From Pyruvatibacter mobilis (GTDB taxonomy: Bacteria > Pseudomonadota > Alphaproteobacteria > CGMCC-115125), in the NCBI RefSeq assembly GCF_012848855.1, contig NZ_CP051630.1, positions 2,583,501 to 2,647,500 on the forward strand: a stretch of DNA of 64,000 bases. The letters are read 5' to 3'. The stretch's first letter is position 1, and every line of letters begins with the position of its first letter. The notes beneath the pieces were generated by a model that saw only the letters and a program-made list of their open reading frames with translations, searched no databases and was not told the DNA's origin. Below, one piece after another: positions 1 through 64,000 of this stretch. The position numbers and the translations under genes are program-made.

Positions 1-1338
1 ATCGAGATTGCCGAAACCGAGATGCCGGGCCTGATGTCCTGCGTGGAGGAATTCGGCGAGAGCAAGCCGCTTGCCGGCGCGCGCATCACCGGCTCGCTGC
101 ACATGACGATCCAGACCGCGGTGCTGATCCGCACGCTGGAAGCGCTTGGCGCCAAGGTGCGCTGGGCGTCGTGCAACATCTTCTCGACCCAGGACCACGC
201 CGCCGCCGCGATTGCCGCCGCCGGCACGCCGGTCTTCGCGGTAAAGGGCGAGAGCCTGGAAGAATACTGGACGTATACGGACAAGATCTTCCAGTGGCCT
301 GATGGCGAACCCTCCAACATGATCCTGGATGATGGCGGCGACGCCACAATGTACATCCTGCTGGGGGCGCGGGCAGAAGAAGGCGAAGACATCCTGTCCA
401 ACCCGGGGTCCGAGGAGGAAGAGTATCTCTTCGCGCAGATCAAAAAGCGCATGGCGGAGACGCCGGGCTTCTTCGTCAAGCAGCGCCACGCCATCAAGGG
501 CGTGTCGGAAGAGACCACCACGGGCGTCAACCGGCTTTACCAGCTGATGGAAAAGGGCCACCTGCCGTTCCCGGCGATCAACGTCAACGACTCGGTCACC
601 AAGTCGAAGTTCGACAACAAATATGGCTGCAAGGAATCGCTGGTGGACGGCATCCGCCGCGGCACCGACGTGATGATGGCCGGCAAGACCGCCATCGTCT
701 GCGGCTATGGCGATGTGGGCAAGGGTTCCGCCGCCTCGCTGCAGGGCGCAGGCGCCCGCGTGAAGGTGACGGAAGTGGACCCGATCTGCGCATTGCAGGC
801 CGCCATGGACGGCTATGAGGTCGTCACCCTGCGCGACGCCGCCCCCACCGCCGACATCGTCATCACCACCACCGGCAACAAGGACGTGGTGACCATCGAC
901 GACATGCGCGCGCTGAAGGACATGGCGATCGTCGGCAATATCGGCCATTTCGATAACGAGATTCAGGTCGCTGAACTCAAGAACCACAAGTGGACCAACA
1001 TCAAGCCGCAGGTGGACATGGTCGAGTTCCCCGACGGCAAGCGGATGATCCTGCTGTCCGAAGGCCGCCTGCTCAACCTCGGCAACGCGACCGGCCACCC
1101 GTCGTTTGTGATGTCCGCGTCCTTCACCAACCAGGTGCTGGCGCAGATCGAGCTGTTCACCAAGGGCGATGAGTACGAAAACAAGGTCTATGTGCTGCCG
1201 AAGCACCTGGACGAGAAGGTTGCCCGCCTGCATCTCGAGAAGCTGGGCGTCCAGCTCACCGAGATGACCGACCAGCAGGCCTCCTATATCGGCGTGTCCA
1301 AGCAGGGCCCGTTCAAGCCGGAGCATTACCGCTACTAG
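1..1338 (+). CDS. ahcY: Adenosylhomocysteinase, 5' end missing
   Basis: S-adenosylhomocysteine hydrolase splits SAH to adenosine and homocysteine in the cytoplasm, keeping the methyl cycle running. The reading frame is open from base 1, and the first visible codons ([12 protein letters not shown]) already match the family N-terminus, so only about 20 residues are lost. 445 codons are visible. Seen are the NAD-binding loop [10 protein letters not shown], the conserved stretch [11 protein letters not shown] and the invariant C-terminal KPEHYRY. A strong terminator follows. In alphaproteobacteria ahcY commonly lies beside divL, as here. The identification is secure. Any upstream riboswitch or promoter is outside the window. 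Confidence 0.97.
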
Positions 1339-1372
1339 GCGGACGCGCCCCGCGCCTCACTCACCACACCGA

Positions 1373-1406
1373 ACGGGGTGTCCTTTACGGGACACCCCGT
1401 TTTTTT
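1373..1406 (+). terminator. Intrinsic terminator after ahcY
   Basis: Perfect 11-bp stem (acggggtgtcc at 1373-1383 and its complement at 1390-1400) with a 6-base loop, followed directly by a T-run. It lies 35 bases after the ahcY stop codon and separates ahcY from divL. Confidence 0.92.
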
Positions 1407-1502
1407 GTTGCGCGCCTCAGGGCTGCATCTGCGCACGCATGGTTGCATGGGGCGGCGGATACGGGTTTCCTAGGCGGGGGAAGACGAATCAAACACAGAG
1501 CC

Positions 1503-4079
1503 ATGCGCCCATCGCGTCCACACAACCGCGCCGCTGCCACATGTCTGCTTGCAGGCGGGGCGGGCATGGCCGCCTTGCTGCCCGCAAGCGCCCAGGCGCA
1601 GGGCACCACCCTCCTTGATCCGGGCCTTGATCCAAGTGCATCTGTGAGCACGCTGCTGGCCAGTGTCGCTGCCGGGGCCGTGGCGGTCGCCATCGGCGCC
1701 CTTTGGGCCGCCGGGCGGGCGCATAGGCGCAGCCGCCGCGACATGGCCGCCCGCGCCGAGCGGATGACCGAGCTTGAAACCAAGCTCGACAGCGCCGAGA
1801 GCATTCTCTCAGCAGAGCCGGACGCGGTCTTCATCTGGTCGCCGGAACGCACCGTGGCGCCCACTACCGGCGCCCGCACCTGGAGCCGCCCGCGCGTTGT
1901 CGGCTCCACCGCGGGACTGGCCGACCCGTCCTCCGGCGCGGTTGATTTCGATTTTGTGCTGACGCGGCTTGAGCCCGAGGATGCCGAGGCCCTGCGCAAC
2001 GGCGTCTCGCGCCTGCGCGAGCGCGGTGCGCGCTTCTCGCTCAACCTGCAGATGCGCGACGGGCGCACCTATGAGGCGGAGGGCCGCCCGGCGGGCGCCC
2101 AGGCCGTGTTGTGGATGCGCGACATCACCGGCGAGCGGGAGGAGGAATCCCGCCTGGTCGAGACCGCCCGCAAGGCCGAGCGCGAACGCACCCTGCTGAG
2201 CCAGGTGACGGACGCCGCCCCCTTCCCCGCCTGGCGCCGCTCGGCGGACGGCGCCCTCATCTGGGTCAATGGCGCCTTTGCGTCCGCCGTTGAGGCGAAA
2301 GACACCGACAGCGTCATCGATGAGGCGCGCGAGCTGCTCAATGCCGACACGCTCGCTGCGGCCGCGGCCCGCATCACCCGCGGCGAGCGCTACCACGAGC
2401 GCGCCAATGCGGTGGTGAACGGCGAGCGGCTGGTGCTCGACATTATCGAACTGCCGCTGGCCGACGGCGGCAGCGCCGGCTTCGCGCTCGACATCACGCC
2501 GCTGGCGGAAGCCGAGAACGACCTGAAGCGCCACCTCGAAGCCCATCAGGACACGCTCAACCGGCTTGCCAGCGCGGTGGCCATTTTCGGCCCCGACCGG
2601 CGCCTGCGCTTCTACAACCGCGCGTTCCAGAAATTGTGGGGCCTCGAGGAAAGCTTCCTCGACACCGAGCCCGGCGAGGGCGAGGTGCTGGAGACCCTGC
2701 GCGAATCCCGTCGCCTGCCCGAGCAGGCCGATTTCCGCGCCTGGAAGCAGCAGCGGCTTGACCTTTACACCCGCGCTGAACCCACCGACGAATTGTGGCA
2801 CCTGCCTGACGGCCGCACCCTGCGCGTCATTGGCCAGCCGCACCCGTTCGGCGGGCTGCTCTATCTCTATGAAAACGTCACCGACCAGCTGAAGCTTGAA
2901 TCAAGCCTCACCACCGCCCAGCACGTGCAGCTTGAAACCCTCAACAAGCTCTATGAGGGCGTGGCGGTGTTCGGGTCCGATGGCCGCCTCAAGCTGCACA
3001 ACCCGGCCTATCAGCGCATCTGGCATCTGGAGCCGGGTCAGCTTTCGGGCGAACCGCATATCGACCAGATCATCGAGTGGTGCCAGGGGCTTTACGACAA
3101 CGCGGATGAATGGGCCGAGATCAAGTCGCGTATCACTTCCGTCACCGATGAGCGCGGCACGCGCACGGGGCGGCTGCAACGGCCGGATGGCAGCGTGGTG
3201 GATTACGCCGCCGTGCCGCTGCCTGACGGCAACATGCTGCTGACCTATGTGGACGTGACGGATGCGGCCCTTATCGAGCGCGCCCTGCGCGACCGCAATG
3301 ACGCGCTGGAGACCGCCGACCGGCTGAAGAGCGAGTTCATCAGCCATGTTTCCTATCAGCTGCGCACCCCGCTCACCAACATCATCGGCTTCGGCGAAAT
3401 TCTGAATACGGAGCTTTTCGGCCCGCTCAACGAGAAGCAGGGCGAATATGCGGGCGGCGTTCTCAAATCCGCCACCGAGCTTCTGGACCTCGTCAACGAC
3501 ATCATCGACCTTGCCACCATCGAGGCGGGCGCCATGGCGCTCGACGTGGATGACGTGGACCTCAACCACATCGTCGAGCAGGTGTTCGAGATGACCGGCC
3601 CGCGCGCCAAGCAGGGCAAGCGCGTGCTGGCGCTGGAGGCCGCCCCCAATCTCGGCACGCTGGCCGCGGATTCCCGCCGCCTCAAGCAGATCCTGTTCAA
3701 CCTTCTGTCCAACGCCATCTCCTTCACCAATCCGGGCGATACCATCACCCTTGGCGGTGAGCGCGAGGGGCAGGAAGTGCGCCTGTGGGTGCGGGATACG
3801 GGCGACGGCATCAAGCCGGAGCACCAGGCCACCGTGTTCGACCGTTTCGAAGCGCGCGGCACGTCCGAAAAACGCCGCGGCGCGGGCCTCGGCCTTACTT
3901 TGGTGCGCAGCTTCGTCGAACTTCATGGCGGCTGGGTGTCGCTTGAAAGCGCCCCGCGCGAAGGCACCAAGGTGACCTGCCACCTCCCCACCGACCCCAA
4001 GGCGATCCCCGCCTCCCCCGAGGGCGGTCCCCAGGGCGGGTCACATCCTGAAACCACCGGCAGCGCGGCGGCGTCGTAG
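1503..4079 (+). CDS. divL: DivL-type PAS-domain pseudo histidine kinase (tyrosine in H-box)
   Basis: 858 residues from the ATG at 1503. This start puts an export-like hydrophobic segment at the N-terminus, where the in-frame ATG at 1443 adds a non-conserved leader. A second hydrophobic span lies around residues 50-70, then several PAS-like segments, a dimerisation helix and an HATPase domain (N-box near residue 730, VRDTGDGI near 763, GAGLGLTLV near 793). The H-box reads SHVSYQLRTPLTN: the phosphorylated His is replaced by Tyr618, the hallmark of DivL of Caulobacter. DivL works with DivK, PleC and CckA to control CtrA and asymmetric division. The position beside ahcY and upstream of tsaE fits divL in many alphaproteobacteria. 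The function is inferred from family knowledge; the Tyr substitution is read directly. Confidence 0.88.
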   Translation: MRPSRPHNRAAATCLLAGGAGMAALLPASAQAQGTTLLDPGLDPSASVSTLLASVAAGAVAVAIGALWAAGRAHRRSRRDMAARAERMTELETKLDSAESILSAEPDAVFIWSPERTVAPTTGARTWSRPRVVGSTAGLADPSSGAVDFDFVLTRLEPEDAEALRNGVSRLRERGARFSLNLQMRDGRTYEAEGRPAGAQAVLWMRDITGEREEESRLVETARKAERERTLLSQVTDAAPFPAWRRSADGALIWVNGAFASAVEAKDTDSVIDEARELLNADTLAAAAARITRGERYHERANAVVNGERLVLDIIELPLADGGSAGFALDITPLAEAENDLKRHLEAHQDTLNRLASAVAIFGPDRRLRFYNRAFQKLWGLEESFLDTEPGEGEVLETLRESRRLPEQADFRAWKQQRLDLYTRAEPTDELWHLPDGRTLRVIGQPHPFGGLLYLYENVTDQLKLESSLTTAQHVQLETLNKLYEGVAVFGSDGRLKLHNPAYQRIWHLEPGQLSGEPHIDQIIEWCQGLYDNADEWAEIKSRITSVTDERGTRTGRLQRPDGSVVDYAAVPLPDGNMLLTYVDVTDAALIERALRDRNDALETADRLKSEFISHVSYQLRTPLTNIIGFGEILNTELFGPLNEKQGEYAGGVLKSATELLDLVNDIIDLATIEAGAMALDVDDVDLNHIVEQVFEMTGPRAKQGKRVLALEAAPNLGTLAADSRRLKQILFNLLSNAISFTNPGDTITLGGEREGQEVRLWVRDTGDGIKPEHQATVFDRFEARGTSEKRRGAGLGLTLVRSFVELHGGWVSLESAPREGTKVTCHLPTDPKAIPASPEGGPQGGSHPETTGSAAAS

Positions 4080-4140
4080 AGCACCCGCCAGCCCTTCTCC
4101 TTCCGTTGCGCTTTCCCCCCACCCGGCAGCCCCAAGGGCC

Positions 4141-4249
4141 TGCCGACCTCCCCACAAGGGGGAGGTGCGCGCCATGCGCGCGGGTTGGAACGTAATCTAC
4201 CTCCCCCCTTTTCTCTTTGGTGTGGGGAGGTCGGCGGAGCGAAGCTCCG
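4141..4249. repeat. REP-like nested inverted repeat, gacctcccc family
   Basis: An outer inverted repeat pairs 4141-4155 (tgccgacctccccac) with 4222-4235, and an inner pair joins 4156-4166 (aagggggaggt) with its complement near 4199-4209. It is followed by the hairpin cggagc-gaa-gctccg (4235-4249). This resembles extragenic palindromes scattered through alphaproteobacterial genomes. It sits just after divL and may protect or terminate its transcript. Confidence 0.7.
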
Positions 4250-4290
4250 GCGGGTGGGGGGCTGCTCCCGCGCTCTCACCCTGCTGCAAG

Positions 4291-4370
4291 GCGAGTAGGC
4301 CCCGGATCAAGTCCGGGGCACGCGGTGTCTTTCTCCGTCGCCCCGGACTTGATCCGGGGCCCACTCTCGC
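4291..4370. repeat. REP-like element, ccggatcaagtccgg family, copy A
   Basis: Two near-palindromic arms, gatcaagtcc on the left (4291-4318) and its inverted form on the right (4341-4370), are bounded by gcgagt and its complement and separated by about 22 bases. The same architecture recurs at 4974-5053, and a related one at 19781-19855. Translated repeats of this kind give spurious proteins with PDLIRGP-like strings. Confidence 0.8.
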
Positions 4371-4510
4371 CCGCGGCTCTTCTCGGCACCGGCCCCTCAC
4401 GGCCCGCCCACGCCGCACGAAAAACCATCCCCCACGAATGCCCGCCCAGCACGAAACCCCGCCCGCGGCCAGCGCCTGCGTCGGTTGAGACATGTCCCCC
4501 TAAGGGGTGC

Positions 4511-4590
4511 GGGCGCACCTTCGGTCTGCGGCTGCGCAGACATGAGAAGAATGCGTATCGATGGGGTCGCAGACGGCTGAAGGTGCGTCC
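4511..4590. other. Long imperfect hairpin, possible structured RNA
   Basis: 4511-4530 pairs with 4568-4590 in three blocks: a 4-bp outer block, 8 bp (gcaccttc/gaaggtgc) and 7 bp (gtctgcg/cgcagac). A small internal loop (g opposite ggct) separates the last two. The 37-base apical region also has self-complementary pieces. It lies in a gap with no coding sequence. There is no T-run and no recognised RNA family, so it may be only GC-rich repeat DNA. Confidence 0.35.
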
Positions 4591-4973
4591 CGCGCGGATG
4601 GTTTCGGCGCGCGTCCCTTGCGCAGCGGGGTCCGGCGACTAGGCCGGAGGGATCCGCCGCAGACCCTTCTTCCACCGTCCACACTTTGGAACGTGCACGG
4701 ACGCGGTGAGGCCAGCTTTTTCAGGGCGTGACCGGGTCTGGGTCGTGGCCGCCTCTGCAACATGCGCGCGTTACTCGCATGTCCCGGCCCTGCGCGCTGC
4801 TTCCCCGTTCCCAAGGAAACGCCCTTCGCCGAACCTTCCAGGCATCCGCTCCCCCGCCCAGGACCGGACGGTCCGGCTGCCCTTGCGGCGGGAGGTGCAG
4901 GCAGTCTCTCACGGGGGCAGGGGGACGGGGATAATTTTTACGGGGACGACAACCCCTTAACGCCAACCGACAG

Positions 4974-5053
4974 GCGAGTAGGCCCCGGATCAAGTCCGGG
5001 GCTACGGAGAAAAACACAGCCGCCACCCCGGACTTGATCCGGGGTCCACTCGC
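4974..5053. repeat. REP-like element, copy B, at the left edge of the cassette
   Basis: Left arm 4974-5001 and inverted right arm 5026-5053, with the same boundary bases (gcgagt and complement) as copy A. The right arm is intact here, whereas the matching sequence at 6091 begins abruptly inside the arm. This indicates that an originally single element was split by an insertion. Confidence 0.82.
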
Positions 5054-5079
5054 GTCTCCCCTTGCCGCAGCGCCCGCGG
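5029..5079. repeat. 51-bp direct repeat, left copy
   Basis: 5029-5079 matches 6091-6141 at 49 of 51 positions (differences at repeat positions 26 and 32). The left copy keeps the REP context to its left (ccacccc before it) but has foreign, AT-richer sequence to its right (aaattttccg). Confidence 0.9.
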
Positions 5080-5163
5080 AAATTTTCCGATCGTGCTCCC
5101 TTATCATGCGCAGGAAAACGTCTCTTGCCGAACTTTCCACATTCGGCATCCCGCAGTTAAGCT

Positions 5164-5177
5164 CCTCCTTTTGGAGG
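5164..5177 (+). promoter_or_regulatory. Ribosome binding site inside a small hairpin
   Basis: cctcc (5164-5168), loop tttt, ggagg (5173-5177): the Shine-Dalgarno sequence of the gene at 5182 is exactly complementary to the five bases just before it, and lies 4 bases from the ATG. Translation could be controlled by opening this hairpin, but a 5-bp stem may be coincidence. Confidence 0.4.
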
Positions 5178-5181
5178 CAAC

Positions 5182-5400
5182 ATGGCAAATGATAGATGGC
5201 TAATGATCACTCCCCAGCAGGTTGGAGTGCAGGCCGACAAAAAATTCGGCATTGTCCGGCTTGGTCTTGATGTTTCCCACCCTGAGCTTGGTCTTGCTCC
5301 AGGACTAAACTTGGGAATTGCCTTGCCTCCCACTGAGGCACGGGAACTTGCGGAAACGATACTACGCAAGGCAAACGAAATTGAGGGGACGAAGCAGTAA
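5182..5400 (+). CDS. Hypothetical 72-residue protein in the cassette
   Basis: The start is fixed by ggagg four bases upstream of the ATG. The protein is small and soluble, with no signal peptide or membrane span. The second half contains a likely beta strand (GLNLGIALP) followed by a helix (PTEARELAETILRKANEIE). I do not recognise the family. Codon use is much less GC-biased than in the backbone. It precedes the HEPN-like gene by 150 bases on the same strand. A partner or antitoxin role is possible only by context, and it lacks the GSx10DxD signature of MNT antitoxins. Confidence 0.7.
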   Translation: MANDRWLMITPQQVGVQADKKFGIVRLGLDVSHPELGLAPGLNLGIALPPTEARELAETILRKANEIEGTKQ

Positions 5401-5550
5401 CGAGGGACTAAGGCCCGTCATAAGTCACCCTAGGGAAAAGTCCTGCTTGCCCGTGTTTCTTATCCTATAAGCTGCTTCTCTTAGGTAAAATCTCGGTGAT
5501 TTGTTCAGTACCCGCTTTTTAACTCCACACCTTTTAAGGATGATTCCTGA

Positions 5551-6063
5551 ATGGCTGACGAGTCCTCGCGCGTCAACACTAACAGACGCTTGTATGGGCA
5601 ATTCATAATTGAGTGGCAGATGTTCGAGTGCATTCTCGAAGTTGCGATAAGAGATATCTTGAAGATTTCCTATCTCCACGCACACACAGTCTTGGGCAGC
5701 CTCCAATTCAAAACGAAGGCGAGCATTGCCAAGGCGCTTTTGCAGCAACGTGGGCGGGAAAAAGATAAGAAGGCAATCCGCCTTATCAACAAGATCACTC
5801 GGGAGGCTAGGCGCAATGCACTCATACACTCAATCGTCTGGGAAGCTGACGACGGAATCGAGTTTGTCAAACGAGACGTAGACGACAAACTCAAAGTCCG
5901 CAGCAAAACGTTTCGGGGCAAGTTTGCCCTCGGAATGCACCTCATTCAGTTGGAGGCCGGTTGTTATGACCTCTGCCAACAACTGGGCATAACCGGCGCC
6001 TCACTTCACAGGTATCGGCAAGCTGCCGACAAGCTGTTAGACGAGACCCAAACACTACCTTAA
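5551..6063 (+). CDS. HEPN-like hypothetical protein in the cassette
   Basis: 170 residues, predicted mostly helical, with no membrane span. Around residues 84-93 it reads REARRNALIH. R88-N89-x3-H93 fits the Rx4-6H motif, with a polar residue after Arg, that marks HEPN RNases of toxin-antitoxin and abortive-infection systems. The motif follows a long helix (LINKITREARR), as in HEPN domains. The start has aagga 10 bases upstream. Codon use is AT-richer than in its surroundings. It stands alone with one tiny upstream gene inside a direct-repeat-bounded cassette, a defence-like setting. The HEPN assignment rests on one short motif and helix content, so it is moderate at best. Confidence 0.6.
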   Translation: MADESSRVNTNRRLYGQFIIEWQMFECILEVAIRDILKISYLHAHTVLGSLQFKTKASIAKALLQQRGREKDKKAIRLINKITREARRNALIHSIVWEADDGIEFVKRDVDDKLKVRSKTFRGKFALGMHLIQLEAGCYDLCQQLGITGASLHRYRQAADKLLDETQTLP

Positions 6064-6090
6064 GAGCCACTTTTTGGAGGATGCAATCTT

Positions 6091-6141
6091 CGGACTTGAT
6101 CCGGGGTCCACTCGCATCTCCGCTTGCCGCAGCGCCCGCGG
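6091..6141. repeat. 51-bp direct repeat, right copy
   Basis: Second copy of the 5029-5079 repeat. It starts abruptly inside the REP arm after cassette sequence (caatctt) but continues on its right into gctc, as does the related copy A near 4370. This is the reverse of the left copy and marks the right end of the insertion. Confidence 0.9.
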
Positions 6142-6157
6142 CTCACGTCCCAAGCAC

Positions 6158-6191
6158 AAAAAACTACGCCCGCCGGATGTCTCCGGCGGGC
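6158..6191 (-). terminator. Intrinsic terminator after the ferredoxin gene
   Basis: Perfect 10-bp stem (6168-6177 with 6182-6191), loop tgtc. On the minus strand it is followed within four bases by six T (a6158-a6163 on the plus strand). It lies about 60 bases after the ferredoxin stop. Confidence 0.85.
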
Positions 6192-6252
6192 ACTGCTGAT
6201 TGTCTCTTTCGTCTGCCCCTTGCCGCATGGGCCGGGGCGCTGCCTAAGCCGC

Positions 6253-6573
6253 TTAGTGCTGGCTTTCCGGCATGCGGACGACCATGCCGTCGAGTTCCGG
6301 CTTCACCTTGATCTGGCAGGACAGGCGTGAGGTTTCCTTCACGTCCGGGGCGAAGTCCAGCATGGTCTGTTCCATGTCTTCCTTCGGCTCGATCTTGTCC
6401 ATGAAGGACTCGTCCACATAGACGTGGCACGTCGCGCAGGCGCAGGCGCCGCCGCAATCGGCATCAATGCCGGGGATCATGTTGTTGACCGCGCCTTCCA
6501 TGACGGACAGGCCATCGGCCACATCCACGACATGCTCGGTTCCGTCATGTTCGACATAGGTAATCTTCGCCAT
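6253..6573 (-). CDS. Adrenodoxin-type [2Fe-2S] ferredoxin
   Basis: 106 residues. The loop [15 protein letters not shown] supplies three cluster cysteines in the C-x5-C-x2-C pattern, and the fourth lies in SRLSCQI, as in putidaredoxin, adrenodoxin and terpredoxin. Such ferredoxins pass single electrons from an NAD(P)H ferredoxin reductase to cytochrome P450 or other oxygenases. The matching reductase lies 315 bases upstream on the same strand, so the two form a functional pair. gaggg lies six bases before the ATG. No P450 is in the window, so the terminal acceptor is unknown. A housekeeping role, for example in cluster assembly, is the alternative. Confidence 0.93.
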
Positions 6574-6888
6574 GTTCCCTCTCGCGTCTTACTCGGCCCT
6601 GGGGAGGCCCCTCGCAGGTTCGCGTCCAAGCGCTGCCCGCGACAGATGGTTGGTCTTGATGGGCGTGTTCTTACGGGCAGGACCGCGCCTGAGGCAAGCC
6701 CCCAGACATGCAGCACGGTCAATCCCGGAGCGCGGACAGCCGCCCGCACTCCTCAATCCGCAAAGATGACGCACCCGTCATTTTTATAGGAAATGACTTA
6801 AAGCCAGTATGGCGATACGTCAAGATGCGTCAGGGCACCTGCCGCATCTGCCGCAGGTGCCCCAATCGTGTCACGCCGAAGGACCGGC
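6574..6888. other. Gap between reductase and ferredoxin, two hairpins
   Basis: No gene is seen. A 10-bp inverted repeat gggcacctgc (6833-6842)/(6853-6862) lies about 25 bases after the reductase stop and could end its transcript, although no T-run follows. A perfect atgacg-cacc-cgtcat dyad (6766-6781) beside an AT-rich tract may be an operator for the ferredoxin promoter. The two genes may therefore be separately transcribed. Confidence 0.5.
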
Positions 6889-8106
6889 TCAGGCGAGCAT
6901 GTCCTTCATCTCGATGCTTTCATCGGCCAGTTTTTCGGCGGGGGCGGACTGGCCCTTCTGGAGCATCATCTTCGACATCATGAATTCCGGGGCGCGGTTC
7001 ACCGCGTCCACGGCGATCATCCTGCCGTCCTTCATGTAGAAGGCGGCGAAGGAGCGGCCCGTTATGTCGCCGCGGATGACCACGTCGTCATAGCCCTGGC
7101 TGAGGCCGGCGATCTGCAGCTTGAGGTCATACTGGTCAGACCAGAACCACGGCACCTGGCCGTAGGGCTTGTCCTTGCCGCAAATATGGGCGGCCGCCGT
7201 CTTGGCCTGCTCCAGCGCGTTGTGGACGGATTCAAGCCGCAGCTCCACGTCGTAGATCGGGTTGGGGTGGAAGGTGCAGTCGCCCGCCGCATAGACGTTT
7301 TCGTCGGAGGTGCGGCACAGCTCGTCCACCACGATGCCGTTGTTGCAGGTGATGCCCGCTTCCTGCGCCAGTTCCACATTGGGCAGGATGCCGATGCCGG
7401 CGATGACGAAATCCGCCGGGATGATGTCGCCGGTGCCGGTCTTGACGCCGGTTACATGGTCGGTGCCCTCGATGCCGGCCAGCGCCGTGTCGGTGAGGAT
7501 CTTCACCCCTTCCTCGCGGTGCACGCGCTGGAAGAATTCCGCCACCTCGCGGCAGGTGACGCGGCCCAGCACGGTCGGCGCCATTTCCAGCACCGTCACG
7601 TCGATGTCGTGCTTCACGGCAACGGCGGCCACCTCAAGGCCGATATAGCCGCCGCCGACGATCACCAGCTTGGCGCCAGGCTTGAAGTGGGCGCGGATGG
7701 CTTCCACATCGGCGATGGTGCGCAGATAGTTGACGCCGGGCAGTTCCGCGCCCGGGCAGGCCAGCTTGCGCACGCGGCCGCCGGTGGTGAAGATCAGCTT
7801 GCCGTAATCCAGCGTCCGGCCGCCTTCCAGCACCACCTTCTTGGCGGCGGTGTCCACGGTCTCGACCTTGGTATCGAGGATCATTTCCGCTTCCGCCTTG
7901 GCGTAGAAATCAACCGGCTTGAACAGCACGCGGTCGATGCCGATCTCGCCGGCGAGGAACTTCTTCGACAGCGGCGGGCGCTGATAGGGGACGACGCTTT
8001 CCTCGCCGATCACCACGATGGTGCCCTCAAAGCCCTCCTGGCGGAGGCTTGCCACTGCCTGGCCGGCGGCGTGACCGGCCCCGATAATCACTACACTGTC
8101 GCTCAT
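6889..8106 (-). CDS. NAD(P)H:ferredoxin (putidaredoxin-type) reductase
   Basis: 405 residues, FAD-dependent. The N-terminal dinucleotide fold VVIIGAGHAAGQ binds FAD, the second Rossmann motif VIVGGGYIGLEVAA binds NAD(P)H, and YAAGDCTFHPNP is the C-terminal FAD-contact motif. PPLSKKFL is typical of putidaredoxin, rhodocoxin and terpredoxin reductases. It transfers hydride electrons to a [2Fe-2S] ferredoxin, and the neighbouring ferredoxin is the obvious partner. It is divergent from tsaE. In the usual alphaproteobacterial order tsaE follows divL closely, so the pair appears inserted there. The family call is firm; the final electron acceptor is unknown. Confidence 0.93.
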   Translation of the reverse strand: MSDSVVIIGAGHAAGQAVASLRQEGFEGTIVVIGEESVVPYQRPPLSKKFLAGEIGIDRVLFKPVDFYAKAEAEMILDTKVETVDTAAKKVVLEGGRTLDYGKLIFTTGGRVRKLACPGAELPGVNYLRTIADVEAIRAHFKPGAKLVIVGGGYIGLEVAAVAVKHDIDVTVLEMAPTVLGRVTCREVAEFFQRVHREEGVKILTDTALAGIEGTDHVTGVKTGTGDIIPADFVIAGIGILPNVELAQEAGITCNNGIVVDELCRTSDENVYAAGDCTFHPNPIYDVELRLESVHNALEQAKTAAAHICGKDKPYGQVPWFWSDQYDLKLQIAGLSQGYDDVVIRGDITGRSFAAFYMKDGRMIAVDAVNRAPEFMMSKMMLQKGQSAPAEKLADESIEMKDMLA

Positions 8107-8337
8107 TGCTCTTGTTCCTCACGCATCGCAGGCGTTACCCGGCCCTAGCTTGGCCTCAGCGGGTAGCACGAAAGCGCCAAACCGGCCAAGCGGCGGCATC
8201 GTCACGCCCTTAAGGACGGGGGTTGTTTCCCCTTGAGGCCGTGCCGCGCGATGGGTACAAGCGATCCCACGGCCCGCCGCTGCCTTATGGGCGGGCACCT
8301 GCCTGTTACCCCTCTTCCCGAGGCCCGGAACGCGTTC

Positions 8338-8844
8338 ATGCCCACGCCCGTTGCCAGCTATAGCGCCGCCCTTGATCTGGCGGATGAGGCAGCCACGCGG
8401 AGCTTCGCCGCCCGGCTGGCGTCCTATCTGGAGCCCGGTGACCTGATTGCCCTTGAAGGCGACCTCGGCGCGGGCAAATCTACCCTCGCCCGCGCCCTGC
8501 TCCGCGCCCTGGGGGTCGAGGGCGAGATACCGAGCCCCACCTTCACCCTCATCCAGCACTACGACACGGCCTATCTGCCGGTTGCGCATGTGGACCTCTA
8601 CCGCATCGAGGATGACGGCGAGATCGAGGAGCTGGGCCTTGAAGACGCGCTTGATTTCGGCGCGCTTTTGGTTGAATGGCCGGCCCGCCTCGGCCGCGGC
8701 TTTGAGGCTAACCGCGTCAAGGGACGGCTCGACATCTCGCTGACGCTTGATGACGCCACCGAGGACCCGGCGGTTGAAAAGCGCAAGCTTGCCGCCACCG
8801 GCCATGGTGGCTGGGCGGCCAAGCTTGAAAGGATCGTCGCATGA
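8338..8844 (+). CDS. tsaE: tRNA threonylcarbamoyladenosine biosynthesis ATPase TsaE
   Basis: 168 residues from the ATG at 8338. Earlier in-frame starts (8251, 8287) would add an unconserved leader. Walker A is GDLGAGKST, and the family motifs SPTFTLI and HVDLYRI follow. TsaE drives the TsaB/TsaD complex that makes t6A37 in ANN-decoding tRNAs. It overlaps amgK by 4 bases (ATGA), beginning a tightly coupled run tsaE-amgK-murU. Confidence 0.92.
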   Translation: MPTPVASYSAALDLADEAATRSFAARLASYLEPGDLIALEGDLGAGKSTLARALLRALGVEGEIPSPTFTLIQHYDTAYLPVAHVDLYRIEDDGEIEELGLEDALDFGALLVEWPARLGRGFEANRVKGRLDISLTLDDATEDPAVEKRKLAATGHGGWAAKLERIVA

Positions 8845-9953
8845 AGGCGCATGATCGCAGCGACGCCCGGCGCGCCTTTCTCGATCAGGCCGGCTGGGGC
8901 GATGCCACGGCCACGCCCGTCGCGGGGGATGCCTCCACCCGCCTTTATGAGCGCCTGACGCGGGATGGCCAGACCGCGATCCTGATGGATGCCCCGCCCG
9001 GCCCGGACGGCCCGCCGATCGAGGGCGGGAAGAGCTACAGCGCCATCGTGCATCTGGCCGAGGACATGCGCCCCTTCGCCGCCATCGCCCGCCACCTCAC
9101 CGCCCACGGCTTCAGCGCGCCAGAGCTCTACGCGCTTGATCTCGACCGGGGCTTCATCCTGCTCGAAGACCTCGGCGACGGCGTCTTCGCCCAGCGCATC
9201 GCCGCCGGCGACAGCGAGGAGACGCTCTATGGCGAGGCGGTGGACGTGCTTGCCGCGCTGCACGCCCTGCCTGTGCCCGGCCCGCTGCCATGCGGTGACG
9301 CGGGCGCGTCCCACACCGTCCCCCGCTTCGATGATCTGGCCATGCTCACCGAAGCCCGCCTCCTGCCCGCCTGGTATGCGCGGCTGGCCACGGGCCGGGA
9401 CCTTGATGCGGACGCGCAGTCAGCCTTTGACGCCGCCTGGCACGCGGTCTTCCCTGCCCTTTCAGACATGCCGCCCGCGCTGGTGCTGCGCGATTATCAT
9501 TCGCCCAATCTGCTGGCGATCGAGGGGCGCTCAGGCCTTGCCCGCATCGGGCTTATTGACTTTCAGGACGCGCTGATCGCGCCCGGCGCCTATGACGTGG
9601 TGTCGCTGTTGCAGGATGCCCGCCGCACCATCGCACCCGACCTCGAAGCCCGCCTGCTCGCCCGCTACGAAGCGGCCCGCACCGCGCAGCACACGGGCTT
9701 TGACGCGGAGGCGTTCCGCGCCGCCTATGCCATCATGGGTGCGCAGCGGAACACCAAGATCATCGGCATCTTCGCCCGGCTGCTGCTGCGCGACGGCAAG
9801 CCGCATTACCTCGCCCATATCCCGCGGCTGGCGGACTATCTGGCCCGCGACCTTGCCCACCCGGCGCTTGCCCCCATGGCGCGCTGGTATGAGGCGCACA
9901 TGCCGCTCGACATTATCCGTACCGAGATCAACCCGGACAGCGTGACCCGATGA
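8841..9953 (+). CDS. amgK: N-acetylmuramate/N-acetylglucosamine anomeric kinase AmgK
   Basis: 370-residue aminoglycoside-phosphotransferase-like kinase. The nucleotide-loop region GDASTRLYER, the catalytic LVLRDYHSPNLL (Asp base) and the metal-binding LIDFQDALIAPGAYD are all visible. AmgK phosphorylates recycled MurNAc at C1. With MurU it bypasses de novo UDP-MurNAc synthesis, a route known from Pseudomonas and alphaproteobacteria that lessens fosfomycin sensitivity. It is coupled by ATGA overlaps to tsaE and murU, and the adjacent murU strongly supports the specific assignment. Confidence 0.92.
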   Translation: MKAHDRSDARRAFLDQAGWGDATATPVAGDASTRLYERLTRDGQTAILMDAPPGPDGPPIEGGKSYSAIVHLAEDMRPFAAIARHLTAHGFSAPELYALDLDRGFILLEDLGDGVFAQRIAAGDSEETLYGEAVDVLAALHALPVPGPLPCGDAGASHTVPRFDDLAMLTEARLLPAWYARLATGRDLDADAQSAFDAAWHAVFPALSDMPPALVLRDYHSPNLLAIEGRSGLARIGLIDFQDALIAPGAYDVVSLLQDARRTIAPDLEARLLARYEAARTAQHTGFDAEAFRAAYAIMGAQRNTKIIGIFARLLLRDGKPHYLAHIPRLADYLARDLAHPALAPMARWYEAHMPLDIIRTEINPDSVTR

Positions 9954-10666
9954 GCTGCGATATCGACACTGCCATGATCATGGCCGCCGGCCACGGTACG
10001 CGCATGCGGCCGCTTACCAACGACATCCCCAAGGCGCTGGTAAAGGTCAACGGCAAGGCGATGGTCGATCACGCCATCGACCGGGTGAAGGCCGCCGGCA
10101 TCTCGCGCATCGTCATCAACATCCACGCCCATGCCGACAAGATGCGCGCGCATCTTGAAGCACGAAACGATGACAGCATCATCATCTCCGATGAAACGGA
10201 CGCATTGCTGGAAACCGGCGGCGGCATCAAGAAGGCGCTGCCCTTGCTCGGCGACAAGCCGATCCTCACGCATAACTGCGACTCGATCTGGATCGAAGGC
10301 ATGGGCGCGACCCTGCCCCGGCTGATCGACGCGTTCGATCCCGCCGAAATGGACGCCATGCTGGTGCTCGCCGTCACGGCCAGCATTGTCGGCGATGTGG
10401 GGCGCGGCGACTTCACCATGGAGGCCGATGGCCGCATCGAGTGGCGCGAGCCGCGCTCGGTCGCTCCCTTCATGTATACGGGCGTGCAGATCATCAAGCC
10501 GCAGCTTTTCGCCGACATCGACGAGCAGGCATTTTCCACCACCAAGGTCTGGCGCACGCTCACCGAACAGGGCCGTGCCTACGGCCTGCGCCATGACGGT
10601 ATCTGGATGCATGTGGGCACGCCGCAGGCGCTGGACGATACGGAAGCCTTCCTGCGTGATCTCTAG
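9950..10666 (+). CDS. murU: MurNAc-alpha-1-phosphate uridylyltransferase MurU
   Basis: 238-residue sugar-1-phosphate nucleotidyltransferase with the signature MAAGHGTRMRPLT and the Lys of DIPKALVKV. It uses UTP to turn MurNAc-1-P, the AmgK product, into UDP-MurNAc, completing cell-wall recycling. It starts inside the amgK stop (ATGA). Without its partner it could pass for a mannose-1-P guanylyltransferase, but its short length and the pairing with amgK favour MurU. Confidence 0.93.
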   Translation: MSCDIDTAMIMAAGHGTRMRPLTNDIPKALVKVNGKAMVDHAIDRVKAAGISRIVINIHAHADKMRAHLEARNDDSIIISDETDALLETGGGIKKALPLLGDKPILTHNCDSIWIEGMGATLPRLIDAFDPAEMDAMLVLAVTASIVGDVGRGDFTMEADGRIEWREPRSVAPFMYTGVQIIKPQLFADIDEQAFSTTKVWRTLTEQGRAYGLRHDGIWMHVGTPQALDDTEAFLRDL

Positions 10667-10704
10667 GCAGGCCGCCGTGCGCGACTCACGTTAGAGTGGC
10701 GCCC

Positions 10705-13700
10705 ATGGGTCAGGTCTTCACCATTCCGCCGCATGTGCCGTTTCTGCGCGCCCTCGCCAGGGGGCTGCTTGAGCGTGGCGACCAGCTTGCCGATGTCACC
10801 GTGCTGGTACCGACGCGCCGCGCCGCCCGCGCGCTGGTGGAGGAGTTTCTCGCCCAGGCCCCGACAGATGCCCTGCTGCTGCCCGCGATCCGCCCCCTGG
10901 GGGACGTGGATGAGGAGATGGGCCTTGAGGGCGCGGCTCCTGCGGGCGGGGACGCAGGCGACGCCCCCCTCAGCCTGCCGCCCGCCATCGCACCAATGCA
11001 TCGCCGCCTGGCGCTGGCGCAGATCATCCGCGCCCATGGCGACAAGATTGAGCGCCCCATCGCCAGCGCCGCCCAGGCCATCGCGCTGGCGGATGACCTC
11101 GGCGCCCTGCTTGATACCTTCGCCGCGCAGGATGTGGACATCACCCGCCTCAAAGACGCAGTGCATGGCGATTACGCCGATCACTGGACCGAGACCCTGC
11201 GCTTTCTCGAAGTCATCACCGACAGCTGGCCCGACATGCTCGCGTCGCTCGGCCTCACAGACCCCAGCGCCCGCCGTGCGGCGCTGATCGAGGCCACATG
11301 CCGCCGCTGGCGTGATGCCCCGCCCGGCCCCATCGTGGCCGCAGGCTCCACCGGCTCGCTCAAGGCCACCGCCGACATGCTGTCCACCATCGCCGGGATG
11401 GACGAGGGCATGGTGGTGCTGCCGGGCCTTGATACGGGCATGGAGCCCCGCGCCTGGGACGCGCTTGAACCGGCGCATCCGCAATTCGGTCTCAGACTGC
11501 TGCTGTCACGCATGGGCCTTGAGCGCAATGATGTGGCCCTGTGGCCCGCGGCCGGCACGGAAGATGACCCAGCCGCCGCCGCCCGCACCCGCCTTGTCAG
11601 CGAGGCGCTGCGCCCGGCTGAAACCACCGATGCCTGGCGGGACGCGGGCGCGCATCTGGGAGATGTGGCGGAGGCAGCCCTTGACGGCCTCACAATGGTC
11701 AGTGCCGACAGCCCGCAGCTTGAAAGCCTGGCCATCGCCCTGGCCCTGCGCGGCGCCCTTGAAACACCCGGACGCACAGCCGCCCTGGTGACGCCCGACC
11801 GTAATCTCGCCCGCCGGGTCGCGGCTGATCTCGCGCGCTGGGACATTGCCGTCGATGACAGTGGCGGCCAGCCGCTGGCGCATACACGCACCGGCAGCTT
11901 CCTGCTGCTGGTGGCGGAGATGCTCGCCGCCCAATGCGCGCCCGTGCCGCTGCTTGCAGCCCTCAAACATCCGCTTGCCCAGGGCGGGCAGCCGCAGGGG
12001 CTGCTGCATCGCGACGTGGAATTCCTCGACAAGCGCGTGCTGCGCGGGCCGCGCCCCGCCCCCGGCCTTGCGGGCCTTGCCGACGCCATCACGGCGGCTG
12101 CCACCCGCCCCCATAACAAGCTGCATGAAAAGGACCATGCCCGCGCCCGCGCGATCCATGCCCGGCTTGCAACGCTGCTCACCGGCGCGGGCAATATTGC
12201 TGAAACCGCACCCCAGCCTGCCGCCCGCCTGATCGAAACCCATATCGCCATCTGCGAGGCGCTGGCCGCCACCGACACGCTCCCCGGCGCGCAGGCGCTG
12301 TGGTCCGGCACCTCGGGTGAGGCCGGGGCGCAGTTTATCGCCGACCTTCTGGAGAACGCCGTTCTGCTCGGCGATGTTCCGTTGTCGGACTATCCCGCCA
12401 TTCTCGGCGCGCTGATGACCGGCCGCATGGTGCGGCCCAAGCGCCGCTCCCATGCCCGGCTGCAGATCCTCGGCCCGCTTGAAGCCCGCCTGCAACAGGC
12501 AGACCTCCTGGTTCTAGGCGGCCTCAATGAAGGGGTGTGGCCGCAGCGGGCGGAGACCGGCGCGTGGATCAACCGCCCCATGCGCGCCCAGCTTGGCCTT
12601 GAAGCGCCGGAGCGGCTGATCGGCCTTGCCGCGCATGACGTGGCGCAGGGGCTGGGCACGCGCGAAGTGATCCTCACCCGCGCCGAGCGCGCCGACGGCC
12701 AGCCCACCGTGCCGTCGCGCTGGTGGCTGCGGCTTGAAAACCTCGTCTCCGGCCTCGGCAAGACGATCGACAGCGGCCCGTGGCTCGCCATGGCGCGCGC
12801 CTATGAGCGGCCGGTGGTGGAAGCCCGGCAGATCGAGCGGCCCACACCGCGCCCGCCGGTGGACAAGCGTCCCACGCGCCTCTCCGTCACCCGCATCAAC
12901 GATCTGTTCCGCGACCCCTATGCGATCTATGCGGGCCATGTGCTGAAGCTAGACGAACTGGATGCGCTGGAAGCTGATGCGGGCGCGCGGGAGCGCGGCG
13001 ACATCATCCACGGCATTCTGGAGCGCTTCTCGCGGGATTATCCGGTCACCCAGGACACGCCGATGCCGGACAACGCCTATGCGCGCCTCGTCGCCATCGG
13101 CGAGGAAATGTTCCAGGCCGCAGCCACGCGGCCCGCCGTGCGCGCCATCTGGTGGCCGCGCTTCCTGCAGGTCGCCGAATGGTTCGTGCCCTGGGAGACC
13201 GCGCGCCGCGCCCGTATCCTCACAACATTTGTGGAGCTGAAGGGCGAGCTCTCCCTGCCGCTGCTCACGCGCGAGTTCACCCTGAGCGGCGTTGCAGACC
13301 GGATTGATCTGTTCACGGACGGCACGCTGGCCATTCTCGATTACAAGACCGGCACCGCGCCCACGGCAAAGCAGACCGACGCCAAGTTTTCCGTCCAGCT
13401 GCCGCTCGAAGCCGCCATGGCGACGCGTGGCGCGTTTGAAAACCAGAAGGACGGCAGCACCGGCCCCGTCGCCGCGCAGACCTCCGAGCTTGCCTATGTG
13501 GAACTCAAGGGCGGGCGCGAGCCCGGCAAGGTGGTGAGCGCCACCGGCAAGGACAAGGACGCCATGACGACCGGCGAGGATGCGCTGGAGCACACACGCG
13601 CGCTTCTGACCCTCTTTGAAGATGAGGAGACGCCCTATATCTCGCGGCCCCGCCCGCAATTTCTCTCTTATGACGGTCCTTTCGACCATCTGGCCCGGGT

Positions 13701-13734
13701 GAAGGAATGGCAGACGGTCAGCGACACCGAATAG
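10705..13734 (+). CDS. addB: Double-strand break repair protein AddB
   Basis: 1009 residues from the ATG at 10705, which gives the typical MGQVFTIPPHVPF start; a GTG three codons upstream is possible. AddB is the inactive-helicase/nuclease subunit of AddAB, the RecBCD counterpart that resects DNA ends for RecA loading. The N-terminal helicase-like part is followed by a C-terminal PD-(D/E)xK nuclease domain: RLSVTRINDLFRDPYAIYA, then GDIIHGILERF and the catalytic LAILDYKTG. addA starts within the end of this gene. Confidence 0.95.
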   Translation: MGQVFTIPPHVPFLRALARGLLERGDQLADVTVLVPTRRAARALVEEFLAQAPTDALLLPAIRPLGDVDEEMGLEGAAPAGGDAGDAPLSLPPAIAPMHRRLALAQIIRAHGDKIERPIASAAQAIALADDLGALLDTFAAQDVDITRLKDAVHGDYADHWTETLRFLEVITDSWPDMLASLGLTDPSARRAALIEATCRRWRDAPPGPIVAAGSTGSLKATADMLSTIAGMDEGMVVLPGLDTGMEPRAWDALEPAHPQFGLRLLLSRMGLERNDVALWPAAGTEDDPAAAARTRLVSEALRPAETTDAWRDAGAHLGDVAEAALDGLTMVSADSPQLESLAIALALRGALETPGRTAALVTPDRNLARRVAADLARWDIAVDDSGGQPLAHTRTGSFLLLVAEMLAAQCAPVPLLAALKHPLAQGGQPQGLLHRDVEFLDKRVLRGPRPAPGLAGLADAITAAATRPHNKLHEKDHARARAIHARLATLLTGAGNIAETAPQPAARLIETHIAICEALAATDTLPGAQALWSGTSGEAGAQFIADLLENAVLLGDVPLSDYPAILGALMTGRMVRPKRRSHARLQILGPLEARLQQADLLVLGGLNEGVWPQRAETGAWINRPMRAQLGLEAPERLIGLAAHDVAQGLGTREVILTRAERADGQPTVPSRWWLRLENLVSGLGKTIDSGPWLAMARAYERPVVEARQIERPTPRPPVDKRPTRLSVTRINDLFRDPYAIYAGHVLKLDELDALEADAGARERGDIIHGILERFSRDYPVTQDTPMPDNAYARLVAIGEEMFQAAATRPAVRAIWWPRFLQVAEWFVPWETARRARILTTFVELKGELSLPLLTREFTLSGVADRIDLFTDGTLAILDYKTGTAPTAKQTDAKFSVQLPLEAAMATRGAFENQKDGSTGPVAAQTSELAYVELKGGREPGKVVSATGKDKDAMTTGEDALEHTRALLTLFEDEETPYISRPRPQFLSYDGPFDHLARVKEWQTVSDTE

Positions 13735-16700
13735 AGATGGACGGCGAGACCGTGGAGCTTGAGCCCTCCGGCGCCAATGCGGCGTTGCAGGACCTCTCCA
13801 CGCGCAGCCAGCTTGCGGCCGCCGACCCCACGGCCAGCATCTGGGTGTCCGCCAATGCAGGCACCGGCAAGACGCATACGCTGACAAGCCGCGTCGCGCG
13901 CCTGCTGCTTTCCGGCACCAGGCCCGAGCACATTCTCTGTCTCACCTTCACCCGCGCTGCCGCCGCCCAGATGCAGACCAAGCTCTATGAGCGGCTCGGC
14001 AAGTGGTCTACCATGGATGAAGGCACGCTCGCCGAAGAGCTGTTGCAGCTCGAGGGCCGCCCGCTTGCGCCGGAGGAAATCGCCAAGGCCCGCCGTCTGT
14101 TTGCCCGCGCGCTGGAGACCCCCGGCGGCCTCAAGATCCAGACCATCCACGCCTTCTGCGAAAGCCTGCTTGGCCGCTTTCCCCTTGAAGCCGGCATCAG
14201 CCCGCATTTCGCCCTCGCCGATGACCGTCAGTCCAGGGAGCTTCTGGCGACGGCGCGCGACAGAGTTCTTCAAGACGTCATCGATCAGCCGGACAGCGAG
14301 CTTGCCCGCGCCGCCGTGCGGCTGGCGGGCGAGACCGATGAGCGCGGCCTCGAGCAATTGCTCACCGATGTAACAATGTCACGCCACCGCCTGCGGGCAC
14401 TGGTGAAAAAATCGCAAGGCGTGGATGCCGTCGAGAACGCCATCGCCGACGCCCTCGGCATTGCCCCCGGCGTCACACCCGACGATCTCATCAATGCGGC
14501 CATTGAAGAGACGGATACGGACAGCCTGCGCGCCGCCCGCGCCGCTCTTTCGGGAGGGAAAAAGACTGACACCGGGATTGCCGATCAGCTGGCGGCCTTC
14601 ATCGCGAGCCCCGATGCAACGGCGTGGCGCGAGGCGTATCAGCCCGCCTTCCTCACCCAGAAGGGCGACCCGCGCAAATCCCTGATGACCAAGGATGTGG
14701 CTGCAGCCCATCCCGCCTCCCTTCACTGGCTTGAGCAGGAGCAGGAGCGCGTGCTGGCGCTTCAGGCCCAATGCCGCGCGGCGGCCACCGCCACCATGAC
14801 CATGGCGCTGATCCGCATAGGTCACGCGGTGCTTGATGCCTATGAGGCTGAGAAAGCGCGGCTCGCGCTTCTGGATTATGACGATCTCATCGCCCGCACC
14901 TCGGCCCTGCTCTCCACCCGCGAGGCGACACAGTGGGTGCTCTACAAGCTCGACATGGGCCTCGACCACATTCTGGTGGACGAGGCGCAGGATACGAGCC
15001 CGCAGCAATGGCGCGTCATCGAGGCGCTGGTGCAGGAGTTCTTCGCCGGTGACGGGGCGCGCTCCTTCGCCCCGGAAGACGAGACCCGCAGCCTCGGCCT
15101 CACCCGCACGCTGTTTGCCGTGGGCGACGAGAAGCAGTCGATCTATTCGTTCCAGGGGGCCGAGCCCGGCACGTTCGCGCGCATGCGCGACCGCTTCGCC
15201 GCCATGGCGGAAGGCGCGGGCCAGGATCTGATCCCCATTCCGCTGCACGTGTCCTGGCGCACGGCGGATGAAATTCTTGCCGTCGTGGATACCACTTTCG
15301 CGCCCGAGCCGGTGCGCGCGGGCGTTGTCTCGGGCGATGAAGAGATCGAGCATCGCAGCGTGTGGACCGGTCGGGCCGGGCTCGTCGAGCTTTGGTCGCC
15401 GGTGACGCCTGACGAAGTGGACGAGACCGCCCTGTGGGACAATCCGCTGGATGCCGTCTCCGCCCGCAGCAAGGAGGCCAAGCTCGCCGCCCGCATCACC
15501 GGCAAGCTCAAGGACTGGATCGGCAAGGAAGTGCTGCCCCAGCGCGGCCGCCCAATGCGCCCGGGCGACGTGCTCATCCTCGTGCGCAAGCGCGGGGCCT
15601 TCGTCGATGAGCTGATCCGTCAACTGAAGACCGAGGACATTCCCGTGGCGGGCGTGGACCGGCTGGTGCTGGGCGATCACATTGCGGTCATGGATCTGAT
15701 GGCGCTCGCCCGCTTCGCCGTGCTGCCGCAGGATGATCTGACCCTCGCCACCGTGCTGCGCAGCCCGCTCTGCGGCCTCAGCGAGGACGCGCTGTATGCA
15801 CTCGCCATCGACAGGGACGCTGACGGTACGCGCAAGAGCCTTTGGGCGTCTCTGCGTGACCGCGCCGCCGAAGTGCCGGGAGCAGATGAAGCCCTCCGCT
15901 ATCTCAGCGACATCAGGGCACGGGTTGATGTGCTGCGGCCGCATGAATTCTTCACCCATGTGCTGGGCACGAAAGGCGGGCGGGCAGCGCTCGTCGCGCG
16001 GCTCGGCATGGATGTGCATGACCCGCTGGATGAATTCCTGAACCAGACGCTCGCTTACGAAGCCGCCAACACCCCGTCTCTGCAGGGCTTCATCGCCTGG
16101 ATGGAGGCGGGCACCACCGAGATCAAGCGCGACCTTGATCAGGGCGGCGACAAGGTCCGTATCATGACGGTGCATGGTGCCAAGGGGCTTGAGGCCAATG
16201 TGGTCATCCTGCCGGACACGGTGCAGGCGGGCGGGCGGCCCGGGCAATCAAGTCTCGTTTCCCATGAGGACGGGCTTCTCACCTATAGCCCGCGCGCCGG
16301 CGACGCCGATGACAAATCGCTCGCCGCCCGCACACTGCGGGCCGAGCGCGAAGACGAGGAATATCGCCGCCTGCTTTACGTCGCCATGACCCGCGCCATG
16401 GACCGGCTATACATCGCCGCCGCCCATGGCTCGCGCGGCATGCAGGACACGAGCTGGTATGTGCGCGTGCGCGACGCGCTGTCAGACCAGCCGCATGCGG
16501 TGACCGAAGAGGTGACCTTCGCCGACGGGCCGGGCTCTGTCCTCAGGCTTGAAAGCGATCAGAAGGTGGAGCCGGTCCGCGAGAAAGCCGATGGCGACCT
16601 GGACGCCCTTCCTGCCCTGCCGGAGTGGGTCAGCCGCGCCGCCCCGCGCGAGGATGTGCCACTGGGTCCGCTCGCGCCCTCCATGATGCCGGGGCAGGAG

Positions 16701-17264
16701 GACGACCCGCCGGCCCTGTCGCCGCTGGCGGCGCTGTCCGGCGTCTCCCCGCAGCAGCGCTTTGCCCGCGGGCGGCTCACCCACATGCTGTTGCAGCACC
16801 TGCCGGGGATTGCGCCCGCCGACAGAGCGCCCCGCGCACGCGCCTGGCTCGACCGGGCGGCGGGGCCGGAGTTTGACGAGGCGGCGAAGGACACGATCGT
16901 CGCCGAGGTGATGGCGGTTCTGGATGACCCTGTTTTCGCGCCGCTCTTTGCCCCCGGCAGCCGCGCCGAAGTGGCGCTGGCGGGCCATGTCACCTGGAAG
17001 GGCCAGCGCGTGCCCCTGTCAGGCCAGGTGGACCGGATCGCCGTCTCCGAGACAGCCGTGCTGATCGCTGACTACAAGACCAACCGCCCGCCGCCCGAAC
17101 GGCCGGAGGATGTGGCCGGGATCTATCTCGACCAGATGGCCGCCTACCGGGCGCTGGCGCGCGCCGCCTATCCGGGCCGTGACGTCACCTGTGCACTCGT
17201 CTGGACCGACGGAGCGCGGCTGATGACCCTGCCCGACGCCCTGCTCGACACCCGCGTCACATGA
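13707..17264 (+). CDS. addA: Double-strand break repair helicase AddA
   Basis: 1185-residue UvrD/Rep-type helicase-nuclease. Walker A is [12 protein letters not shown], motif II is LVDEAQDTS, motif III includes [15 protein letters not shown], and VTRA-like helicase motifs lie near [14 protein letters not shown]. The C-terminal nuclease motif is [11 protein letters not shown]. It overlaps addB by 28 bases, so production is coupled at one-to-one ratio. Length and motif order are normal, with no truncation seen. Confidence 0.96.
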
Positions 17265-17310
17265 GCATGGCAGGCCTGCTCACGCCCGTGTGAGCGCAGG
17301 TGCCGCATCG

Positions 17311-17342
17311 CTTGACCCCCATGGGGGGCGTTCCTACATTCG
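17311..17342 (+). promoter_or_regulatory. Candidate heat-shock (sigma-32-type) or sigma-70 promoter of trxA
   Basis: CTTG at 17311-17314, an 18-base spacer, then CCTACAT at 17333-17339 with G at 17342. This closely follows the alphaproteobacterial RpoH pattern CTTG-N17/18-CYTATNTNNG. The same bases also read as TTGACC-N17-TACATT, an acceptable housekeeping promoter. It lies about 100 bases before trxA. Confidence 0.45.
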
Positions 17343-17442
17343 GCTCAAGAGATACCCCCTAGGGCGAGCGATTCAGAGGCTGGCCCAAGTCTGGACACCG
17401 CAGAAAACAGCGCGTTTCAGGCGCAACCCAAGGAGAAGTCGC

Positions 17443-17763
17443 ATGGCCACGACCAAGGTGACGGACGAAAGTTTCGAAAGTGACGTGATCGACGCATCGG
17501 GCCCGGTGCTGGTGGATTTCTGGGCCGAATGGTGCGGCCCCTGTAAGCAGATCGGCCCGGCCCTCGAAGAGATCGCCGGTGAAATGGGCGAGAAGCTCAC
17601 CATCGCCAAGATCAATATCGACGAGAACCCGAATGTGCCGACCAAATACGGCGTGCGCGGCATCCCGACGCTAATGATCTTCAAGGACGGCCAGGTCGCC
17701 GCCACCAAGGTCGGCGCCCTGCCCAAGAGCAAGATTGCCGAGTGGATCGACGAGTCGATCTGA
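17443..17763 (+). CDS. trxA: Thioredoxin
   Basis: 106 residues from the ATG at 17443, chosen because aaggag lies six bases upstream and the protein then has standard thioredoxin length. The redox-active site WCGPC sits in [14 protein letters not shown], and the cis-proline loop is RGIPTLMIF. It is a general cytoplasmic disulfide reductant. In many alphaproteobacteria trxA follows addA, as here, and a strong terminator ends the unit. Confidence 0.97.
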
Positions 17764-17788
17764 CCCCGCAGGCTGATCAAACACCGGA

Positions 17789-17826
17789 AACCCGGCGGCT
17801 CCCCAGCGGACCCGCCGGGTTTTTTG
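17789..17826 (+). terminator. Intrinsic terminator after trxA
   Basis: 10-bp stem (aacccggcgg, 17789-17798, with ccgccgggtt, 17812-17821), a 13-base loop, and a T-run running from the stem end. It lies 25 bases after the trxA stop. Confidence 0.92.
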
Positions 17827-17974
17827 TCGCCACGGCCCGCTCTTCCGCTGCCCCTTTTCCCCCTAACCTCCTCGGCCCGTTGCGTCTTTTATGCCGGGGG
17901 CCCACACATCCCTTTGCCCGCGCGCGCCAAGTGTGATGGAATTATCTCAACAACAGCCTTGGGGAGGGCGTGGC

Positions 17975-19735
17975 ATGGAACAGCTCAGCGCGCTGGACGC
18001 CGCATTTCTGTATTTCGAGACCAAGAACGCGCCGATGCATATCGGCTCGGTCGCCATCTACGACCAGTCGACGGTTCCCGGCGGGGTGCTGGCGTTCAAG
18101 GAAATCCTGCGTAATTACGAAAGCCGCCTGCATCTGGCCCGCGCGTTCCGCCAGCGGCTGGCCTATGTGCCGGGCAATCTGGACCACCCCTACTGGTTCG
18201 AGGATCCGGATTTCGACATCGAGTTCCATGTGCGCCACATCGCCCTGCCGCATCCCGGTGACTGGCGGCAGCTGTGCATCCAGGTCGCGCGCCTGCATTC
18301 CCGCGCACTGGATACCAACCGGCCCTTGTGGGAATTCTACGTGCTGGAAGGGCTCGACAATGTGGAGGGCATTCCCAAGGGCTCCTTCGCCATCGTCTCC
18401 AAGGTGCACCACGCGGCGATTGACGGGGTCTCCGGCGCGGAAATGACCGCCGCCGTCCACGACCTGACGCCGGACGCCAAGCCGCAGCCGCCGGAGGAGC
18501 AGTGGGTGCCGGAGCGTGAGCCCCTTGCCCTTGAGCTGCTGGCACGCTCCGCCGGCCACACCGCCGTGCAACCGTTCCGCCTTGCCAATGTGCTGGCCCG
18601 CTCGGTCCCCGCGCTGGCCCGCGCCGGCCTCAAGATGACCACCGGCGAGCTCAAATCTTCCGGCCCCGTGCCGCGCACCCGCTTCAATGCCTGCGTGTCG
18701 CCGCACCGGGTGTTCGACGGCCGCAGCTTCGCGCTCGACGATCTCAAATTCATCCGCACCACCGTGCCCGGCGCCACCGTCAACGACGTGGTGCTGACGG
18801 TCTGCGGCGGCGCCTTGCGCAAATACCTCGAGGACAAGGAAGAACTGCCGACGGATTCCATGGTGGCGATGACGCCGATCTCCGTCCGCGCGGCAGCGGC
18901 GCAGAAATCCGCCGGCAACCAGGTCTCCGCCATGACGGTCGCCATCGGCACCGACATCGCCGACCCGATGGAGCGGCTGGAGGCCGTCTTCGCGCACACG
19001 ACAAGTTCCAAGGAGCTTACCAACGCGGTCGGCGCCAAGAACATGACCGACTACACCCAGTTCATTCCGTCGATGACGGCGGGGCTGGCGGCGCGGCTCT
19101 ATTCGGGCCTCAGCCTCGCCAACCGGATGAAGCTGCCGATGAACTGCGTCATCACCAATGTGCCCGGCCCCAATGTGCCGCTTTACATGACCGGCGCACG
19201 GCTGGTCACCCAGTTCGGCCTCGGCCCCATCCTCGACGGCATGGGCCTCATCATGCCGGTCTTCTCCTATGGCGGGCAGATCACCATCTCGATCTCGTCC
19301 TGCCGCGAGATGGTGCCGGACCCGGCCTATTTCGCCCAGTGCATCCAGGAAAGCTTCGACGAGCTGCTCGCAGCCGCGCAGACCCGGGCCGCCTCGCCGA
19401 AATTCAAGAAGATGGTCAAGGCCGCAGCCGGCAAGAAGCGCGCCTCCCTGTCGCGCGACGCGGTGCCCGCGCATCAGTCCGATGCCACGCTGAGTGCCCG
19501 CGGCACCGGCGACAGCCAGACCACCAAGCGCAAGGCCGCCTCGAAAACCAAGACAAAGACAAAGACAAAGGCCAAGGCAAAATCAGCCGCGAAGAAAACC
19601 ACGGCCAAGCGCAAGACGGCGGCGAAAAAGACAAGTACCAGGAAGACCGCAGCCAAAAAGGCCGCCCCCGAGACCACGGCAGCGGAGACCAAGAGCGACG
19701 ACACCAAGGTCGTCACGCTCCAGGCCGCGGAATAA
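17975..19735 (+). CDS. Wax ester synthase/diacylglycerol acyltransferase with Lys/Ala-rich tail
   Basis: 586 residues from the ATG at 17975, preceded by ggggaggg. It makes wax esters or triacylglycerol from acyl-CoA and an alcohol or diacylglycerol, at the membrane or storage inclusions. The catalytic HHAAIDG lies at residues 145-151, PLWE at 117-120, and NDVVLTVCGGALRKYL further on. The acyltransferase core ends near residue 480. From about 518 to 568 the chain is almost only Lys, Ala and Thr (SKTKTKTKTKAKAKSAAKK and KTAAKK repeats), like histone H1 or AlgP tails, and then it ends in a short acidic segment. The gene stands alone between trxA and folC with its own promoter region. The tail's role is unknown; nucleic-acid or inclusion-surface binding is a guess. 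Confidence 0.9.
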   Translation: MEQLSALDAAFLYFETKNAPMHIGSVAIYDQSTVPGGVLAFKEILRNYESRLHLARAFRQRLAYVPGNLDHPYWFEDPDFDIEFHVRHIALPHPGDWRQLCIQVARLHSRALDTNRPLWEFYVLEGLDNVEGIPKGSFAIVSKVHHAAIDGVSGAEMTAAVHDLTPDAKPQPPEEQWVPEREPLALELLARSAGHTAVQPFRLANVLARSVPALARAGLKMTTGELKSSGPVPRTRFNACVSPHRVFDGRSFALDDLKFIRTTVPGATVNDVVLTVCGGALRKYLEDKEELPTDSMVAMTPISVRAAAAQKSAGNQVSAMTVAIGTDIADPMERLEAVFAHTTSSKELTNAVGAKNMTDYTQFIPSMTAGLAARLYSGLSLANRMKLPMNCVITNVPGPNVPLYMTGARLVTQFGLGPILDGMGLIMPVFSYGGQITISISSCREMVPDPAYFAQCIQESFDELLAAAQTRAASPKFKKMVKAAAGKKRASLSRDAVPAHQSDATLSARGTGDSQTTKRKAASKTKTKTKTKAKAKSAAKKTTAKRKTAAKKTSTRKTAAKKAAPETTAAETKSDDTKVVTLQAAE

Positions 19736-19740
19736 CTCCC

Positions 19741-19757
19741 CCTCCCCTTCGGGGAGG
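19741..19757. terminator. Hairpin between convergent acyltransferase and folC genes
   Basis: cctcccc-ttc-ggggagg, a perfect 7-bp stem five bases after the acyltransferase stop. There is no T-run on either side, so termination is likely but weakly supported. Confidence 0.4.
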
Positions 19758-19780
19758 CAATGAGTAACGTCCATTTCGAT

Positions 19781-19855
19781 GAGACCCTCCGGTCAAGCCG
19801 GAGGGATCGCGGTATTTTTCCCGCTCATCCTCCGGCTTGACCGGAGGATCTCTCT
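19781..19855. repeat. REP-like element between convergent genes
   Basis: Left arm ccctccggtcaagccggagg (inside 19785-19805) and inverted right arm (19829-19855), bounded by gaga and its complement and separated by a tatttttccc spacer. The two-arm architecture and the central tcaag match the elements at 4291 and 4974, but the flanks of the palindrome differ, so it is a related subtype. Confidence 0.75.
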
Positions 19856-19883
19856 CACCCTGCTCGGGCTCCGGTCGCCTGCC

Positions 19884-21203
19884 TTACCCGTTGCGGGCCA
19901 GCACCTCACCGGCGAGGTAGAGCGAGCCGCAGATGACGATGCGGGGCGGCGGGGAGACGACGGCGGCGCGGTCGAGGGCTGTTTCGATATCGGCCATGGC
20001 CACTGCTTCAAGCCCTGCGGCGCGGGCCATCTGCGCCACGTCTTCGGCGGGCCGGGCGTTGGGCTGGCCGGGAATGGTGACGGTCAGCACCGTTGAAGCC
20101 AGGCCCTTGAAGGCCTCGAAGAAGCCCCCTGTATCCTTCGTGTCGAGCATGCCGCAGACCAGCACCAACGGCCGGGAGGACTTGTCCTCAAGGTCGGCCA
20201 CCGTTTCGGCAATGACGCGGGACGCCGCCGGGTTGTGCCCGCCATCAAGCCACAGCTCCGCATTGCCGACACGCGCCTCCAGCGCGCCCGAGGCGAGCCG
20301 CTGCATGCGCGCGGGCCATTCCACCTGCTTCAGCCCGTCGGCAATCGCCTGCTCGCTGATGCCGCCAAAGGCGCGCGCCGCCGCAATGGCGGTTGCCGCA
20401 TTGGCGATCTGGTGGCGGCCGCGCAGGGCGGGCATCGGCAGGTCGAGCAATCCTGTTGCGTCCTGGAACACCATGCGGCCGTGCTCTTCATAGGCAGTGA
20501 ATTCCTGGCCGAAGCGTGCCACCGGCGCTTCCAGCCGGGCCGCCTCGCCCTCGATCACCTCAAGCGCTTCATCCACCTGCGGACCGATCACCACCGGCAC
20601 CCTTGCCTTGATGATGCCCGCCTTCTCCCCGGCGATCTGGCCAACCGTATCACCCAGGAAGCTCTGGTGGTCGAGGGAGACCGGCGTGATGACGCTCACC
20701 TGCGGCGCATCAATGACATTGGTGGCATCAAAGCGCCCGCCGAGCCCCACCTCGAGTAGGGTCACATCGGCAGGCACGCGGGAGAAGGCAAGAAAAGCTG
20801 CCGCCGTCGTGATCTCGAAGAACGTGATGTCGCCGCCCTGATTGGCGGTCTCGCAATCCGTCAGGAGACGGATCAATTCGTCTTCGGACACATAGGTGCT
20901 CTGCCCCGCCCCCGTAGCCAGGCGGATGCGCTCGTGGAACTTCACCAGATGCGGTGACGTATAAGTGTGAACGCGCTTGCCCTCGGCCTCGAAGATCGCG
21001 CGCAGATAGGCCACTGCCGAGCCCTTGCCGTTGGTGCCTGCCACGTGGATCACAGGCGGCACCTTCAACTGCGGTTCGCCCAGGGCGGTCAGCAGCCGCT
21101 CCAGGCGCTCCAGCGACAGGTCGATGAGTTTGGGGTGCAGCTCCGTCAGCCGGTCGAGGATGGCATCGCTCGACTGGCGGCGGGAGGTGAGATCGGCTGT
21201 CAC
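19884..21203 (-). CDS. folC: Bifunctional dihydrofolate/folylpolyglutamate synthase
   Basis: 439 residues. The GTG at 21203 (VTADLTSRRQSSDAIL) is chosen because it lies 19 bases after the accD stop and has ggag about 13 bases upstream; starting further up would overlap accD. It adds glutamate to dihydropteroate and to folates, using ATP. The P-loop HVAGTNGKGSAVAYL, SPHLVKFHERIR and the later WLDGGHNPAAS are family motifs. It forms the end of the accD-folC unit, a widespread pairing. Confidence 0.95.
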   Translation of the reverse strand: MTADLTSRRQSSDAILDRLTELHPKLIDLSLERLERLLTALGEPQLKVPPVIHVAGTNGKGSAVAYLRAIFEAEGKRVHTYTSPHLVKFHERIRLATGAGQSTYVSEDELIRLLTDCETANQGGDITFFEITTAAAFLAFSRVPADVTLLEVGLGGRFDATNVIDAPQVSVITPVSLDHQSFLGDTVGQIAGEKAGIIKARVPVVIGPQVDEALEVIEGEAARLEAPVARFGQEFTAYEEHGRMVFQDATGLLDLPMPALRGRHQIANAATAIAAARAFGGISEQAIADGLKQVEWPARMQRLASGALEARVGNAELWLDGGHNPAASRVIAETVADLEDKSSRPLVLVCGMLDTKDTGGFFEAFKGLASTVLTVTIPGQPNARPAEDVAQMARAAGLEAVAMADIETALDRAAVVSPPPRIVICGSLYLAGEVLARNG

Positions 21204-21222
21204 CGCCGCCCTTCTCCCGGCC

Positions 21223-22164
21223 TCAGGCGCCCGTGGCGGGGGCAGGCGGCGTGCCCGCACCCGACGCGGCGGGGGCGGCGATCTGCGGGGCTGCTGTCGC
21301 TGCCGCCGCCGGGCCTTCCACCATCAGGAGCGATGTCAGGCGGATCAGCGTGTCGCGCATGTCGCCGCGCTTCACCACCATGTCCACCATGCCATGGTCC
21401 AGCAGATATTCAGCACGCTGAAAGCCTTCCGGCAACTTCTCGCGGATGGTCTGCTCGATCACGCGGGGACCGGCAAAGCCGATGAGCGCGCCGGGCTCGG
21501 CGATGTGGACATCGCCCAGCATGGCGTAGGACGCGGTGACGCCGCCGGTCGTCGGATCAGTCATCACCACGATGTAGGGCAGGCCCGCTTCGCGCACCAT
21601 CTGCACGGCCACGGTGGAACGCGGCATCTGCATCAGCGACAGGATGCCTTCCTGCATGCGCGCACCACCGGCAGCGGCGAAGATGATGAAGGGGGTGCGG
21701 CGTTCGATCGCCAACTCCGCGCCCTTGACGATGCTTTCGCCCGCCGCCATGCCCAGCGACCCGCCCATGAAGGCGAAGTCCTGCACCAGCACGGTGGCTT
21801 CGCGGCCACCGAGCTGGCCGAGCGCGATGGTCACCGCATCCTGTTCGCCGGTCTTGGTCCGGGCTTCCTTCAGGCGATCGGTGTATTTGCGCTGATCGCG
21901 GAACTTCAGCGGATCGGCGGGTACTTCCGGGTTGTCGATCTTCTGCCAGGTGCCACCATCAAACAGGCTGTCGAGGCGCTCCTTGGCCCCGATGCGGCCG
22001 TGATGATCGCAATTGGGGCAGACCTGCAAATTCTCGGCAAGGTCGCGGTGAAACACCATCTCGCCGCAGTTCTTGCATTTGTGCCAGAGGTTTTCGGGCG
22101 TGTCGCGCTTTGCCGAAAGGAAGGTGCGGATCTTGGGGCGCACCACATTTTCAAGCCAGCTCAT
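21223..22164 (-). CDS. accD: Acetyl-CoA carboxylase carboxyltransferase subunit beta
   Basis: 313 residues. The N-terminal zinc ribbon uses CKNC and CPNC, spaced by about 15 residues, and the crotonase-fold region includes [10 protein letters not shown] and the oxyanion-forming [10 protein letters not shown]. With AccA it transfers the carboxyl group from biotin to acetyl-CoA, making malonyl-CoA for fatty acid synthesis. The C-terminus is an Ala/Pro-rich tail. trpA lies upstream and folC downstream, an order common in proteobacteria. Confidence 0.97.
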
Positions 22165-22301
22165 CGTCTCGTCTCCCTCAACCTCTTCCCGGTGCGGCTT
22201 CAGCCCGGCCCGGATACTTCATCTTCTTACGCTACCGGGAAAATCCGGCAAAAACATGCCGCCAATCCGCGGCGCTCGCATGGTGCCCGCTTGGCACCCG
22301 C

Positions 22302-23126
22302 TCAGGCCGCGTGCGCGCCGCCTGCCAGTTCCCCAGCCAGCGCCAGCACCTTGTCCACGGTGTCGGCAGTCGCCTTGCCGTTGTCATCAAGCGTCGCCTC
22401 CACGCAGGACACAAGCGCCGAGCCCACGACCGCGCCATCGGCAACGCCTGCCATGTCGCGCGCCATGTCGGCGGTCTTGATGCCGAAGCCCACGGCAACC
22501 GGCAGATCGGTCTGCGCTTTCAGACGCTCAACCGCATGGCCCACGACATCCGCCTGTGCGGAGGCAGACCCCGTGATGCCGGTGATCGACACGTAGTAGA
22601 CAAAGCCCGACGTGTTGGCGAGCACCGCCGGCAGGCGCTTTTCGTCCGTGGTCGGTGTTGCCAGGCGGATGAAATTGATACCTGCCTTCATGGCCGGTAT
22701 GCACAGCTCGTCATCCTCTTCCGGCGGCAGGTCCACGACGATCAGCCCGTCCACGCCCGCGTCCTTCGCGTCAGCCAGGAAGCGCTCCACGCCATAGATG
22801 TAGATGGGGTTGTAATAGCCCATCAGCACGATGGGGGTGTCGGCGTCCTCGGCGCGGAAGGCGCGCACAAGCTGAAGCGTCTTCACCATGGTGGCACCCG
22901 CATCCAGCGCTCGCTTGCCGGATGCCTGGATCGCCGGACCGTCGGCCATGGGGTCGGAGAAAGGCATGCCCAGCTCAATCACGTCCGCGCCCGCCTTGGG
23001 CAGACCCTTGACGATCTTGAGTGATGTTTCCGCGTCCGGGTCGCCGGCGGTCACATAGGCCACAAACGCCTTCTTGCCTTGCGCCTTCAGCTCGGCGAAG
23101 CGCCGGTCGATACGAGTCTCAGCCAT
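22302..23126 (-). CDS. trpA: Tryptophan synthase alpha subunit
   Basis: 274-residue TIM barrel that cleaves indole-3-glycerol phosphate and channels indole to Trp[18 protein letters not shown], with the catalytic Asp, and the phosphate-binding [10 protein letters not shown] are seen. Three bases separate it from the trpB stop, so the two subunits are co-translated. A 137-base gap precedes accD. Confidence 0.97.
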
Positions 23127-23129
23127 GTT

Positions 23130-24365
23130 CTAGAGCTCCACGCCGAGATAACCGGCAACTGCAAACACGTCCTTGTCGCCGCGGCCGCAGAGGTTCATCA
23201 CCATCAGATGATCCTTCGGCAGGGTCGGCGCCAGCTCCTTCACCTTGGCCAGCGCATGGCTCGGCTCGAGCGCCGGGATGATGCCTTCAAGGCGCGTGCA
23301 CATCTTGAAGGCGTCCAGCGCCTCGTTGTCGGTGGCGGACATATAGGTCACGCGGCCGGTATCCTTCAGCCACGCATGTTCCGGGCCGATGCCGGGATAA
23401 TCGAGACCGGCGGAAATCGAGTGCCCCTCGATGATCTGGCCGTCCTCATCCTGCAGCAGATAAGTGCGGTTGCCGTGCAGCACGCCCGGCGAGCCGCCGG
23501 TCAGCGAGGCGGCGTGGTCGCCCACTTTATCAAGCCCGCGGCCTGCGGCTTCGACGCCATAGATCGACACTGTCGGCTCGTCGAGGAAGTCGTGGAACAG
23601 GCCCATGGCGTTGGAGCCGCCGCCGATGCAGGCAATGAGCGAATCCGGCAGGCGGCCTTCGCGCTCCATCATCTGTTCACGGACTTCCCGGCCGATCACC
23701 GACTGAAAGTCGCGCACAAGTTCAGGATAAGGGTGCGGGCCTGCAACGGTGCCGATGATGTAGAAGGTGTCTTCCACATTGGTCACCCAGTCGCGCAGGG
23801 CCTCGTTCATGGCGTCCTTGAGCGTGCCGGTGCCGGAGGTCACGGGCTTAACTTCCGCGCCCAGCAGCTTCATGCGGAACACGTTCGGCGCTTGGCGCTC
23901 AATGTCGGTTGCGCCCATATAGACCGTACACGGAAGACCGAAGCGGGCGGCGACGGTAGCGGTTGCCACGCCGTGCTGGCCCGCACCGGTTTCGGCGATG
24001 ATGCGGGTCTTGCCCATGCGCTTGGCCAGCAGGATCTGCCCCAGGCAATTGTTGATCTTGTGGCTGCCCGTGTGGTTCAGCTCGTCACGCTTGAAATAGA
24101 TCTTGGCGCCACCCAGCTCCTCGGTCAGGCGCTCGGCGAAATAAAGCGGGCTGGGGCGGCCGGTATAGTGCTTCTGGAAGTCGGCCAGCTCGTCGGCGAA
24201 GGCCGGGTCCTTCTTGGCGGCGCGATAGGCTTCTTCGAGCTGCAGCACGTTCGGCATCAGGGTTTCAGCCACAAAGCGGCCGCCATAGATGCCGAAATGG
24301 CCGCGGTCGTCCGGACCCGTCCTGAATGAATTCGGTGTGTCTGCCGGTGCGGCCTGATCGCTCAC
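23130..24365 (-). CDS. trpB: Tryptophan synthase beta subunit
   Basis: 411 residues with a GTG start. It condenses indole with serine using PLP. The Schiff-base lysine is in HTGSHKINN, the phosphate-binding loop is [10 protein letters not shown], and the Glu of AETGAGQHG is present. It is translationally adjacent to trpA and 44 bases after trpF. No anthranilate-branch trp genes are in the window, so the pathway is split, as in many alphaproteobacteria. Confidence 0.97.
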
Positions 24366-24409
24366 GCTCGACTTCCTTTCGCAACAACAGGCATCTGTCG
24401 CGCCGGGCC

Positions 24410-25060
24410 TCAGCTGCGGGCCGCGGCGGCAAATGCCCGGATCCGGTCGGGATCCTTCAATCCTGGTTCGCTCTCCACGCCGGAGGAGACGTCCACCGCG
24501 CGGGCGCCCGAAATCCGGGCCGCCTCGGCGACATTGTCCGCGTCCAGACCGCCCGACAGCATCCAGGGGCAGGCGCTTTCAAAGCCGGTCAGCAGGGTCC
24601 AGTCGAAGACAAGCCCGTTGCCGCCGGGAAGAGCATTGGCGAGTGATTTAGGGGGTTTGGCGTCAAACAGCAACCAATCCGCCACCTTCTCATAGGCACG
24701 TGCGGCTGTAAGGTCATCGGCTTCGGCAATCGCCAGCGCCTTCATCACCGGCAGGCCGGTGCGCGCCTTGACCTGCGCCACGCGCTCGGGCGTCTCGGCC
24801 CCGTGCAGCTGCAGCATGTTGGGGGCGACGCCGCCAATGATCTCGTCCAGCTCATGGTCAGGCGCATCCACCACCAGCGCCACCGACTGCACGGACGAGG
24901 CCAGCCCGCCCGCCAGCGCGCAGGCATCGCTGATCGATACATTGCGCGGGCTCTTGGGAAAGAACACGAGCCCCGCCATGTCAGCCCTGATCTCATTGAC
25001 CGCCGCAACCGCTTCCGGTGTCGTCAGCCCGCAGATCTTTATCTTGGTGTCCGCGCCCAT
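24410..25060 (-). CDS. trpF: Phosphoribosylanthranilate isomerase
   Basis: 216-residue TIM barrel. [10 protein letters not shown] carries the catalytic Cys near the N-terminus, and [10 protein letters not shown] and [11 protein letters not shown] near the C-terminus are the phosphate-binding and catalytic Asp motifs. It acts two steps before TrpB/TrpA. It follows pyrF with three bases between stop and start. Confidence 0.96.
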
Positions 25061-25063
25061 TCG

Positions 25064-25783
25064 TCAGCAGCCAAGGTCGTCGGCGATCGCGCGGGCCGCG
25101 GCGGCGGGATCGTCGGCGGCGGTGATCGGGCGGCCGATCACCAGGATGTCGGCACCCAGGTCGCGCGCTTCGGCAGGCGTCATCACCCGTTTCTGGTCGC
25201 CGATATCCGCGCCCGCCGGGCGGATGCCGGGGACGATCAGCTTGAAGTCCGGGCCCAGCTCCATGCGCAGGGTCTCGATTTCATGGGCCGAGCATACCAC
25301 CCCGTCCAGCCCCGCCTCGGCAGCCTGTTCGGCCAGGCGGCGGACATAATCGGCAGGCGCCACGCGGTTGCCCTGACGCTCAAGATCCGCCTGGTCGAGG
25401 CTCGTCAACATGGTGACGGCGATCATCAGCGGGCGCTCGCCTTCCGGTGCCTCATTGGCCGCGTCCCGGGCGGCCTGCATCATCGCCATGCCGCCCTGGG
25501 CATGGACGTTGAGGATGGCAGGCTTGAGCGGCAGCAGCGAGCGCACAGCCCCGGCCACGGTGTTGGGGATGTCGTGCAGCTTCAGGTCAAGGAACAACGG
25601 GCGGCCTTCCTTGGCCACGGTGCGGAAGCCTTCCGGGCCCGCCGCCATGAAGAACTCAAGCCCCAGCTTGAGCCCGCCCACAGCGTCGCCCACCTGGCGG
25701 GCCATGCGGGCGGCCTTGTCGGGGGACGGGGTGTCCAGGGCGCAGAAAACCGGGTTGCGGCTGATGGTGCGGGCGTCTGTCAT
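25064..25783 (-). CDS. pyrF: Orotidine 5'-phosphate decarboxylase
   Basis: 239 residues from the ATG at 25783; an earlier in-frame start adds only low-complexity residues. The catalytic array LDLKLHDIPNT (Lys and Asp) and VPGIRPAG are present. It makes UMP from OMP. It heads the pyrF-trpF-trpB-trpA group and is separated from the next upstream gene by about 100 bases. Confidence 0.96.
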   Translation of the reverse strand: MTDARTISRNPVFCALDTPSPDKAARMARQVGDAVGGLKLGLEFFMAAGPEGFRTVAKEGRPLFLDLKLHDIPNTVAGAVRSLLPLKPAILNVHAQGGMAMMQAARDAANEAPEGERPLMIAVTMLTSLDQADLERQGNRVAPADYVRRLAEQAAEAGLDGVVCSAHEIETLRMELGPDFKLIVPGIRPAGADIGDQKRVMTPAEARDLGADILVIGRPITAADDPAAAARAIADDLGC

Positions 25784-25882
25784 GGGCGGACTTATAGCAG
25801 CCCCCCAGCCCTGCCCCCAAGTGATCTGATGGCAGTCTGGCGGGGGCCTGCCATGCACCCGCCCGGTCAGATCAGGGTTTTG

Positions 25883-26650
25883 TCAGGCCTCGCGGCGCGA
25901 AAACAGCGCAATCGCGCTTAACAGCACCGCAAGGCTCGCGGCCGCCACCGCCACATAGGCCTGGGGCAGCGCGGCGTCCATATTGGCGACCACGACACCG
26001 GCCAGCCCCCACACAGCGGCGATCAGATACCAGCCCTGGCCGCGGCTGCGGCCCAGCATCACCGCCACCAGCAGGGCGGCGGGCAGCAGGATCGCAATGG
26101 CATATTGCCAATTGGCAAGCCCCAGCGGCGCAAGGTCCTGCTCGCGCAGGAACGTCGAGATGTTGAGGAAGGCGGCTAGGCTCAGCCAGCCCGCATAAAG
26201 ACCGAACAGCACCGCCAGAAGCTGGCGGCCCGGCACGTCTTCCTGCCGCGCTGACGTTGCGGAAACCTCCAGCAGCAGGCGCAGGGCGATGGCCAGCATG
26301 GCGAGAATGATGACCAGCAACAGCGCCGTCGGCCCGTCAAACTGGGCCACCATCATCCACAGGGTCGAGAGTGCGAACAGCACCCAGCTCGGGGTGCCGA
26401 TCTGGGCATAAAGCCGCGTGGCGCGCGCGGACGGCAGCACCTGCACCACCGCATAGATCAGGCTGAGGAGAAAGATCACGCCCCAGATGGAGAAGGCGTA
26501 GCCCGCGGGCACTTCCGGCGGCGAGGCGAACCCGTCACGGGCGCCGACGGTGATGCCATAGCCCAGGGCCGGCAGCGCAGGCACCAGGGCCTGGGTGATG
26601 GCGAAGACCACGTTGAGGGTCCGTCGGCCGCTGGCGGATAGGGCAGGCAT
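25883..26650 (-). CDS. TspO/MBR-like integral membrane protein
   Basis: 255 residues from the ATG at 26650. About seven hydrophobic spans are seen, with an early segment PAGYAFSIWGVIFLLSLIYA that resembles the Pro-x-Trp-rich second region of tryptophan-rich sensory proteins (TspO). It is longer than classic TspO (about 160 residues), so it belongs to a longer TspO-like branch or a different membrane family. TspO proteins bind porphyrins or related ligands. No ligand residues can be assigned here. It begins the accessory segment between pyrF and lapA. Confidence 0.6.
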   Translation of the reverse strand: MPALSASGRRTLNVVFAITQALVPALPALGYGITVGARDGFASPPEVPAGYAFSIWGVIFLLSLIYAVVQVLPSARATRLYAQIGTPSWVLFALSTLWMMVAQFDGPTALLLVIILAMLAIALRLLLEVSATSARQEDVPGRQLLAVLFGLYAGWLSLAAFLNISTFLREQDLAPLGLANWQYAIAILLPAALLVAVMLGRSRGQGWYLIAAVWGLAGVVVANMDAALPQAYVAVAAASLAVLLSAIALFSRREA

Positions 26651-26753
26651 GAAAGGCGATCTCCCGGGCAGTGAGGCGCAGATGGTGCTCAGGACGCATC
26701 CTGAGGCCATGGTTTGGCCAGTCTACGGCACAACACCGCCCGGGGATCACAGT

Positions 26754-26770
26754 TCCGGTGAATTTCACCG
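26754..26770. repeat. Perfect short dyad between TspO-like and MAPEG genes
   Basis: ccggtga-att-tcaccgg, 7-bp arms with a 3-base centre, 17 bases after the MAPEG stop and about 100 bases before the TspO-like start. It is either an operator or a T-less terminator hairpin. Confidence 0.45.
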
Positions 26771-26787
26771 GATTGGTCAGACCGGCC

Positions 26788-27255
26788 TCAGCCGATATAG
26801 GCCAGCAGCTCGCGGACGATCATGATCATCAGCAGCACCCAGCCGATGGCGAAGAGCGGGAAGCGCAGCGCCACGGCGTTGACGGTCCACTGCCACAGAG
26901 AGTGCACCACGCGGGACGCAACAAAGCCCCAGGCACAATACATGTGCATTTCATCAGCGTGGCCGCCCACGACGATCGCAAGCACCACCGCGTAGAAGAT
27001 GACCGGCACCTCGAAGAGGTGGTTGTAGTTGTCGGCCAGCTGGCGCGGCGTGCCCTGAAGCGTGTTGAGATTGACCGTGTGCTTGGCGTCATCCGGCGTC
27101 AGGCCGGCAGCGTTCATCGCGGGAATGCGCACCGCCGTCATGATGATCCAGGTAATGGCCGTCCACGCCGCCATCACATAGAGCGCGCCCAGCATGTCGC
27201 CCGCATAGCCGGCAGACGCGACAGCAGCGGATACGGTGTTGGCGAGTTCTTCCAT
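26788..27255 (-). CDS. MAPEG family membrane protein
   Basis: 155 residues with four predicted membrane spans. The stretch HTVNLNTLQGTPRQLADNYN followed by HLFEVPVIFYAVVL matches the membrane-associated eicosanoid/glutathione metabolism family, which includes microsomal glutathione transferases. Bacterial members are mostly uncharacterised. It has its own start region, with aaggttgttc-type bases upstream, and is isolated from the downstream gene by a dyad. Confidence 0.82.
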   Translation of the reverse strand: MEELANTVSAAVASAGYAGDMLGALYVMAAWTAITWIIMTAVRIPAMNAAGLTPDDAKHTVNLNTLQGTPRQLADNYNHLFEVPVIFYAVVLAIVVGGHADEMHMYCAWGFVASRVVHSLWQWTVNAVALRFPLFAIGWVLLMIMIVRELLAYIG

Positions 27256-27298
27256 GGTTGTTCCTCTTGTTGTTTGAAAGTGACGCCGGGCCTCACGG

Positions 27299-27317
27299 AA
27301 AAAGCCCCGGCGCCGGG
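27299..27317 (-). terminator. Terminator after the TauD-type dioxygenase
   Basis: The self-complementary cccggcgccggg (27306-27317) is followed on the minus strand by a short gctttttcc T-run (27299-27303), five bases after the stop codon. The stem is short but GC-only. Confidence 0.5.
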
Positions 27318-27321
27318 AAAA

Positions 27322-28176
27322 TCAGTGGGGGCGGAACACGGGCGTGTCGCCGTCTATGGTCACCCGGTGCATCTTGCGGTGATGCGGAAAATAATCGGCA
27401 ATCGCGTAATGCTGCGTGCAGCGATTGTCCCAGAAGGCGACCGAATTCTCGCGCCAGCGGAAGCGGCACTGGAATTCCGGCTGCTTGATATGCTCATGCA
27501 GAAAAGTCAGCAGCGCGTCACTTTCCTTCTGCTTCATGTCCTTGATGCGGACGGTGAAGCTCGAATTGACGAAGATGCCGTGCCGGCCCGTCACGGGATG
27601 GGTGCGGATCACCGGGTGCTCCGCAGGCGGATGTTTGCGCCGCTCTGCCTCCATCTTGTCGGTGCCCTGGTTGCGGTAGAGCCTACCCGCCTTGCCGAAC
27701 ACATGCTCGTAGTCATGGATGGCCACAAGCTCGCTCAGCAGCCGCTGCATGCGGTCCGACAGGGCCTCATAGGCCGCATACATGCTGGCCCACATGGTGT
27801 CGCCGCCAGTGTCGGGCATCACCTTGGCGTGCAGCACCGAGCCGAGCGGCGGCTGCGCCATGAAGGTTACGTCCGTGTGCCAGTTGTTGAGGTCCGGCGC
27901 GCGTTTCTCGCCATGCTCGATGACGATAATCTCCGGATGATCCTCGCCCAGATTGGGGGCGAAGGGATGCACCTGCAGATGGCCGAAACGCGAGGCGAAG
28001 TCCTTGTGCTGGGCGGGGGTGATGTCCTGGTCGCGGAAGAAGAGCACCCCGTGCTCCACAAGCGCGTCATGCAGGATGGTGAAGGTCTCGTTGCCCAGCG
28101 GCTGGCTCATGTCCACGCCGGACACTTCCGCGCCGATGAATGGCGTGACGCGGTCAATCGAAACGGCCCCGGTCAT
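27322..28176 (-). CDS. TauD/TfdA-family 2-oxoglutarate Fe(II) dioxygenase
   Basis: 284 residues from the ATG at 28176. The iron ligands are visible as HTD in NNWHTDVTFM and the distal His in CTQHYAIADY, with the 2-oxoglutarate Arg in HHRKMHRVTI. Family members hydroxylate taurine, alkyl sulfates, phenoxyacetates or similar compounds. No sulfonate transporter or other specificity clue lies nearby, so the substrate is unknown. The terminator beneath it and the gap above make it monocistronic. Confidence 0.88.
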   Translation of the reverse strand: MTGAVSIDRVTPFIGAEVSGVDMSQPLGNETFTILHDALVEHGVLFFRDQDITPAQHKDFASRFGHLQVHPFAPNLGEDHPEIIVIEHGEKRAPDLNNWHTDVTFMAQPPLGSVLHAKVMPDTGGDTMWASMYAAYEALSDRMQRLLSELVAIHDYEHVFGKAGRLYRNQGTDKMEAERRKHPPAEHPVIRTHPVTGRHGIFVNSSFTVRIKDMKQKESDALLTFLHEHIKQPEFQCRFRWRENSVAFWDNRCTQHYAIADYFPHHRKMHRVTIDGDTPVFRPH

Positions 28177-28370
28177 GCGGTGCCCTCCCCGTTTCCTTTT
28201 CCCTCGGGCGGCGCGTTTGTTTCTTGCAAGGCCCGACATGTGATGCCGTGGCCGCGGACGCCGTCCCGCATGGAGGATACCGCGCCCGGACCGCGGAGCA
28301 AGGCTTTGTGTTTTGCCCGATCGTCCGCAAGCCGGCGCATGGCGGGGCGCAACTACGGCTGCCTTGCGTG

Positions 28371-29351
28371 TCAGGTCCGCTCGAAGGCCAGCGTCGCAGT
28401 TGCAAGGTCTTCCAAGGCCACGCCGACGGATTTGAACAGGGTGATCTGGTCGTGATAGCGGCGGCCCGCGCGTTCGCCGCGGGTCAGCTCATAAAGATCA
28501 GCAGCAATGTCCTCGACGGTGATCACGCCGGCCTCCAGCGGCCCCATGATGTCACCGGCTTCGGACAGGGCGCCGGGGCGGGTATCGACGAAGATGCGCG
28601 CGCGCGACAGCACCGCGTCATCCACCTCGCGCATGTCCGGGCGGTAGCCGCCGACGCAGTCCACATGAGCGCCGGGGGACAGCCACTCGCCCCTGATCAG
28701 CGGTGCGGTGCTTGCTGTTGCAGTGCAGATGATGTCTGCGCCCTTCACCGCCCCTTCGAGGTCCGTTGTCGCTCCGACGCGGAAATCCGGGCGGTCGAGC
28801 TTCTTCGCCAGCCGTTCGGCGGTCTCCGCCGTACGGTTCCAGATCAGCACGTTGCAGATGGGGCGGATGGCGGCGAAAGCACGGATCATATGCGGGGCAA
28901 GACTGCCCGCGCCCACCATCAGCAGCCGTTCGCAATCCTGCCGGGCAAGGTAGCTCGCCGCCAGCGCCGAGGCGGCGGCGGTGCGCCAGTGGGTCAGGGT
29001 CGGGGCATCAATCAGGCCCAACGGCTCGCCGGTGCGGCCGGACATCAGCACATACACACCGGTCAGCGCAGGCACGCCGTGGCTGCGGTTGTCCGGGAAG
29101 ACCGACTGCACCTTGACGCCGATATAGCCGCGGCGGCCTGACATGTCGCCGGCCCGCGCGGTGCCGCGCACCCAGGCGGGCATCAGCATCAGGTCGCCCG
29201 CCCCCGGCTCATCGGGGCCCAGGCTCGATTCAACATGATGGACAGTGCGGCGCGGACTGGCGATGTCATCGCGGAAGGCGGAGCGCAGCCGCTCCATCAC
29301 GGAGCGCACATCCAGAACCTGGTTCAGTTCCGCCGCCGTGACGAGGCGCAT
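28371..29351 (-). CDS. Ornithine cyclodeaminase/mu-crystallin family protein
   Basis: 326 residues. The Rossmann loop LLMVGAGSLAPHMI binds NAD(P), and GVPALTGVYVLM, APTLTHWRTAAASALAA and the conserved Asp in HVDCVGGYRPDMREVD match the family. Members include ornithine cyclodeaminase, alanine dehydrogenase (archaeal) and delta1-pyrroline/piperideine-2-carboxylate reductases. The last activity is common in bacteria without arginine-catabolic neighbours. No operon partner is visible, so the exact substrate is open. Confidence 0.85.
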   Translation of the reverse strand: MRLVTAAELNQVLDVRSVMERLRSAFRDDIASPRRTVHHVESSLGPDEPGAGDLMLMPAWVRGTARAGDMSGRRGYIGVKVQSVFPDNRSHGVPALTGVYVLMSGRTGEPLGLIDAPTLTHWRTAAASALAASYLARQDCERLLMVGAGSLAPHMIRAFAAIRPICNVLIWNRTAETAERLAKKLDRPDFRVGATTDLEGAVKGADIICTATASTAPLIRGEWLSPGAHVDCVGGYRPDMREVDDAVLSRARIFVDTRPGALSEAGDIMGPLEAGVITVEDIAADLYELTRGERAGRRYHDQITLFKSVGVALEDLATATLAFERT

Positions 29352-29435
29352 GGCCGCTTCCTTTCTGGCTGGTCAGCCCCCGGCACATGACTGCCGCCCG
29401 GACACTCTGTCAGCGGCGGCCAGGCGCGTGTCCCG

Positions 29436-29789
29436 TCAGGCGCTGCGGGCTGTCGGCAAGGCGGGGGTGGCGCTCCCGCGCGTATCCGGCAGGGCGGTGA
29501 GGCCGTCGGTATCGGTCTGCTGCTTCTGCACGCGCTTGAGCTCGCGCTTGGCGGCACGGCCTTCCACCCGGTTACGGTGCTGGCCCGCCCAGGCGGCTAG
29601 GGAGCCCGCCACCATGCCGAGGCCGAAGGCTGCGAAGATCACCACGATCAGCGGCACTGTCACGGCGAAAGCCGGGCGCACATCGGAGAACGGATCAAGC
29701 GAGAACTGCACCGGGGCGAGATTGGCTAGGGTGAGCACGACACCGACGATGATGCAGGGGATCAGGATGAACCAGGTCTTGAGAGTCAC
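29436..29789 (-). CDS. lapA: LapA-domain (DUF1049) inner membrane protein
   Basis: 117 residues with a GTG start. There are two membrane spans (residues about 5-25 and 42-65), then a basic coiled region (RVEGRAAKRELKRVQKQQ) and an unstructured tail. This family (LapA) is often encoded next to ihfB and rpsA and in enteric bacteria works with LapB in LPS assembly control. Context (ihfB-lapA) supports the call. No lapB gene is in the window. Confidence 0.78.
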   Translation of the reverse strand: MTLKTWFILIPCIIVGVVLTLANLAPVQFSLDPFSDVRPAFAVTVPLIVVIFAAFGLGMVAGSLAAWAGQHRNRVEGRAAKRELKRVQKQQTDTDGLTALPDTRGSATPALPTARSA

Positions 29790-29814
29790 GGGGGAGACTG
29801 CCGCTTTCAGTTAC

Positions 29815-29850
29815 GCGCAAAACAAACGGGACCACATGACATGTGGTCCC
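29815..29850 (-). terminator. Intrinsic terminator after ihfB
   Basis: gggaccaca-tgaca-tgtggtccc (29828-29850), a 9-bp perfect stem that extends to a near-complete palindrome. On the minus strand it is followed by gtttgtttt. It lies between ihfB and lapA. Confidence 0.75.
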
Positions 29851-29927
29851 GCCATGCGGCGCGGCCATGTGGTGCTGCCAGGTGATGCGGCCAGCATAGG
29901 TCAGGCACGGGGTCCGGGAAAGGGCGG

Positions 29928-30293
29928 CTATTCGCCTGCGGCCACGCCGGCGGGCTCGCCTGCCACATCCGCCGAAGCTGTGTCGCCTGACGCGCCGGCC
30001 TCGTCGCCGACGGGCACCTTGTTGAGGCGCTCGCGCAGTTCCTTGCCGGTCTTGAAGAAGGGCACGGCCTTCGCTTCCACATGCACCGGCTCGCCGGTGC
30101 GCGGATTACGGCCGGTGCGCGCAGGGCGCGTCTTCACGGAAAACGCGCCGAAGCCGCGCAGCTCCACCCGGTCGCCACGCGACAGGGCAGCTGCGATCTC
30201 CTCAAAGATCGTGCCGACGATGCGCTCCACATCGCGCTGATACAGATGCGGATTGGCCTGGGCCAGCCGCTGAACGAGTTCTGACTTAATCAT
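29928..30293 (-). CDS. ihfB: Integration host factor subunit beta
   Basis: 121 residues. The DNA-bending HU/IHF fold shows [24 protein letters not shown] and the beta-arm region [12 protein letters not shown], whose Pro intercalates into [20 protein letters not shown] closes the domain. About 25 extra acidic Gly/Ala residues follow the usual end near residue 95. The gene lies downstream of rpsA, the standard order. IHF also supports sigma-54 promoters such as the one at 46527. Confidence 0.95.
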
Positions 30294-30471
30294 GAGGCCC
30301 TTGTCCCTAGTCCCTCACCCGTCAATCTGCCCGAGAGAGGGCCTGTGCGTCAAGCTGCACGAATGCAACAAGCCCAACACTTTCAAAGGGTTATCAATAG
30401 TTCGATTCTCAACCATTAACCAAAGATGACGCCAGCGTCACCTTTGCGCGAAATCCTAGCCCAGAAACCAC

Positions 30472-30538
30472 GATGGCGGCAGGGGTTTTCCCTGCCGCCA
30501 TCCAATGCGTTGACTGCCGGGGACAATATGCCCCGGCA
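30472..30538 (-). terminator. Tandem hairpins between rpsA and ihfB
   Basis: The first hairpin after rpsA is tgccgggg (30515-30522)/ccccggca (30531-30538). The second is a perfect 13-bp stem (30472-30484/30490-30502) followed on the minus strand by gtggtttct. Together they form a probable terminator or mRNA-end structure. The remaining 170 bases up to ihfB are AT-richer and probably hold its promoter. Confidence 0.65.
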
Positions 30539-30546
30539 CGGACGGC

Positions 30547-32256
30547 TTATTCGCCGTCCTTGTTCTTGAGGGCGGCACCCAGGATGTCGCCAAGAGAGGC
30601 ACCGCTATCGGTCGAGCCGTACTGTTCGACAGCTTCCTTCTCCTCGGCGATCTCCTTCGCCTTGATCGACAGCGAAATGCGGCGCGAACCCTTGTCGATC
30701 TGCGTCACGCGGGCATCGATCTTGTCACCCACATTGTAGCGCTCGGGGCGCTGCTCGGAGCGGTCACGCGACAGCTCGGAGCGGCGGATGTAGGAGGAGA
30801 ACTCCTCATCGCCGACGGAGACTTCCAGGCCGTTCTCTTCAACATTCGTCACCGTCACGGTCACGATGTCGTTGCGGCGGATGTCGCCGACGCTGTCGAA
30901 CGGATCACCGCCCAGCTGCTTGATGCCGAGCGAGATGCGCTCCTTTTCCGGGTCCACATCAAGCACCACCGCCTTCACGACGTCGCCCTTGTTGTAGTCG
31001 GCAATGGCGTCTTCGCCAGAGCGGTTCCAGTCGAGGTCGGAGAGGTGGACCATGCCGTCCACGTCGCCGTCGAGACCGATGAACAGGCCGAATTCGGTGA
31101 TGTTCTTGATCTCGCCTTCGACTTCGGTGCCCTGCGGGAAGTTGACCATGAAGGACGACCACGGGTTGTCCAGGCACTGCTTGAGGCCCAGCGAGATGCG
31201 GCGCTTCACCGGGTCCACTTCCAGCACCATCACTTCCACTTCCTGGGAGGTGGAAACGATCTTGCCCGGATGGACGTTCTTCTTGGTCCAGCTCATCTCG
31301 GAGACGTGCACCAGGCCTTCGACGCCCGGCTCCAGCTCCACGAATGCACCGTAATCGGTGATGTTGGTGACGCGACCCTTGATCTTGAGGTCCACCGGGT
31401 ACTTGGCTTCGACGCCTTCCCACGGATCGGCCTCGAGCTGCTTCATGCCCAGCGAGATGCGCTGGGTTTCCTGGTTCACCTTGATGACCTGGACGTTCAC
31501 CGTCTGGCCGATGGACAGAACGTCCGTCGGGTGGTTCACGCGGCGCCATGCAATGTCGGTGACGTGCAGCAGGCCGTCGACACCGCCGAGGTCCACGAAT
31601 GCACCGTAATCGGTGATGTTCTTGACGACGCCTTCCAGCACCTGGCCTTCCTTGAGGTTCTCGACCAGTTCAGCGCGCTGCTCGGCACGGGTCTCTTCGA
31701 GAACGGCACGGCGCGAGACGACGATGTTGCCGCGGCGGCGGTCCATCTTCAGCACCTGGAAGGGCTGCGGCACGTTGAGGAGCGGGGTGATGTCGCGCAC
31801 GGGGCGGATATCCACCTGGCTGCCCGGCAGGAAGGCGACGGCGCCGCCCAGATCCACCGTGAAGCCACCCTTCACGCGGCCGAAGATGTGGCCTTCCACG
31901 CGCTCATTGGCTTCGAAGGCCTTTTCGAGCAGTTCCCAGGCCTCTTCGCGGCGGGCCTTGTCACGGGAGAGGACAGCCTCGCCCAGCGCGTTTTCCACGC
32001 GCTCGAGATAGACTTCCACTTCGCCGCCGACCGTAAGGCCGTGGTCCTGGCCGGGAGCGGCAAATTCTTTCAGGGGAACGCGGCCTTCGGTCTTCAGGCC
32101 CACATCCACGATCGCCATGTCGTTTTCGATGGCGGTGACGGTGCCCTTAACAACATAGCCTTCCGTCATATTCGTGGTTTCGAGGCTCTCCATCAGGAGG
32201 GCTTCAAAGTCGTCGGTGCTCGGGTTCAGGCCGGGATCGGCCGCAGTTTGTGACAT
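30547..32256 (-). CDS. rpsA: 30S ribosomal protein S1
   Basis: 569 residues from the ATG at 32256, chosen because ggag lies 10 bases upstream; a TTG five codons earlier is unlikely. Six S1 (OB-fold) repeats are visible, with repeating signatures such as ITDYGAFVDLGGVDGLLHVTD and ITDYGAFVELEPGVEGLVHV. S1 unwinds and delivers mRNA to the ribosome. The 213-base leader up to cmk has a short gaggc..gcc hairpin with six T but no obvious S1 autoregulatory fold. Confidence 0.97.
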   Translation of the reverse strand: MSQTAADPGLNPSTDDFEALLMESLETTNMTEGYVVKGTVTAIENDMAIVDVGLKTEGRVPLKEFAAPGQDHGLTVGGEVEVYLERVENALGEAVLSRDKARREEAWELLEKAFEANERVEGHIFGRVKGGFTVDLGGAVAFLPGSQVDIRPVRDITPLLNVPQPFQVLKMDRRRGNIVVSRRAVLEETRAEQRAELVENLKEGQVLEGVVKNITDYGAFVDLGGVDGLLHVTDIAWRRVNHPTDVLSIGQTVNVQVIKVNQETQRISLGMKQLEADPWEGVEAKYPVDLKIKGRVTNITDYGAFVELEPGVEGLVHVSEMSWTKKNVHPGKIVSTSQEVEVMVLEVDPVKRRISLGLKQCLDNPWSSFMVNFPQGTEVEGEIKNITEFGLFIGLDGDVDGMVHLSDLDWNRSGEDAIADYNKGDVVKAVVLDVDPEKERISLGIKQLGGDPFDSVGDIRRNDIVTVTVTNVEENGLEVSVGDEEFSSYIRRSELSRDRSEQRPERYNVGDKIDARVTQIDKGSRRISLSIKAKEIAEEKEAVEQYGSTDSGASLGDILGAALKNKDGE

Positions 32257-32469
32257 CAATAATGGCTCCAAAGGTTCATTTGGTTTTCGGGCCGCACGGT
32301 TGTCTCCGGCGGTCTTCCGCTTGATCGCGGCTGTTTGTCGTTGGCTGATCCAATAAAAAAGGCGTGGCTTTGCCTCACTTTTTGAGGGTCAGTCACACCT
32401 TGCGACGGTCAACGGAGGGAGGGGCGTCAGACAGAGGTTAGTTAAGAGCAACTCCCTTAAGAAACGTGA

Positions 32470-33111
32470 CTACCGCCGCCCAACAATGTCGAGCGCCGCA
32501 TGGATCGCCGCTTCTATACTCAAATCGGTGGTATCGAGCAAGATCGCATCGTCCGCCTTGGTCAGCGGCGCGCTGGCGCGTTCGCTGTCGCGCCGGTCCC
32601 GTTCCTTGAGGTCCGCAAGCACATCACCAACCGTCAGGTCCGGGTCGGCCTGCTTGAGTTCGAGCCAGCGGCGGGTGGCGCGGGCTTCATCTGAGGCCGT
32701 CACGAACAGTTTCACGTCGGCGTCCGGGCACACCACGGTGCCAATGTCGCGCCCATCCAGCACCACGCCCGCCTTGCCCTCGGGTGGGTGATGGGCAAAG
32801 CGGCGCTGGGTCTCAAGCAGCGCTGCGCGCACGTCCGGCTTGGCCGCCACCTTCGAGGCCGCCGCCCCCACCTCACGGGTACGGATCGCCACCGGGTCGA
32901 TGGCCTCGATGTCCAGGGTTTCAGCCGCGCGGCGGGCATCCGCGTCAGTGTCAGGGTCGCCGCCCGCCTTCAGCACCGCATGGCCGACAGCGCGGTAAAG
33001 TGAGCCCGTGTCCAGATAGGCCAGGTTCAGTTGCTGGGCCAGATCCTTGGCGATGGTGCCCTTGCCCGCCGCCGCCGGTCCGTCGATTGCCACAATAATC
33101 GTGTCGACCAT
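32470..33111 (-). CDS. cmk: Cytidylate kinase
   Basis: 213 residues from the ATG at 33111. The P-loop is IDGPAAAGKGTIAK, and LAYLDTGSLYRAVG and the CMP-binding VVLDGRDIGTVV follow. It phosphorylates CMP and dCMP. It begins 10 bases after the aroA stop and precedes rpsA, the order aroA-cmk-rpsA-ihfB found across proteobacteria. Confidence 0.97.
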   Translation of the reverse strand: MVDTIIVAIDGPAAAGKGTIAKDLAQQLNLAYLDTGSLYRAVGHAVLKAGGDPDTDADARRAAETLDIEAIDPVAIRTREVGAAASKVAAKPDVRAALLETQRRFAHHPPEGKAGVVLDGRDIGTVVCPDADVKLFVTASDEARATRRWLELKQADPDLTVGDVLADLKERDRRDSERASAPLTKADDAILLDTTDLSIEAAIHAALDIVGRR

Positions 33112-33121
33112 GCGGTCAGCC

Positions 33122-34504
33122 TCAGCCGTTCGTCGGCGCAATCTGCGCGCCAAGGCCTGTCATCAGGTCGCGGAAAGCGGGGAAGCTGGTGGCGATCATT
33201 GCCGCGTCGTCGATGGTGACGGCGTTTTCGGCTGCCAGCCCCGCCACCACGGCGGACATGGCGATGCGGTGATCCATGCCGGTTAGCACGTGCCCGCCGC
33301 CGGAGATCCTGCCGCCGCGCCCCGTGACGATCATGCCGTCCTCAAGCTCTTCCACCTCGGCCCCGCAGGCCTCCAGCATGGCGACGGTTGCAGAGATGCG
33401 GTCGCTTTCCTTGACGCGCAGTTCCTCCAGCCCGCGCATCACCGTCTTGCCTTCAGCAAAAGCCGCGGCCACCGCCAGCACCGGATATTCGTCGATCATC
33501 GAGGCGGCACCTTCCGGCGGCACCACAATGCCTTTCAGCGACGAGAACCGCGCCCGGATATCGGCCACGCGCTCACCGCCGGTCTCGCGCTCGTTTTCGA
33601 AGGTGATGTCCGCGCCCATTTCCTTGAGCACGGAAAACAGCCCGGCGCGCAGCGGGTTCACCATCACGTCCCGTGCCAGCACGTCGGAGCCCTCCACCAG
33701 CAGCGCCGCCACCAGCGGGAAGGCCGCCGAGGACGGGTCGGCGGGCACGTCCACATGGGTGGGCGTCAATTCGCACTCGCCGGTCACCCGCACCGCGTGG
33801 ATGCCGTGCGGGCCTTCATCGACCGCCACCTCGCAGCCGAAGGCGCGCAGCATGTTCTCGGTGTGGTCGCGGGTGCGCACGGGCTCCAGCACGGTGGTTT
33901 GTCCGGGGGCGGACAGCCCGGCCAGCAGCACGGCGGACTTCACCTGGGCGGAGGCCACCGGCAGCGTATAGGTGAGCGGCAGCGGCGGGTTGGCACCGGT
34001 CAGCGTGATCGGCAGCGTGCCGCCCTCGGGGCCGGCAAAGCGGGCACCCATCTGGCTCAGGGGATCGGTGATGCGCTTCATCGGCCGGCGCGACAGGCTG
34101 GCGTCACCGATGAAGGTGGCGGTGATCGGGTGACCGGCCAGGACGCCCATCATCAGGCGGCAGCCGGTGCCGGAATTGCCGAAGTCGAGCGCCTGCTGCG
34201 GCTCGGCGAGCCCGCCAATGCCCACGCCATCGATCTCCCAGTTGCCCTCGCCCCGGTCAACGGCCCGCGCACCCAAGGCGGTGACGGCACCGGCGGTGGC
34301 GATCACGTCCTCGCTTTCCAGCAGGCCCGACACGGTGGTGCGGCCCACTGCCAGTGCCCCCAGCAGCAGCGCCCGGTGCGACATGGACTTGTCGCCCGGC
34401 ACCCGCACAGCGCCGGTCAGCGCGGCGCAGGGCGAGGCCCGCCAGGGCTGGGCCGCCGAAGCCGGATGGGAAGCGGTCGAAGAGGGAGAGGACGGGCCGG
34501 TCAT
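33122..34504 (-). CDS. aroA: 3-phosphoshikimate 1-carboxyvinyltransferase (EPSP synthase)
   Basis: 460 residues from the ATG at 34504. The frame remains open far upstream, but that part overlaps the opposite-strand gene at 34769 and is not protein-like. [33 protein letters not shown] and [12 protein letters not shown] bind shikimate-3-P and PEP. The Ala rather than Gly in the NSGT/CRLMMG region and the sequence style suggest a class II enzyme, but I do not claim glyphosate tolerance. About 25 Ser/Ala-rich residues precede the core. Confidence 0.95.
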
Positions 34505-34768
34505 GAAGCGTCTCGATTGGAACTCAGGCGTGGAACAGGGCGGGTCCGGAGGCCCGGGCGCCCGCTTGCGGCATTCGCTGCGCGGGCCGGGCGGGCCCGG
34601 CCGGGTACAGCCACCCGTGCGCCCCGGGGCGGGGCCTGGAAAATGTCTCGTGAAATTCTCTTTTGACAGTCCGGAATGATCGTGGCAATGGGAAAACCCA
34701 CCCGGCGGCGGCTTCTGCCGCATCGCCATTGATACCGTTTCAGGTCCTTTCTTAAAGAGGCGTGTCCC

Positions 34769-35242
34769 GTGCCAAAACCCGAATGGGGAACCAAGCAGAT
34801 TTGCCCGGAATGCGGGGCAAAGTTCTACGACTTCAAGAAAGATCCCATCCACTGCCCCAAATGCGACCACGAGTGGCCGCAGGCAGCGCCGGCAAAGCCC
34901 CGGCGCGGCGCCAAGGCCAAGGCCAAGGAGCCTGAGGTCAAGGAGCCCAAGGAGGAAGAGGAAGCCGTTCTCGAGGATGACGAGGACGAGATCGAGGATG
35001 ACGGCACGGAAAGCCTCGACGAGGTCGCATCCGACGAGAAGAAGTCCCAGCGCAAGCGCACACGGGGCCTCGACGAGGATGACGACGAAGACGAGGATGA
35101 AGACCTGCCGGATCTCGGCGACGACGACATCGACACCGATCTCGACGACGACGAGGACGACAGTTTCCTGACCGACGACGAGGATGACGAGGACGATGAC
35201 CTGTCCGACGTGATCCGCGGCGGCAAGGACGACGAAGACTAG
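34769..35242 (+). CDS. TIGR02300 (FYDLN acid) zinc-ribbon protein
   Basis: 157 residues. The N-terminal zinc ribbon [21 protein letters not shown] carries the FYDLN-like motif as FYDF. Then come a basic Lys/Ala linker and a long tail made mostly of Asp and Glu. The family is restricted to alphaproteobacteria and its function is unknown. It is divergent from aroA and next to tRNA-Ala, its usual place. aaagagg lies about 10 bases before the ATG. A TTGACA at 34663 could be its -35 box, but the -10 match is poor. Confidence 0.9.
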
Positions 35243-35509
35243 GCCAGACGGGGACAACCGTCCCGGCGCGTAGTCCCGCAGGGCTCAGCCCGGCAGGAGG
35301 CCCGATCAGGGCCTCACGCCGGGGCCGTCATCGGGGCCCGGAAGATCGCGCCGGCGCTTGCGCAAAAAAACGGCCATCATGACACGCAGATGAAAATCTG
35401 CGCTTGAAATGGGGCGGGACGCCGAGTAATGTCCCGCCTCCTTCGGGACGGCGCCCGCCCAAAGCGCGCCGCAGGGCCTTCAAAAAGGCCCGCATTTCCC
35501 GGGATTTTC

Positions 35510-35585
<76 letters not shown>

Positions 35586-35632
35586 TCCCCCCCCTTTCAG
35601 ATCAGTGACAGCTCCGGCCTGGCATGGCCCGC

Positions 35633-36451
35633 CTATGTGCGCCCTATTGCCTGCGCCTGTGGGGCAGGCACACCCTCCTGCGTGCCGACTGCGTCTGAAG
35701 CCGCAAAGGCTTCGCCGATGGCGAGGATGACGGGAGAGGCAGGGTCCATGGCCAGGCGGCCTTCGGCGAGGTCGCCCAGTATGCCGGCGCAGCGTGTCTC
35801 ATCCGGGCGGGAGACATTGGTGGCGACGAGCACCGGTGTCGATGGTGCGCGGCCAGCGGCGATGAGGCGGCGGGCCAGTGCCGCTGAGGTGCGGGCGCCC
35901 ATATAGACGATGAGACTGGTGGCGCTGTGGCTCAGCCCGGCCCAGTCGAGGTCATCCGGCAGGCCGCCTTTCGCCCCGTGGGCCGTGATGAAGCGGACAG
36001 ATTGCGCGGCTCCCCGGCGGGTGAGGGACACGCCTGCGCCCGCCGCCATGGCAGAGGCCGTGGTGATGCCGGGGATGACCGTGACCGCGATGCCCGCAGC
36101 CTTCAGGCTCTCCATCTCCTCCGCGGACCGGCCGAACACGGACGGATCGCCGGATTTGAGCCGCACCACATGCTTGCCGTCCCGGGCCAGCCTCCCCATC
36201 AGCGCATTGATGTCGTCCTGGCGGCAGCTTGGACGCCCCGCCCGCTTGCCGACACAGATGCGCGGCGCGCCCCGGCGCGCCAGCGCCAGCACCTCCGCCG
36301 TGACCAAGCTGTCATAGAGAACCACATCGGCGGCCTCGAGCGCCCGCAGCGCCTTCAGGGTCAACAGGTCCGGGTCGCCGGGCCCCGCGCCCACCAACGT
36401 GACTCTGCCTGCACACTGGCCTGCGCCCTCCTCACCCTGCCTGCCTGACAT
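35633..36451 (-). CDS. cobA: Uroporphyrinogen-III C-methyltransferase (siroheme pathway)
   Basis: 272 residues from the ATG at 36451, overlapping the nasA end by 20 bases. The SAM-binding VTLVGAGPGDPDLLTL, VVRLKSGDPSVFGR and VIPGITTASAMAA are the SUMT motifs. It doubly methylates uroporphyrinogen III to precorrin-2, the precursor of siroheme used by NirB. As last gene of the nitrate operon it supplies cofactor on demand. No CysG-type dehydrogenase/ferrochelatase part is attached. Confidence 0.93.
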   Translation of the reverse strand: MSGRQGEEGAGQCAGRVTLVGAGPGDPDLLTLKALRALEAADVVLYDSLVTAEVLALARRGAPRICVGKRAGRPSCRQDDINALMGRLARDGKHVVRLKSGDPSVFGRSAEEMESLKAAGIAVTVIPGITTASAMAAGAGVSLTRRGAAQSVRFITAHGAKGGLPDDLDWAGLSHSATSLIVYMGARTSAALARRLIAAGRAPSTPVLVATNVSRPDETRCAGILGDLAEGRLAMDPASPVILAIGEAFAASDAVGTQEGVPAPQAQAIGRT

Positions 36452-39092
36452 GGGCCACCTCCACGATGCGTTTGATCTCCGCCCGGCACGAGCCGCAATT
36501 GGTGCCCGCATTGAGGCAGGCGCCGATCGCGTCCACCGACTGCGCACCGGCACGGGCGGCGTCTGCGATCTGGTTGATGCCGACCTGAAAGCAGGCGCAG
36601 ATGATCGCGCCCCGGTCCGGCTCGTCAGCGCCCATGCGCCCGGCGAGAATCCGGTGCCGCTGGGTGCCCGTCATGTCGGCGTCCAGCTGGTCGGCCAGCC
36701 AGGAGCGCGCCGCCGCCACGGGGCCACGGCCGGCCACGACCAGACCCGCCAGCCTGCCGCCGCGCACCAGCGCCAGGCGATAATCACCGCGCGCCAGGTC
36801 GCCCACCTCAAGGCACTCGTCACCGGGCATCGGGGCCAGCCCCATCAGCGCGCAGGCGCGGTCAGCATTCATGCCCGCATGATCGATGCCTGCCATTTCA
36901 GCCCGCCAGCCGCCTTCCGCCCGCGCCAGCGACCAATAGGCCGCACCTGCAGGGTCGGGCCGGCTTGCTGACACCACGAAGGCCTGCCAATCCGCGTCGA
37001 CCTTATCGACCGCCACAGGCATGTGTTTCAGTTCCGGCTGCCCGGAGACCGGGTCCACATGGCCGGCCACCAGCGCGTCCGCATGGGCGCAGGAGGCATA
37101 GGGGTTCGTCCAGTGCATGGGCACGAAGACACTGCCCTTCTGCTGCCGGTCGGTAATCAGGGCCCGGACGATCACCTGCCCGTGCGGGCTTCTCACCGTC
37201 ACGAGATCGGCATCCTCAACGCCCGCAGCATCTGCGTCCGCCGGGTGCAGCTCGGCAAAGGGCTCGGCAAGGTGCGAGAACAGCCGCGGCACCTGCCCCG
37301 TGCGGGTCATGGTGTGCCACTGGTCGCGGATGCGGCCCGTATTGAGGCGCAAGGGCCATGTATCCGACGGCGCTTCGACAGGGGAGCGGACGGGTGTTGC
37401 CACCATCCGCGCCCGCCTGTCGCCAGTGAAAAATCCCCCGTCTGCAAAAAAGCGGCCGCCCGGCGGCTGGTCCTTCGGCGCCGGCCACTGGAACGGCAGC
37501 ATCGCGTCATAGGCCGCGTCCTCCACTGCGCCATAGGCGCCGATGTCGAAGTCGCGGGTGCCGCCATTCTCGAACGCCGAGAGCTGTGCATGTTCGCGGA
37601 AAATCGCTGCGGGCGACGCAAAGTCGAAGCCCGCAAACCCCATGCGCCGCGCCACGTCGCAGATGATCCGCCAGTCCGCGCGCGCTTCCCCTGCGGGCGG
37701 CAGCAGGGGCCGCTGCCGGGAGATGCGGCGCTCTGAATTGGTCACCGTGCCGTCCTTCTCGCCCCAGCCGGCAGCAGGCAGCAGAATGTCCGCAAGCTTC
37801 GCCGTGCGCGTCTGATCGGTCACGTCGGACACGATGACCAGCGGGCATTTTTCAAGTGCGCGGGCCACCGCGTCTGCTTCCGGCAGGCTGGCCGCCGGGT
37901 TGGTGGCCATGATCCACACGGCCTTCACCTCGCCCCGGTCGATGGCACGGAACAGATCCACCGCCATCAGCCCCGGCGTCGACACCATGGAGGGTGCCTG
38001 CCAGAAGCGCTGCACGCGATCGCGGTCATCAGCGCTGTCGATCGCCATGTGCGCGGCAAGCTGGTTTGCCAATCCGCCCACCTCGCGCCCGCCCATGGCG
38101 TTGGGCTGGCCGGTGATCGAGAACGGCCCCATGCCCGGCTTGCCGATGCGCCCGGTGAACAGGTGGCAATTGATGATGGCGTTGACCTTGTCGGTCCCCG
38201 CCGTCGACTGGTTCACCCCCTGCGAATAGACCGTCACCACACGTTGCGTCGCAGCCACCATGTCGAAAAAGCGGGTGAGCGTGATGGCATCAAGCCCCGT
38301 GACCGCTGCCACCTCATAGACGGAGAGCGCCTGTGCGGCGGCCAGCGCGTCGTCCAGCCCCGCCACATGCTCAGCAACATAGGCTGTATCTTCCGCGCCC
38401 ACCGTTGCCAGGTGCGCCAGCAGCCCGTTGAACAGGGCCACGTCACTGCCCGGCCGCAGCGGCAGATGCAGGTCAGCCGCCTCCGCTGTTGCGGTCCGGC
38501 GCGGGTCGATCACGATGATCCGTGTGCCGCGCTTTGCCTGCGCCGCCTGCAGGCGCTGGAACAGCACCGGGTGACACCAGGCGAAATTGGAGCCGACCAG
38601 CACCACCAGGTCAGCCTGCTCGAGATCCTCATAGGTGCCCGGCACCGTGTCGCTGCCGAAGGCACGCTTGTGCCCTGCCACCGATGACGCCATGCAGAGG
38701 CGCGAATTGGTGTCCATGTTCGCGGTGCCAATGAAGCCCTTCATCAGCTTGTTGGCGACGTAATAGTCCTCGGTCAGCAACTGGCCGGACCCGTAGAGCG
38801 CCACGGCATCCGGCCCATGCGCGTCAATCACCGCTCTGAGGCCGGACGCCACGGCGTCAAGCGCTTCATCCCAGTTCGCGTCGCGGCCATGAAGGCGCGG
38901 CTGCAGCAGCCGGCCGTCTGCGTCCAGTGTTTCCGCCAGCGCTGACCCCTTGGAGCACAGCCGGCCGAAATTGGCCGGATGGTCCGGGTCGCCCTTCACC
39001 TCAAGCCTGCCATCGGTCGTGCGGCTGGCGATGACACCGCATCCGACCCCGCAATAGGGACAGGTGGTCCGGATGTCGGGCGCGTCTGTCAC
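36432..39092 (-). CDS. nasA: Assimilatory nitrate reductase, catalytic subunit
   Basis: 886 residues with a GTG start. The N-terminal CPYCGVGCGV plus a later Cys in RLCSKGSAL bind [4Fe-4S], and the long molybdopterin-guanine-dinucleotide domain follows (NSRLCMASSVAG and NAMGGREVGG). The C-terminal 60 residues form a BFD-like [2Fe-2S] domain (CACFQVG, then NCGSC). It reduces nitrate to nitrite in the cytoplasm. No separate diaphorase subunit (NasB/NasC type) is encoded nearby, so electrons probably enter through the BFD domain from a ferredoxin, flavodoxin or an unlinked reductase. Four bases separate it from nirD. Confidence 0.95.
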   Translation of the reverse strand: MTDAPDIRTTCPYCGVGCGVIASRTTDGRLEVKGDPDHPANFGRLCSKGSALAETLDADGRLLQPRLHGRDANWDEALDAVASGLRAVIDAHGPDAVALYGSGQLLTEDYYVANKLMKGFIGTANMDTNSRLCMASSVAGHKRAFGSDTVPGTYEDLEQADLVVLVGSNFAWCHPVLFQRLQAAQAKRGTRIIVIDPRRTATAEAADLHLPLRPGSDVALFNGLLAHLATVGAEDTAYVAEHVAGLDDALAAAQALSVYEVAAVTGLDAITLTRFFDMVAATQRVVTVYSQGVNQSTAGTDKVNAIINCHLFTGRIGKPGMGPFSITGQPNAMGGREVGGLANQLAAHMAIDSADDRDRVQRFWQAPSMVSTPGLMAVDLFRAIDRGEVKAVWIMATNPAASLPEADAVARALEKCPLVIVSDVTDQTRTAKLADILLPAAGWGEKDGTVTNSERRISRQRPLLPPAGEARADWRIICDVARRMGFAGFDFASPAAIFREHAQLSAFENGGTRDFDIGAYGAVEDAAYDAMLPFQWPAPKDQPPGGRFFADGGFFTGDRRARMVATPVRSPVEAPSDTWPLRLNTGRIRDQWHTMTRTGQVPRLFSHLAEPFAELHPADADAAGVEDADLVTVRSPHGQVIVRALITDRQQKGSVFVPMHWTNPYASCAHADALVAGHVDPVSGQPELKHMPVAVDKVDADWQAFVVSASRPDPAGAAYWSLARAEGGWRAEMAGIDHAGMNADRACALMGLAPMPGDECLEVGDLARGDYRLALVRGGRLAGLVVAGRGPVAAARSWLADQLDADMTGTQRHRILAGRMGADEPDRGAIICACFQVGINQIADAARAGAQSVDAIGACLNAGTNCGSCRAEIKRIVEVAHVRQAG

Positions 39093-39095
39093 CAG

Positions 39096-39428
39096 TCAGG
39101 CCACTTTCTCGCTTGGCTGCGCGTCGAGGCCCAGATGGATGCGTCCCTCCTTAAGCTGCACCGGATAAGTCCGCACGCAGCCGCCGTCCGGCCCCTCCGC
39201 CGCGCCGGAGGCAAGGTCGATGACCAGATTGTGCAACGGGCAGGTGACGCGGCTGCCATGGACGATGCCTTGCGACAGGGGGCCTGCCAGATGCGGGCAT
39301 TTGTCTTCCACCGCGTAAACCTGGCCGGCCGAGGTACGGAACACCGCCACGGTGCCCGCATGCGTCTTCACCAGCCGAGCGCCGCGCTCGGGAATGTCGT
39401 CGAGGGTACCGATATCTACGAAGGTCAT
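39096..39428 (-). CDS. nirD: Nitrite reductase small subunit (Rieske-type)
   Basis: 110 residues from the ATG at 39428. Both Rieske ligand pairs are present (CPH and CPLH), so this member probably carries a [2Fe-2S] cluster; many NirD proteins have lost these residues. It works with NirB in NAD(P)H-dependent nitrite reduction. It is placed 5 bases after nirB, and coupled. Confidence 0.92.
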   Translation of the reverse strand: MTFVDIGTLDDIPERGARLVKTHAGTVAVFRTSAGQVYAVEDKCPHLAGPLSQGIVHGSRVTCPLHNLVIDLASGAAEGPDGGCVRTYPVQLKEGRIHLGLDAQPSEKVA

Positions 39429-39433
39429 GGCGC

Positions 39434-41908
39434 TTACTCCGCTGCCATTTGCGTCAGGTCCGCCAGGGGGCGGAACTCGTGAGCCTCCCCGCCCTTCACC
39501 CGCTCCGCCCAGGGGTCGGACTGGGAGAAGCACTGCGAATAGACAAAGCGCTCGAACAGGTCGCGGCGGCGCGCGACGTCATCAATGATCTGCTCACGGA
39601 CGGTGTCATAGCCGACGCGCGCCGCCCATTTGTAGATGCGCTCCAGGTAATAGGCCTGCTCGCGATAGAGCTGGATGACGGCTGCGATGATCTCCAGCGC
39701 CTCGTCTTCGGTCTTGCCGTGGCCGAGGATTTCCGTGCCTTTGATTTCGAGCCCGGCTGCGCCCGCGAAGTGGATTTCGTAGCCCGACTCCACGCAGATC
39801 ACGCCCACATCCTTGCAGGTGGCCTCAGCACAATTGCGCGGACAGCCCGAGACGGCGAGCTTCACTTTCGCCGGTGTCCACGAGCCCCACAGGAAGCGCT
39901 CAAGCCGGATGCCGAAGCCGGTTGAGTCCTGCGTGCCGAAGCGGCACCAGTCGGTCCCCACGCAGGTCTTCACCGTGCGCAGCGACTTGCCATAGGCATG
40001 GCCCGACACGAGCCCCGCATCATTGAGGTCGGACCACACCGCCGGCAGGTCTTCCTTCTTGATGCCCAGAAGGTCGATGCGCTGCCCACCGGTCACCTTC
40101 ACCGTCGGCACGTCGAACTTGTCCGCCACATCAGCGATGGCGCGCAGCTCCTTGGCGCTGGTGATCCCGCCCCACATGCGCGGCACCACGGAATAGGTGC
40201 CGTCCTTCTGGATGTTGGCGTGCACCCGCTCATTGATGAAGCGCGATTGGGCGTCGTCCTGATACTCACCGGGCCAGGTGGACAGCAGGTAATAGTTCAG
40301 CGCCGGGCGGCACTTGGCGCAGCCGCCGGAGCTGCTCCATTCGAGCTCCTGCATCACTTCGGGGATTGTCTTCAGGGACTTGGCGACGATCAGCCGGCGC
40401 ACATCGCCATGGCCAAGCTCCGTGCACCCGCACATGGGCTGCACGGCGGCGGGGTTGTAGGCGTCGCCCAGGGTGAAAGACAGAAGCTGCTCAACAAGGC
40501 CCGTGCAGGAGCCGCAAGAAGCAGAAGCCTTGGTGTGCGCCCGCACGCCCTCCACGTCGCTCAGCCCCTGGGTATTGATCGCCTCGATGATCTCGCCCTT
40601 GCAGACGCCGTTGCAGCCGCAAATCTCGCCGTCATCCGGCAAGGCTGCAACGGCCGCCATAGGGTCCAGCGGTGTTCCCCCTGCATAGTTCTGGCCGAAG
40701 ATCACCGTGTCGCGCATGTCCGACACATCGGTGCCGCGCTTGATCATGTCGAAGAACCAGGCGCCGTCACTTACATCGCCATAGAGCACCGCGCCGACGA
40801 TCACGTTGTTCTCGAGCACGAGCCGCCGGTAGACGCCGTTGGAGGCATCGCGCAGCACGATCTCCTCGCGCCCCTCGCCCTCAGCAAAGTCACCTGCCGA
40901 ATACAGGCTGATGCCCGTCACCTTCAGCTTGGTCGCCGTCACCGAGCCTTCATAGGCAGCACTTTCGCCGATGAGAGTCGCGGCGAGTGTCTTGGCCATG
41001 TCGTAGAGCGGGGCCACCAGCCCGTAGCACTGCCCCCGGTGCTCGACACATTCCCCCACCGCAAAAATATCCGGGTCGGAGGTCATGAGCTGGTCGGTGA
41101 CGACAATGCCGCGTCCCACCTCGAGGCCCACCTCGGCTGCCAGCGCAGCGCTTGGGCGGATGCCGACGGCCATCACCACGATGGAAGCGGGCAGCACGGT
41201 GCCATCTTCAAGCTCAAGGCCCGTCACCCGGCCGTTGCGGCCGAGAATGGCCTTGGTGTTGGCTTCGGTATGAACCGTGATGCCGCGCTCTTCCACGGCC
41301 TTGCGCAGCAGATGCCCGGCCGCCGTATCCAGCTGGCGTTCCATCAGCGTCGGCATCAGGTGGACCACATCCACCTCCATGCCCTGCACCCTGAGGCCCG
41401 CGGCGGCCTCCAGGCCCAGCAGCCCGCCGCCGATCACCACGGCGCGCCCGCCGGCTTTCGCGGCTTTGACCATCGCCTCCACGTCATCGAGGTCGCGATA
41501 GGCCAGAACGCCCTCAAGCTCATGGCCGGGCACGGGGATGATAAAGGGAGATGATCCGGTGGCGATGACCAGCCTGTCATAGGCTGCCACCGTGCCATCG
41601 GCGGCGATCACCTGTTTGGCGTCCCGGTCGATGCGCGTGACGCGCTTACCCTTGTGAAGCGTGATGCCATTGTCCGCGTACCAGGCATCGTCATGGATCA
41701 CGATGTCGTCGAAGGTCGTTTCACCCGACAGGACCGGCGACAGCATGATGCGGTCATAGTTCACCCGCGGCTCGGCATTGAAGATGGTGATCTCGAAGGC
41801 CCGGGGCGCGCGCTTCAGCAATTCTTCCAGCATGCGCCCAGGGGCCATGCCGTTGCCGATGATGACGAGCTTCTGCCGCGCGGGCATGTCTACGATGTCT
41901 TGTGCCAT
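39434..41908 (-). CDS. nirB: NAD(P)H nitrite reductase large subunit
   Basis: 824 residues. The N-terminal FAD/NAD(P)H oxidoreductase (VIIGNGMAPGRM, then VIGGGLLGLEAAAGL) is followed by two BFD-like cysteine clusters (CGCNGVCKG and CAKCRPALN regions) and a siroheme-[4Fe-4S] nitrite/sulfite reductase half. There the cluster cysteines read CVGTDWC and SGCPRNC. It reduces nitrite to ammonium. It lies nine bases after nrtCD and just before nirD. Full length, no defect seen. Confidence 0.96.
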   Translation of the reverse strand: MAQDIVDMPARQKLVIIGNGMAPGRMLEELLKRAPRAFEITIFNAEPRVNYDRIMLSPVLSGETTFDDIVIHDDAWYADNGITLHKGKRVTRIDRDAKQVIAADGTVAAYDRLVIATGSSPFIIPVPGHELEGVLAYRDLDDVEAMVKAAKAGGRAVVIGGGLLGLEAAAGLRVQGMEVDVVHLMPTLMERQLDTAAGHLLRKAVEERGITVHTEANTKAILGRNGRVTGLELEDGTVLPASIVVMAVGIRPSAALAAEVGLEVGRGIVVTDQLMTSDPDIFAVGECVEHRGQCYGLVAPLYDMAKTLAATLIGESAAYEGSVTATKLKVTGISLYSAGDFAEGEGREEIVLRDASNGVYRRLVLENNVIVGAVLYGDVSDGAWFFDMIKRGTDVSDMRDTVIFGQNYAGGTPLDPMAAVAALPDDGEICGCNGVCKGEIIEAINTQGLSDVEGVRAHTKASASCGSCTGLVEQLLSFTLGDAYNPAAVQPMCGCTELGHGDVRRLIVAKSLKTIPEVMQELEWSSSGGCAKCRPALNYYLLSTWPGEYQDDAQSRFINERVHANIQKDGTYSVVPRMWGGITSAKELRAIADVADKFDVPTVKVTGGQRIDLLGIKKEDLPAVWSDLNDAGLVSGHAYGKSLRTVKTCVGTDWCRFGTQDSTGFGIRLERFLWGSWTPAKVKLAVSGCPRNCAEATCKDVGVICVESGYEIHFAGAAGLEIKGTEILGHGKTEDEALEIIAAVIQLYREQAYYLERIYKWAARVGYDTVREQIIDDVARRRDLFERFVYSQCFSQSDPWAERVKGGEAHEFRPLADLTQMAAE

Positions 41909-41917
41909 GGTGCCCTC

Positions 41918-43669
41918 CTAGGCCATCGCCACTTGGCGGGGCTGCGTGTCGGTATCATCCGGGTCCGGATCAGGAGCGGACACGGGCGCGGGCGCCGGTT
42001 TCGGCTTGGCGCCGTGCTCATATTCCTCGAGGAAGGCCAGCACCTCGCCGCGATAGCGGTAATAGTCCGGGTGCTCCAGAAGTTCGGCGCGGGTGCGCGG
42101 GCGCGGCAGGTCCACCTTCAGGATCTTGCCGATGGTGGCGCGCGGGCCGTTGGTCATCATCACGATGCGGTCGGCCAGCAGGATCGCCTCGTCCACGTCA
42201 TGGGTGACGCAGATGGAGGTCACCTGGGTGCGCTTCCACACATCCATCAGCACTTCCTGCAGCTCCCAGCGTGTGAGGCTGTCCAGCATGCCGAAGGGCT
42301 CATCCAGCAGCAGGAGCTTGGGCGACAGGGCAAAGGCGCGGGCAATGCCGACGCGCTGCTTCATGCCGTTGGAGAGGTCAGCGGCCATCTTGTGCATGGC
42401 ATCCCCAAGACCGACGCGCTCAAGGTAGTATTCCACCACGTCGCGCCGCTCGGCGGGGGTCGCGTGGGGATAGACCCGGTCCACCCCCAGCGCCACATTC
42501 TCGCGCGCGGTCAGCCATGGCATCAGCGACGGGGCCTGGAACACCACCGCCCGGTCCGGCCCGGCACCGGCGATTTCCTTGTTGTCGAGAATGATGCCGC
42601 CGCCGGAAATCTCGTTGAGGCCCGCCACCATGGACAGGACCGTCGACTTGCCGCAGCCCGAATGGCCGATCAGCGAAATGAACTCGCCCCGGTCCATGTT
42701 GAGGGTGAAGTTCTCCAGCACCGTCAGCGGCCCCTTCGGGGTCGGGTACACTTTCTTCGCTTCGAATATCTCCACGAATTTCCGGTCGACCGGCGACGCC
42801 GCTGCATCGCGATAGGCCTTGGGCAGCCGCCCGCGCGAGGCATCAATCGGCGTCACATTTGGCGCGTCGCGGCTGTCGTCAGCGGACGACTTGGCGCTGG
42901 CGCCCACCTCGATCAGATAGTTGGTGACCTGCGCTCTCAGCGCGATGAAGTCCGGGTTCTGGTTGATCGCCGTGCGGTCGCGCGGGCGCGGCAGATTGAC
43001 CTTGAAGGATGGTCCCAGCGTCGCCTTCGGGCCGGGGTTGAGGGGAATGATCCGGTCCGCCAGCAGGATCGCCTCATCCACGTCATTGGTGATGAGGATC
43101 ACCGTCTTCTGGTCTTTCTCCCAGATGGATTCGATCTCGTCCTGCAGCTTGGCGCGGGTCAGGGCATCGAGCGCCGACAGAGGCTCATCGAGCAGCAGCA
43201 CGTCCGGGTCCATCGCCAGGGCGCGCGCCACCGCCACGCGCTGCCGCATCCCGCCGGACAGTTCCGAAGGCAGCCGGTCCGCCGCGTGGGCCAGGCCCAC
43301 AAGCTCCACATATTTTTGCGTGCGGGCGGCGCGCGCGTCCTTGCTCTCCTTGCTGAATACCGTATCGACGGCGAGGCCGATATTCTCCGTCACCGTCAGC
43401 CACGGCATCAGCGAATAGGACTGGAACACAAGCCCCCGGTCCGGGCCGGGCCCGTCAATGGGTTGGCCCTTCACGGTCACCAAGCCTTCGTCCGGCACGA
43501 CAAGGCCTGCGATGGTGGAGATCAGCGTGGTCTTTCCGCTGCCGGAAAACCCGACGATCGCGACAAACTCACCCTCTTCCACCTCAAGGTCGATGCCGGA
43601 GAGGACCTCCGTATGCTGATCGCCCTCGCCATAGGATTTTGAGACGCCACTGAGTTCGAGAAATGCCAT
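41918..43669 (-). CDS. Nitrate ABC transporter, tandem double ATPase
   Basis: 583 residues holding two complete ABC ATPase domains. The first has Walker [10 protein letters not shown] and signature LSGGMRQR. The second, from about residue 300, has GHSGCGKST and LSNGMKQR, each followed by its own LLLDEP Walker B. Both match the NrtC/NrtD ATPases of nitrate/cyanate importers. Most systems encode these as separate proteins, or fuse one to an NrtA-like regulatory domain. Here the two ATPases are one chain without a solute-binding domain. The signature of the second copy is slightly altered (N for G). It powers the NrtB permease. Confidence 0.93.
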
Positions 43670-43679
43670 GGGTCCCTCC

Positions 43680-44765
43680 TCAGCGCTGGGTGGAATAGGT
43701 GAAGGCGGCCTGCAGCGCGTACATGACGCGGTCGAGCAGGAAGCCGATGAGACCGATGGTCAGCACCGCCACCATGATGCGGGCGAGGCTGTCGGAGGAG
43801 CCGTTCTGGAACTCGTCCCAGACGAATTTCCCAAGCCCCGGGTTCTGCGCCAGCATTTCAGCGGCGATCAGCACCATCCAACCGACCCCCAGCGACAGGC
43901 GCAGGCCGGTGAAGATGAGCGGCATCGCAGAGGGCAGCACCACCTTGCGGATGGTGGTAAGCCGCGGCAGCTGCAAGACCTTGCCCACATTCATCAGGTC
44001 GCGGTCGATGGAAGACACACCCAGCGCTGTGTTGATCAGCGTCGGCCACAGGGAGCACAGGGTCACTGTGAGGGCCGAGATAACGAGCGACTTGGGCAGC
44101 GCATCGCTGGCATTCACATACAGCGCCGACACCACCATGGTGACGATTGGCAGCCAGGCCAGCGGCGACACCGGCTTGAAGATCTGGATCAGCGGGTTGA
44201 GCGCACCGTTCACCAGCGGCGACAGCCCGCACATGATGCCCAACGGCACGGCGATCAGTGTCGCCACCAGGAAGCCCAGCGCCACGGTGACGAGGCTTGT
44301 CAGGATCTGGTCGAGATAGGTGGGCTTGCCGGTGTAGCTGCGCCATTTCACACGCTCCTCAAGGCCCTGCTCGATGAGTGCCTGGTTGCGCAGCTCCTGC
44401 CGTTCCATGAACGCATCGGCCTTGCCGCGCTCGGCCACGTGGTCGTCATAGAGGACGCCCGCCTGTTCCATGACGGCAGCCGGCCCCGGAATGGCGCCGA
44501 GGGATGTCTGCACCTGCGGGGCCAGCGCGGCCCAGGCGGCAATGAACAGGCCAATGCCGATCAGCGGCACCAGCAGCGTGCGCCACAGGGCGGCCGCCTG
44601 CTGCCGGGGGCTGTCGCCGGCGGCCATGCGCAGCAGCGGCACCATGAAGCCGAGACCCACCACGTCGAAATAGGTAGCGGCCTTGTTGATCCGGGCCAGC
44701 CGCTGGGCGCGGCGTTCTTCCCGCGCGGGATCAGGAACGGCGCCGTCTAGAGTTGTCATCGCCAT
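43680..44765 (-). CDS. nrtB: Nitrate ABC transporter permease
   Basis: 361 residues. It is a BPD-transport-type permease with about six spans, and [14 protein letters not shown] plus [16 protein letters not shown] give the cytoplasmic coupling (EAA-like) region. A cytoplasmic N-terminal extension and a long loop before the core are seen. The start may instead be the ATG at 44759. It follows nrtA after a hairpin-containing 116-base gap and precedes the double ATPase by 10 bases. Confidence 0.94.
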
Positions 44766-44802
44766 GGCGAAATCAAAGCCTCGTTACAAATAGGGAAGAG
44801 GG

Positions 44803-44835
44803 GCACCGGGCAGCAGGTGAGATGCCGCCCGGTGC
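44803..44835 (-). promoter_or_regulatory. Intercistronic hairpin between nrtA and nrtB
   Basis: gcaccgggc (44803-44811) pairs with gcccggtgc (44827-44835), a perfect 9-bp stem with a 15-base loop and no T-run. Such hairpins after binding-protein genes protect the upstream mRNA and raise binding-protein output relative to membrane parts. This role is inferred. Confidence 0.6.
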
Positions 44836-44881
44836 GGGGCGCGCGTCCCCGCCTCCCCAAAAGGAAGCGGGGTCAGGGGGG

Positions 44882-46306
44882 CTATCCTCCGGTCACGCCA
44901 CTTTCGGATACGGTCTCACCGCTCTTGAGGCCGATGGGGAATTGCGAGAGATAGGCGTTCGGCGTGCGGCCATCGAAGCTGACTTCGTCGATGAACTCCG
45001 CCGTCGCCTCGCGGTAACCATCCGTATCCCACGGGAAGTCCGCCTCATCCGCCTGGCCCGCATCCACCAACGCGCGCGCAGCCTTCAGGTAGAGGTCCGG
45101 GCGGTACACTTTGGACGCCACCTCCGCATACCACTCATCCGGCTTGGTATCGGTGATCTGGCCCCAGCGGCGCATCTGGGTCAGGTACCAGACAGCGTCG
45201 GAGTAATAGGGATAGGTCGCGTAGTAGCGGAAGAAGACGTTGAAGTCAGGAATGTCCCGTTTGTCGCCCTTTTCATATTCAAAGGTGCCGGTCATCGAAT
45301 TGGCGATCACCTCGGCATCCGCCCCCACATATTCCGAGCGCGACAGGATCTCGACGGCTTCCATGCGGTTGGCGTTGTCGTTTTCGTCCAGCCAGATGGC
45401 GGCCCGGATCAGCGCCTTGGTCAGCGCGGTCGTGGTGTTGGGGTATTTCTCGGCAAACTCGGCGGTGATGCCGAACACTTTCTCCGGATTGTTTTTCCAG
45501 ATCTCGTAGTCGGTGATCACCGGCACGCCGATGCCCTTGAACACCGCCTGCTGGTTCCACGGCTCGCCCACGCAATAGCCGTGGATCGTGCCCGCTTCCA
45601 GCGTCGCGGGCATCTGTGGCGGCGGGGTGACCGACAACAGGGCGTCGGCTGAAATCTGGCCGGAAATGTCGGACGCTGAGTAATAGCCCGGGTGAATGCC
45701 ACCAGCCGCCAGCCAGTAGCGCAGCTCGTAATTGTGGGTCGAGACCGGGAACACCATGCCCATCTTGAAGGGCTTGCCGTCGGCCTTGAACTGGTCGACC
45801 ACCGGCTTCAGATAATCCGCCTTGATCGGGTGTTGCGGGCGTCCGTCTTCCAGCTTTGGAATGTTCGGTTTCATCATCTCCCACACCTCGTTGGAGACGG
45901 TGATGCCGTTGCCGTTCAAATCCATGGAGAACGGTGTGATGATGTGGGCTTCGGTGCCGAAGCCGATGGTGGCGGCCAGCGGCTGGCCCGCCAGCATATG
46001 CGCGCCGTCCAGCTCGCCGGTGATCACCCGGTCCAGCAGCACCTTCCAGTTGGCCTGCGGCTCCAGGGTCACAAACAAGCCTTCGTCCTCGAAGTACCCC
46101 TTCTCATAGGCAATGGCGAGCGGTGCCATGTCGGTGAGCTTGATGAAACCGAATTTCAGCTCATCCTTTTCCGGCAGCAGCAGTTCCGCCTGCGCGATTC
46201 CCCCCAGCGCCAGCGTCGCCGCGGCGGCCATCGCCAGGCGGCGGGATGCCTTGCGAATTGTTCCTGATACGGATGAAGACCGGCTCATGTCGCCTGCGGT
46301 CATCAT
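44882..46306 (-). CDS. nrtA: Nitrate-binding protein of ABC transporter
   Basis: 474 residues from the first of two consecutive ATGs at 46306, eight bases after ggagg. The N-terminus has basic residues (RKASRRLAM), a hydrophobic stretch and an AQA cleavage site, so it is a signal peptide, weakly Tat-like. The mature protein is the NrtA/CmpA solute-binding fold: [33 protein letters not shown] and the ligand-pocket HGYCVGEPW. It captures nitrate in the periplasm for NrtB. It is the first structural gene after the NasT-controlled leader. Confidence 0.95.
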
Positions 46307-46385
46307 TGGTGAACCCTCCAAACCATGTCCGGCTCGCGGCCGGACAAAGAACCGTTCCACCCCTCCCAGGAAGGCAGTCCGGAAC

Positions 46386-46452
46386 AAAAAAAGCGCCGCC
46401 CGCGGGAGCGGACCTGCACCTCCTGGCTCAGGTCCCTTCCCGTCGGCAGCGC
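46386..46452 (-). terminator. Conditional intrinsic terminator in the nrtA leader
   Basis: On the minus strand gcgctgccgacggg (46452-46439) pairs with cccgcgggcggcgc (46406-46393): 8 bp with one G-U, a 2x2 internal mismatch and 4 bp. A run of seven T (46392-46386) follows immediately. An inner hairpin ggacctg/caggtcc (46410-46416/46429-46435) fills the loop. The 5' arm overlaps the second ANTAR-type hairpin, so only one of the two can form. Confidence 0.82.
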
Positions 46453-46512
46453 TGCCGTGTGCTTCCTTGGCGGAAGCAACAAATTGTGTGAGTACCGGCG
46501 CAGCCTTGCGCC
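46444..46512 (-). ncRNA. ANTAR-type leader RNA hairpins, NasT target
   Basis: Read on the minus strand, P1 is ggcgc-AAGGCT-gcgcc (46512-46497) and P2 is cggc-AGCGCT-gccg (46457-46444). Each hexaloop has A at position 1 and G at position 4, the recognition features of ANTAR proteins. Between them lies an extra hairpin tgcttcc-gccaa-ggaagca (46478-46460). P1 would begin about four bases after the predicted transcript start. P2 shares bases with the terminator's 5' arm, so NasT binding would stabilise P2 and allow readthrough into nrtA. The structure is read from the sequence; binding is inference from NasS/NasT and NasR systems. Confidence 0.8.
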
Positions 46513-46526
46513 CTCGGCCATGTAGT

Positions 46527-46543
46527 AGCAACCGGTGTGCCAA
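46527..46543 (-). promoter_or_regulatory. Sigma-54 promoter of the nitrate operon
   Basis: On the minus strand TTGGCAC-N5-TTGCT, an exact match to the RpoN consensus, with GG and GC separated by 10 bases. Transcription is predicted to start near 46516, just ahead of the leader hairpins. It lies downstream of an NtrC-type dyad. Confidence 0.88.
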
Positions 46544-46626
46544 CTCGGATTTTGGCTGAATTCCGGCCTTTATGCCGCGCCACGGTTGCCGGCACACCCA
46601 CCAGCGCTCACGCGGCAGGCATGTGC

Positions 46627-46643
46627 TGCACAATCAGTGTGCA
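46627..46643 (-). promoter_or_regulatory. NtrC-type enhancer dyad
   Basis: TGCAC-N7-GTGCA, a perfect dyad fitting the NtrC consensus TGCACC-N5-GGTGCA at its outer five bases. It is centred about 119 bases upstream of the predicted sigma-54 start, within the usual enhancer distance. It lies 20 bases after the nasS stop. Confidence 0.75.
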
Positions 46644-46662
46644 GTGCAAAAAATCAGGCGGG

Positions 46663-47790
46663 TCAGGAGGCTGTGAGTGCTGCGAGATAGCCCGCGGCAT
46701 CGCGCGGATCGAAGATCCGGCCATCGAAAAGCGCCACGGTGTGGGGTGTCACCCCGGTGCGAGCATTGTCACCCAGCGCTGCGGCATAGATGTCCGGGCG
46801 GTAGGTGGCGGTCGCAGCCGCCAGGGCTTCGGGCGTCAGGTCAATGTCGCCCCAGCGCGCCATCTGTGTGGCAAACCAGGCAGCATGGGCCGGCTCGGGC
46901 CGCGAGGCATCGCCGCGCGCAAACCCTGCCCCGGAACTTGCAAGCCGTCCGGTCAGCCCCGGCAGCAACACGTCCTGCGGCTTGTCGAGATAGCGTGCTT
47001 CGGCCAGCATGGCAGCGAGACCGTCCGTATGCGCTGGATCATCTGCCCAGTGTGCGGCGGCAACCAGCGCCCGCACCAGGCGCAGCGCCATATCTTCATT
47101 CTCCGCTGCCCAGTCAGCGCGCAATCCCAGCACCTTGTCGGGCCCCGCGGGCCAGATATTGTCGCCCGCCACAAGAATATGGCCCACGCCCGCCTTGAAC
47201 GCGACGCTGCTCCAGGGTTCGCCGACACAGCAGCCGTCCACCATGCCGGCGGCCAGCGCATCCGCCATGAAGGGCGGCGGCACGAATTCAAGGCGGACAT
47301 CCGTGCCCGTATAAAGACTGCCTTCCGCCAGCCAGTAGCGCAGCAGGGCTGCGTGGGCGGAATAGGCATGCACAGCAGCAAAGACCAGCGGCCGGTCCGG
47401 CATCTGCGCGCGCTTTGCCGTGGTTAGGCGGGCCACGGCATCAGCCGCCTCCAGCGGCGCCGCATCATCCTCAAGCCCCATCATCTCGCGCAAGTCCTGG
47501 GAGATGGTGATGGCGTTGCGCCCCGCACCAAAGGCCACCGGCGCGATGAAGGGCACCGGCAGAGGCGGCAGGGCCAGCGACCCGGCAATCGCCATGGGTG
47601 CAAGCATGTGGGCGGCCTCGAAATGCCCCACGGCCACCCGGTCGCGCAGGCTTGCCCAGGATGTTTCCCGCACAAGGGTAAGGTCGATCCCTTCCGCCTC
47701 GGCGAAACCCTGCTCCCGCGCGACGATCAGCGGGGCTGCGTCCAGCAGCGGAATGAAGCCCGCCCTTATGTGCCGTGTCGCAGCGCTCAT
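46663..47790 (-). CDS. nasS: Nitrate/nitrite sensor NasS
   Basis: 375 residues, homologous to NrtA (GFIPLLDAAPLIVAREQGF, and CVGEPW in DGCCVGEPWSSVA) but without a signal peptide and about 100 residues shorter, so cytoplasmic. In Azotobacter and Paracoccus NasS holds NasT inactive until nitrate or nitrite binds. It overlaps nasT by four bases (ATGA), which keeps the pair stoichiometric. A misannotation as a second transporter binding protein is the usual trap. Confidence 0.9.
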   Translation of the reverse strand: MSAATRHIRAGFIPLLDAAPLIVAREQGFAEAEGIDLTLVRETSWASLRDRVAVGHFEAAHMLAPMAIAGSLALPPLPVPFIAPVAFGAGRNAITISQDLREMMGLEDDAAPLEAADAVARLTTAKRAQMPDRPLVFAAVHAYSAHAALLRYWLAEGSLYTGTDVRLEFVPPPFMADALAAGMVDGCCVGEPWSSVAFKAGVGHILVAGDNIWPAGPDKVLGLRADWAAENEDMALRLVRALVAAAHWADDPAHTDGLAAMLAEARYLDKPQDVLLPGLTGRLASSGAGFARGDASRPEPAHAAWFATQMARWGDIDLTPEALAAATATYRPDIYAAALGDNARTGVTPHTVALFDGRIFDPRDAAGYLAALTAS

Positions 47791-48386
47791 GGGGTCTCCT
47801 CCGGGAACAGGTCTGCGGCCATGACGATGCTTTCTGCCACTTCCGGGATGCGGCAGTTCTTCGACATCGCCGTCCGGCGCAACAGCGCATAGGCCTCGTC
47901 TTCGGTTATGCGCCGCCGCTTCATGAGAAGGAGCTTGGCCTGGTCAACGATCTTGCGGTCCGCAAGCTCTGTGCGGACCTCATCAAGCTCCGACTTGAGC
48001 CGGTTGAAGGCGTTGAAGCGGCTGATGGTTATGTCGAGGATCGAGCGCACCCGCTCCTTCTTGAGCCCGTCCACGATATAGGCGGATACCCCCGCCTCCA
48101 CCGCCGCGTCGATGGTGTCGCTGTCGGATTCATCGACGAAGACGGCGATGGGGCGGCTGATGGCGCGGGAGACCTGCAGCATGCTCTCCAGCCGGTCGCG
48201 GTTGGGGTTGGCGAGGTCGAGGAAAATCACCTGCGGATCGAACTCCGCGATCCGCGCCACGATGCCGCCCAGCTCCGCCACCACGGCGATCTGGTCAAGC
48301 CCCGCCTCCCGCAGCCCCTCCTCGAGAATGGAGGCGCGGAGATGGTTCTCGTCATAGATCAGGACACGGAGGGAAGCGTCCGGCAT
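47787..48386 (-). CDS. nasT: NasT, ANTAR-domain response regulator (antiterminator)
   Basis: 199 residues from the ATG at 48386. The N-terminal receiver-like domain (RVLIYDENHLRASIL, then QVIFLDLANPNRD) is followed by a coiled region and an ANTAR RNA-binding domain (LADRKIVDQAKLLLMKRR, then EDEAYALLRRTAM). When released by NasS it binds paired hexaloop hairpins and prevents termination in nitrate operon leaders. The matching RNA lies downstream at 46444-46512. The operon promoter is not clear in the 92 bases upstream. Confidence 0.93.
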   Translation of the reverse strand: MPDASLRVLIYDENHLRASILEEGLREAGLDQIAVVAELGGIVARIAEFDPQVIFLDLANPNRDRLESMLQVSRAISRPIAVFVDESDSDTIDAAVEAGVSAYIVDGLKKERVRSILDITISRFNAFNRLKSELDEVRTELADRKIVDQAKLLLMKRRRITEDEAYALLRRTAMSKNCRIPEVAESIVMAADLFPEETP

Positions 48387-48478
48387 AGTCCACCAGCAAT
48401 TATTGTGCGCCGCAGCATATTGCAGCGCCCGCAGCGCACATGGCAAGAGGCGCCGCCTGTCAGGGCAGCAGCTTGCCG

Positions 48479-49222
48479 TCAGCTGATGGTCTGGAACGCG
48501 TCTCTCAACGCTGTGGACCAGGCGTCGCTGAGCTGGCGGAAGCCTGCATCCTCCGGCTCGATGCGGGTCTGCTCGCTGAAGGCGTAAGCGTCCCGCGGCA
48601 GCACGGTCAGGTCGAGCGGCATGCCGACGGAGAGGTTGCTTCGCAGGGTCGAATCCATCGACAGCAGCGCCGCCTTGCGTGCCTCGGCCAGCGGCGTCCG
48701 CATGGTGATCACGCGGTCAAGGATGGGCTTGCCATATTTGTGCTCGCCGATCTGCAGGAAGGGCGTGTCCTCCGCCGCCTCGATGAAATTGCCTTCCGGA
48801 TAGATGAGAAACAGCCGCGGCGCGCCGCCCTGGCGCTGGCCGCCGAGAATCATTGTCGCGCCGCTATTACCGTTGCTCATCTGCTCAAAGGCGCGGCGGT
48901 ACTTGTTCTGCACCATGACCATGGCCTCGCCGATGATCTCCGCGGTGCGGAACATGCTTGGCGCGGTGAGGATCGACGGCAAGGCTTCCTCGCCGGTCTC
49001 GACGCCGGCGGCTTCCGCCTCGATTCCCTCGGTGATCAGGCTGAGCACTGCCTGGGAGGTGGCGAGATTGCCCGCGGTCATCAACACCAGGGCGCGCTCG
49101 CCGGGCGTCGTCCAGGTAAACATCTTGCGGTAGCGGGCGATGTTATCGACGCCCGCATTTGTGCGCGTGTCCGACAGAAAGACGAGGCCCTCATTCACCA
49201 TCAGGCCGACGCAGTAAGTCAT
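48479..49222 (-). CDS. Anbu proteasome-type peptidase
   Basis: 247 residues of the bacterial proteasome-related Ntn-hydrolase fold. After Met removal Thr2 is the nucleophile (MTYCVGL), and LVFLSDTRTNAGVDN and VLMTAGNLATSQAV match HslV/Anbu. Anbu forms open helical or lock-washer rings, and its substrates are unknown. It lies downstream of transglutaminase, alpha-E and ATP-grasp genes, the diagnostic Anbu operon. Confidence 0.9.
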   Translation of the reverse strand: MTYCVGLMVNEGLVFLSDTRTNAGVDNIARYRKMFTWTTPGERALVLMTAGNLATSQAVLSLITEGIEAEAAGVETGEEALPSILTAPSMFRTAEIIGEAMVMVQNKYRRAFEQMSNGNSGATMILGGQRQGGAPRLFLIYPEGNFIEAAEDTPFLQIGEHKYGKPILDRVITMRTPLAEARKAALLSMDSTLRSNLSVGMPLDLTVLPRDAYAFSEQTRIEPEDAGFRQLSDAWSTALRDAFQTIS

Positions 49223-49269
49223 GGTTCGGTCATCCTCAGGGCCCGCAATTCAGTCCGGTCTGTGACCGG

Positions 49270-50106
49270 TTATTGCTGCTGGGCCTCCTGCACGACGAGG
49301 GAGACGTCCATCGCCTCCTCCGCGGCCCCTACATGTACACCTTTTATGGGGGCCGCGTCGCGCGCGTCGAGACCCGCGCCGAGGCGGATATAGGCTTCGG
49401 TCGGGCAGGTGCGGTTGGAGGCGTCGAAGCCGACCCAGCCGAGCCCGTCGAGCCACAGCTCCGCCCAGCCATGGGCCGCTTCATGCGGCTCCCCATTGGC
49501 ATCGGCGAACAGATAGCCCGATACATAGCGCGCCGGCAGGCCCAGCAGGCGGGCGGCCGTGATGAGGATATGGGCGTGGTCCTGGCAGACCCCCTGCCCC
49601 TCGGCCAATGCCTCGCCTGCGGTGGTGTGGGCATGGGTGGTGCCCGGCGCATAGACCACCGCATCCGCCACCGCGTCCGACAGGGCATGGGCGAGGTCCA
49701 GCGTGCCGGGCTGCTGGTCATCGGTCCGGCCCATCCCCGCTGCCACGCCAAGCGCGAGGTCACGGATTTCGTCGGTGGGCTCCGTCATCCCGGTCTGCCG
49801 TAGAAAGGCGCGCGGGGAGATCTTTTCCTTGTGGCCGCGCAGGACACCCGCCATGTCCGCCGTCACCACTTCGCCGCTGACCTTCACATGCACCTCGTCG
49901 CGCGCCTCCGCGCAGGTGAGCGTCAGCACCTCGTCGCCATAGCCGTCGGTGAAGGCTGCGGTGATGGTGCAGCCCTCGGCCGCAACCGACCAGCGGATCA
50001 CCCGCTGGCCGTCGAAGCGGCTGGGGGACAGTTTCAGGCTCTGCACCACGAAGCGCACGGGGGCGCTGTAGCGGTAGCAGGTGCTGTGCTCGACGATCAG
50101 CCGCAT
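49270..50106 (-). CDS. Transglutaminase-like protein of the Anbu operon
   Basis: 278 residues. The N-terminal beta domain (MRLIVEHSTCYRYSAPVRF) is followed by the papain-like core. The catalytic Cys is in GVCQDHAHILI, the His in EAAHGWAEL and the Asp in GWVGFDASN. It may cleave or form isopeptide bonds on a peptide made by its ATP-grasp partner, an inference from operon content. It lies three bases after the alpha-E gene. Confidence 0.88.
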   Translation of the reverse strand: MRLIVEHSTCYRYSAPVRFVVQSLKLSPSRFDGQRVIRWSVAAEGCTITAAFTDGYGDEVLTLTCAEARDEVHVKVSGEVVTADMAGVLRGHKEKISPRAFLRQTGMTEPTDEIRDLALGVAAGMGRTDDQQPGTLDLAHALSDAVADAVVYAPGTTHAHTTAGEALAEGQGVCQDHAHILITAARLLGLPARYVSGYLFADANGEPHEAAHGWAELWLDGLGWVGFDASNRTCPTEAYIRLGAGLDARDAAPIKGVHVGAAEEAMDVSLVVQEAQQQ

Positions 50107-50109
50107 GGG

Positions 50110-51060
50110 TCAGCTCCAGCCAAAGTGATAGTCCCCGGCGATGCTGTCGGACAGGGCCGCGTTCTGGCGGATGAAGGTGGTGAGGAATTCGTGCAGGCCC
50201 TCGCTGAAGATGTCCGCCGCCGTGCAGTCCGCCAGCCGGGCGATCTGCATGTTGGTTGCGCTCAGGCTTAAAGAACGCTGGCCATAGCGGCGCGACAGCT
50301 GGGTCAGGTGCTCGCCGATCTGGCTGTAGCTGTAGAGCAGCGACCGGGGGAAATGGCGGTTGAGGATAAGGAAATCCGCAATCGACCACGGCGTGTATTC
50401 CGAGCGGTAGATGTGGTGGAAGGCGCGCAGGGATGACAGGGCCCGCAGAAGCGTCGTCCACTGATAATTGTCCACGCCCCCGCCCACGGTCTCGGAGGCG
50501 GGCAGCAGCACATAGTATTTCACATCGAGCAGGCGGGCGGTGTTGTCGGCCCGCTCGATGAAGGAGCCGAGGCGCAGGAAGTCATAACCTTCATTGCGCA
50601 GCAGGGAGGATTCGGTGGCGCCGCGGAACTGGGCACTCGCCCCCTTCATCCAGTCGAGGAAAGTAGGCAGGCCGCCGCCGGCCAGCTGGGCGGCGTTCAT
50701 GTCCTGCAGGTCGATCCAGGTTTCGTTGAGCGCCATCCACATTTCGCTGGTGATGGCGGCCCTGACCGCGCGGCCGTTTTCGCGCGCATTGCGGAGGCAG
50801 CTATGGATGCTCGATGGGTTGTCCGGATCGAAGATCAGATATTCGCAGACGATGCGCTGGTTGATACTGTCATGCTTTTCGCTGAAGGCGGCCTCGCCAC
50901 CGGCGCCCGCCACGATGGAGCGCCATTCGTTGCGATGGCCTGCCCCCGTCGCCGGCATCAGCGCCATGCGGTAGCCCATCTCCAGCATGCGGGCCATGCT
51001 CTCGGCCCGCTCGGTGAAGCGGCCAATCCAGAACAGGTTTTCGGCGGTGCGGCTGAGCAT
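50110..51060 (-). CDS. Alpha-E domain protein of the Anbu operon
   Basis: 316 residues, mostly helical. The opening MLSRTAENLFWIGRFTERAES and LGSFIERADNTARLLDVKYY, with repeated Glu/Arg motifs, are typical of the alpha-E family always found with circularly permuted ATP-grasp enzymes. The function is unknown; it is probably a partner of the ligase. It is twelve bases from the ATP-grasp gene and three from the transglutaminase. Confidence 0.88.
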   Translation of the reverse strand: MLSRTAENLFWIGRFTERAESMARMLEMGYRMALMPATGAGHRNEWRSIVAGAGGEAAFSEKHDSINQRIVCEYLIFDPDNPSSIHSCLRNARENGRAVRAAITSEMWMALNETWIDLQDMNAAQLAGGGLPTFLDWMKGASAQFRGATESSLLRNEGYDFLRLGSFIERADNTARLLDVKYYVLLPASETVGGGVDNYQWTTLLRALSSLRAFHHIYRSEYTPWSIADFLILNRHFPRSLLYSYSQIGEHLTQLSRRYGQRSLSLSATNMQIARLADCTAADIFSEGLHEFLTTFIRQNAALSDSIAGDYHFGWS

Positions 51061-51072
51061 GGGATCGTCCGG

Positions 51073-52503
51073 TCAGTCCGCCAGGACCCAGGTGTCCTTG
51101 ACGCCGCCGCCCTGGCTCGAATTCACCACCAGCGAGCCTTCGCGCAGCGCCACCCGGGTCAGCCCGCCGGCGGGCAGGTGAATGGCATTGCCCACAAGGC
51201 AGAAGGGGCGGAAATCCACGTGGCGGGGCGCGATGCCCTCATCCACGAAAGTAGGACAGGTCGACAGGGCCAGGGTCGGCTGGGCGATGAAATTGTCCGG
51301 CTTGGCGCGGATGCGGGCCCGATAGGCCTCGATTTCCGCAGACGATGCCTTGGGGCCGATCAGCATGCCGTAGCCGCCGGAGCCGTGCACTTCCTTCACG
51401 ACCAGTTCGTGCAGATGCTCCATCACATAGGCGCATTCATCCGCGTCCCCGCATTTCCAGGTGGGCACGTTCTTGAGGATCGGCTCCTCGCCCAGATAGA
51501 AGCGGATCATCTCGGGCACGTAGATATAGATGGCCTTGTCGTCGGCGATACCGGCGCCCGGCGCGCTGCAGATGGCAACGCCACCCGAGCGATAGACATT
51601 CATCAGCCCCGGCACGCCGAGCAGCGAGTCCGGCCGGAAGCAGAGCGGGTCGAGGAAGTCATCGTCCAGCCGCCGGTAGATCACATCCACCCGGCGCGGG
51701 CCGCGGGTCGTCCGCATGAAGACGAACTCCCCATCCACATACAGATCCTTGCCCTCTACGATCTCAACGCCCATCTGGTCGGCCAGGAAGGAGTGTTCGT
51801 AATAGGCGCTGTTGAACGAGCCAGGCGACAGCACCACCACCACGGGGTCGTCCTGGCACTTCTTCGGGGCCACCGAGGCCAGGGTCCGGTGCAGGAGATC
51901 GGGATAATCATCCACCGGCATGATGCGGCGGCCGGAAAACAGGTCCGGGAACATGCGCATCATGATCTCGCGGTTCTCCAGCATGTAGGAGACGCCGGAG
52001 GGCGTGCGGCAATTGTCTTCCAGCACGTAGAATTCATTCGCGCCCACGCGCACGATGTCGGTGCCGACGATGTGGCTGTAGACATTGCGCGGCGGGGTGA
52101 TGCCCACCATTGCGGGCTCGTAGGACTCGTTGAGATAGACAAGGTCCGCCGGAACGATGCCGGCGCGGATGATGTCGCCGCGCTGATAGACATCGTTGAG
52201 GAACATGTTGAGGGCGCGGGCGCGCTGCTTCACGCCCTGGCTCAGCAGCCGCCATTCCGAGGCAGTGAAGATGCGCGGCACGATGTCGAAGGGAATGAGC
52301 CGCTCCGGGCTGCCACCCTCGCCATAGACGGCGAAGGTAATCCCGATCTTGCGGAACAGGGTCTCGGCTTCCCGGTGGCGCAGGGACAGGGTCTCGGCAC
52401 CCTGGTCACCGATCCATGCCAGCAGCTCCCGATAGGGCGGGCGAATGTCGCCGCCCCCGCCGGTCTCGTCGAAAAAAGCGTCCTGCACCTCAGGCGATTG
52501 CAT
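51073..52503 (-). CDS. Circularly permuted ATP-grasp ligase of the Anbu operon
   Basis: 476 residues from the ATG at 52503, which begins in a typical way (MQSPEVQDAFFDE, then IRPPYRELLAWI). An in-frame ATG at 52569 adds 22 residues and has the same aaaaaggc upstream, so the start is uncertain. KEVHGSGGYGMLIGP and the earlier DDYPDLLHRTL and VVVLSPGSFNSAYYEH fit the circularly permuted ATP-grasp type 2 family. It is predicted to join a peptide or amino acid to an acceptor using ATP. First gene of the Anbu operon. Confidence 0.86.
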   Translation of the reverse strand: MQSPEVQDAFFDETGGGGDIRPPYRELLAWIGDQGAETLSLRHREAETLFRKIGITFAVYGEGGSPERLIPFDIVPRIFTASEWRLLSQGVKQRARALNMFLNDVYQRGDIIRAGIVPADLVYLNESYEPAMVGITPPRNVYSHIVGTDIVRVGANEFYVLEDNCRTPSGVSYMLENREIMMRMFPDLFSGRRIMPVDDYPDLLHRTLASVAPKKCQDDPVVVVLSPGSFNSAYYEHSFLADQMGVEIVEGKDLYVDGEFVFMRTTRGPRRVDVIYRRLDDDFLDPLCFRPDSLLGVPGLMNVYRSGGVAICSAPGAGIADDKAIYIYVPEMIRFYLGEEPILKNVPTWKCGDADECAYVMEHLHELVVKEVHGSGGYGMLIGPKASSAEIEAYRARIRAKPDNFIAQPTLALSTCPTFVDEGIAPRHVDFRPFCLVGNAIHLPAGGLTRVALREGSLVVNSSQGGGVKDTWVLAD

Positions 52504-52658
52504 GCCTTTTTCGTGCGCTCCCGCCAGCCCGGAGTCAAGCGCACCGCACGCAATTGCGGCAGGTTCCATGCCTTTTTGCGTATGTGCCGGGCATATGCAT
52601 AAACCCTACGCAGGTGATTGCCCGAGACATAGGCAGACTTGCGGTGGGCTGAGCTCCA

Positions 52659-53900
52659 TTAGACAGCTCGGTTTATAAGCCGCAAACCGATCAGCGACAG
52701 GGCCAGCACGAGGATGGAGAGGGTCAGCGCCAGCATGGCATTGCCGGTCCAGCCGGCCCAGTCATAGGCGATGGTGCCGGCCCAGCTGAAGATACCGCCG
52801 CCGCCGAACATGATGACAATGTAGATGGTCATCAGCCGGGTGCGGATGTCCGGGGACAGGCGCAGGAAGGTCATTCGGCCGGTGATGTCGATGGACGGGC
52901 CCACCAGGTTCATCAGCACGATGGGGATCATCAGCAGCCACAGGCTATGGCCGAAGAAGGGCAGGCAGGCGACGCCCGCAAGCTGGCCAACGGTGAACCA
53001 CACCCGCGCCCGCTCGGCGCCCACCTTGTCGGCCCAGGCTCCCAGGCGCGGGGTGGTGGCGAGGTTGAGGATCGAGAAGGCCGCGAGATAGCCCACCACG
53101 TCGGTGCCGTATCCCATCTGCGGGCTCGTGAGATGCAGGCCGAGACCAAGCCACACGGCCAGGAAGATGCCGAAGCTCATGGCCTGGATCGCACCGGACA
53201 GCAGAATGTCCGGGTGCCGCCGGATGATCGGCAGGATGGAGAGGATAAGCCCCGCATAGGTCTCGCTGCGCGCGCGGTCGCGCCGTCCCTGCTCCATGAT
53301 CAGCGGCAGCAGGATCGACATCAGCAGCATCAGCATTGCCGCCGCCACATAGACCGACCGCCAGCCCATATATTCGCCCAGCACGCCCGCGCCGGCGCGC
53401 GCCAGCAGGATGCCGCCGATGATGCCGGTGGTGAGAACCGCCGTCGCATGGCCCAGCTTCTCAGGCGGCACGCGGCGTGACACATAGGCCGGCAGCAGAT
53501 AGGGCGCGATGGTGAAGAAACCCAGCACCGTGGAGCCCGCGACGAAGAGCCTGAAATCCGTCGCCAGCGCCATGCCCGCAATGGCAATTGTCTGTCCGGC
53601 CACGAAGATGGAGGTCAGCCTGCGATTGCTCACCCAGTCGCCCAGGGGCAACAGCAGGAAGATGCCCAGCGCCAGGGCGATCTGGTTGAAGGCGGGCACG
53701 GCCCCGATCGCCGCAGCGCTGACACCGAAATCCTCCGCCACCAGCGCGATGATGGGGTGGATGTAATAGGCATTGGCGGTGATCACCGCGCTAGCCAGGG
53801 CCAACAGGTATAGCTGGCCGGTACTCAGATGCTGCGGCGCCGCCGCACTGGCGGTGACACTGGGGCCGCCGGTGCTGCTCTCAGGGGTACTGTCACTCAT
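52659..53900 (-). CDS. MFS transporter
   Basis: 413 residues from the ATG at 53900, after which a Ser/Thr/Ala-rich cytoplasmic N-terminus precedes twelve hydrophobic spans. The loop 2-3 motif GDWVSNRRLTS and the YVSRRVPPEKLGHAT region are of the drug:H+ antiporter style (DHA1/YnfM-like). Substrate unknown. It is independent of the Anbu operon, with which it shares a strand but is separated from by about 155 bases. Confidence 0.88.
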   Translation of the reverse strand: MSDSTPESSTGGPSVTASAAAPQHLSTGQLYLLALASAVITANAYYIHPIIALVAEDFGVSAAAIGAVPAFNQIALALGIFLLLPLGDWVSNRRLTSIFVAGQTIAIAGMALATDFRLFVAGSTVLGFFTIAPYLLPAYVSRRVPPEKLGHATAVLTTGIIGGILLARAGAGVLGEYMGWRSVYVAAAMLMLLMSILLPLIMEQGRRDRARSETYAGLILSILPIIRRHPDILLSGAIQAMSFGIFLAVWLGLGLHLTSPQMGYGTDVVGYLAAFSILNLATTPRLGAWADKVGAERARVWFTVGQLAGVACLPFFGHSLWLLMIPIVLMNLVGPSIDITGRMTFLRLSPDIRTRLMTIYIVIMFGGGGIFSWAGTIAYDWAGWTGNAMLALTLSILVLALSLIGLRLINRAV

Positions 53901-53965
53901 GGGCGGACTTGTAGCCCCTTGCGAGGGCCTGTGCCCAGCGGCTTGCACCGCCCCGCCCTGATCCG

Positions 53966-54751
53966 TCAGCGTGGCGGCATGCGGATGGCGCCGTCGAGGC
54001 GGATGGCCTGGCCGTTGAAATAGGTGTTGCGCACAAGCTCAAGCATGAAGCTGGCAAATTCCGGCGGGTTGCCCAGCCGCTTGGGGAACGGCACCGAAGC
54101 GGACAGGCCCTGCAGCACTTTCGGCGGCGCGCCCAGCATGGGCGGCGTTGCGAAGATGCCCGGCATGATGGAATTGACGCGGATGCCGAGATCCATCATG
54201 TCGCGCGCCATGGGCAGCACCAGCCCGTTGACCCCGGCCTTGCCGGAGCCATAGCCCACCTGCCCCATCTGCGCGTCCTGCGCCGCTACCGACGAGGTCA
54301 GTGTGATGACGCCGCGCTCGCCATCCTCCATCGGCTCGAGCGAGGCCATGCCGAGTGCCGAGATGGATGCGACCCGGTAGCTCGCCACCAGGATACCGTT
54401 GATCGAATAGGCATAGTCCTCGGTGGGGTAGCGCATCATCTTCCCCGTCTCGCGGTTGCGGCCCACGGTCTTCCTGCCGCCGCGGGAGGTCTGCGCGCAA
54501 TGGACCAGCACCCGTTCCTGCCCGTGCGCCGCGCGGGCCTTGTCAAAGCCCGCCAGCACGCTGTCCTCGTCGGTCACATCCACCTTGCAGAAGACGCCAC
54601 CGAGGCCCTTGGCGACCTCTTCGCCCTTTTCCTCGTTGAGGTCGAAGATGGCGACCTTTGCCCCGGCCCCCGCCAACGCTTCGGCGCTTGCACGGCCGAG
54701 CCCAGACGCTCCGCCCGTGACGACCGCCGCTGTTGATCCATTGATCTGCAT
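53966..54751 (-). CDS. Short-chain dehydrogenase/reductase
   Basis: 261 residues. The nucleotide-binding VVTGGASGLGRA, the catalytic Ser in TLTSSVAA, YGSGK as the Tyr-x3-Lys pair, and an Asp after beta2 (FDLNEEKG) favour NAD(H). The overall style resembles type II 3-hydroxyacyl-CoA dehydrogenases (HSD17B10-like), so a beta-oxidation role is possible. A short atypical insert (RGGRKTVGRNRETGKMMRYP) sits after the NAG-like region, where NAG is replaced by CAQ. Substrate unproven. Confidence 0.85.
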   Translation of the reverse strand: MQINGSTAAVVTGGASGLGRASAEALAGAGAKVAIFDLNEEKGEEVAKGLGGVFCKVDVTDEDSVLAGFDKARAAHGQERVLVHCAQTSRGGRKTVGRNRETGKMMRYPTEDYAYSINGILVASYRVASISALGMASLEPMEDGERGVITLTSSVAAQDAQMGQVGYGSGKAGVNGLVLPMARDMMDLGIRVNSIMPGIFATPPMLGAPPKVLQGLSASVPFPKRLGNPPEFASFMLELVRNTYFNGQAIRLDGAIRMPPR

Positions 54752-54892
54752 GCTGTGTTTCCCCTGGCTGCTGCGGGCGAACGCGCCCTGCGCCGCCCGC
54801 TATTTTTCACAAACCTTGCAGCTTGTCGGGCCGCTGCCAAATGCGAGAATTCGGACGCAGGGGAAGCCTGGGGTTGAAACCTGCGCCCGCGC

Positions 54893-55393
54893 TTATGCCT
54901 TGACGGCGTAGGACATCGGGCCGCGTGTCACCGCCGGGTAGCGCTTGTTGGCAGGCCGTTTGCGGGCTTCCACGTCGCGCGGGTTGACCGGCTCGCCGCA
55001 TTCGCTGCAATGGAGCACGCCGTGGAAGTCATGGCCGCAGCTCTTGTGCCGGCGCAGGACCGGGGGCCCGGCCGCATCTGAATAATGCTCGTCGCCCCAA
55101 TCCAAAAGCGCGACGATCGCCGGGTAGAGGCCAAGCCCCTTTTCAGTCAGCCGGTACTCGAAGCGCGGCGGCCGGTCCTCATACTGGCGCTGATATAGCA
55201 CGCCATGGTCCTCGAGATTCTTCAGCCGGCTCGCCAGCGTCGTGCGCGAGATGCCGAGGCGCTTCTGGAAGTCTTCAAAGCGCCTGACACCGAGGAACAC
55301 GTCGCTCAGGATCACCAGAGTCCAGCGGTCGCCCAGCACCGCCGAGGTGCGTGCCATCGAGCATTGCTGGCTTTCAAGGTCATCCCATTTCAT
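54893..55393 (-). CDS. HxlR-family transcriptional regulator with C-terminal Cys cluster
   Basis: 166 residues from the ATG at 55393, placed by ggag eight bases upstream. The winged-helix DNA-binding domain contains CSMARTSAVLGDRWTLVIL, the classic HxlR opening with its redox-relevant Cys, then ISRTTLASRLKNLEDHGVL and the wing. After the usual end (about residue 110) comes a zinc-ribbon-like extension, SCGHDFHG then CSECGEPV. It is divergent from the molybdoenzyme gene at 55531 and probably controls it through the repeats at 55479-55506. Confidence 0.88.
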   Translation of the reverse strand: MKWDDLESQQCSMARTSAVLGDRWTLVILSDVFLGVRRFEDFQKRLGISRTTLASRLKNLEDHGVLYQRQYEDRPPRFEYRLTEKGLGLYPAIVALLDWGDEHYSDAAGPPVLRRHKSCGHDFHGVLHCSECGEPVNPRDVEARKRPANKRYPAVTRGPMSYAVKA

Positions 55394-55478
55394 CTGCGGC
55401 TCCTTTGCGCCGGTCCGGCGGCGCACCTCACTATCAGTCCCTGAGACAATAGCCCACTCCCTCGACTCCGTCCAGTTT

Positions 55479-55506
55479 TTGGACTATAGAGTTTATTTAT
55501 TGGACT
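55479..55506. promoter_or_regulatory. Candidate HxlR operator, direct repeats
   Basis: TTGGACT occurs at 55479-55485 and again at 55500-55506, exactly 21 bases apart, in an unusually AT-rich tract between the divergent HxlR and molybdoenzyme genes. Two helical turns place both copies on one DNA face. The downstream copy is 24 bases before the ATG at 55531 and would block the ribosome-binding/promoter area. Binding is inferred. Confidence 0.5.
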
Positions 55507-55530
55507 TACATATCAGGGAGGCCGTGCGTC

Positions 55531-57822
55531 ATGCCCGCACCTGTGCCATTCGATCCGCAAGACATTGCCAACGCCAAATACGAAGAACGCCCCGTCCGCG
55601 AGGGCGTCACCACAAAGCGCACGATCTGCGCGTCATGCGACATTGCCTGCAGCGTCGTCACGGAATCCATGAAGGGCCGCGTGGTCAAGGTCCGCTCCTC
55701 GGACAACCCCATCTTCCGTGACAATATCTGCATGAAAGGCATCGTCGCGCCCAAGGGCTTCGCTCATCCCTCCCGCATCCTGCACCCGCTGAAGCGCGTC
55801 GGCGAACGCGGCTCGGGCAAGTGGGAGCAGGTGACCTGGGAAGAGGCGATGACCGACATCGGCACACGCCTCAAGAAAATCATCGCCGAGCACGGGCCGG
55901 AAGCCTGGGCCGTGTCCACCAGCCAGTGGAACACCGGCACCGATCACGGGCTCGGCCGCCGCATCATGAACCATGTGGGCTCACCCAACTGGATCAGCGG
56001 CGTGGCGCTGTGCGCCGGCAATACGGCCGCCGTCAGCAAGTTCACCTATGGCTGGTTTCCCATGGGCGACTTCAACAACACCAAGTGCATCGTGCTGATG
56101 GGCCATAACCCCCGCCGCCACAGCTGGACGCCGATGTACACCTATATCCGCGCCGCCCAGGCGCGCGGGGCCAAGCTCATCGTCATGGATCCGCGCCGCA
56201 GCTCCAGCGCCGAGCGCGCCGACATCTGGCTGCCGCTCAAGGTGGGCAGCGATGCGGCCATGATGTTCGGCTGGCTGAAGGTCATCATCGACGAAGAGCT
56301 TTACGACAAGGACTTCGTCGCCAACTGGACCATCGGATTCGAGGACCTGAAGAAGCGCGTCGACGAGTTTCCGCTGGAGCGTGTTGCGAAACTGACGGGC
56401 TGTGAGCCGGAAATGATTGCCAAGGCGGCGCGCATGTATGCCACCGAAGGCCCGTCGGTCATTCCTTGGACGCCGATCACCGACATGCAGCGCAACAGCA
56501 CGTCGGGAATCCGCCTGCAGGGCATCCTGCGCTCCATCTGCGGCTATATCGACGTGCCGGGCGGCGAGACGCTTCAGGGCTTCAACCCGGACATCATTCC
56601 GGAATCCGACATCGAGATGCATCACGTCCTGTCGGATGAGCAGAAAGCCAAGCAGCTCGGCTCGAAGAACCACCCCGCCTTCACCTATCGCGGCCAGGCC
56701 GCCTTCAGCGAACCGATGAAGCGCGTTTATGGCCGGGAATATTCCAACATCGCCACCGGCAGCTACATGGCCACCCCGTCGGAAACCTTCCGCGCCATGG
56801 CAGGCGAAGGCGAGTATCCGGTGAAGGCGTTCTTCTTCCTCGGTAACAATCCGCTGATGAGCTACGCCAACATGCCGCTCATCCTCAAGGCGATGATGAA
56901 CCAGGATCTCATTGTCGCCCATGAGCAGTTCATGACGCCGTCCGCCCAGCTTGCCGACTACATTATGCCCGCCGACAGCTGGCTCGAACGGCCCCTGATC
57001 CACGACATGTTCGCGTGGCTGTCGACGGTGCGGTTCTCGGAGAAATCCATGGAGCCGCCCGGTGAGTGCAAGAGCACGTTCGAGTTCTGGAAACACATTG
57101 CCGGCGCGCTCGACCGGCCGGAGCTTGTGCCCTGGGACACGCTCGAGGACTTTTACGATTACCGCGTTGCCGCTACGGGCATGTCCTTTGCCGAGCTGGT
57201 GAAATCCACCGACGTTCACTTCAAGATGCCGGAGTTCCGCCAGTACGAAAAGCGTGGTTTCGCCACGCCGAGCGGCAAGGTGGAACTCAAGTCATCCGTG
57301 CTTGAGAGCCTCGGCTTTGATCCCCTGCCCTATTTCCGCGAGGACCCGCCTGAGGACAAGGACTACCCACTGAAGATGTTCACCGGCGTGCGTGAGGACG
57401 GCTTCTTCCAGACAGCCCATCGGCACATCCCGGAGATGCGGAAGCGTCATCCGGAGCCCGAGGCCTTTCTGAGCCCCGGTACCGCTGGCCGGCTTGGCCT
57501 GGCGGAAGGCGACTGGGTCTATGTTGAAAACAAGCTTGGCCGCATCAAAGCCAAGCTGGCCATCAAGGACGCCATGCCGGACGAGCTGGTCCGTGTGCCG
57601 CATGGCTGGTGGAAGCCGGAAATGCAGCAGGGGGCTGGCCAGTTGAGCGGCGCGCACGATTATGCGGACGCACAGCTCTGCCGTGATGATGATGACTATC
57701 TCGACCTTGAGCAGGGCATCCCGCACATCAAGGGCATTCCGTGCCGCGTGGTGCCGGTAACGGCTGACGCTCAGGTCACGACATCTTCTAAAGCCCGGCC
57801 TGTCATGGAGCCTGCCGAATGA
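55531..57822 (+). CDS. Molybdopterin oxidoreductase, acetylene hydratase/thiosulfate reductase-like
   Basis: 763 residues with no signal peptide, so cytoplasmic. C33, C36, C40 and C67 (C-x2-C-x3-C-x26-C) bind [4Fe-4S]. Cys161 (in GVALCAGNTAA) is the likely Mo or W ligand. The DMSO-reductase-family bis-pterin domains follow (VLMGHNPRRHSWTP, MDPRRSSSAERAD, FFFLGNNPL) with a normal C-terminal domain. Relatives include acetylene hydratase and various uncharacterised hydroxylases and dehydrogenases. No iron-sulfur or membrane-anchor subunit is adjacent, so electron transfer, if any, is unexplained. agggagg lies nine bases before the ATG. It is coupled to a small gene at 57819. Confidence 0.88.
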   Translation: MPAPVPFDPQDIANAKYEERPVREGVTTKRTICASCDIACSVVTESMKGRVVKVRSSDNPIFRDNICMKGIVAPKGFAHPSRILHPLKRVGERGSGKWEQVTWEEAMTDIGTRLKKIIAEHGPEAWAVSTSQWNTGTDHGLGRRIMNHVGSPNWISGVALCAGNTAAVSKFTYGWFPMGDFNNTKCIVLMGHNPRRHSWTPMYTYIRAAQARGAKLIVMDPRRSSSAERADIWLPLKVGSDAAMMFGWLKVIIDEELYDKDFVANWTIGFEDLKKRVDEFPLERVAKLTGCEPEMIAKAARMYATEGPSVIPWTPITDMQRNSTSGIRLQGILRSICGYIDVPGGETLQGFNPDIIPESDIEMHHVLSDEQKAKQLGSKNHPAFTYRGQAAFSEPMKRVYGREYSNIATGSYMATPSETFRAMAGEGEYPVKAFFFLGNNPLMSYANMPLILKAMMNQDLIVAHEQFMTPSAQLADYIMPADSWLERPLIHDMFAWLSTVRFSEKSMEPPGECKSTFEFWKHIAGALDRPELVPWDTLEDFYDYRVAATGMSFAELVKSTDVHFKMPEFRQYEKRGFATPSGKVELKSSVLESLGFDPLPYFREDPPEDKDYPLKMFTGVREDGFFQTAHRHIPEMRKRHPEPEAFLSPGTAGRLGLAEGDWVYVENKLGRIKAKLAIKDAMPDELVRVPHGWWKPEMQQGAGQLSGAHDYADAQLCRDDDDYLDLEQGIPHIKGIPCRVVPVTADAQVTTSSKARPVMEPAE

Positions 57823-58055
57823 CCCGCAAGAAGACCGACCACCGCAAGCAGGAGCGCATGGCGCGGCTGATGATCCGCATCGCCGCCCGCAGTTCCCGCA
57901 ACCAGACCCTGCTCGACAGGCTGTGCCGCATGGTGCTGAACCGCGCCACCGCCCTGCCGCCGGAAAAGGATTTCCTGCGCGATCCCCTGATCGATAACGA
58001 CGAGGGCTTCGATCCGGACGAACTCGACCGCTACCAGCGCGGCGAGACCGCCTGA
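57819..58055 (+). CDS. Small hypothetical protein coupled to the molybdoenzyme
   Basis: 78 residues overlapping the preceding stop by four bases (ATGA), so co-translated. The N-terminal half is strongly basic and helical (KKTDHRKQERMARLMIRIA), and the C-terminal half is acidic (DNDEGFDPDELDRYQRGE). There are no cysteines suited to a redox centre beyond one in LDRLCRMVL. I do not recognise the family. By position it may be a maturation chaperone or an accessory subunit of the enzyme. A terminator follows, so this closes the operon. Confidence 0.75.
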   Translation: MTRKKTDHRKQERMARLMIRIAARSSRNQTLLDRLCRMVLNRATALPPEKDFLRDPLIDNDEGFDPDELDRYQRGETA

Positions 58056-58069
58056 CGCCTTACCGAAGA

Positions 58070-58126
58070 GGCGGCGGGTATCCGGGGTCCCGAATGGGCC
58101 GCCCCGGGCCCGCCGCCTTTTCTTTT
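58070..58126 (+). terminator. Intrinsic terminator of the molybdoenzyme operon
   Basis: ggcggcggg (58070-58078) pairs with cccgccgcc (58109-58117), followed at once by ttttctttt. The 30-base loop can also pair internally (ccgggg/ccccgg). The remaining 150 bases up to the M20 gene end hold nothing I recognise. Confidence 0.85.
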
Positions 58127-58280
58127 GCTCTGCCTACAGAATATACCCAGCCCCGATTGCGCGGACGGTGACGTCGCTGAGCGATACGCCACGGGGGGGG
58201 ACACGCAGGGGCTGCGTTAGATCTTCCAGGCGGGACTGCCTCGGAAAATGGACCTTGTGCGCATTCTCCAGAAGTGCAGC

Positions 58281-59762
58281 CTAGTCACCTTGTATGTCCA
58301 CAGCCTCCGGAGCGAGGCTCGTCAGCAGGTGCATGTAGAAGCCGGTGCCGAGCATGAGATTGTCTACAGACAGTTTTTCGTTGGTGCCGTGCACGGTGCT
58401 GATGTCGGCGGGACCGACGATAAAGGGGTGGAAGCGGTAGGCGTTGTCGGCCACCTTGCCGTAGTGCTTGCTGTCGGTCCCGGCGACCGTAAGGCCAGGG
58501 GTGATGACGACATCGCCCAGCATCTGCCGGGTGGCGGTGGCCATGGCGTTGAAACCCTGGGTGTCGGTGCGGGCAACGGGTGACGCCGGGGTGCCGCGGC
58601 GCGCCACCACTTCCACGCGCTCGTCATTGATGGCGCGGGTGACGTGTTCCACGAGTCCTTCCACGGTGTCGCGCGGGTGCAGCCGGAAATTGACCGTCGC
58701 GGTCGCCGTGATCGGCAGGACGTTCTCCTTGATGCTGGCCGACAACATGGTGGGCGCCGTGGTGGTGCGCAGCATGGCGTTGCCCGCGGGCAGGCGCGTC
58801 AGCATGCTTTCCACCAGACCGCCAAACAGCCATTGATTAGCGAACGCCATGCGCTGGGTGAAAGGCATGTGCCGGGCGATGCTCTCATAGGCTTCGCCCG
58901 TTACCCCGTCGAGGCCACCGGGCACCGGCGACCGGGAAAGCTGCACCAGCGCCCGGGCCAGCCGAGTCACCGCCGTGTCCTGCGGCGGCAGGGAGGAATG
59001 CCCGCCTTCCGCATGGGCGATGATGTCGAGGGTCACATAGCCCTTCTCCGCCACATTGATCATGGCCACCGGCTTCGTCACGCCGGGGATCAGGCCGTCG
59101 AGGATGAAAGAGCCTTCGTCCAGCGACCAGTCCAGCTGGATCCCGCGCTCGGCCAGCAGCGCCGCAACACCGGCTGCGCCCTTCTCACCACCGATTTCTT
59201 CGTCATGGCCAAAGGAGAAGTAAACCGTCTGGCGCGGGGTGAAGCCCTGCTCCACCAGCAGTGAGACGGCCTCCATGATCGCCACCAGCGCGCCCTTGTC
59301 ATCAAGGGCACCGCGGCCCCACACAACACCATCGACGATGTCTCCCGCAAATGGCGGGTGCTGCCAATCCTCCTCCGTACCGGGAATGACCGGCACCACG
59401 TCATAATGGGCGGTCAGCAGCACGGGCTGGGCCGCGGCGTCCGTACCCGGCCAGGTCAGCAGCAGTGTGTGGCCGGCCACCTCCTCCTTGCGCATCACCG
59501 CAAGCGCATCGGCGTAGGTGTCGCCGAACCACGCCTTGAAGGCCTCGAAGGCCGCGATGTCGCCTGCGTCCGGCGCCTGACGTGAAATAGTCCGGAAGCG
59601 GATCGCTTCGGCCAGGCGTTGCGCCACCCGCTCCCGGTCAATCTCGAGCGCCACCGGCGTGCGCGCCTCATGGGCAGGCGGCGTGAACATGAGGGTGCGG
59701 ACGAGCACCACGGTCACGAGCACGAGAATGAGGGCGAGGCCCGCGAGAAGAATACGTTTCAT
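58281..59762 (-). CDS. M20 family peptidase, membrane-anchored (PM20D1/CPS1-like)
   Basis: 493 residues. An N-terminal hydrophobic anchor or uncleaved signal (LLAGLALILVLVTVVLV) places the catalytic part outside the cytoplasmic membrane. The zinc ligands and catalytic residues read LLTAHYDVVP (His, Asp), GRGALDDKGAL (bridging Asp), GHDEEIGG (catalytic Glu) and the late His in STVHGTNEKL, with HSSLPP in the dimerisation domain. Close relatives are yeast carboxypeptidase S and PM20D1, which hydrolyse peptides or N-acyl amino acids. Monocistronic. Confidence 0.9.
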   Translation of the reverse strand: MKRILLAGLALILVLVTVVLVRTLMFTPPAHEARTPVALEIDRERVAQRLAEAIRFRTISRQAPDAGDIAAFEAFKAWFGDTYADALAVMRKEEVAGHTLLLTWPGTDAAAQPVLLTAHYDVVPVIPGTEEDWQHPPFAGDIVDGVVWGRGALDDKGALVAIMEAVSLLVEQGFTPRQTVYFSFGHDEEIGGEKGAAGVAALLAERGIQLDWSLDEGSFILDGLIPGVTKPVAMINVAEKGYVTLDIIAHAEGGHSSLPPQDTAVTRLARALVQLSRSPVPGGLDGVTGEAYESIARHMPFTQRMAFANQWLFGGLVESMLTRLPAGNAMLRTTTAPTMLSASIKENVLPITATATVNFRLHPRDTVEGLVEHVTRAINDERVEVVARRGTPASPVARTDTQGFNAMATATRQMLGDVVITPGLTVAGTDSKHYGKVADNAYRFHPFIVGPADISTVHGTNEKLSVDNLMLGTGFYMHLLTSLAPEAVDIQGD

Positions 59763-59997
59763 TGTTTTTCATTTTCCGTGTTGCATCGGCGGCAGGCCCG
59801 CGACCCTATCAATGCCGATCGGTCTGTACAAAGGCCGGATGCGGCGCTGCGCCCCCGTCGCACCCCGCCGTGCCCCCGCCTTTCCGCCGCCAAACGCAAA
59901 TCATCTTGCGCGCCACATAGCTCCTGCGCGCCTAGGCACCCTTCCGCCCATGTACTAGAACCCGAAGCTGCAGCTCATTATCGAAAGGCCCGGCCTC

Positions 59998-60717
59998 ATG
60001 ATCCAGCTCGACCGTCAGGACTCAGTCTTCACCCTCACCATGGATGCGGGCGAGAACCGCTGGAACACCACCTTCGTGCGCGAGTTCGGCAAGGCGCTGG
60101 ACGAGGTGGAGGCCTCGACCGGCCCCGCGGCGCTGGTGACGCGGTCGACCGACGCCAAGTTCTTCTCAAACGGCCTTGATCTCGACTGGGTGCAGGACCC
60201 GGACGCGCATCCCGAGGGCGGTGACCGGGAAGTGTTCGGCGGCGAGTTCATGGCGCTGATGGGACGCATCATCACCCTGCCCGTGCCCACCATCTGCGCC
60301 ATCAACGGGCATGCCTTCGGGGCAGGCTTCATGTCGGCGCTGTGCCACGACATCCGTATCATGCGCGAGGATCGCGGGTTCATCTGCGCCAACGAAATGC
60401 AGATCGGCCTCAAGATCCCATCCCCGGAGCTGGCGCTGTTCCGCCACAAGCTGCCGGCCAATGCCTTTTTTGAAACCGTGCAGTTCGCCCGCCGCTGGAC
60501 GGGACCGGACGCGCAGGCCGCGGGCGTTGTGCAGCATGTGGCAGCGCTCGAAACCCTGCCCGAACTCGCCCACCAGCTTGCCGAGCAGATGGCTCCGCTC
60601 GGCGCCAACCGCGAGCTGTTCGGCGACCAGAAGGAGCGGCTCTTCGGTGAGAACGCCATTCTCAACAGCCCGCATGGCGCGGCGCACCTTCTGAAACATT
60701 CCGCCGATTACAGCTAA
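59998..60717 (+). CDS. Enoyl-CoA hydratase/isomerase family protein
   Basis: 239-residue crotonase-fold protein. The oxyanion-hole region INGHAFGAGFMSALCHD and the downstream RGFICANEMQIGLKIPSPELA resemble delta3,delta2-enoyl-CoA isomerases of the plant ECI type more than classic hydratases, because the second catalytic Glu of EchA is not in its usual place. It probably handles unsaturated fatty acyl-CoA. It is convergent with the SDR at 60733 (15 bases between stops), and no operon partner is seen. Confidence 0.82.
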   Translation: MIQLDRQDSVFTLTMDAGENRWNTTFVREFGKALDEVEASTGPAALVTRSTDAKFFSNGLDLDWVQDPDAHPEGGDREVFGGEFMALMGRIITLPVPTICAINGHAFGAGFMSALCHDIRIMREDRGFICANEMQIGLKIPSPELALFRHKLPANAFFETVQFARRWTGPDAQAAGVVQHVAALETLPELAHQLAEQMAPLGANRELFGDQKERLFGENAILNSPHGAAHLLKHSADYS

Positions 60718-60732
60718 CAGTCCGCTCAGCGC

Positions 60733-61515
60733 CTACGCGTTGCGGATCGTCAGCCCGCCATCCACGGGGATCGCCACCCCGGTCAGGTAGCTTGCCGCCG
60801 GCAGCACGACCGACAGGGTGATGTTGGCAACTTCCTCCGGCAGGCCATAGCGGCGCAGCGCCGTGCGGCGGTTGGCATAGACCTGCTTGTGTTCGTCGGG
60901 GATCGCTTCCGTGATGCCGGTGAGGATCGGGCCGGGGCAGATGCAATTGGCCGTGATGCCTTCCTTGCCGAACTCAACCGCCATCGCCCGCGTCAGCCCG
61001 ATGACGCCGTGCTTGGCAGCCACATAGGCAGAGTTGCGCGGCGTCGCGCCCAGCCCTTCGGTCGAGGCCACATTGACGATGCGAGCGGCGTCGGATCTGC
61101 GCAGCCAGGGCAGCGCCGCACTCACCAGGCGCTGGTGCGAGGTCAGCATCACACTGAGGCTCTTGTCCCAGCTGTCTTCATAGCCATCCTCACCCAGCGG
61201 TACCGGCAGGGCGAAGCCCGCATTGTTGACGACGATGTCGATGCCGCCGAATTCCTCCGCCGTCCGGGCAACCACCGCCTTGATGGCGTCCGCATCGCCC
61301 ACATCCAGCGCATGGGCGCGCGCGGTCGTGATGCCGGCCTCTTCGATCTCCGCCACCACGGCGTCGCAGGCGTCCTGACGCAGATCGGTCACCGCCACAT
61401 TGGCACCCTCGCGGGCAAACAGATGCGCCGTCGCGCGGCCCATGCCGCTGGCGGCACCGGTGATGATGGCCGTGCGGCCCTTGATCGAGCGGTCGAGAGG
61501 TTTGTAGGCGTCCAT
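60733..61515 (-). CDS. Short-chain dehydrogenase/reductase (FabG-like)
   Basis: 260 residues from the ATG at 61515, with gaaggaag five bases upstream. The motifs are AIITGAASGMGRA, NNAGFA, the catalytic Ser in NVASTEG and YVAAK (Tyr-x3-Lys); the C-terminal GVAIPVDGGLTIRN is typical of 3-oxoacyl reductase-like SDRs. The Asp after beta2 (VTDLRQDACDAV) suggests NAD. Substrate unknown. Transcribed away from the GST gene. Confidence 0.88.
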   Translation of the reverse strand: MDAYKPLDRSIKGRTAIITGAASGMGRATAHLFAREGANVAVTDLRQDACDAVVAEIEEAGITTARAHALDVGDADAIKAVVARTAEEFGGIDIVVNNAGFALPVPLGEDGYEDSWDKSLSVMLTSHQRLVSAALPWLRRSDAARIVNVASTEGLGATPRNSAYVAAKHGVIGLTRAMAVEFGKEGITANCICPGPILTGITEAIPDEHKQVYANRRTALRRYGLPEEVANITLSVVLPAASYLTGVAIPVDGGLTIRNA

Positions 61516-61664
61516 GAAAGCTTCCTTCAAATGCTTGCGCGACGCGGCGTCACCCGGAAAAGTTTTGGCAGAGCGCGCGTCAGTTGTTGCGTTCGCCCCC
61601 AGTCTAGCTGCTAAAACAGCGGTTCAAAAAACAAACTGACATCCGTCTTCGGGGGACCGCCACC

Positions 61665-62276
61665 ATGCTCAAGCTCCATTTCGCACCCAATTCGCGCGCC
61701 GGACGCATTGTCTGGCTGCTGGAAGAGCTCGGCCTGCCCTATGAGCTCAACAAGATGGCGTTTCACCCCAAGGACCTGAAGTCCGACGCGCACCGCGCCC
61801 GTCACCCGCTTGGCCGCGTGCCGGTACTGGATGACGGGGATGTGTCGATCTACGAGTCCGGCGCCATCGTCGAATACATTATTGAGCGTCACAAGAATGG
61901 CGGCCTCAAGCCCGCCGTCGAGGATGCGCGGTACCCAGACTATCTTCAGTGGTTCCATTATTGCGAAGGCATGGTGATGCCGCCGATCAATACCATCGTC
62001 GTGCAGACCATCCTGCTGCCGCCGGAGCGCCGTGACGAGACCGCGCTGGCCCAGGCACAGCGCCTGCTCACCAAGTCGCTCGCCCCCGTGGAAGAAGCGC
62101 TTCAAGGCCGCGACTATCTGATCGGTGATTTTTCCGCCGCCGACGTGATGCTCGGGCATTCGATCTTCATGGCCAATCGCATGGGCTGCGTTACCGACGA
62201 CATGCCAAACCTCAAGGCCTATGTGGCGCGCATTGCAGCGCGCCCGGCCTTCGACAAAGCCATCAACATGCAATAG
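61665..62276 (+). CDS. Glutathione S-transferase family protein
   Basis: 203 residues. The thioredoxin-like N-terminal domain carries LHFAPNSRAGRIVWLLEELG (Ser/Arg at the catalytic turn, as in beta and theta-like GSTs), HPLGRVPVLDDGD with the cis-Pro and YESGAIVEYI for glutathione gamma-glutamyl binding. An all-helical C-terminal domain includes DYLIGDFSAADVMLG, the N-capping box. It is followed 28 bases later by an unrecognised gene and then DUF2855, probably one transcript. Confidence 0.9.
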   Translation: MLKLHFAPNSRAGRIVWLLEELGLPYELNKMAFHPKDLKSDAHRARHPLGRVPVLDDGDVSIYESGAIVEYIIERHKNGGLKPAVEDARYPDYLQWFHYCEGMVMPPINTIVVQTILLPPERRDETALAQAQRLLTKSLAPVEEALQGRDYLIGDFSAADVMLGHSIFMANRMGCVTDDMPNLKAYVARIAARPAFDKAINMQ

Positions 62277-62304
62277 CGCCTGAAGGGCGCGCGCGGGAGG
62301 TTCC

Positions 62305-63339
62305 ATGTCCGGCTCAGAGACGGCGATCGAGGCGCAGGCCTATATCCACCATCAATATCTGCTCGGCCTTGAGCTGATGGTGGCCACCACCAAGGGGCCG
62401 GAGGTGGTGGGCGAGTGGATGTTCCGCCTGTTCCGCCGCCAGCATGAGGAGAAATTCCTCTCGAGCTTCGAGAAGCTCGGCCTTGCGGGCCTGCCGGACG
62501 CTGTCGCGTGCGCGCGCTACCATGTGCTGTCCAACAGCATGGGCGGCGTCGCCGTCGAATACATGGAGGAAAGCGACCGCAAGGCCTGGGTGCGGTTCCG
62601 TTATCCGCGCTGGATGTATGACGGGGCCGCCATTTGCGGCATTCCGGTAGAAGCCAGCCGGGGCTTTCTGCGCGGCTGGTACGGGCAGAACGGCGTGTCG
62701 CTCAAAAACCCGCGGCTTGGGTTCGTCTGTGTGTCCGAGGACATGACCGGCGAGTTCGGCCTGTGCGGCTATTTCCGCGAATATGATCATGACCTTGGCG
62801 AGGACGAGCGGCTGCAATTCGCCCGTGATGAAGTGCCGCCGCCGTTTGATCCCGCGCAGCAGCCAGCCCCGCCTGCCGGTGACTGGTCGGCGGAGCGTCT
62901 GGCCAAGGCCAACCGCAACTACGCCATGGAATATATCCGCAACGGCATGGCCGCCCTTGAGGCTGTAATCGGGCGCGACGAAACGCTTGCCATCGCTCGC
63001 CGCGCCGCACGGCTGACCGGGCTTCAGACCTATCAGCATATCCGCGGGCTTGTCGGCGGCGTTGATGGCGATGTCACCGATGGAGTACGTTTCCTTTCCG
63101 ACGTGCTGACAGGCATGGGCGATGACTGCACAATCAGCGCCAATGACGATGGCAGCGTCACCCTCCGCCAGCAGGGCCTACGCATTTTGCGGGGGCTCGA
63201 ACCTGCCGAAGCGGAAACCTTGCTCGACGCCTGGACGGAGCTTTGGGCCGGGGCGCTTCAATCCCACCGCATCCGCAAGACGGCCAACGCTGTCCGCGAC
63301 GGGGACACGCTGATTTGGACCTTGCGCGATATCGCCTAG
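62305..63339 (+). CDS. Unrecognised 344-residue cytoplasmic protein
   Basis: gggagg lies six bases before the ATG. There is no signal peptide or membrane span. A helical N-terminal part (AYIHHQYLLGLELMVATTKG) is followed by an aromatic, beta-rich middle (WVRFRYPRWMYDGAAICGIP, then LGFVCVSEDMTGEFGLCGYF) and a helical C-terminus ending in a conserved-looking DGDTLIWTLRDIA. The middle recalls heme-NO/4-vinyl-reductase or L-2-amino-thiazoline hydrolase-like modules, but I cannot assign it. It lies between a GST gene and a DUF2855 gene, which suggests a shared detoxification or lipid role. Confidence 0.75.
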   Translation: MSGSETAIEAQAYIHHQYLLGLELMVATTKGPEVVGEWMFRLFRRQHEEKFLSSFEKLGLAGLPDAVACARYHVLSNSMGGVAVEYMEESDRKAWVRFRYPRWMYDGAAICGIPVEASRGFLRGWYGQNGVSLKNPRLGFVCVSEDMTGEFGLCGYFREYDHDLGEDERLQFARDEVPPPFDPAQQPAPPAGDWSAERLAKANRNYAMEYIRNGMAALEAVIGRDETLAIARRAARLTGLQTYQHIRGLVGGVDGDVTDGVRFLSDVLTGMGDDCTISANDDGSVTLRQQGLRILRGLEPAEAETLLDAWTELWAGALQSHRIRKTANAVRDGDTLIWTLRDIA

Positions 63340-63379
63340 ACTGCACAAAACGACACACGCCTTTCAGGGGGGCTGCCGC

Positions 63380-64000
63380 ATGGCACAGGATTTCATCGTC
63401 AACCGCGCGGATTTGCGCGAGGCCAAAATGGTGGACGTGCCCAACGCCGACCTTCAGGACGGCCAGGTGCTGCTTGAGGTCGAACGCTTCGCGCTGACCG
63501 CCAACAACATTTCCTATGGCATGGCGGGCGACATGCTGGGGTACTGGAATTTCTTCCCCGCCGCCGATGGCTGGGGCCGTATCCCCGCCTGGGGCATCGC
63601 CCGCGTCACCAGGAGCGCGCATCCGGACATCACCGAGGGTGCCAGGTTCTTCGGTTACATGCCCATGTCGCACCAGGTGGTAATGACGCCTGTGGATGTC
63701 TCGGCCCGCGGCTTCTCGGATGGCGCTGACCACCGTGCGCAGCTGCCGCCGATCTATCAGGAATATCTCGCCGTGACGCCGGAGAACGGGTTTGATCCGT
63801 CAACGGATGATCTGCAGTGCATCCTGCGCATCCTGTTCGTCACGTCGATGCATTTGGATGACCATCTGGCCGCGCATGACTATTTCAACGCCAACACGCT
63901 GATCATCGGCAGTGCCTCCAGCAAGACGGCGATCGGCCTCGCCTGGCTTGCCGCCAAACGGCCTGGCCTGCGCGTCGTCGGCCTTACCTCGGCGGGCAAC
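63380..64000 (+). CDS. DUF2855 family protein, 3' end beyond the window
   Basis: 207 codons are visible, open to the last base. ATG at 63380 with caggggggc upstream. VLLEVERFALTANNISYG and the GWGRIPAWGIARV region match DUF2855, a quinone-oxidoreductase-like (MDR) offshoot, and LIIGSASSKTAIGLAWLA is the beginning of its Rossmann part. Function unknown; family members are often near acyl-CoA and GST-like genes, as here. It is 40 bases after the preceding gene. Confidence 0.85.
   Translation, partial: MAQDFIVNRADLREAKMVDVPNADLQDGQVLLEVERFALTANNISYGMAGDMLGYWNFFPAADGWGRIPAWGIARVTRSAHPDITEGARFFGYMPMSHQVVMTPVDVSARGFSDGADHRAQLPPIYQEYLAVTPENGFDPSTDDLQCILRILFVTSMHLDDHLAAHDYFNANTLIIGSASSKTAIGLAWLAAKRPGLRVVGLTSAGN

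Follow-up and report, generated by a model that had tools for sequence, protein, structure and literature searches.

The window, by which we mean the whole 64-kb stretch of DNA that was analysed, belongs to a genome of one contig with 3,333,914 bases (3.33 Mb), and it contains an interval in which a histidine kinase gene and a ferredoxin gene face each other (Table 1). An earlier note on this DNA had described 51-base repeats, identical at 49 positions, that bound 1011 bases of AT-richer sequence in the interval, and both the repeat search of the window and the GC content bore this out. The two copies are spaced by 1062. The GC content of the enclosed DNA compares with 0.654 for the window, and the composition shifts at both repeat edges. 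Identity between the copies stops abruptly at both edges; the copies end at the same base, and their flanks are unrelated. A 21-bp partial repeat (5157-5177 against 6060-6080, 81% identity) is possibly a chance match.

Table 1. Features between the kinase and ferredoxin genes, in window coordinates
Feature	Position	Strand	Remarks
PAS-domain histidine kinase gene, left neighbour	1443..4079	+	Pfam PAS_7, HisKA, HATPase_c; convergent with ferredoxin gene
REP dimer, CGTC motifs inside	4289..4374	.	near-copy of the 4969-5058 dimer, 81% over 83 bp
Dispersed non-coding repeat, core	4657..4904	+	nine copies in genome; also at the locus in relatives
REP dimer, intact	4969..5058	.	right-hand REP supplies start of left 51-bp copy
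Left 51-bp direct repeat	5029..5079	+	REP body and 25-bp tail; REP 5′ flank normal
Low-GC insert	5080..6090	+	1011 bp, GC 0.498; missing at the locus in G001 and G003
Orphan ORF, 72 aa	5182..5400	+	no relative found
Probable HEPN-like protein, 170 aa	5551..6063	+	R88, N89, H93 invariant, E26 nearly so
Right 51-bp direct repeat	6091..6141	+	REP broken inside 5′ stem arm
Terminator-like hairpin of ferredoxin gene	6166..6193	-	hairpin
2Fe-2S ferredoxin gene, right neighbour	6253..6573	-	Pfam Fer2; orthologues G001 93%, G003 92%

The insert, or cassette, encodes two ORFs on the same strand, of 72 and 170 aa. Neither matched an entry in Pfam, PHROGs or PADLOC, and no recombinase was found among them, in agreement with the earlier note; in NCBIfam only the 170-aa protein had matches, all far below the cutoff. 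Donor searches with the cassette proteins against plasmids, phages and viral contigs, with the 170-aa protein against genome_contigs and with the cassette DNA against plasmids returned nothing, and the cassette protein was missing from 141 relatives. The insert is foreign-looking DNA that was most likely acquired horizontally. Unlike a transposon with a target-site duplication, it has neither a transposase nor, at its ends, terminal inverted repeats. A DDE transposon was rejected on these two grounds and because 51 bp exceeds the known target duplications, which to our knowledge are all shorter.

Three genomes of the same genus (G001-G003; the genome studied here is G000) were compared, and the site was covered only by G001 and G003; the G002 contig stops ~200 bp past the kinase gene, short of the insert site. 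In the named genome collection, a Candidatus Phaeomarinobacter MAG, probably the same record as G002, was the only close match. In G001 and G003 the kinase gene is orthologous and the dispersed repeat and the ferredoxin gene are kept, with a gene pair encoding ArsR and SRPBCC (AHSA1) proteins in the place of the cassette. Thus, the interval is variable. G000 has no close ortholog of the relatives' ArsR gene (best 43%). The earlier note had suggested that close relatives be checked for a cassette-free site with one uninterrupted 51-bp copy; the cassette is indeed missing in G001 and G003, but no uninterrupted copy was found and neither interval is empty, both holding the ArsR and SRPBCC pair.

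The dispersed repeat, which had no Rfam family match, has its other copies in G000 near C1:530861, 681853, 912269, 1400884, 1570149, 2075286, 2385036 and 3016088. The longer copies reach ~0.5 kb, and the copies outside the window are ~79% identical to the window copy and mostly 90-94% identical to one another in the aligned parts. G001 and G003 have copies of this repeat too. One copy in G003 adjoins a low-GC DUF4262 gene (L128 1964-2494), and the G001 counterpart has no such ORF.

The 170-aa protein

A class-wide search with the 170-aa protein returned weak relatives, three of which had a common RNxxxH motif, and a profile built from these relatives found matches in 16/398 sampled genomes of the phylum. 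In an 18-member alignment of the window protein and 17 remote relatives, G16 was invariant together with the residues named in Table 1. With R88 and H93 conserved in all members, the family has the HEPN Rx4-6H motif. A first structure model, built without an alignment, was poor, and the model built with the alignment was mostly helical with a mean pLDDT of 80.7. A fold comparison with the model gave only generic helical matches, none of them above noise in the PDB and HEPN folds not among them, which does not speak against a HEPN helical-bundle fold. None of the curated HEPN models matched the window protein; some of its relatives weakly matched HEPN nuclease models (Csx1, Cas13a), among other families.

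The 170-aa protein resembles the HEPN superfamily (Anantharaman et al. 2013, PMC3710099) in its RNxxxH motif, in the mostly helical structure predicted for it and in the weak Csx1 and Cas13a matches of its relatives. It differs in that the window protein matched no curated model and in that no MNT antitoxin gene lies beside its gene. We consider it a HEPN-like protein and a probable RNase, and the motif and the remote relatives suggest that it may act as a toxin or a defence-type RNase. The relatives tested had no direct repeats around their genes.

REP units and the broken copy at the right junction

The 51-bp repeat consists of most of a CGTC-type REP and a tail of ~25 bp. About 36 REP units, the 51-bp pair included, were surveyed in the regions returned by similarity searches of the genome, and their consensus was read as CCGTCACCCCGGACTTGATCCGGGGTCCA. 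This consensus has a terminal CGTC-like tag, a stem of 8-9 bp, a loop of 4-5 nt and a CCA tail; most close pairs of units are arranged with CGTC outside (HH), and there is no dedicated transposase. The CGTC superfamily of REPs predominates in alphaproteobacteria and has no known transposase, its members not being associated with transposase genes (Di Nocera et al. 2013, PMC3733652). The units here share with it the CGTC tag, the 8-bp stem, the 5-nt loop, the CCA tail and the formation of dimers, as well as an alphaproteobacterial host and the lack of an associated transposase, but differ in that here the REP body and tail stand as a direct repeat around foreign DNA. The intact dimer next to the insert forms a single long hairpin (DNA fold -36.4 kcal/mol, z -9.2). 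Both dimers in Table 1 have CGTC inside, the rarer arrangement, and they flank the dispersed repeat. Rfam microRNA matches on the REP dimers were far below gathering scores and were rejected, as they look like palindrome artefacts.

The earlier note had each 51-bp copy keep its REP context on the outer side. This is true of the left copy, whose 5′ flank is normal; the right copy is followed beyond 6141 by the region of the ferredoxin terminator and no REP sequence. Among the REP copies at ≤3 mismatches, a 5′ flank was recognisable in all but the right copy, where the cassette runs directly into the stem. In G001 and G003 a REP with that same 5′ flank adjoins the ferredoxin terminator. Since the right copy alone lacks the flank and both relatives have a flanked REP at that position, these results favour insertion into a REP.

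The earlier note had gone further and proposed that a single REP was split by an insertion that duplicated 51 bases. A REP is broken at the right junction, the DNA beside it is foreign-looking and the cassette is missing in both usable relatives. The duplication itself is not proven, because the searches gave no uninterrupted copy and other genes occupy the site in the relatives. The note had also considered that the repeat might be too common for the pair to be telling. In random sequence 4e-16 such 51-bp pairs are expected, but the repeat belongs to a genomic family of which ~36 units were surveyed, and among the 630 pairs that they form the one around the insert ranks top at 49/51 with two unlinked pairs following at 48/51. 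In addition, same-strand REPs 0.7-1.1 kb apart recur elsewhere in the genome. Thus, identity alone is insufficient to show a duplication.

Possible routes of insertion

The locus looks like a fairly ordinary gene acquisition by an unproven insertion route. We tentatively favour a capture at a REP, by short-homology or break-repair recombination, of ~1 kb of foreign DNA with the orphan ORF and the HEPN-like gene, which left the 51-bp REP flanks. Horizontally acquired 1-kb DNA would have entered a variable region between convergent genes and would join a REP internally at its right end. The hairpin-prone and presumably fragile REP dimer may have broken or recombined and, by way of short homology or break repair, taken up the foreign DNA with 51 bp of REP-derived sequence left on each side, so that neither a transposase nor a dedicated recombinase would be necessary. 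Such a break repair, with its duplication of 51 bp, is inferred; were a REP indeed split in this way, foreign genes could still gain entry at REPs that have no transposase. Capture is supported by the GC contrast, by the lack of the cassette protein in 141 relatives and the ArsR and SRPBCC pair found instead at the locus in G001 and G003, by the 5′ flank that the right copy alone lacks and that the REP at this position has in both relatives, and by the common end point of the copies, their unrelated flanks and the very stable hairpin of the adjacent dimer. It is also supported by the lack of a Y1 transposase in the four genomes of the genus that were searched, by the lack of a known transposase for CGTC REPs, by the instability that REP dimers are said to cause (PMC3733652) and by E. 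coli O-antigen loci, where REP positions coincide with recombination points (PMC3158064). It is weakened by the lack of an empty site, by the closeness of 49/51 to the unlinked 48/51 and by the recurrent ~1-kb REP spacing, which make two pre-existing REPs possible.

In this close rival, which we regard as possible though doubtful, two REPs of the same subfamily were in place and the stretch between them was replaced, perhaps when a larger transferred fragment recombined at REPs or at the neighbouring genes; the repeat would then be older than the cassette, and there would have been no duplication at insertion. The unlinked REPs with up to 48/51 identity and the frequent same-strand REPs ~1 kb apart agree with this, as does G003, in which REPs lie at both ends of the kinase-ferredoxin interval with other genes between them. 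A REP-coincident exchange has been proposed for the O-antigen loci (PMC3158064), where REPs also lie at the edges of exchanged DNA and no recombinase was found; there, however, large gene clusters with homologous flanks are exchanged, and here a 1-kb cassette. Two independent REPs need not share their end points to the base and have unrelated sequence beyond them, nor need one of them be truncated in its stem like the right copy.

Site-specific integration in trans is a lesser rival and an unlikely one; a small circle with a 51-bp attachment sequence would have entered a REP by means of a recombinase encoded elsewhere. Islands in tRNA genes have one intact and one truncated target copy, as is seen here, and the two mismatches could correspond to attP/attB differences. 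However, the insert encodes no recombinase, the searches gave no other element with such ends, plasmids, phages and viral contigs contained no copy of the cassette, and the tested relatives of the protein are without flanking direct repeats. We likewise think it improbable that CGTC-type REPs in general serve as attachment sites at which an unknown host recombinase inserts small integrase-less cassettes and leaves ~51-bp repeats.

The earlier note had also envisaged mobilisation in trans, which could mean that a RAYT (REP-associated tyrosine transposase) moved the REP-flanked unit as single-stranded DNA. The REPs do have the hairpin-plus-tag layout of RAYT substrates. Unlike for a RAYT-mobilised REPIN or REPtron, no Y1/RAYT transposase (PF01797) was found in G000-G003, that is, in the complete genome and three congeners, by a search that was positive in 5/14 control genomes, and transposase genes do not accompany CGTC REPs (PMC3733652). 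This route is therefore very improbable and largely refuted, unless the enzyme has since disappeared. IS elements that target REPs are, like the O-antigen loci, a precedent; they carry a transposase and have no direct repeats or short ones, reported as 2-6 bp (PMC1525189). In both cases foreign DNA lies within a REP, but the insert studied here has no transposase and its repeats are 51 bp long.

A second interval with foreign-looking cargo has a bPH-domain gene on one side and, convergent with it, a gene read as 3-hydroxyacyl-CoA dehydrogenase on the other (L084 2947-4353 in G000, L153 1835-3385 in G001 and L154 1773-4058 in G003). With it, the locus reveals an uncharacterised HEPN-like family and two convergent intergenic regions with species-specific foreign cargo. 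In G000 REP dimers enclose the cargo of the second interval, a toxin-antitoxin-like pair that resembles HigB/HigA and a Hypoth_Ymh gene of low GC. In G001 it holds a deaminase gene that PADLOC assigns to dCTPase (E 1.7e-157), which is anti-phage-like, and in G003 a dCTP deaminase-like gene and orphans. At ≤3 mismatches no REP was found at the interval in G001 or G003, although their cargo is defence-like, so the suggestion in the earlier note that REPs may act as a landing site for small defence-type genes was not supported as a general rule. It is thus unlikely that REPs give rise to such hotspots, and foreign cargo and REPs appear to gather independently in convergent intergenic regions.
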